Positions 1 through 64,000 of a stretch of 64,000 nucleotides of DNA are shown here, piece by piece. The DNA is from Allobosea sp. AAP35. Lineage in GTDB: Bacteria; Pseudomonadota; Alphaproteobacteria; Rhizobiales; Beijerinckiaceae. Made by a program: the position numbers and the translations under genes. Under the pieces are notes generated by a model. That model had not been told where the DNA came from, did no database searches, and worked only from the letters and a program-made list of their open reading frames with translations. The stretch covers positions 1 to 64,000 of the forward strand of contig NZ_LJHQ01000002.1 in assembly GCF_001295925.1 (NCBI RefSeq), given 5' to 3'. Each line of letters starts with the position of its first letter. Positions within the stretch are counted from its first letter, which is position 1.

Positions 1-28
1 AGGCCCCGCCCCTGACAGGGCGGGGCCT
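1..28. terminator. GC-rich hairpin, probable terminator of a gene left of the window
   Basis: An 11-bp perfect inverted repeat (AGGCCCCGCCC / GGGCGGGGCCT) encloses a 6-nt loop. No T-run follows on either side, so a role as an intrinsic terminator is inferred from stem strength and from its place between a gene off the left edge and the leftward gene ending at 163. Confidence 0.45.
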
Positions 29-162
29 CGCCAATATGCGGCGACGGGCGGAGCGATGCGGCGCGCAGCTCTCGGTCGTTTCGGGCCGGGAGGGGACGCG
101 CGTGACGCTCGACCTTCCAGACCGCTTTGCCGATATCGAGGCGTCCGGCGGTTAAGCGTCCG

Positions 163-492
163 TCAGCGGCGCCCGACGCGGTTAACCGGGCCGCCGCGAT
201 TGGCGGGCGTTCCGGGGCGGACACCGACGCCACGGGCGCCGACGCCGACCCCGCGATACGGCGTCGCCACCGCAGCCCGGGCGGCCGGTGCCCCGACCAC
301 GGGCGCGCCGACCACGACCGGTGCCGGACGAACCACAACCGGTGCCGGGCGAACCACGCAGCCCTTCGGCACGCCGACCGTCTTGCAATAGACCACCGCC
401 TGCGCCGGCGCGGCGGCCAGCGTCAGACTCGCCAGCGCGGAAAGCGCGGCGAGGGCGAGGCCGTTGCGCGTGAACACTGGAATGCGAACCAT
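163..492 (-). CDS. small exported Val/Pro/Ala-rich protein of unknown function
   Basis: This is a 109-residue protein with a clear Sec signal peptide (hydrophobic core, cleavage expected after AQA near residue 31). The mature part opens with a two-cysteine stretch (YCKTVGVPKGCV) that could form a disulfide. A low-complexity tail follows, built from VVRPAP / VVVGAP repeats and Gly/Arg-rich sequence. The start at 492 is preferred over upstream in-frame starts because AGGGAG lies about 10 nt before it and the signal peptide begins there. It is divergent from the MscS gene. Similar short exported proteins occur in Hyphomicrobiales, but I know of no function; a periplasmic or surface location is inferred. 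Confidence 0.7.
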   Translation of the reverse strand: MVRIPVFTRNGLALAALSALASLTLAAAPAQAVVYCKTVGVPKGCVVRPAPVVVRPAPVVVGAPVVGAPAARAAVATPYRGVGVGARGVGVRPGTPANRGGPVNRVGRR

Positions 493-690
493 CGTCTGAT
501 GCTCCCTTGCAATGCGCGTCTTCGGCCCGGCCGGACGGCCACGCCTTAGCGACGTCTCCTCAATCTGAGGCTCTCCGCCCGCCGCTGGTATCCCATGAAG
601 ATGGGGTGGCGGGAGCCTGCCCCCAGTGGCGTGATAGGTCGGGCTGACGCATCGGAACCGGGACATGCGGCCGGCCAGAGGGAGGAGTCC

Positions 691-2583
691 ATGCCGGGCG
701 AATCAGCGCCGCCTGCCGTCGGCGCGGCGGCGGAGAGCGTCAACAGCGGCATCGCGCCCTTCGATGCGGTGCGACGCCTCGTCGAGACCATCGATCGCGA
801 GCTCGTCACAGCGTTGACGATCCTCCCTGGCCTGCCGGGCGAACTGGTGGCCGTGGCCGAGCGCGGCTGGCCTGAGGCGGCGGCGACGCTGCCGCGCACG
901 CTCGGTGTCTGCCTTGTCGTGGCGCTGGTCTTCGTCGCGGCGCGCACCGCCCTCTCGCCCGCCCGGCATCGGGTCGGGACGATGCGCAGCGCGCTCGCCG
1001 GGATGGCAGGTCTTGCCGGCCTCGAACTCCTGGCGCTGCTGGCGGGAGCGCTAGCCGGACGCGTGCTGCTCGTGCGGGGGCTCGGCATCCTGCCGGGCGC
1101 CGAGGCGCTGCCGCGCGACATGGTGATAGCGCTGGTGCGCTGGCTGATGGGGCTGACGCTGCTGTTCATCCTTTTCCAGCCCACGATGAAGCGCTTCCGA
1201 CTGGCGCGGGTCGATGATGATGGCGCGCGCAAGGCAGTGCGCCGCTTCGCGATCCTGCTGGCGATTGCACATCTGCACGCGGTCCTGCTCGCCTCTGCGC
1301 AGCGGGTGGGCCTGAGCGGCGAGGCCGCCAAGCTGATCTCCAGCCTCGTTGCCGCCGCGCTGACGGCGGGCGTGGTTCAGGTATTTGTGTCGCTTGGCCG
1401 CCACGGCATTGGCGCGGGGGCGAGGTTGTTGGCGATCGGGCTCAGCCTGCTCGCCCTCATCTTCTGGCTCTGGGGCTGGGTGAGCGGCGCGTTCGCGCTC
1501 TATCGTGGCGCCGTCGGGACGATCGTGGTGATGCTGATGGCGCTCGCGCTCGACCGGGCGGTGGCCGTCAGCATCCGCGATTCGCGCCAGCCGGCCGAGA
1601 TGCGGCAACTCTTCGTGCTGCGCGTGGTCATCGACAGCCTCGCGGCGGTGATGATCCTACGGATCGGCTTCGAATTCTGGCTGGTCGGGGCCTTCGGCTG
1701 GCTCCCGGCCGATGGCGGGCAGATGCTCGGCTATCGGCTGAACTTCGCCTCGCTCGTGTTCGTGATGGGGGCCGCCTGCGCTGCGCTCGTGCATGTCTGG
1801 ACCGAGGCGGCGCTCACGCCGACCGAGGCCGCCGGTACGGCGCAGGAGCGGGATGCGCGCCTCGCCCGGCTCTCGACGGTGCTGCCGATCCTGCGCGCCA
1901 CCACGATCACGCTGATCTGCGTGGTGTTCTCGCTGGTCGGACTCTCGGCTCTCGGCGTCGACATCACGCCGCTGATGGCCGGTGCCGGCATCGTCGGCCT
2001 GGCGATCAGCTTCGGCTCGCAGGCTCTGGTCAAGGATATTGTCTCGGGCGTATTCCACATCGTCGACGACGTCTTCCGGATCGGCGAGTCGGTCGAGGTC
2101 GGTGAACGGCGCGGCCTGGTCGAGCAGATCAACCTGCGCAGCATCCGTCTGCGCGAGGACGATGGCCGGCTTCACACCATTCCGCTCGGCGAGCTCGGGG
2201 CGGTCACCAATCACAGCCGCAAGCTGGTGCGCCTGAGCGTCACAGTCGCGCTCGACCGCGCGCCGGACCGCGACGACATCATATTGTTCACGCGCCAGGC
2301 GGCCGACGCCTTGCGCAGCGAGCCACCGATACGACAGGCGATCGTCGGCGACATCGCGGCCAAGCTCAACGAGCCCACCGAGGGGGAGAGCGCCTCGCTG
2401 GTGTTGTCCTTCAGCATCGGTGCCGCGAGCGCCGAGCGCGGCCGGGCGCTGATCCAGCGGCTGGTCGAGGAGGCGATCGACGAACTCGCCATTCCCGGCA
2501 TCTGCCGCAGCGTGGCCGTCACCACGGACACCCTGTCCAGTGCCGTGCCCGTGGTGGACGCCCTGCCCCGGGCCGCCGCGTGA
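691..2583 (+). CDS. large mechanosensitive channel of the MscS family
   Basis: This 630-residue inner-membrane protein probably opens under membrane tension to release solutes during osmotic downshock. About ten hydrophobic segments fill residues 60-460. The last is the MscS pore helix with its small-residue pattern (GVDITPLMAGAGIVGLAISF, from about residue 422). The beta domain follows (DIVSGVFHIVDDVFRIGESV, then a loop ending in TNHSRK), and an alpha/beta C-terminal domain closes the protein. It is far longer than the 286-residue E. coli MscS, so it belongs with the large multi-TM members. The start at 691 has a strong GGAGGAG 3 nt upstream; an ATG at 595 lacks such a site. Confidence 0.9.
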   Translation: MPGESAPPAVGAAAESVNSGIAPFDAVRRLVETIDRELVTALTILPGLPGELVAVAERGWPEAAATLPRTLGVCLVVALVFVAARTALSPARHRVGTMRSALAGMAGLAGLELLALLAGALAGRVLLVRGLGILPGAEALPRDMVIALVRWLMGLTLLFILFQPTMKRFRLARVDDDGARKAVRRFAILLAIAHLHAVLLASAQRVGLSGEAAKLISSLVAAALTAGVVQVFVSLGRHGIGAGARLLAIGLSLLALIFWLWGWVSGAFALYRGAVGTIVVMLMALALDRAVAVSIRDSRQPAEMRQLFVLRVVIDSLAAVMILRIGFEFWLVGAFGWLPADGGQMLGYRLNFASLVFVMGAACAALVHVWTEAALTPTEAAGTAQERDARLARLSTVLPILRATTITLICVVFSLVGLSALGVDITPLMAGAGIVGLAISFGSQALVKDIVSGVFHIVDDVFRIGESVEVGERRGLVEQINLRSIRLREDDGRLHTIPLGELGAVTNHSRKLVRLSVTVALDRAPDRDDIILFTRQAADALRSEPPIRQAIVGDIAAKLNEPTEGESASLVLSFSIGAASAERGRALIQRLVEEAIDELAIPGICRSVAVTTDTLSSAVPVVDALPRAAA

Positions 2584-2691
2584 GCGCTCCCCATGAACAT
2601 GGCATGGGCGGGAGACGCGCATCGCGCCATGGTCCGCGGACTCGCCGGTCACCCGACCGCGGGGCAATTTCCATTCGAAAAGGATCGACCC

Positions 2692-2919
2692 ATGAAGACA
2701 ACGCTGCTGCTCGCCTGCGCGCTCCTGCTCGCGGGCGCCTCCCTCGCCTCAGCACAGTCGGGACCGACGCGCGCCGAACAGATGGCCTGCCGCTCGGACG
2801 CGCAGAAGCACTGCGCTTCCTTCATCGGCCAGCCGCAGCCGATGAATGGCTGCCTCCGCACGAACAAGGCCAAGCTCTCGGCAGAATGCCGCAAGGTGGT
2901 CGAGGCGCGCGGCGGCTGA
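2692..2919 (+). CDS. small secreted cysteine-rich repeat protein
   Basis: The 75-residue product has a signal peptide ending near ASAQ (residue 22). One Cys-rich repeat follows, with spacing MACRSDAQKHC, then a CLRTNK segment and SAECRKVV. The four cysteines and the leucine/asparagine pattern resemble a single unit of the GLG1-type cysteine-rich repeat (PF00839), found in small periplasmic proteins of Hyphomicrobiales. An AAAGGA sits about 8 nt before the ATG, which decides this start over longer in-frame ones. Function is unknown. It lies between the MscS gene and the lipoprotein fragment on the same strand. Confidence 0.75.
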   Translation: MKTTLLLACALLLAGASLASAQSGPTRAEQMACRSDAQKHCASFIGQPQPMNGCLRTNKAKLSAECRKVVEARGG

Positions 2920-2967
2920 GCGGCCGCAAGCCTCGCCGCCGCTGAACAATCCGGGAGAGGTCGTCTG

Positions 2968-3411
2968 ATGCGTTGTCCAATCGGCTGCAGGGCGCTGCTG
3001 GCAGCGGGGCTCGTCGCCCCGACGGCGGGAGGCTGTGCGGGCCCCAGTCGCGGGCTGCTGGTGCCCGTGGCGGAGCCGGTGGTCGGCACGCAGAGCCGTA
3101 CGCTCCTGGCGGTGACAACCCGTGGGCCGACTGCCGAGCCGCCTGGATATCTCTTCTCCGGCGAGCGCGGCGACGCAACCCGCTACGCCAGCCTGACGCT
3201 GTCGCTGCCGCCGGGCCGTCAGCCCGGCTCGGTGCCGACCGACGCCGAGAGGCCCGATCCCACCAAGCACATCGCGCTGGTCTCGGCGCGCGAACTCGAC
3301 GCCGCGGGGTTCTCGGCCGCCACCCGGGCGGCCAGCCAGGCCAAGCGCCGGGCGCTCGGCCGCTCCGTGACGCTGCTGGGCGACGCCCTCATCCCCGGTC
3401 CACCCCTGTGA
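2968..3411 (+). CDS. truncated DUF900-type alpha/beta-hydrolase lipoprotein (N-terminal fragment only)
   Basis: The 147-residue product resembles the N-terminal leader of DUF900 hydrolases. It has a signal-like start with Cys near residue 23, then RTLLAVTTRGP, GYLFSGERGD, YASLTLSLPPGR and a KHIALVSARELD segment. In full-length homologues, which run well past 300 residues, this leads directly into the VHGYN nucleophile-elbow region. Here the frame ends after KRRALGRSVTLLGDALIPGP with no hydrolase core, and no core is visible in other frames downstream. GGGAGAGG precedes the ATG, so it may still be expressed. Its TGA overlaps a possible GTG of the RND adaptor. I read it as a decayed gene. Confidence 0.6.
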   Translation: MRCPIGCRALLAAGLVAPTAGGCAGPSRGLLVPVAEPVVGTQSRTLLAVTTRGPTAEPPGYLFSGERGDATRYASLTLSLPPGRQPGSVPTDAERPDPTKHIALVSARELDAAGFSAATRAASQAKRRALGRSVTLLGDALIPGPPL

Positions 3412-3419
3412 GGATTCCG

Positions 3420-4577
3420 GTGACCAACCTCTCCATCTCCTCCCGACCGACGGCCTGGCTTTTGCTGCTCGGCCTCGCCGTCATGCTGGCCGGCTGCAAC
3501 GAGAAGCCAGCCTCATCCACCCCGCCTACAGCCGAGGTCCGCGTGGCGCCGCCGGTATCTCGGCCGGTGACGCGCTATCTCGAGCTGACCGGCCAGACCG
3601 CTGCGGCGAAGCGGGTCGATCTCGTGGCGCGGGTCTCGGGCACGCTGACCGAGATCCGCTACAGCGAAGGCAAGGCCGCCAAGCAGGGCGACGTGCTCTT
3701 CGTGATCGAGCCCGACAATTACCGGCTGAACCTTCAGCTCGCCGAGGCCGCCGAAGCGCAGCAGAAGGCCCTGCTGGTCCAGGCCGAGGCCGATCTCGCC
3801 CGCCAGAAGCAGCTCGCCCAGCGACAGGCCGCCTCGGAGGCTGCGCTCGACAGCGCCCAGAGCCGGCGCGATTCGACAGCCGCCGCCCGCGAGCAGGCCG
3901 CCGCTCAGGTGGCGCAGGCAAAACTCAACCTGGCCTATACCGAGGTGAAGGCGCCGTTCGACGGCATCGTTTCCGCCCATCTTGTCGATCAGGGGGCGCT
4001 GGTCGGCGTTGGTGGGCCGACGCTGCTGGCCTCGATCGTCCAGAGCGATCCGATCAAGGTGCGTTTTTCGGTCGATGAGCAGACCGTGCTGCGGATCCGC
4101 GAGGCGATGCGCCAGCGCGGGTTGACTCTGGCCGGGCTCGGAGCATTTCCCGTCGAAATCGGCCTCGATACAGACGAAGGCTACCCGCATGTCGGTCAAC
4201 TCGACTATGTCGCCCCCGAGCTCGACATGGCCAGCGGTACGCTTTCAGTGCGGGCGGCCGTGCCCAATCCGCAAGGCGTCTTGCTGCCGGGGCTATTCGT
4301 GCGGGTCAGGCTGCCGCTGCAACGCGATGTGCCTTCGCTGCTGGTGCCGGAGGCGGCGCTCGGCGCCGGCCAGACCGGGCGCTATGTGCTCGTCGTCGAC
4401 GCGCAGGACCGCGTCGAGCAGCGTGCGGTCGAGATCGGCGAGGCGAGCGAGGGCGGGCTGCGGGTCATCCGCGCTGGCCTCGCCGCCGGCGACCGCGTCG
4501 TCGTCGGCATGATGCAGAACGCGATTCCCGGCAGCCGGGTGCAACCGGTCGCTGACGTCGGAAAGGCCGCCCGCTGA
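3420..4577 (+). CDS. RND efflux system periplasmic adaptor (membrane fusion lipoprotein)
   Basis: This 385-residue MexE/AcrA-type adaptor links the inner-membrane RND pump to an outer-membrane channel. A lipoprotein signal ends in LAGC with the acylated Cys at residue 26. Then come a split biotinyl-lipoyl domain (LVARVSGTLTEIRY ... VKAPFDGIVSAHL) around a coiled-coil hairpin rich in Ala/Gln/Glu (about residues 105-170), a beta-barrel segment and a membrane-proximal domain. The GTG at 3420 has GAGG 6-7 nt upstream. Another GTG at 3408 overlaps the previous stop and is the alternative. The stop overlaps the ATG of the pump gene by one base, so the two are translationally coupled. Confidence 0.9.
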   Translation: MTNLSISSRPTAWLLLLGLAVMLAGCNEKPASSTPPTAEVRVAPPVSRPVTRYLELTGQTAAAKRVDLVARVSGTLTEIRYSEGKAAKQGDVLFVIEPDNYRLNLQLAEAAEAQQKALLVQAEADLARQKQLAQRQAASEAALDSAQSRRDSTAAAREQAAAQVAQAKLNLAYTEVKAPFDGIVSAHLVDQGALVGVGGPTLLASIVQSDPIKVRFSVDEQTVLRIREAMRQRGLTLAGLGAFPVEIGLDTDEGYPHVGQLDYVAPELDMASGTLSVRAAVPNPQGVLLPGLFVRVRLPLQRDVPSLLVPEAALGAGQTGRYVLVVDAQDRVEQRAVEIGEASEGGLRVIRAGLAAGDRVVVGMMQNAIPGSRVQPVADVGKAAR

Positions 4578-7500
4578 TGGCCAAGTTCTTCATCGAGCGG
4601 CCGATTCTGGCCAATGTCATTGCGGTCTTGACCGTCATCCTCGGGCTGGTGGCGCTGCTGCGTCTGCCGGTCGCGCAATACCCCAATGTCGTGCCGTCGA
4701 CGGTGCAGGTCACGGCGCGCTATCCCGGCGCAAGCGCGGCGGCGATCGCGCGCGAGGTCGCGCTGCCGATCGAGCAGAAGGTCAACGGCGTCGAGAACAT
4801 GATCTACATGTCCTCGAACAGCACCAGCGACGGCCTCTACACGCTGACTGTGACCTTCCGGATCGGCACTGACGCGGACAAGGCGCAGATCCTCGTGCAG
4901 AACCGCGTCGGAACGGCGCTGCCGCAGCTTCCCTCCGTGGTCCAGACACAAGGGGTTCAGACCAACAAGCGCTCGACCGCGATCCTCCAGATCGTCGCGC
5001 TGACCTCGGACCGGGCGGGGCATGACAGCCTGTTCCTGTCGAATTTCGCGACGCTGAACCTGCTCGACGAGATCGCGCGGCTGCCGGGCGTCGGCGCCGT
5101 CAACGTCTTCGGAGCGGGACAATACGCGATGCGGATCTGGCTCGATCCGCAGAAGATGCAGCTGCGCGGGCTGTTGCCGGCCGACGTCGTCAACGCGGTC
5201 AACCAGCAGAACCGCGCCGTCGCCTCCGGCCAACTCGGCATGGCGCCCACCGCCGGCGACCAGGCGTTCCAGACGACCCTGCTGACACTCGGCCGGCTCG
5301 ACGAGGTCGAGGCCTTCGAGGCGATCATCGTGCGGGCCGACGGCAACCGCATCACCCGCCTGCGCGACGTCGCCCGCGTCGAACTCGGCGCCCAGGCCTA
5401 TGGCCAGGATTTCCGGCTGAACGGCCAGCCCTCGGCCGGGCTCGCCATCTTCCAGCTGCCGGAGGCGAATGCGCTCGAGGTGGCGAAGCTCGTGCAGGCG
5501 CGAATGACAGCCCTGTCGGCGCGTTTTCCCGAGGGCATGGGCTGGAGCGTGCCCTTCGACACGACACGCTTCGTCGAGGCCTCGCTGAGCGCGGTCTACA
5601 AGACGCTTGTCGAGGCTACCGTGCTTGTGCTGCTGGTGATCCTGATCTTCCTGCAGGACTGGCGCGCGACGCTGGTGCCGGCCACCACCGTGCCCGTGAC
5701 GATCATCGGCACCTTCGCAGCTATGGCGGCGCTCGGTTTCACCGTCAACATCTCGACGCTGCTGGCCGTGGTCCTCGCCATCGGCATCGTCGTCGACGAT
5801 GCCATCGTCGTGGTCGAGGGCGCGGCCCATCACATGGAGCGCGGCCTGAGCCCGCACGACGCGACCGTGCGGGCGATGGAGGAGCTGATCGGCCCGATCA
5901 TGGGCATCACGCTGGTGCTGATGGCGGTGTTCCTGCCGGCTGCCTTCTTGCCAGGGCTGAGCGGCGAGATCTACCAGCAATTCGCGCTGGTGATCGCCGC
6001 CACCGCACTGATCAGCGCCGTCAACGCGGTGACGCTGAAGCCGGCTCAATGCGCGCTCTGGCTGCGGGCGCCGAAACCGGTCGCGCAGCGCGCCTGGATC
6101 TACCGGATGTTCGAGCGCGGCTACGGCGCCTGCGAGCGGGCCTATGTCGGGCTGGTGCGGCGGCTGGTGGCGCGCAGCGCGGCGGTCTTCACGGTGACGC
6201 TGCTGCTCGTGGGGGCGTCGGTCTATGCGCTCAGCCGCATCCCGACCTCCTTCCTGCCGGTCGAGGACCAGGGCTACATGCTGGTCTCGGTGCAGTTGCC
6301 GGACGGGGCCTCGCTGGCGCGCACGACGGCCGCGCTCGACGAGGTCACGAAACGTGCGCGCGCCGTGCCTGGCGTGGACAAGGTCATCACCATCGCCGGC
6401 CTCTCGGCGCTCAACGACAATGCCAGCCTCGCCAATGCCGGCGTTGCCTATGTGATGCTGACCGACTGGAAGCTGCGCAAGAAGGGCGAGGACCTGCTCG
6501 GACTCTATGGTGCGCTCAACCGGGCGATGGCCGATCTCGACGACGGCGCGGCGCTGGTGCTGCCTCCGCCGCCGATCCAGGGCATCGGCAACGCCTCGGG
6601 CTTCACCATGAAGGTCGAGCTGCGTGACGGCAGCTTCGATTACGCCAAGCTCCAGCGCCTTGCCGACGCCATCGCCGAGCGGGCCCGGGCACAGAACAGC
6701 TTCCAGGCGGCGCGCAACACCTTCAGCGCCCAGGCGCCGCAGGTCGAACTCGCGATCGACCGCACCAAAGCCGAGGCGTTGGGAATCTCCTTCGGCGCCG
6801 CCACCGACGCGCTTGGTGCTTATATCGGCTCGGCCTATGTCGGCCAGTTCAGCAAGGGAGGCCGTGTCTTCCAGGTCTTCGTCCAGGCCCAAGCCGAGGC
6901 GCGGATGGAAGCGGAGGGATTGCGGACGCTGAACCTGCGGGCCAAGAACGGCGAAATGGTGCCGCTCGGCGCCATCGCCGACATCCGCCCCAGCATCGGT
7001 CCGTCGCTCATCAGCTTCCACAACCTCTATCCGGCAGCGGCTCTGATCGGCGCGCCCAATCGCGACGTCAGTTCGGGGGAGGGCCTCGACATCCTCGCCG
7101 AGATCGCCCGCCAGACGCTGCCGCCCGGCACGGGCTATGAATGGGCGGCGCTGTCCTATCAGGAGAAGGAACTGGCCGGGCAGGTCTTCCTCGTCTACGG
7201 CTTGAGCCTTCTGCTGGTGTACCTGGTGCTGGCCGGACAATACGAGAGCTGGATCGCGCCGCTCGGCATCATCCTTTCCGTGCCGCTGGCGCTGCTCGGT
7301 ACGGCGGGCGCGATGCTGGCGCTCGGGCTCTCCAGCAATCTCTACACGCAGATCGGGCTCGTGCTGCTGATCGCGCTTTCGGCCAAGAACGCGATCCTGA
7401 TCGTGGGCTTCGCCCGCGACCTCCACCTCAAGCAGAGGCTGCCGCTGGCGGAGGCGGCGGTCGAGGCGGCCCGGCTGCGGCTGCGGCCGATCTTGATGAC

Positions 7501-7717
7501 CTCGCTCACCTTCATCCTCGGGCTGGTGCCGCTCGTGCTGGCGAGCGGCGCCGGCGCCAACGCCCAGAAATCGATTGGCTTCGCCACGCTGACCGGCATG
7601 ATCGGCTCGACCCTGCTGACCGTCGCGGTGGTGCCTTCGGTCTTCATCGTGCTGCAGCGTCTGGAGAGCCGGTGGCGAAGCGGCGAGGTTGCGCCTGTCT
7701 CGCGGGAATCCGCGTAA
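4577..7717 (+). CDS. RND multidrug efflux pump, HAE1 family inner-membrane transporter
   Basis: At 1046 residues this matches AcrB/MexF in size. It opens with the family signature MAKFFIERPILANVIAV. The two TM4 proton-relay aspartates fall at residues 407/408 (GIVVDDAIVVVEG), the same positions as in AcrB. The TM10 lysine is in LSAKNAILIV near residue 937. Two large periplasmic loops flank the duplicated six-TM halves. Substrates, likely lipophilic drugs or solvents, cannot be read from sequence. Adaptor and pump form an operon; no outer-membrane TolC-type gene or regulator lies beside them, so the channel must be encoded elsewhere. Confidence 0.95.
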   Translation: MAKFFIERPILANVIAVLTVILGLVALLRLPVAQYPNVVPSTVQVTARYPGASAAAIAREVALPIEQKVNGVENMIYMSSNSTSDGLYTLTVTFRIGTDADKAQILVQNRVGTALPQLPSVVQTQGVQTNKRSTAILQIVALTSDRAGHDSLFLSNFATLNLLDEIARLPGVGAVNVFGAGQYAMRIWLDPQKMQLRGLLPADVVNAVNQQNRAVASGQLGMAPTAGDQAFQTTLLTLGRLDEVEAFEAIIVRADGNRITRLRDVARVELGAQAYGQDFRLNGQPSAGLAIFQLPEANALEVAKLVQARMTALSARFPEGMGWSVPFDTTRFVEASLSAVYKTLVEATVLVLLVILIFLQDWRATLVPATTVPVTIIGTFAAMAALGFTVNISTLLAVVLAIGIVVDDAIVVVEGAAHHMERGLSPHDATVRAMEELIGPIMGITLVLMAVFLPAAFLPGLSGEIYQQFALVIAATALISAVNAVTLKPAQCALWLRAPKPVAQRAWIYRMFERGYGACERAYVGLVRRLVARSAAVFTVTLLLVGASVYALSRIPTSFLPVEDQGYMLVSVQLPDGASLARTTAALDEVTKRARAVPGVDKVITIAGLSALNDNASLANAGVAYVMLTDWKLRKKGEDLLGLYGALNRAMADLDDGAALVLPPPPIQGIGNASGFTMKVELRDGSFDYAKLQRLADAIAERARAQNSFQAARNTFSAQAPQVELAIDRTKAEALGISFGAATDALGAYIGSAYVGQFSKGGRVFQVFVQAQAEARMEAEGLRTLNLRAKNGEMVPLGAIADIRPSIGPSLISFHNLYPAAALIGAPNRDVSSGEGLDILAEIARQTLPPGTGYEWAALSYQEKELAGQVFLVYGLSLLLVYLVLAGQYESWIAPLGIILSVPLALLGTAGAMLALGLSSNLYTQIGLVLLIALSAKNAILIVGFARDLHLKQRLPLAEAAVEAARLRLRPILMTSLTFILGLVPLVLASGAGANAQKSIGFATLTGMIGSTLLTVAVVPSVFIVLQRLESRWRSGEVAPVSRESA

Positions 7718-7759
7718 TTGGTTAGAGAGACGTCAGGGCGCGTGGTTTGAGGGGGATTC

Positions 7760-7984
7760 ATGCCAAACGGACCGGGCCTTATTGGAGCGACGCTATTGCG
7801 TCTCGTACATCACTACGGCGACGCCGAGGAGCTGTTCGCGGCCGTCCGCAAAGAGCATCCCGGTGCCGGCAAAAAAGACATCGTACTTGCCGCACTATCG
7901 GTGATGATCGATCAATCTCAGACCGACGAGGTCGCGTCGAAGCGGCTTCACAAGATGGCCATGGAGCGGCGCGGTCACAGCTGA
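7760..7984 (+). CDS. small hypothetical protein
   Basis: The 74-residue, mainly helical product reads MPNGPGLIGATLLRLVHHYG and continues with FAAVRKEHPGAGKKDIVLAA. I do not recognise a family. A strong GAGGGGG lies about 6 nt before the ATG, which is the main evidence that it is real. A second small frame begins two bases after its stop and carries a comparable helix-HPG-helix pattern. Base composition is visibly less GC-rich than in the RND genes, suggesting accessory DNA. No signal peptide or membrane segment is present. Confidence 0.55.
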   Translation: MPNGPGLIGATLLRLVHHYGDAEELFAAVRKEHPGAGKKDIVLAALSVMIDQSQTDEVASKRLHKMAMERRGHS

Positions 7985-7985
7985 C

Positions 7986-8213
7986 GTGCAGCGGTTGCCA
8001 CCCGACCCAGCGCAACTTTCGTCCATCGCGTGCTGGCCTCCGCGCTCGCCCACCCTGAATCGCTCGGAAGAGATCCGACAAGTGGCCGATACCTTCCTCG
8101 CGGCGCATCCCGGCATGGCGGTCTCCGGGATCCTCGAGACGCTGCCCATGAATGCTCGGAGCTACATCGACCGCTTCGCTGAGGGTATGCGCAGGGCTGG
8201 AATTCCCGAATAG
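7986..8213 (+). CDS. small hypothetical protein, possible partner of the preceding ORF
   Basis: The 75-residue product starts at a GTG two bases after the previous stop. The N-terminal 25 residues look non-structured. The rest (SEEIRQVADTFLAAHPGMAV, then ILETLPMNARSYIDRFAEGM) is a plausible helical domain ending in RRAGIPE. A shorter form could begin further inside, but I see no good in-frame ATG with a ribosome site. The HPG motif sits in a similar context to that in the ORF before it. No function can be assigned. Confidence 0.4.
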   Translation: MQRLPPDPAQLSSIACWPPRSPTLNRSEEIRQVADTFLAAHPGMAVSGILETLPMNARSYIDRFAEGMRRAGIPE

Positions 8214-8862
8214 CTATGGGGCCGAACCGGATAACCCTCAGCCAACCAGGCGAGACTTACCTGGAAGCGCTGGCCAGCCTTGTGATGGCAATTCTCCAAG
8301 GCCTATCGGCCCTGGCAAGAGACGTGTTTCGACGAGACAAATTTGAGGCGCGGCACATGTGCCATGTCTGCGTGGCCACAAGACCATGATTCCAGACATC
8401 CGGTTGATCGATGACGAATGTCAGGTTTCGGCTATCTCCCAAATGTCAGGAAGTGGCGCGCAGCCGGATCCAGAAAGCCGCCTCGTGGCGACCTTCTGAA
8501 TGACCGCACACGAGCAGGGACGTGCCGCTCGTCACTTATGGGTCGACGGCCTCGGGTGGTCCGATCGGTTTGTTCCGTGGCACGTCGTGACATGGCGCAG
8601 GATGATTGTCTCGATGATCCTGACGAGGCGCTGGGACTGCTTGGCCGGCTTGAACAGGAAGATCTCCTGAGCTCGCGACATGCGGTTTCCGCCGTCCATG
8701 TCATAAGCACTGAAGCGTTCGAAGCGCGAGGGCGAGAGCCCGAACCCGGCGCAGCGCAGCGTTAACCTTACCAAAGGATTACGATTGAGCGCGGGCCCGC
8801 AGGCGGGCACGACCCTACGGCAGGGCGATCCACCGTCCAGCCGTAAGGAGCAGCCGATCGTC
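8214..8862. other. gene-poor accessory stretch
   Basis: This roughly 570-650 bp stretch has lower GC than its flanks. The only candidate I see is a 57-codon frame at 8216-8389 on the plus strand, starting MGPNRITLSQPGETYLEALA and ending in a Cys-His-Val-Cys segment. It has no convincing ribosome site and I do not call it a gene. The other frames here look like chance. The stretch also includes AAAGGA followed by a TTG at 8785, an alternative start of the acyltransferase. Confidence 0.4.
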
Positions 8863-9990
8863 ATGCCCGGCTTCGATCGTGCCATGCCCAGTGCCGGCGA
8901 TATCCTGCGCGCCCATCGCGGCGAGGGGCCAGGGTTCAACGCCATGCGATTGGGTCTCTCGATCCTCATCCTGGCCGCGCATTCCGGCTGGGTCGCGGGT
9001 GCCGACCTCAGCCAGGACTGGTCGGGCCTCAACGGCCTGCTCCTGCTCAGCTTGGTCCCCGCCTTCTTCGCGCTGAGCGGTTTCCTGGTAACCGGCAGCG
9101 CCATCCGTAGCGCCGCCGTCACGCCCTTCCTGGCGCTCCGAGTCATCCGCATCGCGCCCGCGCTCCTGGTCGAGGTGACGCTGTCGGCGATCGTGCTGGG
9201 CCCGCTCTTCACCACCTATCCGTTTGTCGACTATGTCCGCGACATCCGCTTCATCGAATATTTCGGCAACATCGTCGGTCGCATCCGCTTCGAACTGCCG
9301 GGCGTTTTCGAGACCAACCCGCTGCCCAACACGGTCAACCAGAACCTCTGGACGCTGAAGCCTGAGTTTTACTGCTACGCCCTGATGGCCTTCATGATCG
9401 GCCTGGGATTGCTGCGGCGGCGCCTCTTGCTGGCGGCGCTGGTCGCCGCGCTCGGCTGCCTCCTGACGGCGGCAGCCTTCCAGGCGGATTTCGGCAGCCA
9501 GCCCGGCAATTACCACTGGGCGGTCGCTGCCTTCCACTTCCTCATCGGCTGCCTCTGCTACCAGTGGCGCGACCAGCTCAAAGTCCATTGGCTGCTCTTC
9601 CTCGGCGCCCTGACCATCGCGCTGCTGCTGATGGCGGGCGAGCGCGCTTTAGGCTTCCTGGTGGCGCCGTTCCTGACTTATTGCGTGGTCTATATCGGAC
9701 TTTTGCCGCTGCATCTGCCCGAGGCGATCCGCAAGCTCGACGTGTCCTACGGCATCTATCTCTACGGCTTCCCGATCCAGCAGGCGCTGGTGGCCAAACT
9801 CGCCTTCGTCCACGGCAACGGCCCGCTGCTGTTTGCGCTGTCGCTGCCGCTGGTCCTCGGCTTCGCCCTGCTGTCCTGGCTTTACGTCGAGAAGCCCGTG
9901 CTGAGGCTGAAACGCCATATCCCGATGCCGCCGCGCCCCGCCGAAACGCAGGCCCTGCCGGAGGGCGCACCGCAGCCGGCGCTGCGCTGA
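8863..9990 (+). CDS. membrane acyltransferase (acyltransferase-3 family)
   Basis: This 375-residue protein has about ten hydrophobic segments and the acyltransferase-3 hallmarks. These are a His in the first membrane segment (ILAAHSGW, H40), ALRVIRIAPAL after the second segment, and an LWTLKPEF motif before the mid-protein membrane segments. Such enzymes O-acylate sugars of surface polysaccharides, oligosaccharides or Nod-type factors at the inner membrane. The ATG at 8863 has TAAGGAG about 12 nt upstream. A TTG at 8785 with AAAGGA is a serious alternative and would add 26 residues. It converges on an O-antigen-ligase-type gene, which supports a polysaccharide role. Confidence 0.85.
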   Translation: MPGFDRAMPSAGDILRAHRGEGPGFNAMRLGLSILILAAHSGWVAGADLSQDWSGLNGLLLLSLVPAFFALSGFLVTGSAIRSAAVTPFLALRVIRIAPALLVEVTLSAIVLGPLFTTYPFVDYVRDIRFIEYFGNIVGRIRFELPGVFETNPLPNTVNQNLWTLKPEFYCYALMAFMIGLGLLRRRLLLAALVAALGCLLTAAAFQADFGSQPGNYHWAVAAFHFLIGCLCYQWRDQLKVHWLLFLGALTIALLLMAGERALGFLVAPFLTYCVVYIGLLPLHLPEAIRKLDVSYGIYLYGFPIQQALVAKLAFVHGNGPLLFALSLPLVLGFALLSWLYVEKPVLRLKRHIPMPPRPAETQALPEGAPQPALR

Positions 9991-10014
9991 GCGAATGCCG
10001 TCTTGGCCCCGGCT

Positions 10015-11337
10015 TCAGGCGCGTCGGATCGCCATGCGGCTGGCGAGTTCGAGGGCGAGAACCGCGAAGGCCAGGAGCAGCCAGACCGGCTCGGCCCGGT
10101 TGAGGATGAACGATTCCAGCATGCCGATATAGGTCATGAACATCACCATCATCGCGGCGAGATCGGCGAGCCGGCGGCGCTGCGGATCGGCGTGGGCGGT
10201 GAGATAATTCGCCAGTGGCTTGATCATCAGACAGTAGATCATCGCCAACCCGCCAGGGACGCCGAACATCAGCATCGCGTCGAGATAGCTGTTATGGCCT
10301 GAGCCGATGCCGCGAATATCCCAGCTCGCCTCGAAATTCTCCTCCAGCCGCGTCACCGCCGGCGTCTGCCAGAAGCTGAGATAGCCATGGCCCAGCCAGG
10401 GTTTCTCAGCGATCTTGGCGGATGCGAACTTCCAGATCTCGTCGCGCCCGGTGAAGGTCGGGTCGGCATTGATCGCGGCCGAGAGCTTGAGCAGAGCCGG
10501 CGAGAACACGGTGCCAACCGTCAGCGCACCGATCAGCACCACCATGCAAAGATGCAGCGCCAGCATCAGGCGCGGGCGGCCGGCGAGGCGCGCCGTCATC
10601 ACCAGCCCGATGGCGATGGGCAGGAAGCCCATGGTGGTCTTCGAGCCGCTGTTGAGCACGAAGACGACGCTGAGCAACACGATCGCCGCGCCACGCCAGC
10701 GCAAACCGATGCGCCAGACATAGATGCCAATCATGGCGACCATCGAGAACACCGGTGCGGCATAGTTCTTGTGCGTGAGATGGCCGCGCCAGTGCCCCGC
10801 ATGGACGCCCTCGACGCCCTCCGAGCCATGGATCGCCAGCGTCGGGGCAAACATCAGCGCGGCATAGACCAGGAGCAGCAGGCAAAGCGCTGCATTGGCG
10901 GCGGCATTGGCGAAGCTCTCCTCCGTCCAGGGCAGGGCGAGGGTGCCGACGACCAGAACCATGGCGAAGCTCGCCAGCAGCAGCGCCCGGAACGCAGCTT
11001 CCGGATCCAGCGCCTGCGGCAGCGAGATCGCCGCGACGAGCAGCACGACGATCAGGCTGCTCGAACGCAGCCGCGCCAGGGCCGCGCGTTCGCAGAAGGC
11101 CAGCATCGCCGCGCCATAGATCAGGGCGAGCGTGACATAGCCGATCTGGTTGACGACATTGCCGCTGGACTCGCCCTCGGCGGTCTGCGGCGGGCCGGCG
11201 AAGGGCTGCAGTGTCGCCAGCAGCAGGAACAGCCCCAGCCCCGACAGGAAGGCCGCGATCGTCCGTCCGCGATCGATCGCGGCGCGCGCGGCGTGCACGG
11301 CATCCATCTCCGCCGTCTCACCTGACCCGACCGACAT
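10015..11337 (-). CDS. O-antigen ligase / exopolysaccharide polymerase family membrane protein (Wzy_C)
   Basis: The 440-residue product is polytopic (about eleven hydrophobic segments). It carries the Wzy_C pattern: a periplasmic loop with HWRGHLTHKNYAA, then LNSGSKTT, FTGRDEIW and a late GHNSYLDAMLMFG block. The family includes WaaL ligases and ExoQ-like polymerases that move undecaprenyl-linked glycans at the periplasmic face. ExoQ-type proteins share the RGxxxHKN loop, so I lean towards an exopolysaccharide polymerase. No other glycan-assembly genes are in the window, so the partner pathway is unknown. It is convergent with the acyltransferase gene with a 24-bp gap. Confidence 0.85.
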   Translation of the reverse strand: MSVGSGETAEMDAVHAARAAIDRGRTIAAFLSGLGLFLLLATLQPFAGPPQTAEGESSGNVVNQIGYVTLALIYGAAMLAFCERAALARLRSSSLIVVLLVAAISLPQALDPEAAFRALLLASFAMVLVVGTLALPWTEESFANAAANAALCLLLLVYAALMFAPTLAIHGSEGVEGVHAGHWRGHLTHKNYAAPVFSMVAMIGIYVWRIGLRWRGAAIVLLSVVFVLNSGSKTTMGFLPIAIGLVMTARLAGRPRLMLALHLCMVVLIGALTVGTVFSPALLKLSAAINADPTFTGRDEIWKFASAKIAEKPWLGHGYLSFWQTPAVTRLEENFEASWDIRGIGSGHNSYLDAMLMFGVPGGLAMIYCLMIKPLANYLTAHADPQRRRLADLAAMMVMFMTYIGMLESFILNRAEPVWLLLAFAVLALELASRMAIRRA

Positions 11338-11458
11338 CGCGCTCCGCTGACCTCGCCTCGCGCCGCATCGCGCGGCGCCGGGCCAGACTATGGCTACGGA
11401 AGCTTAAAGCCCTGTAGCCGCGAACCGCCAATCCGCGCGCTTGTTCGGGGCGGGCAGC

Positions 11459-12274
11459 TTAAGCCCCCACCTTCGCCAGCACGTCGGCGCGCAGGAAACG
11501 CTCGATGAACAGCATGAACAGCACCGAGGGCACGAGCAGGATCAGCGCCGTAATCGAGGCGACCTGGTAGTTGCCGCCCATCGCGGCATTGTAGAGCAGC
11601 AGCGGCAACGTTGTGACCTGCGGCACGCCGACGAAGAAGGTGCCGGTGAACTCGTCGAGCGATTCCAGGAACACGAAGATCCCGCTGGCGAGGATGCCCG
11701 GCGCAGCCAGCGGCAGCGTCACGGTGAGGAAGGCCCGCATGGGAGAGGCACCCATGTTGCGGGCGGCGAGTTCGAGATCCTTGTCGACCGCCGCGAAGGC
11801 CGCCGCCGCGATCCAGACCGAGAAGACCAGCCCATGCGTCGTGTGGACCAGCACCACGGCGAAGACCGTACCGTTGATGCCGAGCTGGTAGAAGATCCGC
11901 GCCACATTGATGTAGATCGCCACCGACGGAAACGCCTGCGGCAGCAGGAACATCAGCATGAACAAGGCCCGCATCGGCAGCTTCAAACGCGCCAGCGCGT
12001 AGCCGGCCGGGATCGAGAGCGCGAGCGCGAAGACGACCGTCAGCACCGCGATCCAGACGCTGGTGCCAAGCGAGGCCATCGCGTCGCCGGTCGGCCGGAA
12101 GACCTGCTCCCAATAGCGCGTGCCATAGGTCACGGGCAGCTTATGGGGCGTGTACCAGCGTTCGGCGACCGACCAGAGCGCCAGGTTCAGGATCGGGCCG
12201 AGCAGGACGAAGGCGAAGGCTGCCAGCAGCGAGACCGCCAGCACCAGACGCGCGGAAGAGGCGATCCTCGTCAT
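11459..12274 (-). CDS. ABC transporter permease 2 (binding-protein-dependent uptake, PotC/ThiP-like)
   Basis: This 271-residue inner-membrane subunit has six predicted membrane helices. The EAA loop that contacts the ATPase reads ELAARNMGASPMRAFLTVTL. It is typical of type I importer permeases of the polyamine/iron/thiamine group. Its ATG at 12274 overlaps the stop of permease 1 by four bases (ATGA), which fixes the start and implies coupled translation. It is the last gene of a leftward operon: ATPase, binding protein, permease 1, permease 2. A longer upstream frame seen here is only a read-through of permease 1 DNA in another frame. Confidence 0.92.
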   Translation of the reverse strand: MTRIASSARLVLAVSLLAAFAFVLLGPILNLALWSVAERWYTPHKLPVTYGTRYWEQVFRPTGDAMASLGTSVWIAVLTVVFALALSIPAGYALARLKLPMRALFMLMFLLPQAFPSVAIYINVARIFYQLGINGTVFAVVLVHTTHGLVFSVWIAAAAFAAVDKDLELAARNMGASPMRAFLTVTLPLAAPGILASGIFVFLESLDEFTGTFFVGVPQVTTLPLLLYNAAMGGNYQVASITALILLVPSVLFMLFIERFLRADVLAKVGA

Positions 12275-13104
12275 CGCGCTGCCCCCTCGGACAGGCCGCG
12301 CTTGAGGTAGAGGATCGCGGCTCCCGCGCTGATCAGATAGGTGATGACGCCCAGTGCGTTGGCGGTGGCGTAATCGCCATAGGCGTTGATGCGGAAGGCC
12401 ATGTCGACGGTCAGCATCGTCGGCTGCGAGCCCGACACCATCATCGGCACCGACAGCACCGAGAGCATCGTCACGAAGGAGAGCACCAGCGCAACCATGA
12501 GCGTCGGCATCACCTGCGGCAGCGCCAATTCGAACAGCACCCGCACCCGCGAGGCGCCGAGATTGCGGCCGGCCTCCAGCGTCGCCCGGTCGATCGAGGC
12601 GAGTGCGCCCGCCAGCAGCAGGGCGACGAAGGGCGTTTGCTTCCAGACGAAGGTCGCGATGATGCCGCGCCAGTCGAGGAAGCTCACCGCCTGCAGCGGC
12701 TCGATCAGCCCCATCGAGACGAAGGTGTTGTTCATCAGCCCGTTCTTGGCGAGGAAGGTGCGCATGCACTGCGCCGCAACGATGAAGGGGATGAAGAGCG
12801 GCCAGCGATAGAGCGCCCTGAGCGTGCCGACGATGTAGCGGTTCTCGCCGAGCGTCAGCGTGCCGGCGATGATGATGGCGGCGAGTGCCGTCAGCGCGCA
12901 GGACGCGACCACGATCACCACCGTGAAGACAATGTCGGTTGAGTAGAGTTCGAACGCCTTGGAAAACCACTCCAGCGTGAACGAGCCGTCCTTGCTGAAG
13001 GCGGAGACCAGCGAGAACCCCAGCGGATACAAAAACAGCGCCGCGACCAGCATCAGGCCGGGCGCGATCAGGATCAGTCCCAGATGGCGTTGGGAGAGGT
13101 TCAT
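12271..13104 (-). CDS. ABC transporter permease 1 (binding-protein-dependent uptake, PotB-like)
   Basis: The 277-residue protein has six membrane helices. Its EAA loop reads LEAGRNLGASRVRVLFELAL, with the conserved G at the usual distance from the C-terminus. The N-terminus (LSQRHLGLILIAPGLMLVAA) is typical of the first permease of such systems. It pairs with permease 2 as a heterodimer through which the ligand held by the neighbouring binding protein is imported. It is separated from the binding-protein gene by a 168-bp gap that holds a palindromic repeat, while it overlaps permease 2 by 4 bp. Confidence 0.92.
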   Translation of the reverse strand: MNLSQRHLGLILIAPGLMLVAALFLYPLGFSLVSAFSKDGSFTLEWFSKAFELYSTDIVFTVVIVVASCALTALAAIIIAGTLTLGENRYIVGTLRALYRWPLFIPFIVAAQCMRTFLAKNGLMNNTFVSMGLIEPLQAVSFLDWRGIIATFVWKQTPFVALLLAGALASIDRATLEAGRNLGASRVRVLFELALPQVMPTLMVALVLSFVTMLSVLSVPMMVSGSQPTMLTVDMAFRINAYGDYATANALGVITYLISAGAAILYLKRGLSEGAAR

Positions 13105-13133
13105 TCCACTCGCATTTTGTCAGAACTTACGGG

Positions 13134-13236
13134 TGTCATCCCGGACAAGCGGCGTCAGCCGCGCTGATCCGGGATCCATTCCTGAACGGTTCAGGAATGG
13201 ATCCCGGGTCTCCGCTTCGCTACGCCCGGGATGACA
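13134..13236. repeat. intergenic palindromic repeat, family B, copy 1
   Basis: The ends are TGTCATCCCGG and CCGGGATGACA in inverted orientation. A nested inverted repeat (GGATCCATTCCTGAA / TTCAGGAATGGATCC) forms the centre. The element lies inside the ABC operon between the binding-protein gene and permease 1. It shares its terminal bases and the AAGC/GCTTCGC internal steps with the element at 35688-35799. It could fold as a large cruciform or mRNA hairpin and so attenuate permease expression relative to the binding protein; that role is inferred. Confidence 0.8.
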
Positions 13237-13272
13237 CGGACGTGTCCCGCATCACCCCGAGTAAGCGCGATC

Positions 13273-14403
13273 TCAGTTCGAGACCTTCTTCTCGTAGCCC
13301 TCGAGGATGTCGTTGAAATAGGGCGCGATCGGGAAGGCCTTGCCGTTCTTGGCGAGGTCGGCGGGGGTGACGTCGACGAAGAGCTTGTCCCAGGCGGCCT
13401 TGTCGAGCTTGCCTTCCAGGTTGGCGGCGTCGATGCCCGGATACCAGTTGAACTTCTTGACGATGCCGTCGGCCTGCACCTGCGGCGAGGTGGCGAGCGC
13501 GATGAAGGCTTCCGCCAGCTTCTTCTGGCCGGCCTTGGCGGGCACGGCGTAGTACATCGGCTGGCCGGGCATGCCGGGCGAGATCAGCTTCAGCTTCATG
13601 TTCGGCGGCAGCTTGCCGTCCGCCTGCCAGGAATAGAACATGTCGACCCAGACCGGCCCCATCGCGATCTCGCCGCGGTTGAGCATGTCGAGCGTGCCGG
13701 CATTGCCGGGCGTGATCGTGGCGACCTTGTTGAACTCCTTCAGATCGGCGAAGGCCTTGTCCCAGGTCGTCTTGGTGGCCGCGTCATAGGGGCCCTTCAT
13801 CAGCTTCTCGGCGTCGCCGCCGAAGGCATAGACCCAGCCGGCGACGAAGGAGACGCCCGACATGCCGCCCTTGATGCCGTTATAGCCGAACTGCTTGGGG
13901 TTCTTCTTGGCCCAGTCGGCGAGCTCGGCGAAGGTCGAAGGCGGCGCCTTGACCATGTCGGCATTGTAGGCCAGCGCGGTCTGCGACTGGAACATCGGGA
14001 TCACGAAGCCCGACACGTCGGTGCCGAGCGCGTTCCTGGCCGCCTCGCCGGTGGCGAGCTTGGCGGTGGCGACATTGGCCGTGTACTTGTCGAGCAGCCC
14101 TTCCTTGACCATCTGGCCGGTGGCCTTCTGGTGGATCACGACGACGTCGAAATCGGTCGTCGCCGAGCCCTTCTGGGCGTCGAGCTTCTCGTAGATCTTC
14201 TGCGAGCCGGAATCGCCCGCACCCGTGCCGACCGAGACGACCTTCACGCCGGGGTTGGCCTTCTCGAACATCGGCCCGAGATAGTCCTTGACGTAATCGA
14301 CCATGTTCTGGTCGCCGGCCGAGGCGACGTTGAGGGTCTGCGCGGCGAGCGGCGAGGCCGCCATCAGCGCTGCGAGCGAGCAGGCAATCGTGAGGATGCG
14401 CAT
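13273..14403 (-). CDS. ABC transporter periplasmic substrate-binding protein
   Basis: This 376-residue family-1 extracellular solute-binding protein begins with a signal peptide cleaved around PLAAQ (residue 22). The mature start TLNVASAGDQNMVDYVKDYL and the two-lobe pattern (FDVVVIHQKATGQ, WVYAFGG, GEIAMGPVWVDMF) resemble the polyamine/iron/thiamine binding-protein group. The ligand cannot be decided from sequence. The ATG at 14403 has GGAG about 8 nt upstream; longer upstream frames belong to the ATPase gene. It is the second gene of the operon, 22 bp after the ATPase stop, and is followed by a palindromic repeat. Confidence 0.9.
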   Translation of the reverse strand: MRILTIACSLAALMAASPLAAQTLNVASAGDQNMVDYVKDYLGPMFEKANPGVKVVSVGTGAGDSGSQKIYEKLDAQKGSATTDFDVVVIHQKATGQMVKEGLLDKYTANVATAKLATGEAARNALGTDVSGFVIPMFQSQTALAYNADMVKAPPSTFAELADWAKKNPKQFGYNGIKGGMSGVSFVAGWVYAFGGDAEKLMKGPYDAATKTTWDKAFADLKEFNKVATITPGNAGTLDMLNRGEIAMGPVWVDMFYSWQADGKLPPNMKLKLISPGMPGQPMYYAVPAKAGQKKLAEAFIALATSPQVQADGIVKKFNWYPGIDAANLEGKLDKAAWDKLFVDVTPADLAKNGKAFPIAPYFNDILEGYEKKVSN

Positions 14404-14425
14404 GGATGAACTCCGGGTTGGGACG

Positions 14426-15526
14426 TCAGGCGGCGATCCCGGCCTCGGATGCCGGGAAGATGTGGAGGCGCTGCAGCGGGATGCGCAGGCCGATCGTGGT
14501 TCCGAGTTCGTGGCGGTCGGCATCGTCGACCGTGATCTGGCAGCCGGCCGCCTCGACGCGGTAGCGATAGACGCCGCCGGGATAGGCGCGCGCGGCGATC
14601 CGGGCCGGCACCAGCAGATCCGCGCCGGCGGCCGCATCGCTGGCATCGAGCCTTGCAACGTCGTCGCGGAAATAGGCGACCGCCTCGCCGGCCGGCAGCG
14701 CCTGCCCGGAACCGGGCGCCAAATGCGCGGTCGCATCGCCGGTCGTGAGCGAGGCGCCAGCCTCCGAGCGCGCGACGCGCAGCGGCAGGATGTTCTCCGC
14801 GCCCATGAAATTTGCCACGAAGGCGCTCGCCGGGCGGTCATAAACCTCCTCGGGCGTGCCGACCTGCGCGATCGTGCCGGCCTGCATGATGACGAGCCGG
14901 TCGGCCATGGTCATGGCCTCCTCGCGGTCATGGGTGACATGGATGGCGGTGAGGCCGAGCCGCTGCTGGATGGCGCGGATCTCGTGGCGCATCACCATGC
15001 GGATCTTGGCGTCGAGATTGGAGAGCGGCTCGTCGAGCAAAAGAATGCCGGGGTCGATGGCGAGCGCCCGACCAAGCGCGACGCGCTGGCGCTGCCCGCC
15101 CGAAAGCGCCGTGACCTTGCGGTCCTCATAACCTGCAAGCCCAAGCATGGAGAGCATCGCGGCGACCTTGGCGGCGATCTGCGCCTTGGGTACGCCGCGC
15201 AGCTTCAGCCCGTAGCCGATGTTCTGCAGCACGCTCATATGCGGCCACAGCGCATAGGACTGGAACACCATCGCCATGCCGCGCTTCTCGGGCGGCAGCG
15301 CCGCGACATCCTGCCCCCCGACAATGATGGAGCCGGATTCGACGGGAACGAAGCCACTCAGCGAGCGCAGAAGCGTGGTCTTGCCGCAGCCCGAAGAGCC
15401 CAGCAGCGCGGTGAAGCTGCCTGGCGTAAAGTCGATGCTGACGCCGTGCAGGACGCGCGTGCCGCCATAGGCGACATGCAGGTCGCGCACCGCAATGGAC
15501 GCACCGCTATGCGCTTCATTTCGCAA
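14426..15526 (-). CDS. ABC transporter ATP-binding protein (PotA-like, with C-terminal TOBE domain)
   Basis: The 366-residue ATPase energises the importer. Walker A is GSSGCGKT at residues 43-50, the signature is LSGGQRQRVALGRA, Walker B is ILLLDEPLSNLD, and the switch His is in TAIHVTHDREEAM. After residue 240 comes a regulatory TOBE-type domain. The start is a TTG at 15526 with AGGAG about 9 nt upstream; no in-frame ATG lies near. It heads the four-gene operon. Size and domain order match CysA/PotA/FbpC proteins, and the substrate is unknown. Confidence 0.92.
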   Translation of the reverse strand: MRNEAHSGASIAVRDLHVAYGGTRVLHGVSIDFTPGSFTALLGSSGCGKTTLLRSLSGFVPVESGSIIVGGQDVAALPPEKRGMAMVFQSYALWPHMSVLQNIGYGLKLRGVPKAQIAAKVAAMLSMLGLAGYEDRKVTALSGGQRQRVALGRALAIDPGILLLDEPLSNLDAKIRMVMRHEIRAIQQRLGLTAIHVTHDREEAMTMADRLVIMQAGTIAQVGTPEEVYDRPASAFVANFMGAENILPLRVARSEAGASLTTGDATAHLAPGSGQALPAGEAVAYFRDDVARLDASDAAAGADLLVPARIAARAYPGGVYRYRVEAAGCQITVDDADRHELGTTIGLRIPLQRLHIFPASEAGIAA

Positions 15527-15977
15527 TATGCCGTTCTCCTGGCCGCAATCCGCGTCGAATGACAGAACGCTTATTCCATTTTCGATACAATCGGATCAAA
15601 TATAACGTCAGCGATCGACCCATTGCAGCAAGGATGTGAACCTCTGATGACAATGCGAATCCGGCCTATCTGGCTCATACCGTGGTGGCGCACGCCATGA
15701 TGTGGCGTGCATCGTTTCGAGGGCATCGCAACACCGTGGCGTGCCCGCTCTCCACGCCTCGCCTGACGGTAGCGGGCAACACCGACAGGCCCATGACGGT
15801 GCTGGACGCGAGCATAGCAGCCGCAGTCGGATCGTGGCCGGGATCGCGGAGCCCGTTGAGCGACGAAAAAAGCGTTGACGGCATCACGACGATGTCATTG
15901 CGGCTTGCATCCAAGGCATGCGATGCATTGTAAGCAAAAAATAAGCACCGGTCGCGATTTCGGCACGGTGCAACACA
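15527..15977. other. 450-bp intergenic stretch upstream of the ABC operon
   Basis: This stretch separates the leftward ABC operon from a small rightward membrane-protein gene and must hold both promoters. It is less GC-rich than its neighbours. Short frames on both strands (for example 15675-15914, minus) show no family resemblance or good ribosome sites. I could not identify a trustworthy -35/-10 pair. Confidence 0.4.
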
Positions 15978-16235
15978 ATGGGGCAGGACATGGTGAGAGC
16001 GGTAGCGGCTGCGATTGCGGCGCTGACCCTCGTTCTGGTGGTGCTGAAACTCGACAGTATCATCGATTGGAGCTGGCTATGGATCATGGCTCCGCTTTGG
16101 GCGGCTGGGCTCGCACTCATCGTCGGCTGGCTCGCCTTCGTGATCACGTTCGCTGCGGCGATTCACCAGCGGACGTCCACTGACGAAGCAGCCTCAAAGG
16201 TCGCCCTCGAACAGGACGATCAGCGTCAGCCCTGA
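15978..16235 (+). CDS. small two-TM membrane protein
   Basis: The 85-residue product has two hydrophobic helices (AVAAAIAALTLVLVVL and APLWAAGLALIVGWLAFVIT) joined by a short Trp-rich loop (DWSWLWIMAPLW). A charged tail follows. The SWxW...PLW arrangement resembles the small transmembrane family sometimes labelled Fragile-X-F. It probably sits in the inner membrane; function is unknown. The start could also be the ATG at 15990, four codons on. It is convergent with the dihydroorotase gene. Confidence 0.55.
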   Translation: MGQDMVRAVAAAIAALTLVLVVLKLDSIIDWSWLWIMAPLWAAGLALIVGWLAFVITFAAAIHQRTSTDEAASKVALEQDDQRQP

Positions 16236-16266
16236 GCGTCGGGACTCGTGACGGCGGCGCGTCCGT

Positions 16267-17604
16267 TCAGAGGCGCGGCAGCGCCTCGAGGAAGCGGGCC
16301 GGCTCGCCCTGCGCCGGCGTCACGATCTGCGCCTCCCACATCACCTTCCGGCCACGCACGAAGGTGCCCACCGGCCAGCCCGTGACGGTGACGCCATCAT
16401 AGGGCGTCCAGCCGCATTTCGAGGCCCCCCAGGCATTCGTGATCGTCTCGCGCCGCTTCAGGTCGACAATAGTCAGGTCGGCATCGTAGCCGGCCGCGAT
16501 CCGGCCCTTGCCCTCCATCCCGAAGATGCGCTGCGGACCGTGGCTCGACAGATCGACGAAACGCTCGAGCGTCAGCCTGCCGGCATTCACATGGTCGAGC
16601 ATGATCGGCACAAGCGTCTGCACGCCCGGCATGCCGGAATGGCTTGCCGGATAGGCATGGTGCTTCTCCTCATGGGTGTGGGGCGCATGGTCGGAGCCGA
16701 GCACGTCGACGATGCCCTGTGTGAGCCCCCACCAGATCTTCTGCCGGTGCCCGTCGTCGCGGATTGGCGGGTTCATTTGGGCATAGGTGCCCAGTCGCTC
16801 GTAACAATCGGGCGCGACCAGCGTCAGATGGTTGGGCAGCACCTCGACGGTGGCGACATCCTTGTGATCCCTCAGGAACTCCATCTCCTCCCCGGTCGAA
16901 ATGTGCAGGATATGCACCCGGGCACCGGTCTCGCGCGCGATCCGCACCAGCCGCTTCGTGCAGGTCAGCGCCACCTCGGGCGAGCGCCAGACCGGATGGC
17001 TCGACGGGTCGCCGGTGACGCGCAGCGGCATCCGCTCGCGCAGCATGCCCTCATCCTCGGAATGGAAGGCGGCGCGGCGGCGCGTGCGCTTCAGGATCTC
17101 GGCGACGCCTTCATCGTCCTCGACCAGCAGGTCGCCGGTGGACGAGCCCATGAACACCTTGATGCCGGCCGCGCCGGGCAGGCGCTCCAGTTCCGGCACG
17201 TCCTTGACGTTCTCATGCGTGCCGCCGACCCAGAAGGCGAAGTCGCAATGCATGCGGTGCCGTCCGCGCGCGATCTTGTCGGCGAGCGCCTCAGGGCTGG
17301 TGGTCTGGGGGATCGTGTTGGGCATCTCGAAGACGCAGGTCACGCCGCCGAGCACCGCCGCGCGCGAACCCGTTTCCAGATCCTCCTTGTGGTCGAGCCC
17401 CGGCTCGCGGAAATGCACCTGGCTGTCGATCACGCCGGGCAGGATGTGCAGCCCCGTGCAGTCGATCACCTCGCCCGCCGACGCCTGCGACAGGTCGCCC
17501 AGCGCCATGATCTTGCCGCCGGTGATGCCGAGATCGCGCTGCACGCGCCCGTCATGGTTCACCACCGTGCCGCCCTTGAGGATGACGTCAAAGGTTTGCG
17601 GCAT
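16267..17604 (-). CDS. pyrC: dihydroorotase (amidohydrolase superfamily)
   Basis: This 445-residue enzyme cyclises N-carbamoyl-aspartate to dihydroorotate in pyrimidine synthesis. Visible amidohydrolase elements are the metal-site motif GVIDSQVHFREPG, the lysine normally carboxylated (AGIKVFMGSSTGD), HSED, ILHISTGEE and the catalytic Asp in GSDHAPHTHEEK. The first His of the usual HxH is Gln here (SQVH), a variant I associate with a rhizobial dihydroorotase subfamily. A hydantoinase or allantoinase-like activity is therefore possible. The start at 17604 is set by GAGGA about 9 nt upstream. It is divergent from ygfZ. Confidence 0.85.
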   Translation of the reverse strand: MPQTFDVILKGGTVVNHDGRVQRDLGITGGKIMALGDLSQASAGEVIDCTGLHILPGVIDSQVHFREPGLDHKEDLETGSRAAVLGGVTCVFEMPNTIPQTTSPEALADKIARGRHRMHCDFAFWVGGTHENVKDVPELERLPGAAGIKVFMGSSTGDLLVEDDEGVAEILKRTRRRAAFHSEDEGMLRERMPLRVTGDPSSHPVWRSPEVALTCTKRLVRIARETGARVHILHISTGEEMEFLRDHKDVATVEVLPNHLTLVAPDCYERLGTYAQMNPPIRDDGHRQKIWWGLTQGIVDVLGSDHAPHTHEEKHHAYPASHSGMPGVQTLVPIMLDHVNAGRLTLERFVDLSSHGPQRIFGMEGKGRIAAGYDADLTIVDLKRRETITNAWGASKCGWTPYDGVTVTGWPVGTFVRGRKVMWEAQIVTPAQGEPARFLEALPRL

Positions 17605-17703
17605 GGCGGGGGTCCTCGGTGGTTGAGCAAGCAGTTGAAGCAGCCTACCTATCGGGTCCAGGGCCGCTTGAAAACCGCAGCCCTCGTCGCGAGGACCCGC
17701 CCC

Positions 17704-18588
17704 ATGCCCGCCACCCACCTCATCGATCGCGGCGTCATCCGCGTCAGCGGCGAGGATGCGCGCGACTTCCTGCAGAACCTCGTCACAAACGACATGGACG
17801 CGGTGACGCCGGACCAGGCCGGCTACGGCGCGCTGCTGACACCGCAAGGCAAGATCATCAGCGATGCCCTGATCGTCGCTGTCCCGGACCATGAGGGCGG
17901 CGGCTTCCTGCTCGACACGCCCCTGCTCCAGACCACCGATCTGATGAAACGCCTCAAGCTGTACAAACTGCGCGCCAAGGTGACCCTCGACGATCTCACC
18001 GAGGCGACCGCCGTCATCGCCTCGACCGACGGCTCGGCCCTGCCCGGCGATGCCGGCCTCGTCTACACCGATCCACGTCTGCCGGCGCTGGGCCAAAGGG
18101 CCATGACCGACCGCGCCGGGGCAGCCGAGATAGCGCCAGCACCGATGGAGGATTATCACGCCCGCCGCATCGCGCTCGGCATCCCCGATGGCGGGCGCGA
18201 CTTCGCCTATGGCGACGCCTTTCCGCATGAGGCACTGCTCGACCAGATCGGCGGCGTCTCCTTCAAGAAGGGCTGCTATATCGGCCAGGAGGTCGTCTCG
18301 CGCATGCAGCATCGCGGCACGGCCCGCACCCGTGTCGTGCCCATCATCTTCGAAGGCGGCATCGCGGCGGAAACGGGCGCGGAAGCGATGGCGGGCGGCA
18401 AGGCCCTGGGCAGGATCGGCTCGGCCGCGAATGGCCGCGCGCTCGCCATGCTCCGGCTCGATCGCGTCGCCGATGCGCTGGCCGCGGGCGAGCCGTTGCT
18501 CGGCGGCGGGCTGCCCTTCACGCTGGCCAAGCCCGACTTCATCCGCTTCCCCTTCCCCGGCGAGGCCGGATTCGGAGCCGCCGCGTGA
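17704..18588 (+). CDS. ygfZ: folate-binding Fe-S cluster repair protein YgfZ
   Basis: The 294-residue protein belongs to the GcvT-like folate-binding family and supports assembly or repair of certain Fe-S enzymes. The decisive signature is KKGCYIGQEVVSRMQHRG with the conserved cysteine. The N-terminus (LIDRGVIRVSGEDARDFLQN) and YGALLTPQGKIISD match the aminomethyltransferase fold without glycine-cleavage context. GAGGA precedes the ATG at 17704. Its stop overlaps the GTG start of tag by four bases, so the two are co-translated. Confidence 0.92.
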   Translation: MPATHLIDRGVIRVSGEDARDFLQNLVTNDMDAVTPDQAGYGALLTPQGKIISDALIVAVPDHEGGGFLLDTPLLQTTDLMKRLKLYKLRAKVTLDDLTEATAVIASTDGSALPGDAGLVYTDPRLPALGQRAMTDRAGAAEIAPAPMEDYHARRIALGIPDGGRDFAYGDAFPHEALLDQIGGVSFKKGCYIGQEVVSRMQHRGTARTRVVPIIFEGGIAAETGAEAMAGGKALGRIGSAANGRALAMLRLDRVADALAAGEPLLGGGLPFTLAKPDFIRFPFPGEAGFGAAA

Positions 18589-19226
18589 GCGAGCTTGCCG
18601 CCATCAGCGAGGAGCGCATCGCGGTCAAAGGACCCGACGGCAAGTTCCGCTGTCGCTGGCCGGGCACCGACCCGCTCTATCTCGCCTATCACGACACCGA
18701 ATGGGGCGTGCCGGAATACGATTCCCGCGCGCTCTGGGAGAAGCTGATCCTCGACGGGTTCCAGGCCGGCCTGTCCTGGATCACCATCCTGAGGAAGCGC
18801 GACGCCTTCCGCGCGGGCTTCGCCAATTTCGATCCGGAAGCGGTCGCACGCTTCACCGAGGCGGATGTCGCCCAACTGCTCGCCGACCCCGGCATCATCC
18901 GCCATCGCGGCAAGATCGAGGGCGCGATCAAGAGCGCACGCGCCTATCTCGCCATCAGCGAGCGCGAGCCTTTCGCCGATTTCCTCTGGAAGCGTCTCGA
19001 CGGACGCGTGCTGCAGAACCGCTTCCGCACGCAAGGCGAAGTGCCGACGCAGACCGCCCTCTCCGAGGCGATGGCGAAGGACCTGAAGAAGGCCGGCTTC
19101 ACCTTCTGCGGCCCGACCATCGTCTACGCCTTCATGGAGGCCTGCGGACTGGTCAACGACCACCTGACCGGCTGCTTCCGCTGGCAGGAATGCGCCGCGC
19201 TGGCGCGTGACGTGCGGCCGGCATGA
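18585..19226 (+). CDS. tag: DNA-3-methyladenine glycosylase I
   Basis: This 213-residue base-excision enzyme removes 3-methyladenine from alkylated DNA. The TAG family pattern is clear: DPLYLAYHDTEWGVPEYD, then ALWEKLILDGFQAGLSWITI, then the helix-hairpin-helix region. The zinc-snap ligands appear as FRC and AYHD near the N-terminus and DHLTGCF near the C-terminus. The start is the GTG inside the GTGA overlap with ygfZ. A family A palindromic repeat begins 11 bp after the stop. Confidence 0.94.
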   Translation: MSELAAISEERIAVKGPDGKFRCRWPGTDPLYLAYHDTEWGVPEYDSRALWEKLILDGFQAGLSWITILRKRDAFRAGFANFDPEAVARFTEADVAQLLADPGIIRHRGKIEGAIKSARAYLAISEREPFADFLWKRLDGRVLQNRFRTQGEVPTQTALSEAMAKDLKKAGFTFCGPTIVYAFMEACGLVNDHLTGCFRWQECAALARDVRPA

Positions 19227-19236
19227 ATCGCTCTGC

Positions 19237-19315
19237 CGTCATTGCGAGCGCAGCGAAGCAATCCAGGAGGGCTCGCTCGACGTCTCTGGATTGCTTCGCT
19301 GTGATCGCAATGACG
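19237..19315. repeat. intergenic palindromic repeat, family A, copy 1
   Basis: The outer arm reads CGTCATTGCGAGCGCAGC and continues GAAGCAATCCAG. The other arm is its near-perfect inverse, ending in GCAATGACG. It fits exactly between the tag stop and the start of the HD gene. Two other copies lie at 33594 and 54090. The arms translate as an ERSEAIQ-like peptide when read through, so a longer start for the HD gene is spurious. Confidence 0.85.
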
Positions 19316-19329
19316 AAAGCCGCCTGATC

Positions 19330-19932
19330 ATGGCTCGCGCTTCCGCCCCGCCCCGCGCCTGGCAGCGCATGCTGTCGGGCCGCCGGCTCGATCTGCTCGA
19401 CCCCTCCCCGCTCGATGTCGAGATCGAGGACATCGCCCATGGGCTTGCCCGCGTCGCGCGCTGGAACGGCCAGACGCAAGGGCCCCATTCCTTCTCGGTC
19501 GCGCAGCACAGCCTGCTGGTCGAGGCCATCGCCGACCACCTCAACCCCGGCTGGTCCGATCAATGGCGGCTGATGGCGCTGCTGCACGATGCGCCCGAAT
19601 ACGTGATCGGCGACATGATTTCGCCGTTCAAGGTGGTGATGGGCGACGCTTACAAGGCAGTCGAGACGCGGCTCCTGGGCGCGATTCATCTGCGCTTCGG
19701 GCTGCCGGCCGCAGCACCCGCCCCGCTCAAGCGCAAGACCAAGGAGGCCGATACCATCGCCGCCTTCCTGGAGGCGACGCAACTCGCCGGCTTCGCGCGC
19801 GACGAGGCGCTGCGCTATTTCGGCCGGCCGCAGCCGCTTCCGCGCGCGGTCACGGTCCTTCTGGAGCCGCTCGATACGCAAAGCGCGCAGGACCGCTTCC
19901 TCGAGCGCTTTGCCGCGCTCAACTCCGGCTGA
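19330..19932 (+). CDS. HD-domain phosphohydrolase (YfbR/5'-nucleotidase-like)
   Basis: The 200-residue cytosolic protein has the HD metal-binding pattern: FSVAQHSLLVEAIA supplies the first His, LLHDAPEYVIGDMISP the HD pair, and KEADTIAAFLEATQL the last Asp. YfbR-type enzymes dephosphorylate deoxynucleoside monophosphates, which fits the fold, but the substrate is unproven. The ATG at 19330 was chosen because the sequence before it belongs to the palindromic repeat. It is downstream of ygfZ-tag on the same strand and convergent with the VWA genes. Confidence 0.85.
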   Translation: MARASAPPRAWQRMLSGRRLDLLDPSPLDVEIEDIAHGLARVARWNGQTQGPHSFSVAQHSLLVEAIADHLNPGWSDQWRLMALLHDAPEYVIGDMISPFKVVMGDAYKAVETRLLGAIHLRFGLPAAAPAPLKRKTKEADTIAAFLEATQLAGFARDEALRYFGRPQPLPRAVTVLLEPLDTQSAQDRFLERFAALNSG

Positions 19933-19936
19933 AGCC

Positions 19937-21253
19937 CTACTGCGTCAGCCGGACCTGGCTGATCTCGCGGGCGATCTGCTTGAACACCGGCGTCAACTGG
20001 GAGGCATTGTCCACCTCGTAATATTGCCCGACGCTCGACGCGCAGTCCCTCAGGAGGTTGCGGTTTCCGTCCATGACCCGGATCGTATAGACGTTGATCC
20101 CGACGGCCTTGGCGTTGGCACAAGCGAGCTTGGTCCGCTCATCGACGCGCGGCTCGGTATTCGAGCCGTTGCCATCGAAGCGATTCCGAGTGTTGTCGCC
20201 ATCCGTCAGCAAGATCATGAACTTCTTCAGGCGAGGCGTGGTGACCGGCTTGGCCTCGGTGAAGGGTGCTCCCTGGCTCAGCGTTGCCATGCCCCAGACC
20301 GCGCCCATGGTGACGTTCGTGGAGCCGACCGGAGTCATCGCGTTGATGCGGTTGGTCAGGTCCGTCCAGTTGCTGGTCAGTGGCAGAATCCTGGCCTGCG
20401 TGTCGGGCGAATACTGGTCGCAGAAATCGGCCGGATAACCGGACGCATTCGAATTGCCGCCATCGCCATCCCGGACGTCGTAGGACTTGTCGCGATCGGC
20501 CACGCAGCCTTCCCAGATCGACTTGGAAATCATTTGCCGGGTGGTCGTGGGTCTGCAGACGCGAAACCAGTTTGCCCCTGTACAGGTCGTGATTGTCGTC
20601 AAGCGGCTCATGTCCCAGCGCAACCAGAGCTCGTTCTTTAGACTGGTGTCGATCAAAACCCGTGTCGAGAATGGCACGATCGAGATCTTGATCTGCTCGG
20701 GCTCGTCGCTCGCGTCCTTCATGATCTGGATGAGATCGAGCGAGGCAGCCTTCAGCGCATCCATTTTGCCGGAGGACGCCATCGACCCCGTATTGTCGAG
20801 CGCCAGTGCCAGCTCGATCGTGTTTGTGCCCCAGCTCGACTGGGACTTGCTGCTGACCGTGATCGAGTCCTTGCCGATCACGCGCGTCAGCGTCGTATCG
20901 ACATCGACCTGAGCCTGGACGCTGATGGTGCGCGCCGTGCGGTCGATCACGGAGGTGGCGCCCGTGAAGCGCTTGGCGCTGTCGCCATGCAGGTTCGCCG
21001 TGATCCATTCGTCGATCCGGCGGCGAAGCTCGGAATCCGTCAGCTTGCTGGCATCCCGCGCGGCCATCAGCGCGGCGGAGTCCAGAGCCGCGCTCAGCGT
21101 CTGACGGGCTGAGGTGGCGCGGCCGTAGTCGATCACCGCGCCGGCCACCCCGATGATGGGAACGAGCGCGAAGCCCATCATGACGAGGACGTTGCCACGC
21201 TCGTTGTCATGGAACGCGCGCAGGCGCCTGGCGAGCAAGCCCTTCAGGCCCAT
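19937..21253 (-). CDS. TadG-like pilus-assembly / von Willebrand factor A domain protein, paralogue 2
   Basis: This is a 438-residue exported protein. A TadE/G-type N-terminus (FHDNERGNVLVMMGFALVPI) gives a single membrane anchor. The VWA domain has its MIDAS motif LALDNTGSM, the later Thr region GSTNVTMGAVWG, and MILLTDGDNTRN. It has several paired cysteines and ends in QIAREISQVRLTQ. Proteins of this type are encoded with Flp/Tad pili or act as lone cell-surface metal-dependent binders. The start at 21253 begins the conserved MGLK stretch; its ribosome site is weak. It follows a paralogue 168 bp upstream with the same layout. Confidence 0.82.
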   Translation of the reverse strand: MGLKGLLARRLRAFHDNERGNVLVMMGFALVPIIGVAGAVIDYGRATSARQTLSAALDSAALMAARDASKLTDSELRRRIDEWITANLHGDSAKRFTGATSVIDRTARTISVQAQVDVDTTLTRVIGKDSITVSSKSQSSWGTNTIELALALDNTGSMASSGKMDALKAASLDLIQIMKDASDEPEQIKISIVPFSTRVLIDTSLKNELWLRWDMSRLTTITTCTGANWFRVCRPTTTRQMISKSIWEGCVADRDKSYDVRDGDGGNSNASGYPADFCDQYSPDTQARILPLTSNWTDLTNRINAMTPVGSTNVTMGAVWGMATLSQGAPFTEAKPVTTPRLKKFMILLTDGDNTRNRFDGNGSNTEPRVDERTKLACANAKAVGINVYTIRVMDGNRNLLRDCASSVGQYYEVDNASQLTPVFKQIAREISQVRLTQ

Positions 21254-21421
21254 CTGCAAAACTTTCGGTCGATGCTTGAGCGCCCATGAGCCACGCTGTG
21301 GCTTGCAGCCGGCTGAAAGCGATCGGTAAAATTGTCTGCAATCAGGCGATGGACGACGGCGCACCCGCCTCGACGCGACGCGAGACGAAGCGGGATTTCC
21401 GATGGGCGCAGCCGTCGCGAC

Positions 21422-22699
21422 CTACTGCGTCAGGCGCACCTGGCTGATCTCGCGGGCGATCTGCTGGAACACCGGAGTCAGCTGCGCGGCGCTGGTGACC
21501 TCGTAATACATGCTCGGGCTGCTGGCGCAGTTTTGCAGCAATGTCCGGTCACCATTGATCACGCGCACGGTATAGACCCTGATCCCCGCCGTCTTGGCCG
21601 TCTGGCAGGCCAGCTTCGTGCGATCGTCGATCTGGCCGCCATTGGTGGTGAAGCGGTTCTGCGTATTGTCGCCATCGGTGAGCAGGATCATGTATTTCGA
21701 CAGCCGTGGCGTCGGGAAGGGCTTTGCTCCGGAGAAGGGCACACCCGGCGTCAGCGTCGCCATGCCCCAGATCGCACCGATCGTGACGTTGGTGTTGCCC
21801 ACCGGCGTCATGCCGTTGATGGCGTTTTGCAGCACGGTCCAGTCCGCAGTCAGCGGCTGGATCGGCGCCAGCGTCGGTTGAGCGCAAAAATCGGCGGGGT
21901 AAAGCGTCGCATAGGCCAGGACCGACTCGTTGTCCTTGACGTCGTTCTGCTGATCACGGTCGCTGACGCAGCCAGTCCAGGTCGATTTGGTGATCGGGAT
22001 CGGTGTGCCGCAGGTCTTGTTTCCCCATTTATCCGTGGTGCAGTTCGGCTTGGTCTGGTCGAAGCGCAACCAGGGCTCGTCTTTCAGCGCCGTGTCGATC
22101 TTCACCTGGGTGGCGAAGGGAATGATCGAGATCTTGATCTGGTCGGCCTCCAACGCTGCGTCCTTCATGATCTGGATAAGGTTGAGCGAGGCGGCCTTCA
22201 GCGCCGCCATCTTGCCCGAGGACTTCATCGACCCCGTATTGTCGAGCGCCAGCGCGAGTTCGATGGTGTTCATGCCCCAGGTCGATTGCGCCTGGCTTTT
22301 GATCGTCACCGCGTCGGGGCCCAGAATCCGGGCCAGGCTGGTGTCGATGTCGAGCCGCGCCTCGATTGCGATGGTGCGCGCCGTGCGGTCGATCACGGTC
22401 GTGGCGCTGGTAAAGCCCTTGGCGCTGTCACCGCTCAGGTTTGCCTTGATCCATTTGTCGATCCGGCTGCGCAATTCGCTATCGGGCAGTTTGGCTGCAT
22501 CGCGCGCCGCCATCAGCGCCGCCGAATCGAGCGCCGCATTCAGCACCAGACGCGCCGATGTCGCGCGGGAGTAGTCGATGGTGGCGCCCGTCAGGCCGAT
22601 CACCGGCACGAGCGCGAACCCAAACAGCACCAAGACGTTGCCGCGTTCGTCGCCGCGAAAGGCGCGCAGCCGCATCTGCAGCCAGGACTTCAGACCCAT
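21422..22699 (-). CDS. TadG-like pilus-assembly / von Willebrand factor A domain protein, paralogue 1
   Basis: The 425-residue product is the tandem twin of the next gene. It has the same MGLK start, RGDERGNVLVLFGFALVPVI anchor, LALDNTGSM MIDAS motif, GNTNVTIGAIWG, MILLTDGDNTQN and the identical QIAREISQVRLTQ end. The two diverge most in the middle insert, which carries the CTTDKWGNKTCGTP cysteine loop here. AAGGAG lies about 8 nt before the ATG at 22699. No other tad/cpa pilus genes are in the window, so the export route and partners are unknown. It is probably anchored in the inner membrane with a periplasmic VWA domain. Confidence 0.85.
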   Translation of the reverse strand: MGLKSWLQMRLRAFRGDERGNVLVLFGFALVPVIGLTGATIDYSRATSARLVLNAALDSAALMAARDAAKLPDSELRSRIDKWIKANLSGDSAKGFTSATTVIDRTARTIAIEARLDIDTSLARILGPDAVTIKSQAQSTWGMNTIELALALDNTGSMKSSGKMAALKAASLNLIQIMKDAALEADQIKISIIPFATQVKIDTALKDEPWLRFDQTKPNCTTDKWGNKTCGTPIPITKSTWTGCVSDRDQQNDVKDNESVLAYATLYPADFCAQPTLAPIQPLTADWTVLQNAINGMTPVGNTNVTIGAIWGMATLTPGVPFSGAKPFPTPRLSKYMILLTDGDNTQNRFTTNGGQIDDRTKLACQTAKTAGIRVYTVRVINGDRTLLQNCASSPSMYYEVTSAAQLTPVFQQIAREISQVRLTQ

Positions 22700-22985
22700 G
22701 CCGGCACTCCTTGATGGCTATCCCCAGGTTAAGAGGAGACAGCGGCGCGCCTTACGCAGGGCTGAAAACCATCTTTTCAATTGTATCCAATGCCTTGATT
22801 TCCTGCTCTCAACTGCGATTTCAGATCGACTACTTGGCAGCCGAGCCGCAACGGAGAAGAGCCAACCACGCCAATATTTTCCGAAACGGCATAAGTGAAC
22901 ACGCTTTTTCGCCTATTTCGAGGAGCCGGCATCTGCGTCATAACGGATGGCCCGCAAGCCGACGCCGCCCGCTCAGGAGACCCTC

Positions 22986-24605
22986 ATGTCGCAGCCATCC
23001 CCGTCGCCGCAAACCCTCGCCCTGCCAAAAGGCGTCGTCGTCAAGGGCGCGCTCGCCGCCCGCTACGACGAGGTTCTGAGCCATGACGCGCTCGCCTTCG
23101 TCGCCGAGCTGCACCGCCGCTTCAACGAGACGCGGCTGCGCCTGCTCAGCCTGCGCACCGAGCGCCAGAAGCGCTTCGACGCAGGCGAGACGCCCGATTT
23201 CCTGGCCGAGACCCGCCACATCCGCGAGGGCGACTGGACGGTGGCGCCGATCCCCGCCGATCTGCAGGACCGCCGCGTCGAGATCACCGGCCCGGTCGAC
23301 CGCAAGATGATCGTCAATGCGCTGAACTGCGGCGCAAAGGTCTTCATGGCCGATTTCGAGGACGCCTCCTCACCGCTCTGGACCAACATGATCGAGGGCC
23401 AGCTCAACCTGAAAGACCGCTGGGCCAACGCGATCGACTTCACCGACGCCAACACCGGCAAGGCCTATGCGCTCAAGCCCAACCCCGCCGTGCTGATCAT
23501 CCGCCCGCGCGGCTGGCATCTGCCGGAGCGCCATATCGAGATCGACGGCGAGATCGCCTCGGGCTCGCTGGTCGATTTCGGGCTCTACCTCTTTCACAAC
23601 GCCAAGGCGGCGCTCGCGGCCGGCTCGGGCCCCTATTTCTACCTGCCCAAGCTCGAAAGCCATCTCGAGGCGAGGCTCTGGAACGACGTCTTCGTCGCGG
23701 CGCAGAATGCGCTCGGCCTGAAGACTGGCACGATCAAGGCCACCGTCCTGATCGAGACGCTGCCCGCTGCCTTCGAGATGGACGAGATCCTCTACGAACT
23801 GCGCGACCACATGGCCGGGCTGAACTGCGGCCGCTGGGACTACATCTTCTCCTTCATCAAGAAGCTCGCCCGCAACCCGGCCTTCGTCCTGCCCGACCGC
23901 TCGCAGGTCGTGATGACCAAGGCCTTCCTGAACGCCTATTCGCTGCTGCTGATCAAGACCTGCCACCGCCGCGGCGCCTTTGCCATGGGCGGCATGGCGG
24001 CGCAGATCCCGGTCAAGAACAACCCGGAGGCCAATGCGGCGGCCTTCGCCAAGGTCCAGGCCGACAAGGAGCGCGAGGCCGGCAACGGCCATGACGGCAC
24101 CTGGGTCGCCCATCCCGACCTCGTCCCCGTCGCCATGGAGGTCTTCGACCGGCTGATGCCGCAGGCCAACCAGCTCGACAAGAAGCGCGAGGACGTCAAC
24201 GTCACCGCGAAGGACCTGTTGGAGGTCCATCAGGGCACACGCACGGAGGCAGGCTTCCGCGAGAACATCCGCGTCGGCGTGCAGTATCTCGAAGCCTGGC
24301 TGCGCGGCCGCGGCGCAGTGCCGATCTACAACATGATGGAGGACGCCGCGACGGCCGAGATCAGCCGTGCCCAGATCTGGCAGTTCGTCAGCTACGGCGT
24401 CGAGGTTGACGGCAAGACCAAGGTCACCCCCGAGCTGTTCAAGCGCTGCCTCGCGGAGGAGATGGAGCGCGTGAAAAGCGAGGTCGGCGCTGAGTCCTAT
24501 GAGAAGGGTCGCTTCCCGGAAGCGATCGAACTGTTCTCGAAACTCTCGCTGGCGCCGCAGTTCGAGGAGTTCTTGACCGTTCCGGCTTATGGGAAGCTTG
24601 GCTGA
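22986..24605 (+). CDS. aceB: malate synthase A
   Basis: This 539-residue glyoxylate-bypass enzyme condenses glyoxylate with acetyl-CoA to give malate. Family features include KVFMADFEDASSPLW, IIRPRGWHLPE, the catalytic-barrel segment ATVLIETLPAAFEMDEILYE, LNCGRWDYIFSFIKK, FAMGGMAAQIP and GTWVAHPDLVP. Length matches E. coli AceB (533) rather than the larger GlcB type. The ATG at 22986 has CAGGAG 7 nt upstream; an ATG at 22947 does not. Isocitrate lyase is not adjacent, so the bypass partner is encoded elsewhere. Confidence 0.95.
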   Translation: MSQPSPSPQTLALPKGVVVKGALAARYDEVLSHDALAFVAELHRRFNETRLRLLSLRTERQKRFDAGETPDFLAETRHIREGDWTVAPIPADLQDRRVEITGPVDRKMIVNALNCGAKVFMADFEDASSPLWTNMIEGQLNLKDRWANAIDFTDANTGKAYALKPNPAVLIIRPRGWHLPERHIEIDGEIASGSLVDFGLYLFHNAKAALAAGSGPYFYLPKLESHLEARLWNDVFVAAQNALGLKTGTIKATVLIETLPAAFEMDEILYELRDHMAGLNCGRWDYIFSFIKKLARNPAFVLPDRSQVVMTKAFLNAYSLLLIKTCHRRGAFAMGGMAAQIPVKNNPEANAAAFAKVQADKEREAGNGHDGTWVAHPDLVPVAMEVFDRLMPQANQLDKKREDVNVTAKDLLEVHQGTRTEAGFRENIRVGVQYLEAWLRGRGAVPIYNMMEDAATAEISRAQIWQFVSYGVEVDGKTKVTPELFKRCLAEEMERVKSEVGAESYEKGRFPEAIELFSKLSLAPQFEEFLTVPAYGKLG

Positions 24606-24983
24606 CAGGAAGTCCGACCGGCGCTGTCTCAGGATGGCGCCGGCTGGGTCTGGGGTCACTGGCCTGCCGGCAATTCCAGTATCTGGCGCGCGCCCTCGGG
24701 CCCGCTACGCAATGCGCAGCAGAAAATGTTTGCGGTCCAGGTTCCGCGCCCTTACAACCTGTTTTATGCTGCATTGCAGCAGGCACGGCGACCAGCGCTG
24801 TGCAGGGACGCGCAACCCATGTAGTTCGGCTTTTTTCACGTCAGTTGCATGCTCCGCCCGGCCTCGCCGCTGGGCTGTGAGAGGTTGCGCCACGTGATGC
24901 CGACCGGCGGCTCCCGCCTTTCTCTTTTCCATTACGCTATCATTGACGCGCAAGTCCGCGACTTGCCGCGAACGGAGCACTGA
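24606..24983. other. 378-bp intergenic stretch
   Basis: A possible hairpin after aceB (CCGGCGC / GCGCCGG around 24618-24643) has no T-run. The stretch also carries the promoter of the SulP gene, but no confident -35/-10 pair stands out. A minus-strand frame at 24705-24980 lacks any family resemblance and is not called. Confidence 0.4.
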
Positions 24984-26471
24984 ATGTCATTTGATCTCTC
25001 GAAATTGCGAGCCGAATGGTTCGGCAATGTCCGCGGAGACCTGCTCGCAGGCACCGTCGTCGCTCTCGCGCTGATCCCGGAAGCCATCGCCTTCTCGATC
25101 ATTGCCGGCGTCGATCCCAAGATCGGGCTCTACGCCTCGTTTTCGATCGCGGTGATCACTGCCATCGTCGGCGGGCGGCCCGGCATGATCTCGGCCGCCA
25201 CCGCGGCCACCGCCGTTTTGATGATCACGCTCGTCAAGTCGCACGGGCTGCAATATCTGCTGGCCGCCACCGTTCTGGCCGGCATCATCCAGGTCTTCGC
25301 CGGCGTCTTCCGGCTCGGTTATGTGATGCGCTTCGTCTCGCGCTCGGTCATGACCGGCTTCGTCAACGCTCTGGCGATCCTGATCTTCATGGCGCAGCTG
25401 CCCGAGCTGACCAATGTGCCGATGCTGACCTATGTCATGGTCGCGGCGGGGCTGGCGATCATCTACCTCTTCCCGCGGCTGACGAAGGCGATCCCGTCCC
25501 CGCTGGTATGCATCATCGTTTTGACGGTCGTCGCGATCGCTCTGAAGCTGGACGTGCGGACCGTCGGCGACATGGGCGAGCTGCCCTCGACGCTGCCATT
25601 CTTCCTGATCCCCCAGATTCCGCTGACGCTCGAGACGTTTCTGATCATCCTGCCCTATTCGGCGGCGGTCGCGGCGGTGGGCCTGCTGGAATCGCTGATG
25701 ACGGCACAGATCGTCGACGACCTGACCGACACCAAGAGCCAGAAGAACCGCGAATGCGTCGGCCAGGGCGTCGCCAACATCGCCACGGGCTTCATTGGCG
25801 GCATGGCAGGCTGCGCCATGATCGGCCAGTCCGTGATCAACATCAAATCCGGCGGGCGTGGCCGGCTGTCCTGCTTTTTTGCCGGCGTCGCACTGCTCTT
25901 CCTGATCGTCGTGCTCGGCGATCTCGTTCGCCAGATCCCCATGCCGGCGCTGGTCGCGATCATGATCATGGTTTCGATCGGCACATTCAGTTGGAGCTCG
26001 ATCACCAATCTGCGCAGCCATCCGCGCAGCTCGAGCATCGTGATGATCGCCACCGTGATCGGCGTGATCGCCACCCACAATCTCGCCATCGGCGTGCTGA
26101 TCGGGGTGTTGTTGTCCGCGGTGTTCTTCGCCTGGAAGATCGCGCAGTTGTTTCGCGTTACGTCCGAACTGTCGGAAGACGGCACGACGCGGCGCTATCT
26201 CGTCGAAGGCCAGTTGTTCTTCGCCTCATCCGACGATTTCACCGCCGCCTTCGACTTCAAGGAGGCCCTCGAAAAGGTCGTCATCGACGTCACCAGGGCA
26301 CATATCTGGGACATTTCCAGTGTGGCGGCCCTGGACATGGTCGTGCTCAAATTCCGTCGCGAAGGGGCCGAGGTCGAAATCCTCGGTCTGAACCAGGCCA
26401 GCGAAACGATCGTCGACAAGCTCGCGATCCACGATAAGCCCGGCGCCCTCGAGCGCCTGATGGGGCATTGA
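24984..26471 (+). CDS. SulP family anion transporter with C-terminal STAS domain
   Basis: This 495-residue inner-membrane protein resembles bacterial sulfate/bicarbonate/dicarboxylate carriers. The family start [20 protein letters not shown], the GLYASF turn and the [17 protein letters not shown] block with MIGQSVIN are visible among about twelve membrane segments. A STAS domain follows after residue 400 ([20 protein letters not shown]-type core). GGAG sits 8 nt before the ATG. The substrate is not determinable. Its stop is followed within 12 bp by a universal stress protein gene, implying an operon. Confidence 0.92.
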
Positions 26472-26482
26472 GGGAGATGAAC

Positions 26483-27334
26483 ATGGCACGAATCCTGGCA
26501 CTGCTCGACGGGTCGATCTACGCCCAGAGCGTCTGCGACCATGCGGCCTGGCTGGGCTCGCAGGGCCCGTCATCCATCGAACTGATGCATGTGCTGGGGC
26601 GGCGCGATGTCGCCACCGCCTCGCCCGATCTCAGCGGCAATCTGCTGATGGACACGCGCGACACGCTGCTAGCCGAACTCGCCGCGCTCGACGAGCAGAA
26701 GGCCAGGCTCAGCCAGCGCCGCGGACGCGCCATCCTCGACGAGGCCAAGGCGCGGTTTGCGCTCAAGGGCATCGAGGTTGCCACGAAGCTGCGCCATGGC
26801 GACCTGATCGACGCCTTGCACGACCTGGAGCCGACGACCGATATGGTGGTGATCGGCAAGCGCGGCGAGGCGGCCGATTTCGCCAAGCTGCATCTCGGCT
26901 CGAATCTGGAGCGGACCGTCCGCGCCACGACCAAGCCGGTGCTGGTCGCAAGCCGTTCCTTCAAGCCGATCGAGCACGTGCTTGTGGCCTTCGATGGCGG
27001 CCCCAGCGTCAACAAGGCCGTGGCCCACATGGCGGAGAGCCCGTTGTTCAAGGGCCTGGAGGTGCGCCTGCTCATGGCCGGTTCGGAGACGGCAGAGGGC
27101 CGCCGCCAGATCGAGGCTGCCGCCGCGAAGCTGAACGCAGCCGGTATCCGGGCCCAGGCCGAGATCGTGACGGGCGAGCCCGATGCGGTGATCGTGAAGG
27201 CGATCGACAGCCATGCGATCAACCTCTTGGTCATGGGCGCCTATGGCCATTCTCGCATCCGCAGCCTGATCATCGGCAGCACCACGACCGAGATGATCCG
27301 GTCATGCGCGATTCCGGTCATGCTCTTCCGATAA
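26483..27334 (+). CDS. tandem universal stress protein (two Usp domains)
   Basis: The 283-residue cytosolic protein contains two Usp domains. The first (ARILALLDGSIYAQSVCDHA) lacks the full nucleotide motif. The second ends in MGAYGHSRIRSLIIGSTTTE, matching the ATP-binding GxxGxR...GST pattern. The ATG at 26483 has GGGAG 7-8 nt upstream; a TTG overlapping the SulP stop is less likely. Usp proteins commonly bind ATP and modulate partners under stress. Because it is coupled to the SulP gene, regulation of that transporter is a reasonable inference. Confidence 0.9.
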   Translation: MARILALLDGSIYAQSVCDHAAWLGSQGPSSIELMHVLGRRDVATASPDLSGNLLMDTRDTLLAELAALDEQKARLSQRRGRAILDEAKARFALKGIEVATKLRHGDLIDALHDLEPTTDMVVIGKRGEAADFAKLHLGSNLERTVRATTKPVLVASRSFKPIEHVLVAFDGGPSVNKAVAHMAESPLFKGLEVRLLMAGSETAEGRRQIEAAAAKLNAAGIRAQAEIVTGEPDAVIVKAIDSHAINLLVMGAYGHSRIRSLIIGSTTTEMIRSCAIPVMLFR

Positions 27335-27469
27335 GCGCGGCCGGGAATCGTCAAATCGCCAATGAGCGGAGCGCGCCACGGAGCGTGCGGCAGGTGACCC
27401 AACCCTGTCTCGCCGCATCCTGGCTCAATCGACGCGGACCTACCACCGCGCCTCTCTTTTGCGAAAGCC

Positions 27470-27967
27470 CTACGGCGCCGGCGCGACCGTCAGCGTCATC
27501 TGGCTGCGGCCGACGCGGCCTTCCTTGTCGGTGGCCTGAATCTCGATGATGTGCCGGCCCGGCGGCACCAGCACGGCCGGCGCCTCGATGCCCTGGGGCG
27601 TGATGAAGGCCTTGACCCGCATCGTGACGTCGAGCGCCGGCTGGCGGCGGTAGATCACCCGCACGCTGTCGGGATCGACGGGCACCCCGTTGCTCGGAAG
27701 GAACTTGACCGCCAGCCGAAGCGGCTTTCCGGCGACGCCCGTTCCGAGCGTGCCTTGCGTGTCGATGCCGGGCCCGCGGGTGAGGTTACGCACCGCCATC
27801 CCCGTCGTGTCGGGCGCCGGCAATCCGGCCTCTTCGCGGGTGATGAGTTGAACCGGCTCGGCAGCACGGGCGGCGCTGATGAGGGAGGAGGCAGCCAGGG
27901 CGAGGGCCAAGGCGGCGGCAGAGGCGGCGAGGAGGCGGCAGGAGGGCTTCGGGCGCATCGGTTTCAC
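27470..27967 (-). CDS. exported protein of unknown function, partner of a zinc-ribbon membrane protein
   Basis: The 165-residue protein has a signal peptide cleaved near ARAAEP (residue 35). A single beta-rich domain follows (RLAVKFLPSNGVPVDPDSVR, VLVPPGRHIIEIQATDKEGR), which looks like an immunoglobulin-type sandwich. No catalytic pattern is visible. The GTG start overlaps the stop of the upstream zinc-ribbon gene by four bases (GTGA); an ATG at 27958 is the alternative. The overlap strongly suggests the two act together, the membrane protein inside and this one in the periplasm. I do not recognise the family. Confidence 0.7.
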   Translation of the reverse strand: MKPMRPKPSCRLLAASAAALALALAASSLISAARAAEPVQLITREEAGLPAPDTTGMAVRNLTRGPGIDTQGTLGTGVAGKPLRLAVKFLPSNGVPVDPDSVRVIYRRQPALDVTMRVKAFITPQGIEAPAVLVPPGRHIIEIQATDKEGRVGRSQMTLTVAPAP

Positions 27968-28809
27968 TTCAATCCCAAAAGGCCGGCAATCAGTCCGGCG
28001 ATGACGGACAAAACGGTGCTGGCCATGAGAATCGTCGTCTCGATCGTCTTGAGCGTTTCGACCGGCAGCTTGCCGTGCACCGACGACAATCCCCGCCGCA
28101 GCTCAGGCAACGAGTCGAGCCCCTTGGCGCTGAGCGCCGCCTGCGAGACGCGCAGCAGCATCCCGGCAAACAGCGAGGCGCCGATGCTCAGCGCATAGAA
28201 CATCGTTTCGCGCCAGGCGGCGGTTCCCTGTGGCAACACGGGGATGTTGTCGCTCCAGCCCAGCCACGCGTTCATCGCCGCGACGGAAAAAAGCGCAAAG
28301 CCGATCGCAACCGCGATATCCGCCTTCGCCAGGCGCGAGCGAACGCCGAGATAGATCGCCCCCGTGGCGAAGGGCACGATGATCGAGCCCGTCCGCAAGA
28401 CCGAGAGCGACAAATCGAGCCAAAGCACCACCATCCCGTAGACGCTTAGCAGGGCGAGAAAACCGGCTGGCAGCGCCCAGAGCCGTCGGCGCGGGACCGG
28501 CGCGCGATCAGCGGCGGCCGGGCCCCTTGCCTCCGCAGCGGCGCTTTCATCCGGCGCGGCAGCGGGGGACGACACGGCCTCGGCTCGAAAGCGGCGGACC
28601 TCATCGAGCGCCTGTTCAAGCTGGGCTCGGGCCTCGTCCAGCCCGGCGAGGCGCGCTTCCGCCGCATCAAGGCGCCGCAACAGCGGCAGGACGGGCGTCA
28701 GGTCGCGTCCGCAGCAACGGCAGGAGAGCGCGCTGGCGTTGAGCGTAGCATCACAATAGGGGCAGACGAGGTGGCCCTGCACGACGGTTCCGAAAGCCCG
28801 CTGACACAC
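27964..28809 (-). CDS. zinc-ribbon, coiled-coil membrane protein of unknown function
   Basis: The 281-residue product opens with a four-cysteine zinc ribbon (VCPYCDATLNASALSCRCCG). A coiled coil follows (residues 40-80, Leu/Arg/Glu-rich), then a Pro/Ala-rich linker and about four membrane helices from residue 115 (LPAGFLALLSVYGMVVLWLD to the C-terminal VLSVIAGLIAGLLGLK). The GTG at 28809 lacks a good ribosome site, and the true start may be slightly downstream. It is followed by the overlapping exported-protein gene. A membrane-tethered scaffold or sensor is possible, but no function can be named. Confidence 0.65.
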   Translation of the reverse strand: MCQRAFGTVVQGHLVCPYCDATLNASALSCRCCGRDLTPVLPLLRRLDAAEARLAGLDEARAQLEQALDEVRRFRAEAVSSPAAAPDESAAAEARGPAAADRAPVPRRRLWALPAGFLALLSVYGMVVLWLDLSLSVLRTGSIIVPFATGAIYLGVRSRLAKADIAVAIGFALFSVAAMNAWLGWSDNIPVLPQGTAAWRETMFYALSIGASLFAGMLLRVSQAALSAKGLDSLPELRRGLSSVHGKLPVETLKTIETTILMASTVLSVIAGLIAGLLGLK

Positions 28810-28954
28810 GCAAGCTCAAAGACACAACTTCAGGTCGCGTGCAAGCCTCTGCAGTTCGCGCGCAAGTCCTCGAAACTGTCGCCGGCGACTGATTGCAGCG
28901 TGTCGCGGACAACGCCCTACGCCCACAACAAGCAACGTCGCCTCATTGCCGGCA

Positions 28955-29461
28955 TCAGCCTCGCGGCCGCAGCATCTGACTGAGCGCGGTCACGGCGAGG
29001 CCGATCGCCACCCCGACGGCCAGATCGTCCGCCATCACGCCGACGCCGCCGGAGAGGCGTTCGAGCTCGGAGAGGGGCCAAGGCTTGATCCGGTCGATGG
29101 CCAAGAAGGCGGTCGCGAGCAAGGCCAGCGGAACCACGCGCAGGCGAGGGGCAACGACAGCCATGGCCAGCACCCCGGCGACCTCGTCGACGACGATCCG
29201 CCGGTCATCCGAGGTGCCTGTCGCGTTGGCCCAGTTTTCCGCCGCCCACCAACCCAGGATGGCAAGACCCGCAACGCCGGCAGCCCCTGTCAGACGATGG
29301 CCGGCACGGTTGGCGCCATAGATCAGCGGGAACGAGATCGCCACGGCAAGGCCCGCGCGCAAAGGCTCCAGCAGTCCCGTGCCCAGGACGGTCGCAACGA
29401 GAAGAGGGACGCGATCGACGCCGGGTGATGGCAGCACAGAGAAGAGTTCACCCAAGGCCAT
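28955..29461 (-). CDS. pgpA: phosphatidylglycerophosphatase A
   Basis: This 168-residue membrane enzyme dephosphorylates phosphatidylglycerophosphate to phosphatidylglycerol. The PgpA pattern is visible: DDRRIVVDEVAGVLAM, then DRIKPWPLSELERLSGGVGV and MADDLAVGVAIG near the end. Three or four hydrophobic helices are present. An ATG at 29461 is chosen; an in-frame TTG at 29470 would add three residues, and neither has a strong ribosome site. It lies alone between leftward genes, 144 bp from the zinc-ribbon gene start. Confidence 0.85.
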   Translation of the reverse strand: MALGELFSVLPSPGVDRVPLLVATVLGTGLLEPLRAGLAVAISFPLIYGANRAGHRLTGAAGVAGLAILGWWAAENWANATGTSDDRRIVVDEVAGVLAMAVVAPRLRVVPLALLATAFLAIDRIKPWPLSELERLSGGVGVMADDLAVGVAIGLAVTALSQMLRPRG

Positions 29462-29531
29462 CACACCCAACTGCTTTCAAAATCCGCTCCTGAGAACGGA
29501 CGATCGCTCACAGGTTCTGGCGCAGCCGGCA

Positions 29532-30584
29532 TCAGGCGGGCTTGGTGAAACGGACCCTGCGCTGCTGCCGGGCCTTGTCCTGCAGATCGACCGTCGTGTC
29601 GGTCTCGTCGACGATTTCGGTGCCCAGCAGCGTTTCGATCGCGTCTTCCATCGTGACGATGCCGGCGGTCCCGCCATAGCTGTCGACCACGAGCGCGATA
29701 TGCTCATGCTTTTTGACGAAGTCGTTGAACAGCTGAAACAGGCTGTAGCTCTCGGGCACGACCGGGATTTCGCGCATGAAGGCACTCAGCGGCTTGTTGC
29801 CTTCATCATCGATCAGATGTTCGAGCACCTCGTCCTTCAGGACGTAGCCGATGATGGTCTCGGAGGTGGCGTCCTCGCGCAAGGGAATCCGCGAATAGGT
29901 CAACTCGTCCTGATGATCGTAGAATTCGCGCGCCGTCATTGTCTGCGGCGCCGTCACCATCACCATGCGTGGCGTCATGATGGCGCGCACATGGCGGGTC
30001 TTGAACTGCAGCAGGTTCTGGATGAACTGGATCTCGGTCTCGTCGAGATGGCCTTCCTGCGAGCCGATCTGCGCCATGGCCAGGAAATCGGTCCGGCTGA
30101 AGATCTGCTTCTCCTTGTTGGAGTTGAAGATGCCGGTGATCGACTGGCAGAGCCAGACGATGGGAGCCAACACTTTCAGAACGAGATCAAGCGAGCGGAT
30201 CGTGAAGGGCGCCAGAGCCCGCCAGTTGGTCGCGCCGATGGTCTTGGGGATGATCTCGGACAGGATCAGGATCGCGGCCGTCATGACCACGGGCACGGCG
30301 AGCCCGGTGATCAGCGGGTTGCTGTCGGCCCAGATCAGGGTCGCCTGCGCGCCGACGCCGATCGCGCCGACCGTGTGCGCGATCGTGTTCAGCGTCAGGA
30401 TGCCCGCCAAGGGCCGGTCGATGTTGTTCTTGAAGTCGCGCAGGATCAGGCCGGACTTGCTGCCCTTGTTGAGCTCGATCTGCATGTAGGAGGGCGAAAT
30501 GCTGAGCAGAACCGCTTCCCACAGCGAGCAGATGAAAGACAGCGCGATGGACAGCACCGCAAAGGCGACCAGGAGGGTTAACAT
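29532..30584 (-). CDS. CNNM/CBS domain membrane protein (hemolysin-like, possible Mg2+/Co2+ efflux)
   Basis: This 350-residue protein has an N-terminal CNNM (DUF21) domain with three or four membrane helices, including VVMTAAILILSEIIPKTIGA. A paired CBS domain follows (RAIMTPRMVMVTAP, then HIALVVDSYGGTAGIVTMED). CorB/CorC-type relatives take part in magnesium or cobalt resistance. The C-terminal CorC_HlyC transport-associated domain is missing, so the protein ends soon after CBS. The ATG at 30584 has AAGGA 5-6 nt upstream; the longer frame to 30728 has no signal. Confidence 0.87.
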   Translation of the reverse strand: MLTLLVAFAVLSIALSFICSLWEAVLLSISPSYMQIELNKGSKSGLILRDFKNNIDRPLAGILTLNTIAHTVGAIGVGAQATLIWADSNPLITGLAVPVVMTAAILILSEIIPKTIGATNWRALAPFTIRSLDLVLKVLAPIVWLCQSITGIFNSNKEKQIFSRTDFLAMAQIGSQEGHLDETEIQFIQNLLQFKTRHVRAIMTPRMVMVTAPQTMTAREFYDHQDELTYSRIPLREDATSETIIGYVLKDEVLEHLIDDEGNKPLSAFMREIPVVPESYSLFQLFNDFVKKHEHIALVVDSYGGTAGIVTMEDAIETLLGTEIVDETDTTVDLQDKARQQRRVRFTKPA

Positions 30585-30833
30585 CGTGTCCTTCAAATAG
30601 AATGAGCCGGGCCGGCAGGATATCCCGGAGTTTGCGGCCTTAGATGGGAATGAAAGATTTTTATACAAGCCACGCCGCCTGATTGGAAGCCGCCTGACCG
30701 TTCGGGCAGAAGCGATCGACTGTCGCAATACATCGGCTTGGCGTCATGATCGCTCGGACAGACGCATCAATCCCCCGGCGGCGAAAGCCGAGGGCGGCAC
30801 TGCCAAGCTGCGCGGAATCGGCTATGCAGGGTC

Positions 30834-31403
30834 ATGACCACGCCCTTCCTCCCCCGCCTCACCGAGACCGTCGCCCGCTACCGCGCCGACATCGCCGGCC
30901 CGCGCGAACATCTGGCGCTGCTGCGCTGGCAGATCGAGCAGGGCCACGCGCTCGACGCGCGCGACACCTTTCCCGGCCATCTCACCACCAGCGCCTATGT
31001 GCTCTCGCCCGACCATGCCCGCATCCTGCTGATCGACCATGTCGTGATCGGCCGCTGGCTCCAGCCGGGCGGGCATTGGGAGGAGGCCGCAACCTTCGCG
31101 GCGTCCGCAGCGCGCGAGGCGGTCGAGGAAACCGGCGTCCAGGGGCTGACGCTGCATCCCTGGCACGGCGGCGGCGACATCCCCTTCGTCATCGACAGCC
31201 ATGACGTGCCCGGCAAGCCCGCGCGCGGCGAACCCGCCCATATCCATCACGATTTGCAATATCTCTTCCTGGCCGATCCGGACGCACCGCTCGTCGCCCA
31301 GATCGAGGAGGTCCACGCCGCCGCCTGGAAGCCGCTGGCAGAACTCGCCGACATCGCCCCGCTGGGACTTGCCCGGATCAGAAGCCTGACACCGCCGGTT
31401 TGA
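30834..31403 (+). CDS. Nudix hydrolase
   Basis: The 189-residue cytosolic enzyme contains the Nudix box GGHWEEAATFAASAAREAVE followed by ETGV, in the order G-x5-E-x7-REVxEETG-like. This box binds the metal that cleaves a nucleoside diphosphate-X bond. Flanking sequence (RILLIDHVVIGRWLQPGG) is the usual lead-in strand. The substrate is not predictable; in this setting it may clean up oxidised or modified nucleotides. It stands 46 bp before frmA on the same strand. Confidence 0.88.
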   Translation: MTTPFLPRLTETVARYRADIAGPREHLALLRWQIEQGHALDARDTFPGHLTTSAYVLSPDHARILLIDHVVIGRWLQPGGHWEEAATFAASAAREAVEETGVQGLTLHPWHGGGDIPFVIDSHDVPGKPARGEPAHIHHDLQYLFLADPDAPLVAQIEEVHAAAWKPLAELADIAPLGLARIRSLTPPV

Positions 31404-31449
31404 AACCGCGCCCCCGACTCGAACACGCCACCGCAAAAGGAAACGCCCG

Positions 31450-32562
31450 ATGAAAACCCGCGCCGCCGTCGCCTGGGAAGCCGGCAAGCCCCTCACCATC
31501 GAAACCATCGAGATCGGCGGGCCCAAGGCCGGCGAGGTTTTGGTCGAGGTCATGGCCACCGGCATCTGCCACACCGACGCCTACACGCTGTCGGGGATGG
31601 ATTCGGAAGGGAAATTCCCGGCGATCCTCGGCCATGAAGGCGCCGGCATCGTCCGCGAGGTCGGCGCCGGCGTGACCTCGCTCAAGCCCGGCGACCATGT
31701 CATCCCGCTTTACACGCCCGAATGCCGCAGCTGCAAAAGCTGCCTCTCGCGCCGGACCAATCTCTGCACCTCGATCCGCTCGACGCAGGGTCAAGGCGTC
31801 ATGCCGGACGGGACCTCGCGCTTCTCCTGCGATGGCGGCGAGGTCTTCCACTACATGGGCTGCTCGACCTTCGCCAACTTCACCATCCTGCCCGAGATCG
31901 CGCTGGCGAAGGTCCGCGAGGACGCCCCCTTCGACAAGATCTGCTATATCGGCTGTGGCGTGACGACCGGCATCGGCGCGGTGATCTACACGGCGAAAGT
32001 CTGGCCCGGCGCCAATGTCGTGGTCTTCGGTCTCGGCGGCATTGGCCTCAACGTCCTGCAGGCGGCCCGCATGGTCGGCGCCGACAAGATCATCGGCGTC
32101 GACATCAACCCGGCCCGCCAGGAGATGGCGCGCAAGTTCGGCATGACCGACTTCATCAACCCGAAGGAAGTCGGCAACGACAAGGTCGTGCAGGCCATCG
32201 TCGATCTCACCGGCGGCGGCGCGGACTTCTCTTTTGATGCCACCGGAAACACCGACGTGATGCGCCAGGCGCTCGAATGCTGCCATCGCGGCTGGGGCGA
32301 ATCCATCGTCATCGGCGTCGCCGAGGCCGGCAAGGAGATCGCGACGCGCCCTTTCCAGCTCGTCACCGGCCGCGTCTGGAAGGGCACGGCTTTCGGGGGC
32401 GCGCGCGGCCGCACCGACGTGCCCAAGATCGTCGACTGGTACATGGAGGGCAAGATCAACATCGACGATCTGATCACCCACAAGCTCAGCCTCGACGAGA
32501 TCAACACCGGCTTCGACCTGATGCATGAGGGCAAGTCGATCAGGAGCGTGGTGGTGTACTGA
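31450..32562 (+). CDS. frmA: S-(hydroxymethyl)glutathione dehydrogenase (class III alcohol dehydrogenase)
   Basis: This 370-residue zinc enzyme oxidises S-hydroxymethylglutathione, the spontaneous adduct of formaldehyde, to S-formylglutathione. The catalytic zinc site is in ATGICHTDAYTLSG with GHEGAGIV. Structural-zinc cysteines lie in ECRSCKSCLSRRTNLC. The Rossmann motif is VFGLGGIGLNV. Class III features such as KGTAFGGARGRTDVPK near the C-terminus are present. AAAAGGAAA precedes the ATG. It is followed after a repeat element by fghA, the next step. Confidence 0.96.
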   Translation: MKTRAAVAWEAGKPLTIETIEIGGPKAGEVLVEVMATGICHTDAYTLSGMDSEGKFPAILGHEGAGIVREVGAGVTSLKPGDHVIPLYTPECRSCKSCLSRRTNLCTSIRSTQGQGVMPDGTSRFSCDGGEVFHYMGCSTFANFTILPEIALAKVREDAPFDKICYIGCGVTTGIGAVIYTAKVWPGANVVVFGLGGIGLNVLQAARMVGADKIIGVDINPARQEMARKFGMTDFINPKEVGNDKVVQAIVDLTGGGADFSFDATGNTDVMRQALECCHRGWGESIVIGVAEAGKEIATRPFQLVTGRVWKGTAFGGARGRTDVPKIVDWYMEGKINIDDLITHKLSLDEINTGFDLMHEGKSIRSVVVY

Positions 32563-32570
32563 GGCCATCC

Positions 32571-32702
32571 GTCATTCTCGGGCGAAGCGCAGCACAGACC
32601 CGAGCATCTCTGGCCGGAGGAGGAGCGCCTCTCCGCAGAGCATGCCTGCCCCATAAAAGGCACTGGTTTCCGAGATGGTCGGGTCAAGCCCGACCATGAC
32701 GG
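32571..32702. repeat. divergent palindromic repeat, family B-like
   Basis: One end reads GTCATTCTCGGGCGAAGCGC with a downstream CCGAG. The far end reads GGTCGGGTCAAGCCCGACC followed by ATGACGGCC. The two ends look like halves of degraded GTCAT...ATGAC elements. It fills the gap between frmA and fghA, 27 bp before the latter start. Confidence 0.6.
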
Positions 32703-32729
32703 CCACGACCAGAGCATAAGGAACACCCC

Positions 32730-33569
32730 ATGGAACTCGTCTCGTCCTCGAAGGCCTTCGGCGGCTCACAGCGCGTCTATCGCCATGACAGCGCGGCCTG
32801 CGCCTGCCCGATGACCTTCGCGATCTTCCTGCCGCCGCAGAGCGAGGACGGACCGGTGCCGCTACTCTGGTACCTCTCGGGCCTGACCTGCTCGCACCAG
32901 AACGTCATGGACAAGGGCGAATACCGCGCGGCCGCCGCTGCGAACGGCGTCGCGATCATCTGCCCGGACACCTCGCCGCGCGGCGAGGGCGTGCCCGACG
33001 AGCCGGAGAACTGGCAGTTCGGCTCGGGCGCCGGCTTCTACCTCGACGCGACACAGGAGCCCTACGCGAGGCACTACCGGATGGAGAGCTATATCCGCGA
33101 CGAGCTGCCCGAGCTGGTCGCACAGCACTTCCCGCTCGACATGGCCCGCCAGGGCATCTTCGGCCATTCCATGGGCGGCCATGGCGCGATCACGCTGGCC
33201 TTGAAGAACCCCGACCACTACGCCTCGGTGTCCGCCTTCGCGCCGATCGCCCAGCCTTCGACCGCCGGCTGGTCCCGCCCGGCATTCGAGAAATATCTCG
33301 GACCCGACGAGAGCACTTGGCGTCCTTACGACGCGACGCTGCTGATCGCCGACGGCCACCGGGTGAAGGACCTGCTGGTCGATCAGGGCACCGCCGACGG
33401 TTTCCTCGACGAGGGCCTGCGGCCGCAACTGCTGGAGGTCGCCTGCGCCGCGGCTGGCATCCCGCTCGAACTGCAGATGCGCGAGGGCTACGACCACTCC
33501 TACAACTTCATCTCGACCTTCATGGCCCAGCACATCGCCTGGCACGCGCAGCGGCTAGTGAAGGGCTGA
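32730..33569 (+). CDS. fghA: S-formylglutathione hydrolase
   Basis: The 279-residue serine hydrolase splits S-formylglutathione into formate and glutathione, completing formaldehyde oxidation. The start MELVSSSKAFGGSQRVYRHD and the conserved LLWYLSGLTCSHQN are family hallmarks. The nucleophile lies in FGHSMGGHGA, and the late His in YDHSYNFISTF. ATAAGGAA precedes the ATG. It is co-directional with frmA, with a palindromic element between them. Confidence 0.95.
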   Translation: MELVSSSKAFGGSQRVYRHDSAACACPMTFAIFLPPQSEDGPVPLLWYLSGLTCSHQNVMDKGEYRAAAAANGVAIICPDTSPRGEGVPDEPENWQFGSGAGFYLDATQEPYARHYRMESYIRDELPELVAQHFPLDMARQGIFGHSMGGHGAITLALKNPDHYASVSAFAPIAQPSTAGWSRPAFEKYLGPDESTWRPYDATLLIADGHRVKDLLVDQGTADGFLDEGLRPQLLEVACAAAGIPLELQMREGYDHSYNFISTFMAQHIAWHAQRLVKG

Positions 33570-33593
33570 ACGGCAAGGCGAAGCGCCTTTAAC

Positions 33594-33671
33594 CGTCATT
33601 GCGAGCGCAGCGAAGCAATCCAGGGTGCGCCGCGCGAGACGCTGGATCGCTTCGCTGCGCTCGCGATGACG
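33594..33671. repeat. intergenic palindromic repeat, family A, copy 2
   Basis: Arms CGTCATTGCGAGCGCAGC and GCTCGCGATGACG enclose a short variable centre. The element lies between the convergent fghA and idnO-like genes and may act as a bidirectional hairpin terminator. Confidence 0.85.
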
Positions 33672-33688
33672 GCGACGCTGCCCCGCCC

Positions 33689-34456
33689 TCACACCACCGC
33701 GGTCAGCCCGCCATCGACCATCAGCAGATGGCCGTTGACGTAGTCGGACGCCGCCGAGGACAGGAAGATCGCCGCGCCGACCAGTTCCTTGGTCTCGCCC
33801 CAGCGCCCGGCCGGGGTGCGATTGCAGACCCAGGCGGTGAAGGCCTCGTCGGCGATCAGCGCCTTGTTGATCTCGGTGGTGAAATAGCCCGGGCCGATCG
33901 CGTTCGCCTGGATGTTGTGCTTGCCCAGTTCGGCGGCGAGCCCGCGCGTCATCATCTTCACCGCGCCCTTGGAGGCCGTGTAGGGGATGATCGTCGCCCG
34001 CCCCAGCTCGCTCATCACCGAGCCAATGCTGATCACCTTGCCGCGCTTGCGCGGCAGCATCCGCTTCGTCACGGCCTGGGTGACGTAGAACACCGAGTGA
34101 AGGTTCGTCGCCATCACCTCATGCCAGCCCTCGACCGGGAACTCGTGAATCGGGGCACGCTTTTGCATGCCGGCATTGTTGATCAGGATGTCGATGGCCC
34201 CGATCTCCGCTTCGATCATGGCGACGCCGGCCTCGACCGCCACATGGTCGGTGACATCGAAAGGCGCGACCGAGACCTTGCGGCCGGCTGAGGAGATCGC
34301 CTGCGCGGCGCGTTCGAGCTTGGCCCTGTCGCGCCCGTTCAGCACGACATGCGCGCCGGCCTCCGACAGACCTTCGGCCAGTGCAAGCCCGATCCCCTGC
34401 CCCGAGCCGGTGACGAGGGCGATCTTGCCCTCCAGACTGAACAGCGACAGAGACAT
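33689..34456 (-). CDS. idnO: SDR oxidoreductase, probable gluconate 5-dehydrogenase
   Basis: This 255-residue short-chain dehydrogenase has the cofactor motif TGSGQGIG, the NNAG block, the catalytic Ser in SIGSVMSELGR and the Tyr-Lys pair in YTASKGAV. The overall sequence (LFSLEGKIALVTG start, VNGHLLMVDGGLTAVV end) fits the Gno/IdnO group that interconverts gluconate and 5-ketogluconate. Assignment is supported by the divergent L-idonate dehydrogenase-like gene 168 bp away. Substrate specificity is inferred. Confidence 0.85.
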   Translation of the reverse strand: MSLSLFSLEGKIALVTGSGQGIGLALAEGLSEAGAHVVLNGRDRAKLERAAQAISSAGRKVSVAPFDVTDHVAVEAGVAMIEAEIGAIDILINNAGMQKRAPIHEFPVEGWHEVMATNLHSVFYVTQAVTKRMLPRKRGKVISIGSVMSELGRATIIPYTASKGAVKMMTRGLAAELGKHNIQANAIGPGYFTTEINKALIADEAFTAWVCNRTPAGRWGETKELVGAAIFLSSAASDYVNGHLLMVDGGLTAVV

Positions 34457-34624
34457 GGCGGAAACCTCTCCAGGGGATCGCCGGCATCTTTCGAATTGCG
34501 CCGGCTCGGCGAAACTGGGTAAGCAGCTTTCAATCGATTAGACAATATCGGCGAGGCTGTCGGGCCTCCCTCAGCCCTCCTCAGGATGAGGGCTGAGAAG
34601 AACGCCAACCCTAGGGAAGAAGCC
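34457..34624. promoter_or_regulatory. divergent idnO/idnD control region
   Basis: This 168-bp gap must hold both promoters. An AT-rich imperfect palindrome centred on ATCGAT (about 34530-34545, TTTCAATCGATTAGACAAT) is the only operator-like signal, and it may bind a regulator encoded elsewhere. Evidence is weak. Confidence 0.3.
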
Positions 34625-35662
34625 ATGCGCGCCGTCGTCATCCATGCCGAGAAGGACCTTCGCGTCGACGAGGTCGCGGTCGGCGAACCCGGCCCGCTGC
34701 AGGTGCGCGTCCGGATCGAGGCCGGCGGCATCTGCGGCTCGGACCTGCACTACTATCTGCATGGCGGCTTCGGGACGATCCGGGTCCGCGAACCGCTGAT
34801 CCTCGGCCATGAGATCGCCGGCCGCGTCGAGTCCGTCGGCGCCGAAGTGACGCGGGTGAAAGTCGGCGATCGCGTCGCGGTCAATCCCAGCCGGGCCTGC
34901 GGCCAATGCCGCTACTGCCAGATGGGCCAGCAGCAGCACTGCACGGACATGCTGTTCTATGGCAGCGCCATGCGCTTCCCCCATGTCCAGGGCGGCTTCC
35001 GCGAGATGCTGGTCGTCGAGGAGCGCCAGGCGGTGAAGGTCGCAGACCACGTCACCGCAGCCGAGGCCGCCTTCGCCGAGCCGCTGGCGGTGTGCCTGCA
35101 TGCCGTCAAGCGCGCCGGCCCGCTGCTCGGCAAACGCGTCCTCGTCACCGGCTCGGGCCCCATCGGCATCCTTGCCATCGTCGCCGCAAAAGCGGCCGGC
35201 GCCGCCGAGATCGTCGCGACCGACGTGGTGGACGGTCCCCTGCCCACCGCACTGAAGATGGGCGCTACGCAGGCGATCAACACGATGGCCGAGCCCGACC
35301 GGCTCAAGGCCGAATACGGCGCCGAGAAGGGCGCCTTCGACGTCATGTTCGAGGCCTCGGGCAACCAGCATGCGCTGACCGGCGCCTTCGACGTCGTCCG
35401 CTCGGGCGGCACGATCGTGCAGATCGGCGTCGGCGGGAACTTCACGCTGCCGATGAACGTCCTCGTTGCCAAGGAATTCGACCTGCGCGGCTCCTTCCGC
35501 TTCCACGAGGAGTTCGACTGGGCGGTGGCAATGATCGGCTCGAAGACGATCGACCTCTCGCCGCTTTTGACCGCCACCATCCCCGTCGAGCGCGCGATCG
35601 AAGCCTTCGACCTCGCCGCCGACAAGTCGAAGGCGATGAAGGTGCAACTCGCCTTCGGGTGA
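34625..35662 (+). CDS. idnD: zinc alcohol dehydrogenase, probable L-idonate 5-dehydrogenase
   Basis: The 345-residue medium-chain dehydrogenase has catalytic-zinc elements in GGICGSDLHYYLHGGFG and ILGHEIAGRV. Structural-zinc cysteines lie in CGQCRYCQMGQQQHC, and the nucleotide motif is VTGSGPIGILA. The HYYLHGGFGTIRVREPLILG stretch is characteristic of L-idonate 5-dehydrogenases, which make 5-ketogluconate. The start at 34625 is preceded by AGGGAAGAAG; a longer frame from 34586 is less likely. It is divergent from the idnO-like gene, and together they would feed L-idonate into gluconate metabolism. Confidence 0.87.
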   Translation: MRAVVIHAEKDLRVDEVAVGEPGPLQVRVRIEAGGICGSDLHYYLHGGFGTIRVREPLILGHEIAGRVESVGAEVTRVKVGDRVAVNPSRACGQCRYCQMGQQQHCTDMLFYGSAMRFPHVQGGFREMLVVEERQAVKVADHVTAAEAAFAEPLAVCLHAVKRAGPLLGKRVLVTGSGPIGILAIVAAKAAGAAEIVATDVVDGPLPTALKMGATQAINTMAEPDRLKAEYGAEKGAFDVMFEASGNQHALTGAFDVVRSGGTIVQIGVGGNFTLPMNVLVAKEFDLRGSFRFHEEFDWAVAMIGSKTIDLSPLLTATIPVERAIEAFDLAADKSKAMKVQLAFG

Positions 35663-35687
35663 GGTGTCTGCTGGAACATCACCCTCG

Positions 35688-35799
35688 CCGTCATTCCGAA
35701 CAAGCCGCGCAAGCGGCGCTGATACGGAATCCATCGTAAGGTACCCTCGGCGCCCTTCGATGGATTCCGGGTCTGCGCTTCGCTTGCCCGGAATGACGG
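35688..35799. repeat. intergenic palindromic repeat, family B, copy 2
   Basis: The ends are CCGTCATTCCGAACAAGC and GCTTGCCCGGAATGACGGC. The centre repeats GGAATCCATCG against CGATGGATTCC. It lies between idnD and glmM on the upstream side of glmM, and it matches the element inside the ABC operon in layout. Confidence 0.8.
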
Positions 35800-35941
35800 C
35801 GCGGGAATGGTTGAAGCCCACGGCGACGCGCGACATCAGCCGCCCGTCTACGATCCGTCACAAATCGTGAGAAGGCGGAAACCATTTCCCGCTATAAAAC
35901 GCAGCCGATGCGGGCCGCACGCCCGGTTGGACGGACACGAC

Positions 35942-37285
35942 ATGACACGCAAATATTTCGGGACCGACGGCATTCGCGGACGCGCCAATGGCGTGATCAC
36001 GCCGGACCTCGCTCTCAAGGTCGGCCAGGCGACGGGCCTGGCCTTTCACCGCGGCGACCATCGCCATCGTGTCGTGATCGGCAAGGATACGCGCCTCTCC
36101 GGCTACATGATCGAAAACGCCATGGTTGCGGGCTTCACCTCGGTGGGCATGGATGTGATGCTGATTGGGCCGATGCCGACACCGGCAGTCGCCATGCTGA
36201 CCCGCTCGATGCGCGCCGATCTCGGGGTGATGATCTCCGCCTCGCACAACCCCTATGAAGACAACGGCATCAAGCTGTTTGGCCCCGATGGCTACAAGCT
36301 CAGCGACGAGGTCGAGAGCGAGATCTCCAAGCTCATCGATTCCGATCTGTCGCTGCGCCTCTCGACTTCGCCGACGCTCGGCCGCGCCAAGCGCATCGAG
36401 AGCGCCCATGCGCGCTATATCGAGTTCGCCAAGCGCACCCTGCCCCGCAATATGAGCCTGGAAGGCCTGCGCATCGTCATCGATTGCGCCAATGGCGCCG
36501 GTTACAAGGTCGCGCCCGAGGCGCTCTGGGAACTCGGCGCCGAGGTCATCGCGATCGGCGTCGAGCCGGATGGCTTCAACATCAACAAGGATGTCGGCTC
36601 GACCTCGCCCGACGCGCTGATCGCCAAGGTGCGCGAATTGCGCGCCGATATCGGCATCGCGCTCGATGGCGACGCCGACCGCGTCCTGATCGTCGACGAG
36701 CTCGGCCAGGTTGTCGATGGCGACCAGCTCATGGCGGTGATCGCCAGGACCTGGCTGGAAGATGGCCGCCTGTCGCAGCCCGGCGTGGTCGCGACCATCA
36801 TGTCCAATCTCGGCCTGGAACGCTATCTGGCGGGCCTAGGGCTCAGCCTCGCCCGCACCGCCGTCGGCGACCGTTATGTGCTGGAGCACATGCGCAGCCA
36901 CGGCTTCAATCTCGGCGGCGAGCAGTCCGGCCACATCATCCTCTCCGATTTCGGCACGACCGGCGACGGCCTCGTCGCCGCGCTCCAGCTCATGGCCGCC
37001 GTCAAGCGCCAGGACCGCCCGGTCTCCCAGGTCTGCCACTGCTTCGAACCGCTGCCGCAGATCCTCAAGAACGTTCGCTATGCGAACGGCAAGCCCCTCG
37101 AAAAGCAGCCAGTGGTCAGCGCCATCGAGGCAGCGCGCGAGATGCTGGGCGAAGGCGGTCGCCTCGTCATCCGCCCCTCGGGCACCGAACCGGTGATCCG
37201 CGTCATGGCCGAGGGCGACGACCGCGCGCTGGTCATGCGCGCCGTCGACGACATCGTCGATGCCGTGACGAAGGCTGCGGCTTAG
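35942..37285 (+). CDS. glmM: phosphoglucosamine mutase
   Basis: This 447-residue enzyme converts glucosamine-6-phosphate to glucosamine-1-phosphate for peptidoglycan and LPS. The start [16 protein letters not shown] is diagnostic. The phosphorylated serine is S101 in [18 protein letters not shown]. The metal loop is [13 protein letters not shown] and the phosphate-binding end is [13 protein letters not shown]. The longer frame from 35807 runs through repeat-associated DNA, so 35942 is used. In many Hyphomicrobiales glmM directly follows ftsH; here it lies 12 kb away and on the other strand. Confidence 0.96.
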
Positions 37286-37678
37286 GGTCAGGTCCCCTGC
37301 CCTTTCCGCGCGCCGTCATCCTGGCCGAGCCGCGAATCGTCTGCCATCGGCTCAACCACTTGGCGCGGTGCCGGTGCGGCGGCGCTGTCGTTTCCATGCG
37401 CTTTTCAGCCATGAGGCCGGCATGGGATGCGTCGGCTAGATGCTGGGAAACGAAGGTCAGCAGTGCGCCGGCGTGAGCGGGGCCCTGGGGACATCGGGGC
37501 GCCCATCGGGCCGCAGCACCGGGACCGCGAAGCGGCTGCGCACCACCACAGGCTAGCGGCGCTCATAGGCACGGGTTTTGCGGGCCAAGGACCCCTCTGC
37601 CTTGTAGATGGGTGGTGGGGTCAGTTGCGCTGAGCCAGGCGGGAGAATATCAACCTCCGCGAGCCACGGAGTTCGACA
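37286..37678. other. 393-bp intergenic stretch after glmM
   Basis: I see no gene here. The last part carries GGAG for the following ORF. Composition changes from GC-rich to AT-richer towards the SGNH gene, consistent with an insertion boundary. Confidence 0.4.
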
Positions 37679-38323
37679 ATGAAGCGTTGGATGTGGGGCC
37701 TCACGACTGTGTTCGTGGCGCTCATAGCATACCCCGCAGTGATCGATCCCGACGTTCGGATTGGAGCCGCGAACGCTTATTCACGCCTTTGGGGAAGAGT
37801 GTTTCGGCCTCATATCTTGATAGTCGGCGACAGTATTTCGCGAGCTGGACACCCCTGGTCCTACAGATTGCGCACCAACCCTCTCGGTATCCAGAATATT
37901 GCTCGCGACGGATACAATACTGAGCTCATCAAGCTGATTGTCGAGCAGGCCTTGGCAAAGAGGCCCGAAGTGATACTCTACATGTCTGGCACGAATGACG
38001 TTCTACATGGACATGACAAGTTCGGCGGATTTGAAGCCGCTTATCGCACCAATATTTCTTTGGCCAAGACTGCCCCACGGCTGATTGTGACACTGGCCCC
38101 GCCGACGCGTTCTGCGGACTGGAACCTTCGTCTGGTGGCATTGAACAGCACAGCAAAAAAGATTGCAGTCGAGGCAGGCGCGACCGTTATCGATCTCTGG
38201 CCCAAAATGGTGGACGCTGATGGGTTGCTCCACTCGCATATGACAACTGATGGGATCCATTTTACTGGCGAGGGCTACGCTGTGTGGTCCGAAGAACTGC
38301 GCGCCGCTCTCGCCAAGCAATAG
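37679..38323 (+). CDS. SGNH/GDSL-type hydrolase, probably transferred
   Basis: The 214-residue protein has an N-terminal hydrophobic anchor or signal (MWGLTTVFVALIAYPAV). It then has SGNH blocks: ILIVGDSIS (nucleophile S52), ARDGYN, SGTNDVL (the Asn block) and DGIHFTGEGY (the Asp-His pair). Such enzymes deacylate sugars or hydrolyse esters in the periplasm. GGAG is about 7 nt before the ATG. Codon use is clearly less GC-rich than in flanking genes, with more A/T at third positions, and a transposase relic follows directly. Recent horizontal acquisition is therefore likely. Confidence 0.82.
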   Translation: MKRWMWGLTTVFVALIAYPAVIDPDVRIGAANAYSRLWGRVFRPHILIVGDSISRAGHPWSYRLRTNPLGIQNIARDGYNTELIKLIVEQALAKRPEVILYMSGTNDVLHGHDKFGGFEAAYRTNISLAKTAPRLIVTLAPPTRSADWNLRLVALNSTAKKIAVEAGATVIDLWPKMVDADGLLHSHMTTDGIHFTGEGYAVWSEELRAALAKQ

Positions 38324-38329
38324 GGTCGA

Positions 38330-38528
38330 GACCAACTGCCGGCTTGCCGCTCATAGCGATCAAGTCCTTCAGGCGGCAAAGCATGCGCTCGATGGCGCTG
38401 CGGACGCGGTAGAGCACGGGTGAGCGGCAGTTTCTCCAGCGGCAGTTGGCCTGGGGCGGGTTGTTCGGCATCGTGCCGTTCTCCTCGACCCTGGCGGGTC
38501 CGAGCCCTAACTTCCTACAAATCTTCAT
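38330..38528 (-). pseudogene. IS5-type transposase relic (C-terminal fragment)
   Basis: On the minus strand the translation NNPPQANCRWRNC...LYRVRSAIERMLCRLKD resembles the end of IS5-family DDE transposases. There IPPKxNR...YRxRNxIERMFCRLKDFRR carries the catalytic Glu. The N-terminal catalytic part is absent, and the frame runs into unrelated sequence after RLKD. No terminal inverted repeats are evident. I read it as an IS remnant beside the transferred SGNH gene. Confidence 0.6.
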
Positions 38529-38553
38529 GGCTCGTTGAGGTTAATTCTCAAGG

Positions 38554-38568
38554 TTAAGCCTCGTTTAA
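38554..38568. promoter_or_regulatory. candidate CtrA box upstream of the Omp gene
   Basis: The sequence TTAAGCCTCGTTTAA fits the CtrA consensus TTAA-N7-TTAA exactly and lies about 80 bp before the Omp start codon. A further TTAA lies 9 bp upstream. CtrA controls many cell-cycle and envelope genes in alphaproteobacteria; binding here is inferred only from the match. Confidence 0.45.
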
Positions 38569-38648
38569 GGAATTACCGGCATCGTTGGCTTGTCGGTAAC
38601 AAGCGTGGGCTGCGTAGAAGGCGCCGCGCAAACTCGAGGGAAACTGCC

Positions 38649-39515
38649 ATGGGCAGCCTGAAAACTTTTGCGCTGGCAGGCGCCTTGGCGCTCGGGGCGT
38701 CCGCCGCCGCTGCAGCCGATCTCGCCTATGCCCCCCCGCCTCCGCCCCATGAGCCGCTCGGCCTCAAGGGCACGATCAGCAGCGGCTTCTACCTGCGCGG
38801 CGACATCGGCGTCGGCGAAACCAAGGTCAAGAAATACTACCAGCAGGACGTCGCCAACGCCGGCGGCCGGTTCTTTGGCGAGACCGACAATCTCTCGGTC
38901 TTCGTCGGTGCCGGCGCGGGTTACCGCCTCAACAACTGGCTGCGCTTCGACGGCACGCTGGAATATCGCGGCGCCGGCCAGATCGGCGTCAGCGACAGGG
39001 TCGATTTCGCGGCCAATGGCGGCATCGCCCGGCTCAGCAACACCTATAAGGGCAACCTGTCTTCCATTGTTGCCCTGTTCAACGGCTATGTCGATCTTGG
39101 CACCTGGAACTGCCTGACACCCTATATCGGCGCCGGCATCGGCTACGCGTCCAATCGCATCACCGGGCTGACCGACCAGGGCGCCCTCACCGGCTCTCTC
39201 AACAGCGCGACCTTGGGCACCGCAGACAGCGGCACCAAATCGGGCGTCGCCTGGGCGCTGATGGCCGGCCTCGGCTATGAGGTGAACAAGAACCTCACGC
39301 TCGAAATTGGATATCGCTACCTCAACCTTGGCGAGGCCCAGTCCGGGCGCATCCAGAACGCCTTCCTGCCCGAGAGCTATTCACCGCTGAAGGCCAAGGA
39401 AATCGACAGCCACGACATCAAGATCGGCATGCGCTGGAACTTCGGCGAGCCCGAATGCTGCGGCCCGGTCGAGCGGCCGATCTACGCACCGGCGCCGACC
39501 GTCCGCAAATACTGA
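38649..39515 (+). CDS. outer-membrane beta-barrel protein (Omp25/RopB-like)
   Basis: The 288-residue protein has a signal peptide ending in AAAAADLAYAPPPPP. An eight-stranded OmpA-type barrel follows: FYLRGDIGVGETKV, SVFVGAGAGYRLNNWLRFDG, TPYIGAGIGYASN, LTLEIGYRYLNLGEAQ and the terminal DIKIGMRWNFGE strand. A short tail with CC and APAPTVRKY follows the last strand. The start at 38649 has GAGGGAAA upstream; a longer frame from 38535 has no such site. It probably maintains outer-membrane integrity. A terminator follows immediately. Confidence 0.88.
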   Translation: MGSLKTFALAGALALGASAAAAADLAYAPPPPPHEPLGLKGTISSGFYLRGDIGVGETKVKKYYQQDVANAGGRFFGETDNLSVFVGAGAGYRLNNWLRFDGTLEYRGAGQIGVSDRVDFAANGGIARLSNTYKGNLSSIVALFNGYVDLGTWNCLTPYIGAGIGYASNRITGLTDQGALTGSLNSATLGTADSGTKSGVAWALMAGLGYEVNKNLTLEIGYRYLNLGEAQSGRIQNAFLPESYSPLKAKEIDSHDIKIGMRWNFGEPECCGPVERPIYAPAPTVRKY

Positions 39516-39538
39516 CGCTCGCGACCCGATCGTCTTCG

Positions 39539-39563
39539 ACGGCGCGGACCCGGTCCGCGCCGT
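39539..39563 (+). terminator. terminator after the Omp gene
   Basis: A hairpin with stem ACGGCGCGG / CCGCGCCGT (further ACC/GGT pairing inside) is followed by TCCTGTTTCC. It lies between the Omp gene and the convergent gpmI gene. Confidence 0.65.
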
Positions 39564-39586
39564 TCCTGTTTCCACCCTCGAAAAAC

Positions 39587-41104
39587 TCAGCGTAGCAGCG
39601 ACCGGCCGGTCATCTCGGCAGGCTGGGCGAGGCCCAACAGTGCCAGCAATGTCGGCGCCACATCGGCAAGGCGCCCATCGGACAGCCCTGAGGCCTCGCT
39701 GCCGACGACCATCACCGGAACGGGATTGGTGGTGTGCGCGGTATGGGGCGCGCCTGTCTCCGGATCGACCATGGTTTCGCAATTGCCATGGTCGGCGGTC
39801 ACCAGCATGGCCCCGCCGACCCGCTCGATCGCAGCCGCGATGCGCCCAAGCCCGGCATCGACGGTCTCGACCGCCTTGATCGCAGCCGCCAGCACGCCGG
39901 TATGGCCGACCATGTCCGGATTGGCGAAGTTCAGCACGACGAGATCGTAGCGCCCGGACTCGATCGCCTCCACCGCCCGCTCGGTCAGTTCCGGCGCCGA
40001 CATTTCAGGCTGGAGATCATAGGTCGCGACCTTCGGCGAGGGCACCATGATCCGGTCCTCGCCGGTGAGGGCCGTCTCCTCGCCGCCGTTGAAGAAGTAG
40101 GTGACGTGCGGATATTTCTCGGTTTCGGCCATATGGACCTGCGTAAGCCCGGCCGCTGCGACCGTTTCGCCAAGCCCATGAGCTAGCGTCTGCGGCGCAA
40201 ACAGCGCCGGCATCACCGCATCGAGCGCGGCGCTGTAGGAGGTCATGCCGACCGCCTTTGCCAGCGCTGGCTGGCGCGCCCGCGCGAACCCTTTGAAATC
40301 CGCTTCCAGCACCGCGTCGAGAATCTCGCGGATCCGGTCGGAGCGGAAGTTGAAGCTGAGCAGCCCGTCGCCATCGCGCATGCCGGAATAGCCGCCGATG
40401 ACGGAAGGAGGGATGAACTCGTCGTTGACGCCCGCTGCATAGGCGGCGGCGATCACGGCCGGAGCATCGGGGAAAGCCTGCCCCTCCCCCAGCACCAGCG
40501 CGCGCCAGGCCTGCTCCACCCGCTCCCAGCGATGGTCGCGGTCCATCGCGAAATAGCGCCCGCAGACGCTGGCGATGACGGCCTGACTGGGCAGGCTGTC
40601 GATGAAATTGCCGATGAAGCCGGCCGCCGATTGCGGCGGCGTGTCGCGTCCATCGGTGAAGATGTGCACTCGCACCGGGATGCCCTGTGCGACCAGGAGA
40701 TGGGCCAGCGCCGCCGCATGGTCCTGATGCGCGTGCACGCCACCGGGCGAGACCAGTCCAAGCAGATGGCAGGCGCCGCCACTCGCCTTGAGCGCATCGA
40801 CCAGCCCCGAGGCCGCGAGCATCTGGGCGATCGAGCCATCCTCGATGGCAAGGTTGATGCGCGGCAGATCCTGCATCACCACGCGGCCGGCGCCGAGATT
40901 GAGATGGCCGACCTCGGAATTGCCCATCTGGCCGGGCGGGAGGCCGACATCGAGCCCCGAGGTCTTCAGGAAGGCGCGCGGCGAGGCCGCCCAGAGCCGG
41001 TCGAAATGCGGCGTATGCGCCAGGCGCACCGCGTTGTTTGCCGTTTCCTCCCGCCAGCCCCAGCCATCGAGGATCATCAGCATGACGGGGCGCGGGGCGG
41101 ACAT
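39587..41104 (-). CDS. gpmI: 2,3-bisphosphoglycerate-independent phosphoglycerate mutase
   Basis: This 505-residue dimanganese enzyme interconverts 3- and 2-phosphoglycerate in glycolysis. The start PRPVMLMILDGWGWREE supplies the first metal Asp. The phosphoserine is in GQMGNSEVGHLNLGAG. FTDGRDTPP, the FNFRSDRIRE region and the late NFANPDMVGHTG plus LVTADHGNCE blocks complete the alkaline-phosphatase-type active site. It converges on the Omp gene and is divergent from the HAD gene. Confidence 0.96.
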   Translation of the reverse strand: MSAPRPVMLMILDGWGWREETANNAVRLAHTPHFDRLWAASPRAFLKTSGLDVGLPPGQMGNSEVGHLNLGAGRVVMQDLPRINLAIEDGSIAQMLAASGLVDALKASGGACHLLGLVSPGGVHAHQDHAAALAHLLVAQGIPVRVHIFTDGRDTPPQSAAGFIGNFIDSLPSQAVIASVCGRYFAMDRDHRWERVEQAWRALVLGEGQAFPDAPAVIAAAYAAGVNDEFIPPSVIGGYSGMRDGDGLLSFNFRSDRIREILDAVLEADFKGFARARQPALAKAVGMTSYSAALDAVMPALFAPQTLAHGLGETVAAAGLTQVHMAETEKYPHVTYFFNGGEETALTGEDRIMVPSPKVATYDLQPEMSAPELTERAVEAIESGRYDLVVLNFANPDMVGHTGVLAAAIKAVETVDAGLGRIAAAIERVGGAMLVTADHGNCETMVDPETGAPHTAHTTNPVPVMVVGSEASGLSDGRLADVAPTLLALLGLAQPAEMTGRSLLR

Positions 41105-41208
41105 GGCAACCTGTGAGCAAATTTGAAGGCCGCTGTGCGGATACCATGCGGCACGGCGCGATTGCGAGTGCTAAGACTTCAAACGCGCATGTCCAGGGAG
41201 AGCAACCC

Positions 41209-41952
41209 ATGGCGATCAAGGCCGTCGTCTTCGACGCCTATGGCACGCTCTTTGACGTGCAGTCGGTGGCGGGCGTCACCGACGCGGCCTTTCCCGGCCA
41301 TGGCGAGGCCATTACCCAGATCTGGCGGCTGAAGCAGCTGGAATATACCTGGCTGCGGGCGCTGATGGGCCAGTACGCCGATTTCTGGACCGTTACCCGG
41401 GATTCACTCGCCTATACGCTTGAGACGCTGGGGCTGGTCGCGACGACCGACCTCGTGGCGCAGATTGCCGAGGCCTATGACGCGCTGGCGCTCTACCCCG
41501 AAGCCCGCACGGCCCTCGAAGCCCTGGCGCCGCTGCGCCTGGCGATCTTCTCAAATGGCAGCCCGGCCATGCTGAAGCGCCTCGTCGCCCAGGCCAGGAT
41601 CGATGGTCTTCTGGAAACCGTGATCAGCGTCGACGAGATCGGCGTCTACAAGCCCGATCCGCGCGGCTATGCCCATGTCGAGGCGCGGCTGGGCCTGGCG
41701 CGCGACGAAATCCTCTTCGTCTCGTCCAACGGCTTCGATATCGCCGGGGCCAAGGCGCATGGTTTTGATGTTGCACGGATCGCGCGTCTGGCGCCCGAGA
41801 CATTGCGGAGCGAAATGCAAAGCGCCGCCACGATCGGCCCAGCCCTGATGTTCAAGGCGCTGCGGATGCGGCCAGAGCAACTCGGCTTCGAGGCCGATTT
41901 CACCATCGCGACCCTGCGGGAGCTCGCCGCCCATCTGCGCCGCCAGCCCTGA
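41209..41952 (+). CDS. haloacid dehalogenase, type II (L-2-haloacid dehalogenase-like)
   Basis: The 247-residue HAD enzyme has the nucleophile Asp in VVFDAYGTLFDVQSV, the second motif in AIFSNGSPAML, the Lys in YKPDPRGYAHVE and the SSNGFDIAGAKAHG acid motif. QLEYTWLRALMGQYADFW is typical of the type II dehalogenase cap and supports action on 2-haloalkanoic acids by hydrolytic dehalogenation. The ATG at 41209 has GGGAG about 8 nt upstream; a longer frame lacks one. It is followed 40 bp later by a GST gene, a common detoxification pairing. Confidence 0.9.
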   Translation: MAIKAVVFDAYGTLFDVQSVAGVTDAAFPGHGEAITQIWRLKQLEYTWLRALMGQYADFWTVTRDSLAYTLETLGLVATTDLVAQIAEAYDALALYPEARTALEALAPLRLAIFSNGSPAMLKRLVAQARIDGLLETVISVDEIGVYKPDPRGYAHVEARLGLARDEILFVSSNGFDIAGAKAHGFDVARIARLAPETLRSEMQSAATIGPALMFKALRMRPEQLGFEADFTIATLRELAAHLRRQP

Positions 41953-41991
41953 GGCGGACGCCGCATTCGACAACGCACCCAGGAGACGAAG

Positions 41992-42681
41992 ATGATCAAG
42001 CTCTACTATCACCCCTCCCCCAATCCGGCGAAGATCGCGCTCTTCCTTGAGGAGGCCGGGCTGCCCTATGAGATGGTGCCGGTCGACACGCGCAAGGGCG
42101 AGCAGTTCAAGCCCGAGTTTCTGGCGATCAACCCCAACGCCAAGACCCCGGCCCTGACCGACGGCGACGCCACCATCTTCGACAGCAACGCCATCCTGCT
42201 CTATCTCGCCGAGAAGACCGGCCAGTTTTTGCCGGAGAACACGCCCAAGGCCCGCGGCGAGATGCTGTCCTGGCTGATGTTCGTCGCCACCGGCATCGGG
42301 CCCTATTGCGGCCAGGCGGTGCATTTCAGCCGCTTCGCGCCCGAGAAGATCCCCTATGCGATCAACCGCTACGCCCGCGAGGCCGAGCGCCACTGGGGCA
42401 TCATCGACGCGCAGCTCGGCAAGCAGCGCTACATGCTCGGTGACACCTACACCCTGATCGACATGTCGGTCTGGGGCTGGGCGACGCGGCTGTCCTTCGC
42501 GATCGGCGACGACTGGGCGCAGATGTTTCCCAACGTGAAGCGCCATCTCGACGAGATTTCGGCACGCCCGGCCGCGCAGCGCGCCGTCGCGCTCAAGGAT
42601 GCCTTCGCCTTCAAGACCGAATTCGACGACGAGGCGCGCAAGCATCTGTTTCCCCAGAACGCCCATCTCGCCGCAGGCTGA
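41992..42681 (+). CDS. glutathione S-transferase
   Basis: This 229-residue protein has the thioredoxin-like N-domain (LYYHPSPNPAKIALFLEEAG, then FLAINPNAKTPALTDGD and the FDSNAILLYLAEKTG helix). An all-helical C-domain follows (RYMLGDTYTLIDMSVWGWAT). It is cytosolic and likely conjugates glutathione to electrophiles or reduces peroxides. AGGAGA precedes the ATG. It is probably co-transcribed with the HAD dehalogenase gene, and a hairpin lies just downstream. Confidence 0.92.
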   Translation: MIKLYYHPSPNPAKIALFLEEAGLPYEMVPVDTRKGEQFKPEFLAINPNAKTPALTDGDATIFDSNAILLYLAEKTGQFLPENTPKARGEMLSWLMFVATGIGPYCGQAVHFSRFAPEKIPYAINRYAREAERHWGIIDAQLGKQRYMLGDTYTLIDMSVWGWATRLSFAIGDDWAQMFPNVKRHLDEISARPAAQRAVALKDAFAFKTEFDDEARKHLFPQNAHLAAG

Positions 42682-42693
42682 TCGGTGGTCCCA

Positions 42694-42723
42694 CACCCCG
42701 GTCACGGCCATGTGATCGGGGTG
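42694..42723 (+). terminator. hairpin after the GST gene
   Basis: Stem CACCCCGGTCAC / GTGATCGGGGTG (one G-T pair) encloses a 6-nt loop 12 bp after the stop. No T-run follows, so terminator function is likely but not certain. Confidence 0.5.
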
Positions 42724-42855
42724 CTGCCCCTGCGGAACGATTGAACGTTTCTGTGGCTTTGCCGTCATAGCGCCCAGCGCCGCCCGAAAGCAGGGTCGAT
42801 CTCCGCGACGACCACATCGCCTGACAAGCGAAACGCCTTCCTGGAGATTTCGACC

Positions 42856-43635
42856 ATGACCAAGACCATCCTGACCGCCCTGGCGCTCGCCGCGCTGGGC
42901 GGCACGGCGCTTGCCGCCGATCTGCCGTCGCGCAAGGGGCCCGTTTACGCCCCCCTGGCTCCGATCTTCACCTGGACCGGTTTCTATGCCGGCGTGAACG
43001 CTGGCGGCGTCTTCACCGAGAACACGATCAGCACCGTTGGGACCGCGCCGTTCACCATCGGCAACGTCCTCGCCGAGCGCCGCCCCTCCTCGATTTCCAA
43101 CGATGAGACCGGCTTCATCGGCGGCGCGCAGATCGGCTACAACTATCAGATCGGCAGCGTCGTGCTCGGCATCGAAACCGACATCCAGTACACCGATATC
43201 TCGTCGCGCACGTCGCGGCTCGGCACCAGCAACGCCACCTCGGTGTTCAGCCAGGACCTTGATTATCTCGGCACCGTCCGCCTGCGCGCCGGCTACGCCT
43301 TCGATCGCGTCATGGTCTACGCCACCGGCGGTCTGGCCTATGGCGACGTCTCCAACCGCGCGACCTTCTTCAACGCGGCTCTTCCGGGCCAGGTCGATTA
43401 TGTCGGCGGCAAGAGCGACATCAAGGTCGGCTTCACGGTCGGCGGCGGCGTCGAATACGCTTTCACCAATAATCTCTCGCTGAAGGCGGAATATCTCTAT
43501 TACGATCTCGGCAAGCAGAACGTTGCCGTGAACCAGGTCAACTTCGCGCTGGCCCCGGGGTCTTACGTCTCGCGCATGGAAAATAACGGCCACATCGTCC
43601 GTGCCGGCCTGAACTATCGCTTCAGCACCTTCTGA
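42856..43635 (+). CDS. outer-membrane beta-barrel protein (Omp31-like)
   Basis: The 259-residue protein has a signal peptide (LTALALAALGGTALAADL). The barrel begins FTWTGFYAGVNAGGVF, then GGAQIGYNYQIGSVVLGIET, LGTVRLRAGYAFDRVMVYAT, GFTVGGGVEYAFTNNLSLKA and the terminal IVRAGLNYRFSTF strand ending in Phe, as Bam substrates do. It resembles the Omp25/Omp31 porin-like family of Hyphomicrobiales. GGAG is 8 nt before the ATG. A terminator lies 29 bp after the stop. Confidence 0.9.
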   Translation: MTKTILTALALAALGGTALAADLPSRKGPVYAPLAPIFTWTGFYAGVNAGGVFTENTISTVGTAPFTIGNVLAERRPSSISNDETGFIGGAQIGYNYQIGSVVLGIETDIQYTDISSRTSRLGTSNATSVFSQDLDYLGTVRLRAGYAFDRVMVYATGGLAYGDVSNRATFFNAALPGQVDYVGGKSDIKVGFTVGGGVEYAFTNNLSLKAEYLYYDLGKQNVAVNQVNFALAPGSYVSRMENNGHIVRAGLNYRFSTF

Positions 43636-43663
43636 GCCATCCCAACGGCGTCGAACGATCAGG

Positions 43664-43690
43664 AGGCCTCCGCGCAAGCGGGGGCCTTTC
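43664..43690 (+). terminator. intrinsic terminator after the Omp31-like gene
   Basis: Stem AGGCCTCCGC / GCGGGGGCCT with a 4-nt loop is followed by TT. It lies between the convergent Omp and histidine-kinase genes. Confidence 0.65.
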
Positions 43691-43723
43691 GCATAGGGCC
43701 GCCCCCGGGGCCGCCCACGCGCG

Positions 43724-45262
43724 TCAGCCCTGGTCGGGCTCCTCGCCGTCCCCATCCTTCAGAGCCTCGAGCGGCGCGTCGAGCGTGAAGACGAGGCCGG
43801 TGGGCAGATAGGCGCTCTCGGCGCGCCCGCTCACTGAAGGAAATGTGCGTTCGATCAGGCGCGAGCCGAAACCGCGACGCGACGGGGTCGCCACGGGCGG
43901 ACCGCCACTCTCCTGCCAGCGCAGCCGGAACTGCGGCGCGCCGTCGATTTCGTCGATCCGCCATGACAGCGAAACCTGGCCGGTCTGGTTCGATAGGGAC
44001 CCGTATTTGACCGCATTCGTCGCCAGTTCATGCAAGACCAGCGTCAAGGCCAGCGCCGCCCGCGGCCCCAACACCACTTCGGGGCCGCCGATGGCAAACC
44101 GCGCCGGGTCCCCCTGGATACCGATGATGCTGGTTGCGATATCGGCCACGCCGGCATGGGCCCGCTGGCCGCTGACGAGGAGATCATGCGCACGCGCCAG
44201 CGCCGACATCCGCGCGCTGAAGGTTTCGTTGGCAGCCTCCAGCGAGGTCGCGCCGCGCAGCGTCTGCGAGGCGATGGCCTGGATCATCGCCAGCGTGTTC
44301 TTCACGCGATGCGCCAGTTCCTGCATCAGCAGGCGAAGCTGCGCCTCGGTTTCCTTGCGCTCGGTGATGTCGAGATGGGCCCCGATCAACCGCAGCGCCG
44401 CGCCGGTTGTCTCGTCACGCTCGATCTGGGCGATCGCCGAGATCCACCGCACCGCGCCGTCGCTGGGGCGGATGATCCTGTACTCGGCCTGGTAGTCGCG
44501 CTCCGTTCCCGCCACCGTCTCGCGGAAATGGCTTTCGACCATGGCGCGCTCCTGCGGATGGATCCGGCGCACCCAGTCCTCATGGCTTTCATGCACGGCG
44601 TCAGGCGGCAGACCATGAACGAGGAGATATTCAGGCGAGCGCGTATTGCGGAAGCCACCGACCAGATCGACCTGAAGCCCGCCGACCTTGCCGATCTTCT
44701 GGACCTGCGCCATCTCTCTTTCGCGGCGGCGCAGCGCCTGCTCGGCCGTGTCGCGTTCGCGGCGGGCCTGCACCAGGACCGTGGTCTCGATGACGACGGC
44801 AAGGATGCCGAGCACCGCGCCGCGATCGTCTACGATCGGGCTGTAATCGACATTCAGCCAGACATCCTCCGCCACTCCATGACGATGAAGCACCAGCGGC
44901 AGATCGCGATAGGAAAGCGACGCCCCCGCAAGGACGCTCGTCATCATTTCCTGGTGGAAATCCACGATCTCGGGCCAGGCGTCGAAGACGCTCGCACCGA
45001 GAATGCCGGGGTGCTTGGCGCCGGCGATGACGGCATAGGCATCGTTATAGAGCAGCAGGCCCCTCTCGCCCCAGAGCACCACCAGCGGCGTCGGCGAGGC
45101 GAGAACCACCTGCAGGGTCGAGCGAAGACGCTCGGGCCAGGTGGAGGCCGCGCCGAGCACGGTTTCCCGCCCGGTCCAGCTGCGAATGATCGCGCCGACC
45201 TCACCGCCGCCGACCGGCCAGATCGGCTGCGTCGTTGCGTTATTCCCCGGGCAAACCGCCAT
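43724..45262 (-). CDS. HWE-family sensor histidine kinase with two PAS domains
   Basis: The 512-residue cytosolic kinase has a first PAS region (LVVLWGERGLLLYNDAYAVI) and a second PAS with PAC (GGLQVDLVGGFRNTRSPEYL ... IGAHLDITERK). The HWE core follows: the H box LAHRVKNTLAMIQAIASQT, the N box LVLHELATNAVKYGSL and the WQESGGP motif that names the family. No transmembrane segment or neighbouring response regulator is present. HWE kinases include bacteriophytochrome-like and general-stress kinases. The ATG at 45262 has GGAG close upstream; a TTG at 45322 is the alternative. Confidence 0.88.
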   Translation of the reverse strand: MAVCPGNNATTQPIWPVGGGEVGAIIRSWTGRETVLGAASTWPERLRSTLQVVLASPTPLVVLWGERGLLLYNDAYAVIAGAKHPGILGASVFDAWPEIVDFHQEMMTSVLAGASLSYRDLPLVLHRHGVAEDVWLNVDYSPIVDDRGAVLGILAVVIETTVLVQARRERDTAEQALRRREREMAQVQKIGKVGGLQVDLVGGFRNTRSPEYLLVHGLPPDAVHESHEDWVRRIHPQERAMVESHFRETVAGTERDYQAEYRIIRPSDGAVRWISAIAQIERDETTGAALRLIGAHLDITERKETEAQLRLLMQELAHRVKNTLAMIQAIASQTLRGATSLEAANETFSARMSALARAHDLLVSGQRAHAGVADIATSIIGIQGDPARFAIGGPEVVLGPRAALALTLVLHELATNAVKYGSLSNQTGQVSLSWRIDEIDGAPQFRLRWQESGGPPVATPSRRGFGSRLIERTFPSVSGRAESAYLPTGLVFTLDAPLEALKDGDGEEPDQG

Positions 45263-45519
45263 GCTCTCCGCGCTTTTCGAAGTCCAGCCCAAGCTGATGC
45301 CAGCCCGCACCCGGCGCGGCAAGCCCCAGCCGGTTCCAGAGCGCTGGCCTAGCAGCTTGGACGCGGCGCTTGCATATCAAAAGACATCACGCGACCGGTC
45401 GCGGTCGCGCCCCTCCCATTCGCGAAAGCAGTGGCAGGATGCCCGGTTTCACGGCAGTGTCACGCTCACGATTCCGCTCCGGGCCTGACCGGCGGACAGA
45501 GCCAAGCTGAGGGGCATGG

Positions 45520-47193
45520 ATGCCGACTGACATCGAGATCGCGCGCGCAGCGACGCTCCAGCCGATCGTGGACATCGCTCACCGCGCCGAAATTCCACAG
45601 GACGCCCTCCACCCCTATGGCAAGTACATCGCCAAGGTCGATAAGCAGACGATCCCCGATTTCGCGGCGCGGCCCGACGGCAAGCTGATCCTCGTCACCG
45701 CGATTAATCCGACGCCCGCGGGCGAGGGCAAGACCACGACGACGGTGGGTCTCGGCGACGGCCTGACCCGCATCGGCAAAAGCTGCATGATCGCGCTGCG
45801 CGAGCCGTCTCTGGGCCCCTGCTTCGGCGTCAAGGGCGGCGCCGCCGGCGGCGGCCATGCCCAGATCGTCCCGATGGAGCAGATCAACCTGCATTTCACC
45901 GGCGATTTTCACGCCATCACCAGCGCCCACAACCTGCTCGCCGCCCTGATCGACAACCATGTCTATTGGGGCAATGCGCTCGATCTCGACACCCGCCACA
46001 TCGCCTGGCGGCGCGTCATGGACATGAACGACCGCGCCCTGCGCTCGACCGTCTCATCGCTCGGCGGCGCCAGCAACGGCTTCCCGCGCGAGGACGGCTT
46101 CGACATCACCGTCGCCTCCGAGGTGATGGCAATCTTCTGCCTGGCGACCGACCTTGATGACCTTGAGGCGCGGCTCGGCAAGATCGTTATCGGCCGCACC
46201 CGCGACAAGCGCCCGGTGACGGCGGCCGACCTCAAGGCGACGGGCGCGATGAGCGTCCTCCTCAAGGACGCACTGATGCCCAATCTGGTGCAGACCCTGG
46301 AGGGCACGCCCGCTTTCGTTCATGGCGGCCCCTTCGCCAACATCGCCCATGGCTGCAACTCGGTGATCGCGACGCGAACCGCGCTGAAGCTTGCCGATTA
46401 TGTTGTGACCGAGGCCGGCTTCGGCGCCGATCTTGGGGCCGAAAAGTTCTTCGACATCAAGTGCCGCAAGGCGGGCCTTAAGCCCGCAGCGGCCGTCATT
46501 GTCGCGACCGTGCGCGCGCTCAAGATGCATGGCGGCGCCGCCAAGGAGGCGCTCGGGCAGGAGGATCTGGCGACGCTGCAGGCGGGGCTGGCCAATCTCG
46601 CCCGCCATGTCGGCAACATCCGTAAGTTCGGCGTGCCCCCGATCGTCGCGATCAACCACTTCGTCAGCGACTCACCCGCCGAGCACGAGATGATCGCGAG
46701 CTACTGCCGCAATCATCTCGGCGTTGAGGCTGTGATCTGTCGTCATTGGGCGCTAGGCGGCGCCGGCACGGAAGAACTCGCGCACAAGGTCGTGGCATTG
46801 GCCGAAGGCGCGGAGGCCGATTTCGCGCCGCTCTATCCCGATGATCTGCCACTGTGGGACAAGCTGGAGACGATCGCCCGCGAGATCTATGGCGCAGCCG
46901 GCATCTCCGGCGATGCCAGGGTCAAGGCCCGTTTCGCCGAGCTCGAGGCCCTGGGCCATGGCCACCTGCCCGTCTGCGTGGCCAAGACGCAGTATTCCTT
47001 CTCGGCCGACCCGACGCTGCGAGGCGCGCCCAGCGGGCATATCGTGCCCGTCCGCGAGGTCAGGCTTTCGGCCGGCGCCGGCTTCGTCGTCGCGATCTGC
47101 GGGGACATCATGACGATGCCCGGACTGCCGCGCGTGCCCGCCGCCGAGCGCATCCATATCGATGCACAGGGGCGGATCGAGGGCCTGTTCTGA
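45520..47193 (+). CDS. fhs: formate-tetrahydrofolate ligase
   Basis: This 557-residue enzyme makes 10-formyltetrahydrofolate from formate, ATP and tetrahydrofolate. The nucleotide loop is [15 protein letters not shown] (residues 63-77), followed by [20 protein letters not shown] and the [12 protein letters not shown] block, all family signatures. The C-terminal [15 protein letters not shown] is also typical. AGGGG precedes the ATG. Together with frmA and fghA, 12 kb upstream, it could assimilate or dispose of formate from formaldehyde oxidation. The gene is divergent from the HWE kinase gene. Confidence 0.96.
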
Positions 47194-47307
47194 GCGCGCA
47201 CGAACAACCTGGATTCGTTGGCGAATTGTTAAAACCTTGCCGACAAGTTTAGCGATCGGTGGGCGCGTGGGCCGGGCCCGCGACTTGTTCTGGGAGATCT
47301 CGCATTG

Positions 47308-49077
47308 ATGGGATCAGGCGCTGCAGGGACATGGTTGCCCCGGGGCCTGCGCAGCCGCGTCCTGGTCTGGACCCTGGCCATTCTCGTGGCGATCGCCCTG
47401 CCGGCGGCAGGCGTGTTCATCTGGCTCGTCGACAGCACGGTAATCAAGCTCGGCACGCTCTTCGCCGAAAAGCAGATCCTGTTCGACCGCTATCGCGGTC
47501 TCGATTCGCTGATGCGCGAGGTTTCGCTGGCGGAAACGGTCGCGCGCTCGCCCGCCATACTGGAATGGGCGAAAGACGAGGCCGACCCCGCCAAGGCCCA
47601 GCGCGGCCTGGCCGAGCTCGAGCACTATCGGATTTCGTTCAAGGACCAGAGCTATTTCGTCGTGCTCGACGGTTCCGGCAACTACTACTTCAACGACAAG
47701 GACAACACCTACGAGCACGCTCGCAGGCGATATACATTGTCACGCGAAAATCCGCGCGACGGCTGGTATTACAAGACGGTGGCGCTGGCCTCGGGCTGCC
47801 ACCTCAATGTCGACCATGACGACACGCTGAATGTCACCAAGGTCTGGATCAACTGCATCATCCGGCAGGGCGACCGCGTGCTCGGGATCATTGGCACCGG
47901 CGTCGATCTGAGCCAGTTCATCCGCGAGGTTGTCGATATCCCGCAGACCGGCGTCCAGAGCATGTTCGTCGATCGCAACGGCGCGGTTCAGGCCCATCGC
48001 AACCCCAAGCTCGTCGATTTTCACAGCCTGACCAAGGACACCAAGGCCAAGACGACAATCTTTACGCTGCTCGACGACCAGGCCGATCGCAGCGCCCTGG
48101 CCGCGATGATGGAGCAGGTGGCGGCCGGGGGGGCTCTGGTGCGCTCGCGCTTTATGCAGATCGAAGGCCACCAGGCGCTGGTCGGCGTGGGATATCTCGA
48201 CCGGCTCGGCTGGTTCAACGTAACCATCATGGATGTCGACGAGATCATCGACCGGCGGATGTTCCTGCCGATCGGGCTGCTGCTAGCCGCGATGCTGCTG
48301 GCGGCAGCCGCCCTCTCGACCCTGCTGTTCAAGCGCAGCGTGCTCGACCGGCTGGCGCGCATGGAGGCCGATGTCCAGCGAGTGCAGGCCGGCCGCTTCG
48401 ATGAGGTTGCCAGCGATGCCGCCGATGACGAGATCGGCCGGTTTTCGCGCGCCCTGGGCGCCATGGCGAAGGCGGTGGGGCACAACACCGATCGCCTCGA
48501 GGAGATGGTCGCCGACAGGACGCGGGAGTTGGAGCGCCTCGCCCATCACGACCCGCTGACCGGCATCTTCAATCGGCGCGGCTTCGAGCGCGCCTTCGAG
48601 GCCGAGCAGAACCGTGCAAGGCGCGCCAGCCGGCCAATGGCCCTGCTCCTGATCGACATCGATCATTTCAAGCCGGTCAACGACGACCACGGACATCAGG
48701 CCGGCGACCAGGTCATCATCGAGGTCGTCGCGCGTCTTGAGGGGCTGATGCGCAATTATGATGTCTGCGGTCGCTGGGGCGGCGACGAATTCATCGTCCT
48801 GCTGGCCGAGACCAGCCTGCCGGCGCTGACAGCGGTCGCGGCGAAGCTCGGCGCGGCCACGCGCGATCGACCCGTCTCGCTCGGTGCCGGCTTTTCGCTG
48901 CCGATCACCGTCAGCATCGGTGCCTGTCTCGTGGCCCAGGCCGACACCCTCGCCGATGCCGCCGGCCATGCCGACACCGCGCTCTACGCCGCCAAGCAGG
49001 GCGGGCGCGATGGCTTCGTCATCCACGAGGCGCCCTCCCGCGCCGGGGCCGCGCTGGCCCCCGTCGGGCGCGGCTGA
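47308..49077 (+). CDS. membrane diguanylate cyclase (Cache-HAMP-GGDEF)
   Basis: This 589-residue protein makes cyclic di-GMP. A first membrane helix (LVWTLAILVAIALPAAGVFI) precedes a large periplasmic Cache-type sensor. A second helix follows near residue 320 (LLLAAMLLAAAALSTLLF), then a HAMP linker (VQAGRFDEVASDAADDEIGR) and the GGDEF domain. The active site is RWGGDEF (near residue 490), with metal Asp in LLIDIDHFKPVND. Five residues before GGDEF is an RNYD I-site, so product inhibition is expected. No EAL domain is present. GGGAG precedes the start; the TTG at 47305 is an alternative one codon upstream. Confidence 0.92.
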   Translation: MGSGAAGTWLPRGLRSRVLVWTLAILVAIALPAAGVFIWLVDSTVIKLGTLFAEKQILFDRYRGLDSLMREVSLAETVARSPAILEWAKDEADPAKAQRGLAELEHYRISFKDQSYFVVLDGSGNYYFNDKDNTYEHARRRYTLSRENPRDGWYYKTVALASGCHLNVDHDDTLNVTKVWINCIIRQGDRVLGIIGTGVDLSQFIREVVDIPQTGVQSMFVDRNGAVQAHRNPKLVDFHSLTKDTKAKTTIFTLLDDQADRSALAAMMEQVAAGGALVRSRFMQIEGHQALVGVGYLDRLGWFNVTIMDVDEIIDRRMFLPIGLLLAAMLLAAAALSTLLFKRSVLDRLARMEADVQRVQAGRFDEVASDAADDEIGRFSRALGAMAKAVGHNTDRLEEMVADRTRELERLAHHDPLTGIFNRRGFERAFEAEQNRARRASRPMALLLIDIDHFKPVNDDHGHQAGDQVIIEVVARLEGLMRNYDVCGRWGGDEFIVLLAETSLPALTAVAAKLGAATRDRPVSLGAGFSLPITVSIGACLVAQADTLADAAGHADTALYAAKQGGRDGFVIHEAPSRAGAALAPVGRG

Positions 49078-49131
49078 CGCCGCCGAGTCACCGGACGCCG
49101 TCTTTTCAGACCGACGATCTGACACAAACGA

Positions 49132-49158
49132 AAAAGGGCACCCGAAGGGCGCCCTTTT
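49132..49158. terminator. bidirectional terminator between the GGDEF and ftsH genes
   Basis: Stem AAAAGGGC / GCCCTTTT extends inward as CCC/GGG around a GAA loop. Convergent genes flank it, and an A-run on one side and T-run on the other serve both directions. Confidence 0.8.
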
Positions 49159-49187
49159 CACAACGTGGCACCCGTGAGGGAGCGCCA

Positions 49188-51116
<1,929 letters not shown>

Positions 51117-51222
51117 GTGTCCGATCAGGCCCGCCGGATGAGCCGGTAAGGCCGAGAGTTTGCTGCAGTAATCTAGGTGCGACCGGGGCCCTTGCCAAGG
51201 GAAACAGAAAATCGGCTCTCGC

Positions 51223-52278
51223 CTATGATGCCGCAGGGTGAATGCCGCGTCTGCGTGGCCCCTCGCGCGCCAGGCTCAAGATGCCTCTCGGAGATAAAGT
51301 CATTACGCTGCCAGCCAGCGTCCGGACCATGCGACGGCCGGTCTGGGCGGCCTCCTGCAGCGCCTGGACACAGGCTTCGAGCCGCTCCAGCCGCTGCCCG
51401 GAGCCGCGCTCGCTGTCGATTTCCGCCAGGGCCAGCGCGACAACACGCAGCACGATCTCCTCGGGCTCTCCCAGCAAAGCGGCAAATCGCAGCCTCACGA
51501 CGGCCGTGGAATCGTCCTGCAGCAGCAGATCCGACAGCACCGTCTGCGCGCGCCGCGTCGCCGCCTCGTCAAGACGTGCGATGCGCCGCGCCAGCACAGC
51601 CAGCCGCTGCGCATCCAGGCCTTCTTCAGCGAGGGCGGGCATCAGCGCGCGCCAGCGAACGCGCTCGAAGCGCGGATCGCCATTGCTGGGATCGGTCGCG
51701 AAGGCGATGCCCCGCGCCTCGGCGGTGGCGATCAGACGAACCTTAGGCACACCCAGCAGCGGGCGCGCGATCGTCATGGCCCCTCTGCGCACGCGCTTGC
51801 GCATCGCGGCCAGGCCGGCGGGGCCGGAGCCGCGCGCCATCCGCATCAGCAGCGTTTCCGCCTGGTCGTCGAGCGTATGCGCCGTCACCACGACCGCGCC
51901 GCCCAGACGCTCGGCCTCTTCTGCCAGGAGCGCGTAGCGCGCGGCACGCGCCTGCTCCTGCAGCGCGGTTTTCGGCTTCAGCCCCTGCCAGGTCAGGATG
52001 CGGTGGGGGATCGAAAGCCGCCCGCACAGCGCCGCGACAGCCTGAGCCTCCGCGCTGGAGGCCGCGCGCAGACCGTGATCGATCGTGGCGGCATGAAGCT
52101 CCGGGCGCCCCGGTTCGCGCGTCCATTCGGCCAGCAGGGCAAGCAGCGCAACGGAGTCGGGTCCGCCCGACACCGCGACCAGAAGGCAAGGTTCTGTGGC
52201 AAGCCCGGAAAAGAGATCGGCCGCCTCGGCTGCGCCGATCGGCGGATCGTCAATGGAGGTCTGCGGAACCGCGCTCAA
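51223..52278 (-). CDS. tilS: tRNA(Ile)-lysidine synthase
   Basis: This 351-residue PP-loop enzyme attaches lysine to C34 of the AUA-decoding tRNA-Ile. The ATP loop is [13 protein letters not shown] (SGGPDS at 37-42), with [11 protein letters not shown] and [20 protein letters not shown] as further family signatures. The C-terminal part is short, as usual in alphaproteobacteria. The start is a TTG overlapping the cpoB stop by four bases (TTGA), implying coupled translation. It is essential in most bacteria. Confidence 0.94.
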
Positions 52279-53213
52279 GCGCAGCCCGAACGCCGCCGCT
52301 CGCGCTCGATGCCCTGCCGGACCGAATTGGGCGCGGCGGGATATTCGACCCCGACCTTGGCATAGGTCGCGCAGGCCTGGTCCCGGGCGCCGAGCCCGTT
52401 CAGCGCGATGCCGAGCCGCAGCAGGCTATCGGGAGCCTTGGCCGATCTCGGCGCATCGCTGGAGACCTTCAGGAACTGCTCGGCCGCCTCGCGATAGCGC
52501 TTGCGCTGGAGATAGCTCTCGCCGAGCCAGTAGGTGGCGTCGACGGCGAGACGATCGCGCGGATAGCTCTGCAGGAACTGGCGGAAGCCCATCTCGGCCT
52601 GCTCGTATTCCTTGCGCAGGATCGAGGCATAAGCGAGGTCATAGGCCTCCTTGGCACTTGCCGGCCCGCTGGCCGCCGCCACGCTCGGCCCGCGCGGAAC
52701 CGGCTGCGGCAGCGCACCCTGGGGCGCGCCCCGTCCGACACCTTGCAGGTCAAGCGGCCCCTGGCCGGCACCGCCCTCGGCAAAGCCATCCTCGATGATG
52801 CCGCCGATGCCGCCGTCGAGCGAACGCGGCGCCCCGGCGGCACCCTGCTGGAGTGTCGGGTCGAAGGCATCGCTGCGACGCTGGGTGCGTGGTGCGCCCC
52901 CCGCCGCGGGCGCGGCCCCGCCCGGCGCCGCTGCCCCAGGAGCACGACCACCGGCCCGCTCGTTCAGGCGAAAATCGACATCTTCCTGGAACTTGCGAAG
53001 CTGCTCGCTCAGACGACGGTTCTCGAACTGTAGCTGCTCGATCTGGCCCGAAAGCTGGCGGATCTGGTTTTCCATCCGCGAGGTCCGCACCACGAGATCG
53101 GCCGCGTCCTGCGCGCTGGCCGGCAGGCTCAGGCAGGATACCGCCAAGCCCAGGGCGAGAGCGGCAAGGCCGCTGCGGACCGCGTGATCGAGGCGAAACT
53201 GTCGGAGCATCAT
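52275..53213 (-). CDS. cpoB: cell division coordinator CpoB (Tol-Pal associated TPR protein)
   Basis: The 312-residue periplasmic protein has a signal peptide ending in PASAQDAADL. A trimerising coiled coil follows (residues 45-80, NQIRQLSGQIEQLQFENRRL), then a long Gly/Ala/Pro-rich linker. The C-terminal TPR domain begins KEAYDLAYASILRKEYEQAE and runs to VGVEYPAAPNSV. CpoB coordinates outer-membrane constriction by Tol-Pal with peptidoglycan synthesis. It lies downstream of pal, but a strong hairpin separates the two. Confidence 0.9.
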   Translation of the reverse strand: MMLRQFRLDHAVRSGLAALALGLAVSCLSLPASAQDAADLVVRTSRMENQIRQLSGQIEQLQFENRRLSEQLRKFQEDVDFRLNERAGGRAPGAAAPGGAAPAAGGAPRTQRRSDAFDPTLQQGAAGAPRSLDGGIGGIIEDGFAEGGAGQGPLDLQGVGRGAPQGALPQPVPRGPSVAAASGPASAKEAYDLAYASILRKEYEQAEMGFRQFLQSYPRDRLAVDATYWLGESYLQRKRYREAAEQFLKVSSDAPRSAKAPDSLLRLGIALNGLGARDQACATYAKVGVEYPAAPNSVRQGIERERRRSGCA

Positions 53214-53275
53214 GAGAACCGGGGTTGAGTGACGGCAGGCCTATAACACGCCATGACCACGGCCAAAATATGAAA

Positions 53276-53310
53276 GGGCCGGCGCCTTCCCGAAAGGAAG
53301 GCGCCGGCCC
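53276..53310 (-). terminator. strong hairpin terminator between pal and cpoB
   Basis: A perfect 15-bp stem (GGGCCGGCGCCTTCC and its complement) encloses a 5-nt loop. On the minus strand it is followed by TTTCATATTTT. It should terminate, or partially terminate, transcription from pal before cpoB. Confidence 0.8.
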
Positions 53311-53334
53311 GATGGTGTTTGCAGCAGCGTGGCG

Positions 53335-53850
53335 TCAGACGCCACCGCCGGCGCCGTCGAGCACCGTCACGACGCGGCGGTTCTGCGACCAGCAGGAGAT
53401 GTCGTTGCAGACCGCTACCGGGCGCTCCTTGCCATAGGACACGATGCGCATGCGGTTGCCCTGAATGCCGCGCGACGAGAGATAGTCGCGCACCGTCTGG
53501 GCGCGGCGCGCCGACAGGGAGAAGTTGTATTCGCGGGTGCCGCGCTCGTCGGCATGCCCCTCGACGATGAAGGTGTAGCGCGGGAAACGCTGCAGCCAGG
53601 CGGACTGCTTGTCGAGCGTTGCAACTGCCGTGGGCGTCAGATCGGTCGAGTCGGTCTCGAAGAAGACCCGGTCGCCGACATTGACGACGAAGTCCTGGGC
53701 GCTGCCGGGCGTGGCCGCCCCACCCGCACCGAAACCCGAATTCGCATCGGCGTTCTGGTTTGTGTTGGCGCAGGCGCCCAGCGCCAGCGAAGCGGCGATG
53801 GCAGCGGCGAAGCGGACGGCGCGGCCGCCGGCGAAGAGAGTGGCGAGCAT
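53335..53850 (-). CDS. pal: peptidoglycan-associated lipoprotein Pal
   Basis: This 171-residue outer-membrane lipoprotein has a lipobox LGAC with the acylated Cys at residue 27. An OmpA-type peptidoglycan-binding domain follows: VFFETDSTDLTPTAVATLDK, then IVEGHADERGTREYNFSLSA, RRAQTVRDYLSSRGI and GKERPVA. Pal links the outer membrane to peptidoglycan and to TolB. GGAG is about 8 nt before the ATG at 53850; a longer frame from 53955 is not supported. It is downstream of tolB with a palindromic repeat between. Confidence 0.95.
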   Translation of the reverse strand: MLATLFAGGRAVRFAAAIAASLALGACANTNQNADANSGFGAGGAATPGSAQDFVVNVGDRVFFETDSTDLTPTAVATLDKQSAWLQRFPRYTFIVEGHADERGTREYNFSLSARRAQTVRDYLSSRGIQGNRMRIVSYGKERPVAVCNDISCWSQNRRVVTVLDGAGGGV

Positions 53851-54185
53851 GAGGGGACTCCGGGGCGTTCGGTGCGGTGCGAGTCGCGTTTCGCGGACGG
53901 CGTTGAAAGGACAAGGCTGCGATGCAGATCGGCCTGCATCCATGGTCTTCATCAATGAAGCGTCAACCTAAACGAGACCTTGCCAGAACAAGGCGAAGTG
54001 GCGGCATTGCGGCGTATAGTTAATCAAACACTGCAAGAGGCCGCTTTCGCCGCATTGTGGCGCTTTTGCACCGCTTTAGCAGTCCCTATCGTCATCGCGA
54101 GCGCGGCGAAGCCATCCAGGCGAACGTCGAGCGAGACATTCCGGATTGCTTCGCTGCGCTCGCAATGACGGAGAGGTGAACTTCC
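53851..54185. other. 335-bp gap between tolB and pal
   Basis: This gap holds the pal ribosome site, an AT-richer patch around 53965-54085 that could carry a separate pal promoter, and the family A repeat at 54090-54170. I see no gene in it. Confidence 0.45.
54090..54170. repeat. intergenic palindromic repeat, family A, copy 3
   Basis: Arms CGTCATCGCGAGCGCGGC and GCTGCGCTCGCAATGACG enclose a variable centre. It sits 15 bp downstream of the tolB stop within the tol-pal cluster. Confidence 0.85.
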
Positions 54186-55553
54186 CTACCGCGCCGCCGT
54201 CAGCAGCGGCGACCAGGTTGGGTCTGAGGCGAAGGCCGGCGTCGGCACAGGGATTTCGACGCGGCCGGTGATGTCGACCATGTAGAGTTTTCCGCCGGAC
54301 TGCCCGCCCGGATCGCGGAAGAACATGATGTATTGGCCGTTGGGCGCCCAGTTCGGCGCCTCGTTATGGAAGCCCTCGGTCAGGAGCCGCTCGCCCGAAC
54401 CGTCGGCGCGCATCACGCCGATGGCGAAGCCGCCGCCGGTGCGCTTGGTGAAGGCGATCAGATCGCCACGCGGCGACCAGGAGGGCTGCGAATAGGTGCC
54501 CTGCCCGAAGGAGAGCCGCTTGCCCTCGCCACCGCCGGCGCCCATCAAGTAGAGCTGCTGCGAGCCACCCCGATCGCTCTCGAAAACGAGTTGCGTGCCG
54601 TCGGGCGAATAGGAGGGCGAGGTGTCGATCGCGCCGGTCGAAGTGAGCCGCATCGTCGTGCGCGAACCGATGTCGATGGCGTAGAGATTGGCGTTGCCGC
54701 CCTGCTGGAGGCTGAGTGCGATTCGCGCGCCATTGGGCGAGAAGCGCGGGCTTGAGGTCATGTCGGGGAAGTTGCCGACGATCTGGCGTTGTCCGGTCTC
54801 GATGTTGAGCACATGCACGCGCGGCTGCTCGCCGCTGCGCTGCGACATGTAGGTCACCTCCTGCGACACCGGCGAATAGCGCGGCGTCACCACAGAGACG
54901 GAGCCGTCGGTGAGGTAGCGCACATTGGCGCCGTCCTGATCCATGATCGCCAAGCGCTTGCGCCGGTTCTCCTTGGGTCCTGATTCATCCACGAAGACGA
55001 CGCGGGTGTCGAAGAAACCGCCGACGCCGGTGATCTTCGTAAAAATCGCATCCGAGATGATGTGGCCGACGCGCCTGGCATTGTTGGGGTCGGTGAAGTA
55101 CTGCTGGCCATCGGTCTGCGTGCCGGTGGTGACGTCCCAGAGCCGGAACTCGGCCTTGATCCGGCCCGTGCCGTCGCGCGAGACGCGGCCCGTCACCAGC
55201 GCCTGCACGCCGGTCGCCTTCCAGGCGCCGAAATCGGGCGCGGCGTCGAAGGGCGGGTTCTTCTCGGCGTGGCGCCCCTTGTCGATCGGCGCGAAATAGC
55301 CGCAGCGCTTCAGATTGTTGCTGACGACGCCCGAGACGAGCACGCCGCCTTCCCCGGCAAAATCCGCGATCGCGATCGGCAGCGGCTGGAACGAGCCGCC
55401 GCGCAGATCGATCACGAGTTCGGCTCGGGCTGGCGCCGGCTTGAGCGACACCCCTGCCGGCACGAGCAAGGACGCCCCCGCAAGCGCCAGGAGCCTGCGG
55501 CGCGTCGGCGCCGTCGAAAGAACGGGAAGATCGGTACGGTCGATCAGGGTCAC
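54186..55553 (-). CDS. tolB: Tol-Pal system translocation protein TolB
   Basis: The 455-residue periplasmic protein has a twin-arginine-like leader ([18 protein letters not shown]) rather than a plain Sec signal. An N-terminal domain follows ([14 protein letters not shown]), then a six-bladed beta-propeller with repeated [16 protein letters not shown]-type motifs. It couples Pal to the TolQRA motor. The GTG start overlaps the tolA stop by four bases (GTGA). The leader could route it through Tat; this is inferred from motif only. Confidence 0.95.
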
Positions 55554-56752
55554 AGCACGTCCCTTGCGTCGAAATTGACGACGACGTCGCGCCAGTCGTC
55601 ATAATAGGCGGCAAATTGCGCCGGAATGCGCAAAGGCGCGCAGCGGCGGGTGGCGGTCAGGGCCGAACTGGCCGCGACCGCGAAAAGCGGATCGGAGGAG
55701 GAATTCGCCACGCTCGGCTGGCCGACGAGCGAGCCATCGGCAGCAAGCTTCATGCGCACCTGGGGCACGATCGCCCCGCGCGCATTGGCGAGCGCGATCG
55801 GCACGTTCCAGCACTTCATCAGCTGGTCCTGGATGATGCCGACGAGCTGGCCGCGCAGCGACGGGCTGAGCTTTTGCGACGCGCCGCGCTCGGTCCCCAG
55901 CGAAGCGGTGCGGTTGACCTGCGGCGCGGCCGAGCCGGTCGACTGGGCCTGCTCCTTGGACTGCAGCAGCCTGGCGATGTCGCTGGCATTGAAATTCTTG
56001 GCGACTTCCGCCTCGCGCTTGGCCTTGGCCTCGGCCTCCTGCTTGGCCTTGGCGGCAGCCGCGATCTTGGCTTTGGCCTCGGCCTCGGCCTTCGCCTTGG
56101 CGGCCAGCTCCGCTTTTTCCTTCGCGGCCTCGGCAGCCTCTGCCTTGGCCTGTGCCTCCGCCTTGGCTTTGACCGCCGCTTCCTGCCTGGCCTGCGCCTC
56201 GGCCTCGCTCTTGGCCCGGGCAGCGGCTTTCGCCTGCTCTTCGGCCTGTTTGGCTTTCGAGGCGATCTCGGCCTCTTCGGCGAGCTTGGCCATCTCCTCG
56301 CGCTTCTGCTCGGCGATCTCGGCGGCGCTGGGGCCGGTCTTCTGCGGCGGCTGCTTCACCGGCTCCGGCAATGGCGGCTTCGGCTCGGTCTTGGGCAGAT
56401 TGACAGCGCGCGAGGGCGGCAGCGGCGCCGAGGCATTGTCATCGGCAAGCTTGAGTTCGGCCGGGCGCGTCGGCGGCGCGGGCGTGTCCTGCTTGGCCTC
56501 GCCCTCTTCCTTGCGCTCGACGATCTCGGATTGGCGCTCGGCGCGCTGGATCGGCTGCTCCTGGACCTTTTCCGCCTTGCGTTCGCCGCGCGTGACCTGA
56601 TTCAGCTCGCTGGCATCGACCATCTCGACGGCGATCGCTTCCTGATTATCCGGCAGCGGCGCAGGCGAAGAGAACGCCAGCAGCCCCGCGACGAGAAACG
56701 TCGCGTGGCCGAGCGCCGACATCACCATGCCCGGTTCGGAGGAAAGCTTCAC
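55550..56752 (-). CDS. tolA: Tol-Pal system protein TolA
   Basis: The 400-residue inner-membrane protein spans the periplasm to contact TolB and Pal. One N-terminal membrane helix ([20 protein letters not shown]) precedes a long Ala/Glu/Lys-rich helix (about residues 140-245, [16 protein letters not shown]-type repeats). A small C-terminal TonB-like domain follows ([20 protein letters not shown]). The start is GTG; a weak GAGG lies upstream, and ATGs at codons 9 and 11 are possible. It is the third gene of tolQRAB. Confidence 0.9.
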
Positions 56753-56780
56753 AGCCGTCGCAACCTCGCTTCCATCACCC

Positions 56781-57227
56781 TCAGCGCGCCGGCTCGGTGA
56801 CGAGCGCGACCCGCTTGAAACCCGCCGAGGTGATCGTCGACATCACCGACGCCACCCGCCCGTAATCGACCATGCGGTCACCGCGCACATAGATGCGCTC
56901 GTCGAAGCCCTGCTTGGCCAGGCCCTGCAGCTTGACCACCAGATCCGGTTCCAGCGTCGGCTGATCCTGCAGGAAGATCTGGCCCTTGCCGTCGATCGCG
57001 ATCGTGATCGGCTTCTGGTCGACATTGATCGGCTTGGCGCCCGTCTGGGGCAGATCGAGCGGCACCCCGGTCGCAATCAGCGGCGCCGCGACCATGAAGA
57101 TGATCAGCAAAACCAGCATGACGTCGATGAACGGCGTCATGTTGATCTCGGCGATCGCCGCGTGCCGGCGGCTGCGCCGGCCCCGTCGTCCACCGGCCTT
57201 GGCGCCGGATGCTGCGGACATGCCCAT
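56781..57227 (-). CDS. tolR: Tol-Pal system proton-motive protein TolR (ExbD family)
   Basis: The 148-residue protein has an unusually Arg-rich N-terminus (GRRGRRSRRHA). The ExbD/TolR core follows: INMTPFIDVMLVLLIIFMVA, with the proton-carrying Asp at residue 35. The periplasmic domain ends in DYGRVASVMSTITSAGFKRV. It forms the TolQ-TolR ion channel that energises TolA. GAGGA precedes the ATG. It starts 12 bp after the tolQ stop. Confidence 0.94.
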   Translation of the reverse strand: MGMSAASGAKAGGRRGRRSRRHAAIAEINMTPFIDVMLVLLIIFMVAAPLIATGVPLDLPQTGAKPINVDQKPITIAIDGKGQIFLQDQPTLEPDLVVKLQGLAKQGFDERIYVRGDRMVDYGRVASVMSTITSAGFKRVALVTEPAR

Positions 57228-57239
57228 GTCAGTGATTCC

Positions 57240-57950
<711 letters not shown>

Positions 57951-58279
57951 CTGCGTCGTCCTTCTGCCCGGCGGCGCGGCCGGTGTTTCGGCCAATGCCC
58001 GCCCTACGCACCACGGGTGACCCCGCGACGCCGCCCGATCCGCGATCCGGGGAATGCCGTGTCCCTCAATCGCCTGTGAATCCGGCGAAAGATGGGCGCA
58101 AACGGGGTATCCTCCGGAACGCAGGCGCGCGATCGAGTTAAGCCTCCAGCAAGGTTAATGCCGGGTATACGCCTCGGCCGGGCCTTGCCGTTTAGTCCCA
58201 GCATGCCAAGCGAAAAAAGGCCCGCCCCAGTTTCCCGGGACGGGCCTCGACGATGTCGCAGCGGCAGCTGGCGGAGGGC
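57951..58279. other. 329-bp gap upstream of tolQ
   Basis: This gap should hold the tolQRAB promoter. It includes the terminator at 58213-58246 that closes the DUF2852 gene, so tolQ is probably transcribed separately from the genes upstream. No gene is seen. Confidence 0.45.
58213..58246 (-). terminator. intrinsic terminator of the DUF2852 gene
   Basis: Stem GGCCCGTCCC / GGGGCGGGCC (one G-T pair) is followed on the minus strand by TTTTTT. This is the best canonical terminator in the window. Confidence 0.88.
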
Positions 58280-58717
58280 TCAGCCGGCGTTGCCCTGCGG
58301 CTCGGCGCCGTTGCTGCGGCGGTCGGCCATGAACTGGTCGAACTCGGCCTTGTCGCGGGCCATCCGCAGACGGCCGAGGAAGTCCTGGAACTCCTTCTGC
58401 TCGTCCTCAAGGCGCCGCAGCGTCTCCTGACGATACTCGTCGAAGGCGCGGTTGCCGCTCGACGGGCCGCGGCCCCAGCCGCCGAAACCGCTCTCACGGC
58501 CGCCCATCCGTTCCTTCAGACGCTCCATCTTGCTTTGCAGACGGCTCATCCTGTGTTCGTAGCGGTCCGCGCCGCCCATTCCGCAACCCATGCGTCCACT
58601 CCAGAACAAAAAGGCCAGGGTCGCGAGACCCAGAGGCCAGAACACGATGAAGCCGAGAACCGCGAAGGCGATCCAGGCTCCCTTCCCATATTCATCGAGC
58701 TTCTCGACGATCGGCAT
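58280..58717 (-). CDS. DUF2852 family membrane protein
   Basis: The 145-residue product has one strong membrane helix (AVLGFIVFWPLGLATLAFLF) followed by SGRMGCGMGG. The rest is a charged, largely helical cytosolic tail (RLQSKMERLKERM, FDEYRQETLRRLEDEQKEFQ). The membrane segment plus SGRM is the DUF2852 signature, widespread in Hyphomicrobiales and without known function. GAGGG precedes the ATG. A perfect 19-bp palindrome lies 27 bp upstream of the start, and a TetR regulator gene is the next gene upstream. Transcriptional repression of this gene is inferred. Confidence 0.85.
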   Translation of the reverse strand: MPIVEKLDEYGKGAWIAFAVLGFIVFWPLGLATLAFLFWSGRMGCGMGGADRYEHRMSRLQSKMERLKERMGGRESGFGGWGRGPSSGNRAFDEYRQETLRRLEDEQKEFQDFLGRLRMARDKAEFDQFMADRRSNGAEPQGNAG

Positions 58718-58743
58718 TGATCCCTCACCATGACAGAGCGTGA

Positions 58744-58762
58744 ATGTAAATCACATTTACAT
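58744..58762. promoter_or_regulatory. 19-bp perfect palindrome, probable TetR operator
   Basis: The sequence ATGTAAAT-CAC-ATTTACAT is perfectly symmetric around a 3-bp centre and stands out as AT-rich in GC-rich DNA. It overlaps the likely promoter of the DUF2852 gene, with a TACATT -10-like element on the minus strand. The neighbouring TetR protein is the obvious candidate ligand. Confidence 0.65.
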
Positions 58763-58807
58763 AAATGGGGAACGGCGATCCGCTTGTCAAGATCGCCGAC
58801 AACGAGA

Positions 58808-59470
58808 TCAGTCGGCGGCGCTGCCGCCTGTGCCGCGCCCGATGCCCAGCCCCTGCAGATAGATCAGCATGCCGGCCTCGAGCAGCTCGGCCGCCGACAT
58901 CGGCAAGGGCCGGCGCCCGCCATCGGCCCGGCCGAACAGGGCGGCGACACCATGCGACATCGACCAGACATGCAGCGCCATCATCAGCGCCGGCGGGCGC
59001 TTGCCGGCGGGAAGCAGGGCGATCAGCGCCTCGGAGGCAGCGCGCAGGTTCTGGAAGGCGCGGTCTGCCGCAGCGCGCAGCTCGGGGCTGGCATCGAGCG
59101 GCACGCCCGCCTCGAACATCGCCGAATAATAGGCCGGCTCGTCATGGGCGAAAGCGAGATAGGCGCGCCCCAACCTATGAAACGCGGCCTCGGGGTCCGG
59201 GCGCCCCTGGTCCCAGGCCCGCGCCAGCGCCGCCTCGAACACGGCAAAGCCGCGCGCCGCGACATCGGCCAGAAGATCGTCGCGGTCGCGGAAATGCCGG
59301 TAGGGCGCGGCCGGGCTGACGCCTGCGACGCGCGCGGCCTCGGCGAAGGTGAAGCCGTTGGGCCCCTTCTCGCCGATCAGCCCCAAAGCGGCGCGCACCA
59401 GTTCCTCCTTGAGGTTACCATGGTGATAACCGCGGGGGGCAGGCTCGGGCTTGTCGCGTTTCCAGCTCAT
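58808..59470 (-). CDS. TetR/AcrR family transcriptional regulator (WHG C-terminal domain)
   Basis: This 220-residue repressor has an N-terminal HTH (YHHGNLKEELVRAALGLIGE, then FTFAEAARVAGVSPAAPYRH, FRDRDDLL). The ligand domain has the FAHDEPAYYSAMFEAGVP pattern and the late MALHVWSMSHGVAALFG typical of the WHG-type C-terminal family. It lies just upstream of the palindrome and the DUF2852 gene on the same strand. Self-regulation is uncertain, because the palindrome is downstream of its stop. No ribosome site is clear at the ATG. Confidence 0.88.
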   Translation of the reverse strand: MSWKRDKPEPAPRGYHHGNLKEELVRAALGLIGEKGPNGFTFAEAARVAGVSPAAPYRHFRDRDDLLADVAARGFAVFEAALARAWDQGRPDPEAAFHRLGRAYLAFAHDEPAYYSAMFEAGVPLDASPELRAAADRAFQNLRAASEALIALLPAGKRPPALMMALHVWSMSHGVAALFGRADGGRRPLPMSAAELLEAGMLIYLQGLGIGRGTGGSAAD

Positions 59471-59513
59471 GTGACGAGCGCTAACATGGCGCCATGCGGG
59501 CGTCGACCGAGGT

Positions 59514-59918
59514 TCAGCTCTCGATCCCCAAGCGCTGACGCAGCCCGTCGGGAATCCGCCGCGCCCGCCCGCCGCCGACGCAGGCGACCTTGACCTTCGC
59601 CGTCACCAGCACCTCCTCGCCGCGCAGCACGCGCTGCTGGACATCCATGGTCGCGCCGCGCGCGGCGACCGAAACCGTCTCGATCGTCAGAAGATCGTCC
59701 ATGACGGCCGGCCGAAGGAAGTCGATGGTCATGCTGCGCACCGCAAAGCCCAGCGCCGTCTCGCCGTCGAACAATTCACGCTGTGCGATCCCGAGCGAGC
59801 GGATCAACTCGGTGCGCCCACGCTCCATGAAGCGAAGATAGGACGCGTGATAGACGACACCGGAGAAATCCGTGTCCTCGTAATAGACGCGGACGGAAAG
59901 GCTGTGTGAGGCGGTCAT
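59514..59918 (-). CDS. ybgC: tol-pal associated acyl-CoA thioesterase YbgC
   Basis: This 134-residue hotdog-fold thioesterase is usually the first gene of the tol-pal cluster. The signature VRVYYEDTDFSGVVYHASYL contains the catalytic Asp, followed by FMERGRTELIRSLG. It probably hydrolyses short- or medium-chain acyl-CoA or acyl-ACP near the membrane. The ATG at 59918 matches the family length; a longer frame from 60017 is not supported. Here TetR and DUF2852 genes separate it from tolQ. Confidence 0.92.
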   Translation of the reverse strand: MTASHSLSVRVYYEDTDFSGVVYHASYLRFMERGRTELIRSLGIAQRELFDGETALGFAVRSMTIDFLRPAVMDDLLTIETVSVAARGATMDVQQRVLRGEEVLVTAKVKVACVGGGRARRIPDGLRQRLGIES

Positions 59919-60016
59919 GGCTCTGGGCAGGAGAAAATGGCGGGAGGGCGGAGCTTTAAACCGCGCGGCAGGCGCGGCATAGTGGGCTGGGACAGACCGC
60001 CGCGCCGGGGAACGCA

Positions 60017-60052
60017 CCCACGCGGAAGGCGTTGCCCACGCGGAAGGCGTTG
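60017..60052. repeat. 18-bp tandem direct repeat (two copies)
   Basis: CCCACGCGGAAGGCGTTG occurs twice in a row without spacing, 40 bp before the start of the basic-protein gene. It may have arisen by slippage or be a binding site. Confidence 0.8.
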
Positions 60053-60091
60053 CCCCAGGGAGATTACAACCACAAGAAAAGGGAATTCTTC

Positions 60092-60598
60092 ATGTCGCTC
60101 TCGACCAAGCAATTGGAACGTGTCCTCGACAAGGACGAATGGGACCTGGTCGCTCGCACCCGCAGCCGCGCGATCGGAGACGTGCCCGACGGCGACCTGC
60201 GCGATCTGGCGAAGAACCTGCGCGACCGCCGCGACAAGGCCCGTGACGTCGCCCGCCGCCAGCGCCGTGAATTTCGCGGCAAGGTCGCGCCCCAGGGCGC
60301 CGAGCGCGCCTCCGACAACAGCGGCACCAAGGTCAAGGCGGATGCACTGACCGTCGCCCTCAAGCGCGTCGGTGCCGAGCAGACCCGGCGGACGGAAAAG
60401 CTGCGTCAGCCGAGCCAGCGTTCGCTCGCTCGCAAGGCTTTGGCGATGAAGATGCGCAAGCAGGCGCTGGAGCGTCCGCTCAGCCGCACGCGAGACGAGG
60501 GCATGCAGCCGATCGTCAACCGCAAATCGGCCAAGTCCGGCGCGCTCGACCATGCCGGCCAGCGCTCGGCGATGCACCGCTCCAAATTCGCCCGCTGA
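60092..60598 (+). CDS. basic hypothetical protein
   Basis: The 168-residue, strongly basic cytosolic protein begins MSLSTKQLERVLDKDEWDLV. It is rich in Arg/Lys and Ala, with helix-forming stretches (LRDLAKNLRDRRDKARDVAR, ARKALAMKMRKQALERPLSR). I do not recognise a family; nucleic-acid or ribosome association is conceivable from charge alone. AAGGGAA precedes the ATG; a longer frame from 60032 runs through the tandem repeats. It is the only rightward gene in the otherwise leftward ruv-tol block. Confidence 0.75.
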   Translation: MSLSTKQLERVLDKDEWDLVARTRSRAIGDVPDGDLRDLAKNLRDRRDKARDVARRQRREFRGKVAPQGAERASDNSGTKVKADALTVALKRVGAEQTRRTEKLRQPSQRSLARKALAMKMRKQALERPLSRTRDEGMQPIVNRKSAKSGALDHAGQRSAMHRSKFAR

Positions 60599-60619
60599 CC
60601 CAGTCGGCTCGACAAGGAC

Positions 60620-60650
60620 AGCCCTGCGAGCGCTCAGCGCTTGCAGGGCT
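60620..60650. terminator. bidirectional hairpin terminator
   Basis: Stem AGCCCTGCGAGCGC / GCGCTTGCAGGGCT (one G-T pair) has a TCA loop, which is the stop codon of the leftward DUF3828 gene. TCTTC follows on the plus strand. It separates two convergent genes. Confidence 0.65.
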
Positions 60651-61176
60651 TCTTCATGAAAGACCCGCACTCATAAGGCTGCGAGAGTTCGGCGCGGATC
60701 GGATAATCCTTGCCATCGACGCGGTTGACGATGTCGTCGATCTTCCACGCGCCATTTTCCTCGACCATGCGAAATCGCACGCTGATCGGCTGCCCGAAAC
60801 TGCGGAAGGCGGCCGTGACGAGCGCCTTGCCGTTCGCGGGCTTCTCGGAGACCGTGACCTTCAGGTTCTTGATCTCGCCATCCTGCCCGCTGAGGAACGG
60901 ATCGGCGCCGACATGGCCCATATCGCCGCTTTCCGTCTGAAACAGCTCGTCGCGTGCGAACAGGGCGGCAAGCGATCTGCTCATCAGCTTGTCGCGGTTG
61001 GGCGGCTGCCACGGAGCCGCGACGGGCCTGGCGCCGCTGCCGGCGAGTTGTCGAATCGTGATGGCATAGGCTTCGCGGATGGGGGCCTCGGGAGAGGGCT
61101 CCGCGGCCCGCGCGAGCGTGACCGAGAACGCCAGCAGGCCGGCCATCGTGAATTGCACGCGCGTTGCAATCCGCAT
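60634..61176 (-). CDS. exported DUF3828-like protein
   Basis: The 180-residue product has a signal peptide (VQFTMAGLLAFSVTLARA) cleaved near ARAAEP. A domain follows that matches the DUF3828 layout: LMSRSLAALFARDE, then VGADPFLSGQDGEIKNLKVT, a PANGKALVTAAF strand and GAWKIDDIVN. Cysteines in ECGSFMKKPC close the protein. The ATG at 61176 has GGAG about 8 nt upstream and lies two bases after the stop of the ParE toxin gene, so the three genes look like an operon. Function is unknown; it is periplasmic by inference. Confidence 0.75.
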   Translation of the reverse strand: MRIATRVQFTMAGLLAFSVTLARAAEPSPEAPIREAYAITIRQLAGSGARPVAAPWQPPNRDKLMSRSLAALFARDELFQTESGDMGHVGADPFLSGQDGEIKNLKVTVSEKPANGKALVTAAFRSFGQPISVRFRMVEENGAWKIDDIVNRVDGKDYPIRAELSQPYECGSFMKKPCKR

Positions 61177-61178
61177 GA

Positions 61179-61478
61179 TCATATCTCCATCAGCACCGAA
61201 TAGTCCTGACCACCATAGAAGACACGAACGATCCGGACCCGCGTCATCTGAATGCGGTAGGCGATCACAGCCCGTCTGTATGGAAAGATCCTCAGGCCCG
61301 GCGAGACATCCGACCGCTCGACGCCAAGTTCCGGAAATTCGCATAACAAGGCGCAACGCCTTTCGATGGCAGCCACCCACCGCCGCGCCTGTCTTGGACT
61401 GTCCAGCGCGACATGGTTCAAAATCGCTTCGAGATCGGACAGTGCCTTCGCCGAATAGAACAGTTCATACGGCATCAT
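61179..61478 (-). CDS. parE: ParE/RelE-superfamily toxin
   Basis: The 99-residue toxin has the ParE pattern: LFYSAKALSDLEAILNHVAL at the N-terminus, a central ARRWVAAIERRCALLCEFPE helix, LRIFPYRRAVIAYRIQ and the terminal VRIVRVFYGGQDY strand. ParE proteins inhibit DNA gyrase; RelE relatives cut mRNA, and family membership alone does not decide. The start overlaps the upstream antitoxin gene by 14 bp, the normal antitoxin-first layout. Confidence 0.9.
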   Translation of the reverse strand: MMPYELFYSAKALSDLEAILNHVALDSPRQARRWVAAIERRCALLCEFPELGVERSDVSPGLRIFPYRRAVIAYRIQMTRVRIVRVFYGGQDYSVLMEI

Positions 61479-61731
61479 GCGGGCGCTTGGTCACCGTCTC
61501 GGCAAGCTTGTCGAGCCGCGACGCGACCTCCGCCGGCGTCAGGTCGGCCGGATCGGCATCCCCCTCGGCGATCTTGGCCCTGATGGATTGTAGCTTCTCC
61601 TGCCGCGAATGCTCCGCATCGAGCCAAGGCTTCATCGCATCACGCAGCGCTTCTTCAGCGCTGGCGAAGTCGCCGCTCTCGACCCGCGCGAGCACCAGCG
61701 TCTCGATGTCCTTGGGCAGATTGAGCGTCAT
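61465..61731 (-). CDS. parD: ParD-like antitoxin
   Basis: The 88-residue protein begins MTLNLPKDIETLVLARVESG, a ribbon-helix-helix DNA-binding start. SAEEALRDAMKPWLDAEHSR follows, with an acidic, helical C-terminal part that should wrap the toxin. It likely represses its own promoter. It precedes the toxin with a 14-bp overlap and lies between ruvB and a DUF3828 gene, where related genomes usually continue to the tol genes. Confidence 0.9.
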   Translation of the reverse strand: MTLNLPKDIETLVLARVESGDFASAEEALRDAMKPWLDAEHSRQEKLQSIRAKIAEGDADPADLTPAEVASRLDKLAETVTKRPHDAV

Positions 61732-61807
61732 CCGTTCGCACCTTCATCCATCAGGCCGCTGCGCTCCGTATCATATTATGACGCCGCACCGCTCGCAAAC
61801 CAGCCTC

Positions 61808-62854
61808 CTATTCCTCCCCATCCCCAAACAGCCCGAACTGCGCGCCCTCCCGCGTCGGCTCGGGCATGCCCAGATGCCGGAAGGCGTGCGGCGTCAGGAT
61901 GCGGCCGCGCGGCGTGCGCTGGATGAAGCCCTGCTGCAGCAGGAAGGGCTCGATGATCTCCTCGATCGCGTCGCGCGGCTCCGACAGGGAGGCGGCGATC
62001 GTCTCGATCCCGACCGGCCCGCCCCCGAAATTGATCGCCACGGTGGTCAGGTAGCGCCGGTCCATCTGGTCAAGGCCGATGGCGTCGACATCGAGCAGCC
62101 TCAAAGCCTTGTCGGCGACGCTGCGCGTCACGATCGCATCGCCATCGACGATGGCGAAATCGCGCACCCGGCGTAGCAGCCGTCCAGCGATGCGCGGGGT
62201 CCCTCGCGAACGCTTGGCGATCTCGTTGGCGCCGTCGTCAGACATCGGCACGCCGAGCACCCGCGCGCCCCGCGCCACGATACTCTGCAACTCCTCGACG
62301 GTGTAGAACTGCAGCCGGATCGGGATGCCGAAGCGGTCGCGCAAAGGCGTTGTCAGCAGGCCGGCGCGGGTGGTGGCGCCGACGAGCGTGAACTTTGGCA
62401 GGTCGATCTTGACCGAGCGCGCCGCCGGCCCCTCGCCGATGATCAAATCGAGCTGATAGTCCTCCATCGCCGGGTAGAGGATTTCCTCGACCGCCGGATT
62501 GAGCCGGTGGATCTCGTCGATGAAGAGCACGTCGCGCTCCTCGAGATTGGTCAGCTGCGCCGCGAGGTCGCCGGCCTTGGCGATCACCGGTCCCGAGGTC
62601 GAGCGGAAATTGACGCCGAGCTCCCGCGCCACGATCTGCGCCAGCGTGGTTTTGCCGAGCCCGGGCGGGCCGACGAACAGCACATGGTCGAGCGCATCAC
62701 CGCGCGCCTTGGCAGCCTCGATAAAAACTTGAAGATTGGCCCGCGCCGCCGCCTGGCCGGTGAACTCCGACAGCGACAGCGGCCGCAGCGTGGTCTCGGC
62801 GTCGTCGTCGCGCTTTTCGGCGGAGAGCAGGCCGGGGCGGCGGGTCTCGCTCAC
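61808..62854 (-). CDS. ruvB: Holliday junction branch migration helicase RuvB
   Basis: This 348-residue AAA+ motor drives branch migration with RuvA. The start of the ATPase region is [20 protein letters not shown], Walker A is GPPGLGKT (62-69), Walker B is [11 protein letters not shown], and sensor and arginine-finger parts are in [20 protein letters not shown]. The C-terminal winged-helix segment ends in [20 protein letters not shown]. The GTG start overlaps the stop of the GNAT gene by four bases (GTGA). Confidence 0.97.
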
Positions 62855-63339
62855 AGCGCGATCTCCAGTTCGAGCGCGTCATGGATCTCGATGTCCATGT
62901 AGCCGGTCTTCACGATGCTCGGCACCACCGAGCGGAAATTGTCGATCGCCTCGATATGCAGCCGCGAGAAGCGGAAGCCGCATTTCTGGTAAAACGTCAT
63001 GCCCGGCATGTTGTCATTGGTCAGCATCGCCTTCAGCCGCACGGCCCCGCGCCCCCGCGCCGCCGCCTTGACCCCTTCGAGCAACTGGATCGCGGCGCCC
63101 TGCCCCCGCGCCACCGAATGCAGCGCACAGAGCAGCGCGACTTCGCCCTGCATCGTCCAGCTCGCATAGGCCATGAAGGTCCCGTCCTTGCCGGCGATCC
63201 CGAGCAGATCGAGTTCCGCGCAATCATAGACCGTGAAATCGATCATCATGCTGTGCGAACCCCAGCTCGCCAGCATCACCTTCAGGAAGGCGGATTTGTC
63301 CTTGACCGGGCGGATGGTCAAAGCGCCATCGCCGCTCAC
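62851..63339 (-). CDS. GNAT-like N-acetyltransferase between ruvA and ruvB
   Basis: The 162-residue protein has a GNAT-type core: a strand pattern around [20 protein letters not shown] with the RGQGAA acetyl-CoA loop, then [20 protein letters not shown] leading to the GF turn. The substrate is unknown. It overlaps the ruvA stop by four bases at its GTG start and the ruvB start by four bases at its end, so all three are translated as a chain. A fused role in recombination is not shown by sequence, but the tight coupling is unusual. Confidence 0.82.
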
Positions 63340-63953
63340 TTCGCCAGTTCCCGCAAGCCCAGCTTGATGAGTTGAGCCGTCCCCGCGCCCTCGCCCGCCT
63401 CGCGCGACGCCGCCGCGACGGCCGCCACGGCCTGCGCCTGCGGATAGCCGAGATTGCTGAGCGCCGAGACGGCGTCCGCCACCGGCTGCGGCAGCTTGCG
63501 TTCCGCTAGCGCGCCGGCCAGTTGCGCCACGCCCGGATCGACATGGCCGAAGGCCGGCGCCTTGTCCTTGAGCTCGGCGCAGATGCGCTGGGCAAGCTTG
63601 GGGCCGACGCCCGGAGCGCGTGCCACAGCGGCCTTGTCGTTGGTGGCGAGCGCCGTCGCCAGCGCTCCGGGCTCCAGCGTCGAGAGGATGGCGAGCGCGA
63701 CCTTGGCGCCGACGCCCTGCACCGCCTGCATCAGCCGGAACCAGTCGCGCTCATTGTCGGACATGAAGCCGTAGAGCCGGATCGCATCCTCGCGGACATG
63801 CGTCTCGATCGACAGCACCGCCGCCTCGCCGGGCTTGGGCAGCCGCTGCAAGGTCTTGGCCGAGCATTGCACGACATAGCCGACGCCCTGCACGTCGAGG
63901 ATGACATGGTCCTCGCCATAGGAATCGACGACCCCCTTCAGCTTGCCGATCAT
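63336..63953 (-). CDS. ruvA: Holliday junction branch migration protein RuvA
   Basis: The 205-residue junction-binding subunit begins [20 protein letters not shown] (OB domain). Helix-hairpin-helix motifs follow ([16 protein letters not shown] and [20 protein letters not shown]), with the acidic-pin region between strands and domain III at the C-terminus ([20 protein letters not shown]). Its ATG overlaps an upstream stop by four bases (ATGA), probably that of ruvC. It is followed directly by the GNAT gene. Confidence 0.97.
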
Positions 63954-64000
63954 CGTCTCGCCTCACCGTCCGCGTCAGCCCCACTCTCGAACCCACCAGC
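63950..64000 (-). CDS. ruvC: 3' end of an upstream gene, probably ruvC (partial)
   Basis: Seventeen codons are open to the window edge in the frame that ends in a TGA overlapping the ruvA ATG. The predicted tail is [16 protein letters not shown]. In most alphaproteobacteria ruvC precedes ruvA in this position, and C-terminal tails of RuvC are variable. The assignment rests on gene order, not on recognisable sequence. Confidence 0.35.

Follow-up and report, generated by a model that had tools for sequence, protein, structure and literature searches.

A tandem pair of TadG-like VWA proteins encoded apart from the Tad pilus genes in Allobosea sp. AAP35, with conflicting histories for the two halves of the extra copy

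The closest described counterpart of the proteins considered here is CpaL of Caulobacter, a vWA minor pilin that is proposed to occupy the tip of the Tad pilus and whose gene is an orphan outside the pilus cluster (PMC12607857). In the portions of that report drawn on here, CpaL consists of a pilin-like module and a vWA domain that bears a MIDAS and is split by an intervening beta-rich region. Deletion of cpaL alters piliation and surface sensing; the tip position is a prediction, and a role of the VWA head in adhesion or surface sensing is proposed and not settled (PMC12607857). An orphan TadG is also found in Bradyrhizobium diazoefficiens, where tadGEF lies away from the main Tad clusters (PMC10934763, PMC12918737), and the excerpts of these papers used here describe tadG/tadGEF mutants of Bradyrhizobium with impaired root adhesion (PMC12918737, PMC10934763). 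The Kil pilus of Myxococcus, according to the part of the report consulted, provides a case of alternative tips for one Tad-like pilus (PMC12075869).

Two neighboring genes of this kind, named A and B, are present in the genome of Allobosea sp. AAP35 (4.46 Mb, 83 contigs). They lie within the window, by which we mean the whole stretch of 64,000 nucleotides analyzed, positions 1 to 64,000 of contig NZ_LJHQ01000002.1 in assembly GCF_001295925.1. The features are as follows.

21422 to 22699, minus strand: gene B, 425 amino acids, with a Tad/TadG-like pilin module and a split VWA domain.
22091 to 22699, minus strand: B residues 1–203, comprising the N-terminal helix, the pilin-like module and the first VWA segment, with the MIDAS motif DNTGS.
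21851 to 22090, minus strand: B residues 204–283, the cysteine-bearing insert that splits the VWA domain.
21254 to 21421, minus strand: the gap of 168 bases between the stop of B and the start of A.
19937 to 21253, minus strand: gene A, the extra tandem copy, 438 amino acids from the ATG at 21253.
20645 to 21253, minus strand: A residues 1–203, the half that groups with B.
20378 to 20644, minus strand: the A insert, residues 204–292, 48% identical to the B insert.
19937 to 20650, minus strand: the C-terminal half of A (insert and second VWA segment), which clusters with a different branch of the genus.
19207 to 19932, plus strand: an HD-domain gene that flanks the pair, assigned by Pfam and in conserved synteny.
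22947 to 24605, plus strand: a malate synthase gene that flanks the pair on the other side, assigned by Pfam and in conserved synteny.

The open reading frame of A spans 19937–21364 and opens with a GTG codon at 21364; the start was placed at the ATG at 21253 on the basis of homology to B. The two proteins are 64% identical over 439 aligned positions. Both match the Tad family PF13400 (41.2 bits for A and 36.7 bits for B, Pfam cut-off 22.3) and the VWA family PF00092 (33.7 and 40.4 bits, cut-off 23.8), which confirms that the two minus-strand reading frames are tandem TadG-like VWA paralogues, as the original prediction held. The MIDAS motifs, also predicted for both copies, are intact: none of the five positions numbered in B as D153, T155, S157, T303 and D342 varies among the 45 homologues that were aligned. 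In the sequence, MIDAS residues 153–157 and 303/342 lie on either side of the insert at 204–283, and the VWA domain is read as split on this basis. An AlphaFold model built from a three-row alignment was of low confidence (mean pLDDT 52.5, pTM 0.41) and placed a long helix before a set of strands. A profile search of the PDB with a three-sequence profile at E 0.01 matched no chain. A promoter scan of 19900–23000 returned no sigma-70-like match, and one terminator-like site was found in the scan against a mean of 2.2 in shuffled sequence.

As far as the available text of the CpaL report allows a comparison, A and B resemble CpaL in their pilin-like N terminus, split VWA domain, MIDAS and location outside the main pilus cluster (PMC12607857). 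They differ in forming a tandem pair with further copies in the genome. The insert measures 57–106 residues across 45 homologues of the A/B family, whereas residues 204–384 are given for the intervening region of CpaL, which is compared here by its published description. The tadG gene of Bradyrhizobium diazoefficiens, judging from the excerpts, is likewise removed from the main Tad clusters, and the order is probably common to both (Rhizobiales). There it is grouped with tadE and tadF, whereas A and B lie between metabolic genes and the TadE matches of the genome are on another contig. The Myxococcus Kil tip complexes, in the part of the report consulted, comprise several alternative minor-pilin tips with variable exposed domains, as is proposed below for A and B; unlike A and B, these are different proteins encoded in gene clusters, and the predation associated with them is not suggested for A and B.

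The pair had been predicted to stand without a pilus locus. Locally this holds, as a Pfam scan of six other open reading frames of the window revealed no tad/cpa gene, but it fails for the genome as a whole. Pfam matches on contig 15 include a Flp pilin, a prepilin peptidase, RcpC/CpaB, a secretin, CpaD, T2SSE/CpaF (its single match genome-wide) and two T2SSF proteins; the assignment of a Tad machine is based on Pfam for these named components. Both TadE genes are also on contig 15, ∼7 kb from the rest of the Tad genes. PF13400 itself has seven matches genome-wide, none of them on contig 15, and A and B are the only two on the contig of the window. Four of the seven carry a Pfam VWA domain (A, B, a copy on contig 32 and a copy near 361 kb on contig 23). 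The other three match Tad only, at E 0.01, with no Pfam VWA match; these Tad genes are at L021 7194–9842 (contig 23) and L022 10289–11674 (contig 33), and two of the three are in tandem.

The separation of A and B from the Tad machine, on a different contig, could be taken to indicate periplasmic or surface VWA binders that act without any pilus, and the NCBIfam search, in which both proteins gave only weak matches far under the cut-off, is compatible with such a role. We regard this as quite improbable. The pilin-like N terminus exceeds the Pfam cut-off for Tad in both proteins, an orphan location is documented for cpaL in the text available to us (PMC12607857), and TadE occurs in all 67 genomes examined in the genus, with PF13400 in 66 of them. 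Assignment of A and B as orphan CpaL/TadG-type minor pilins of the Tad pilus tip, with A a mosaic, is the reading we consider probable.

The two genes differ in their standing at the locus. Gene order was compared over 13 loci, eight from relatives (seven regions and L017) and five stretches of the same genome. All eight relatives share the order dihydroorotase, YgfZ, TagI, HD gene, a single VWA gene and malate synthase, where the first two names are our own labels rather than Pfam assignments. The syntenic VWA gene is 76%–79% identical to B in seven of these relatives and 65% identical in G132. A wider survey covered 47 loci, 43 from other genomes and four from the same genome. One VWA gene lies between the HD gene and malate synthase in 22 of the 22 other genus loci that had both flanks in reach; malate synthase alone was present in four further loci and the HD gene alone in two, and the remainder showed neither flank, either because little sequence had been retrieved around the copy or because the copy was located elsewhere. 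Among the matches listed for 66 other genomes of the genus, the best match of A was 69% identical (G239) and no close adjacent VWA pair occurred. From this synteny, and with no close counterpart of A among those matches, B is taken to be the conserved gene of the locus and A the extra one. Of the two copies, only B behaves as a conserved single VWA gene at a set position.

Second genes of a more distant kind are found at some of the surveyed loci. Between its VWA gene and malate synthase, L017 has an extra, distant Tad gene in which Pfam recognizes no VWA domain, and at the malate synthase locus of four other genomes (L065–L068) the VWA gene is likewise accompanied by a second, distant Tad gene. 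On contig 13 of G163 (L094) the VWA homologue is in two pieces in different frames, and may thus be broken or mis-assembled. Outside the genus, contig 81 of G074 bears two adjacent homologues with ∼40% identity, and contig 35 of G289 and contig 165 of G356 each have three neighboring matches to the C-terminal half of A (32%–36%). Since adjacent homologues recur in other genera of the family, from which two samples of 199 and 397 genomes were taken, tandem arrays are not unique to the genome of Allobosea sp. AAP35. A separate feature of the window is a palindromic repeat, CATTGCGAGCGCAGCGAAGCAATCC, which occurs with inverse copies at 19240–19312, 33597–33668 and 54143–54167; five matches were counted when up to three mismatches were allowed, and none is expected by chance. 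The reading frame of the HD gene (from 19207) runs through one of these copies, which indicates that the true start of that gene is probably further downstream.

The inserts are the most divergent part of the pair, as predicted. Identity between A and B is 48% in the insert (B 204–283) and 57%–83% in the other nine segments compared. Every one of the 45 homologues has cysteines 244, 365 and 391, and C272 is present in 44 (one gap), whereas C220 (26 of 45) and C230 (24 of 45) vary. The column entropy over the 45 homologues is highest in the insert (1.52), followed by the pilin part (1.24) and the VWA parts (0.81 and 0.94). Among B and seven orthologues the ranking differs: the insert (0.47) falls below the pilin part (0.56), with the VWA parts at 0.34 and 0.28. 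A duplicated VWA protein whose frame is conserved and whose insert varies is upheld as a description of the pair, and the diversifying selection that had been proposed for it is not supported. The analyst chose 15 pairs, a small number that overlap and are partly saturated, and in all of them each segment gave a pairwise dN/dS below 1; the insert was the segment with the highest ratio in only five. These ratios speak against strong pervasive diversifying selection and not against selection at single sites. Selection of the insert by, for example, host surfaces or phages would account for its greater length and entropy relative to the VWA segments over the 45 homologues, and for a dN of 0.50 and dN/dS of 0.54 between the inserts of A and B; in view of the ratios in all 15 pairs, we consider it very unlikely.

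The identical ends noted in the original prediction are a C-terminal tail of 13 residues, QIAREISQVRLTQ, which is the same in both proteins. The underlying codons show silent differences at V and R. Other members of the family also keep the tail, an example being QQIAREISQIRLTM in the dispersed contig 32 copy. These two observations identify it as a family signature rather than a trace of recent copying, and recent gene conversion of the tail is accordingly rejected.

The main result concerns the two halves of A. Comparisons were made on nested sets of homologues. A set of 51 rows left out three (the two L094 pieces and one from L021), the 45-row alignment also omitted L020, the second gene of L017 and the second genes of L065–L068 (six rows), and the 31-row set left out a further fourteen (L025, L026, L027, L070, L071, L086, L087, L091, L092, L093, L095, L096, L097 and L098). 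B and its seven closest orthologues are referred to as B8. With the halves divided at B residue 203, a boundary of the analyst's choice, A and B resemble each other over residues 1–203 to the same degree as B and its orthologues do (difference 0.009, interval −0.049 to 0.066). Over residues 204–425, A and B are further apart than B and its orthologues (difference −0.206, interval −0.264 to −0.149), and A is nearer to the group of G202, G239, G242 and G252 (the G202 group) than to B (−0.086, interval −0.148 to −0.023). For residues 284–425 alone, the identities of A to B and of A to the G202 group are not separated (interval −0.144 to 0.009). Diagnostic sites, under thresholds that were also the analyst's choice, follow the same division: A matches the branch of B at seven sites to two in the first part (six neither) and the other branch at seven to one in the second (one neither).

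Phylogenetic trees reproduce this conflict. In a tree of the flanking HD and malate synthase proteins, the window falls inside a clade of nine genomes (100). In the careful 31-row tree of the N-terminal half, A and B are sisters (98/94) within a group of ten rows, made up of the nine clade genomes and A (98/93). In the corresponding tree of the C-terminal half, A groups with G210, G211, G249 and the G202 group (97/95), with B8 apart from A (99/97). Quick trees from 45 rows agree, with values of 93 (A with B) and 99 for the N-terminal half and 92 and 97 for the C-terminal half. At full length, A is outside the clade of B in the 31-row tree (100/99); a quick 51-row tree that included the very long row L020, since superseded, grouped A instead with the genus's other branch (93). 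The VWA gene of G132 (L085 6571–7872) follows its clade in its flanks and N-terminal half, and its C-terminal half is long and poorly placed: it forms a long branch (0.81) outside the group of B in the 31-row tree and lies beside B8 without support on 45 rows, and its diagnostic sites favor the branch of B by five to three.

AU tests on 31 rows, whose p values are optimistic since the rows and the tested groups were picked after the 45-row trees, rejected placement of the N-terminal half of A with its C-terminal group (p 0.0019). They also rejected B8 without A (p 0.037) and did not reject B8 and G132 without A (p 0.085). For the C-terminal half, A with B (p 5.8e-8), A with B8 (p 0.0105) and A with B8 and G132 (p 0.0108) were all rejected. 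On 45 rows, the N-terminal half again rejected A with the other branch (p 0.0018) and the C-terminal half rejected A with B (p 0.0047); for the N-terminal half, B8 without A (p 0.0975) and B8 and G132 without A (p 0.114) were not rejected, nor for the C-terminal half were A with B8 (p 0.334) and A with B8 and G132 (p 0.185). A PHI-type test of A, B8 and the G202 group gave 0.001 in three of three settings, and 0.021, 0.57 and 0.009 once A was removed; low values were also obtained in sets without A, such as main10 (p 0.001). A silent-site scan gave a marginal result for A and B (p 0.046) and comparable results for two pairs of B orthologues (p 0.023 and 0.034). A scan along the protein had a flat stretch at B residues 120–240, within which a breakpoint would be expected. 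A test for exchange between the two copies thus yields a positive signal, which becomes weaker or conflicting on 45 rows.

The non-rejections on 45 rows allow A as a sister to the group of B in either half, and the full-length tree of those rows unites A, B8 and G132 (97). Both would be expected if A had been duplicated in tandem from B long ago, ahead of the radiation of the nine-genome clade, and lost elsewhere, the conflict between the half trees then being due to uneven rates and not to recombination. Such a history would require loss from the eight other genomes of the clade. It is also opposed by the C-terminal half on 31 rows (p about 0.011), by the rejection of B8 without A in the N-terminal half (p 0.037) and by the closer identity of the C-terminal half of A to G252 (up to 74%) than to B (61%), and we judge it unlikely, although less so than the alternatives discussed above. 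Comparison of the sequences favors a mosaic gene A, short of proof. In a limited search of the literature, confined to titles and the openings of abstracts, half-swapping in TadG/CpaL proteins was not found described.

By analogy with CpaL, the N-terminal pilin-like part would enable A and B to undergo processing and to take up a place at the tip of the Tad (Flp) pilus, which would be assembled by the machine encoded on the other contig. The VWA domain with its MIDAS, together with the variable insert, may then be exposed as a binding or force-sensing head. B would be the inherited gene of the locus and A an additional variant of the tip. The pilin half of A may be shared with B through duplication or gene conversion, and its insert and VWA half may derive from a different allele of the family, so that the same docking part would be combined with a different binding part. 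Export, processing, location at the tip, binding and expression of A are what we infer from the architecture and the literature. Tentatively, and with less confidence than the assignment of the proteins themselves, the process may be a general one, in which the genus keeps the docking half and swaps the insert and VWA half by homologous recombination at a fixed site. One Tad machine would thereby be equipped with different heads, and the tandem pair would be a snapshot of one such swap, with the old and new heads side by side.

For the most part, A and B belong to a type of protein already known, and their genomic setting also has documented precedents; it is the conflicting histories of the two halves of the extra copy that merit follow-up. 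The locus illustrates that a local absence of tad genes does not imply an absence of pili. If the mosaic reading is correct, these genes would constitute a set of naturally occurring tip variants that share equivalent docking parts, with which it could be asked whether the VWA head sets adhesion or surface sensing.
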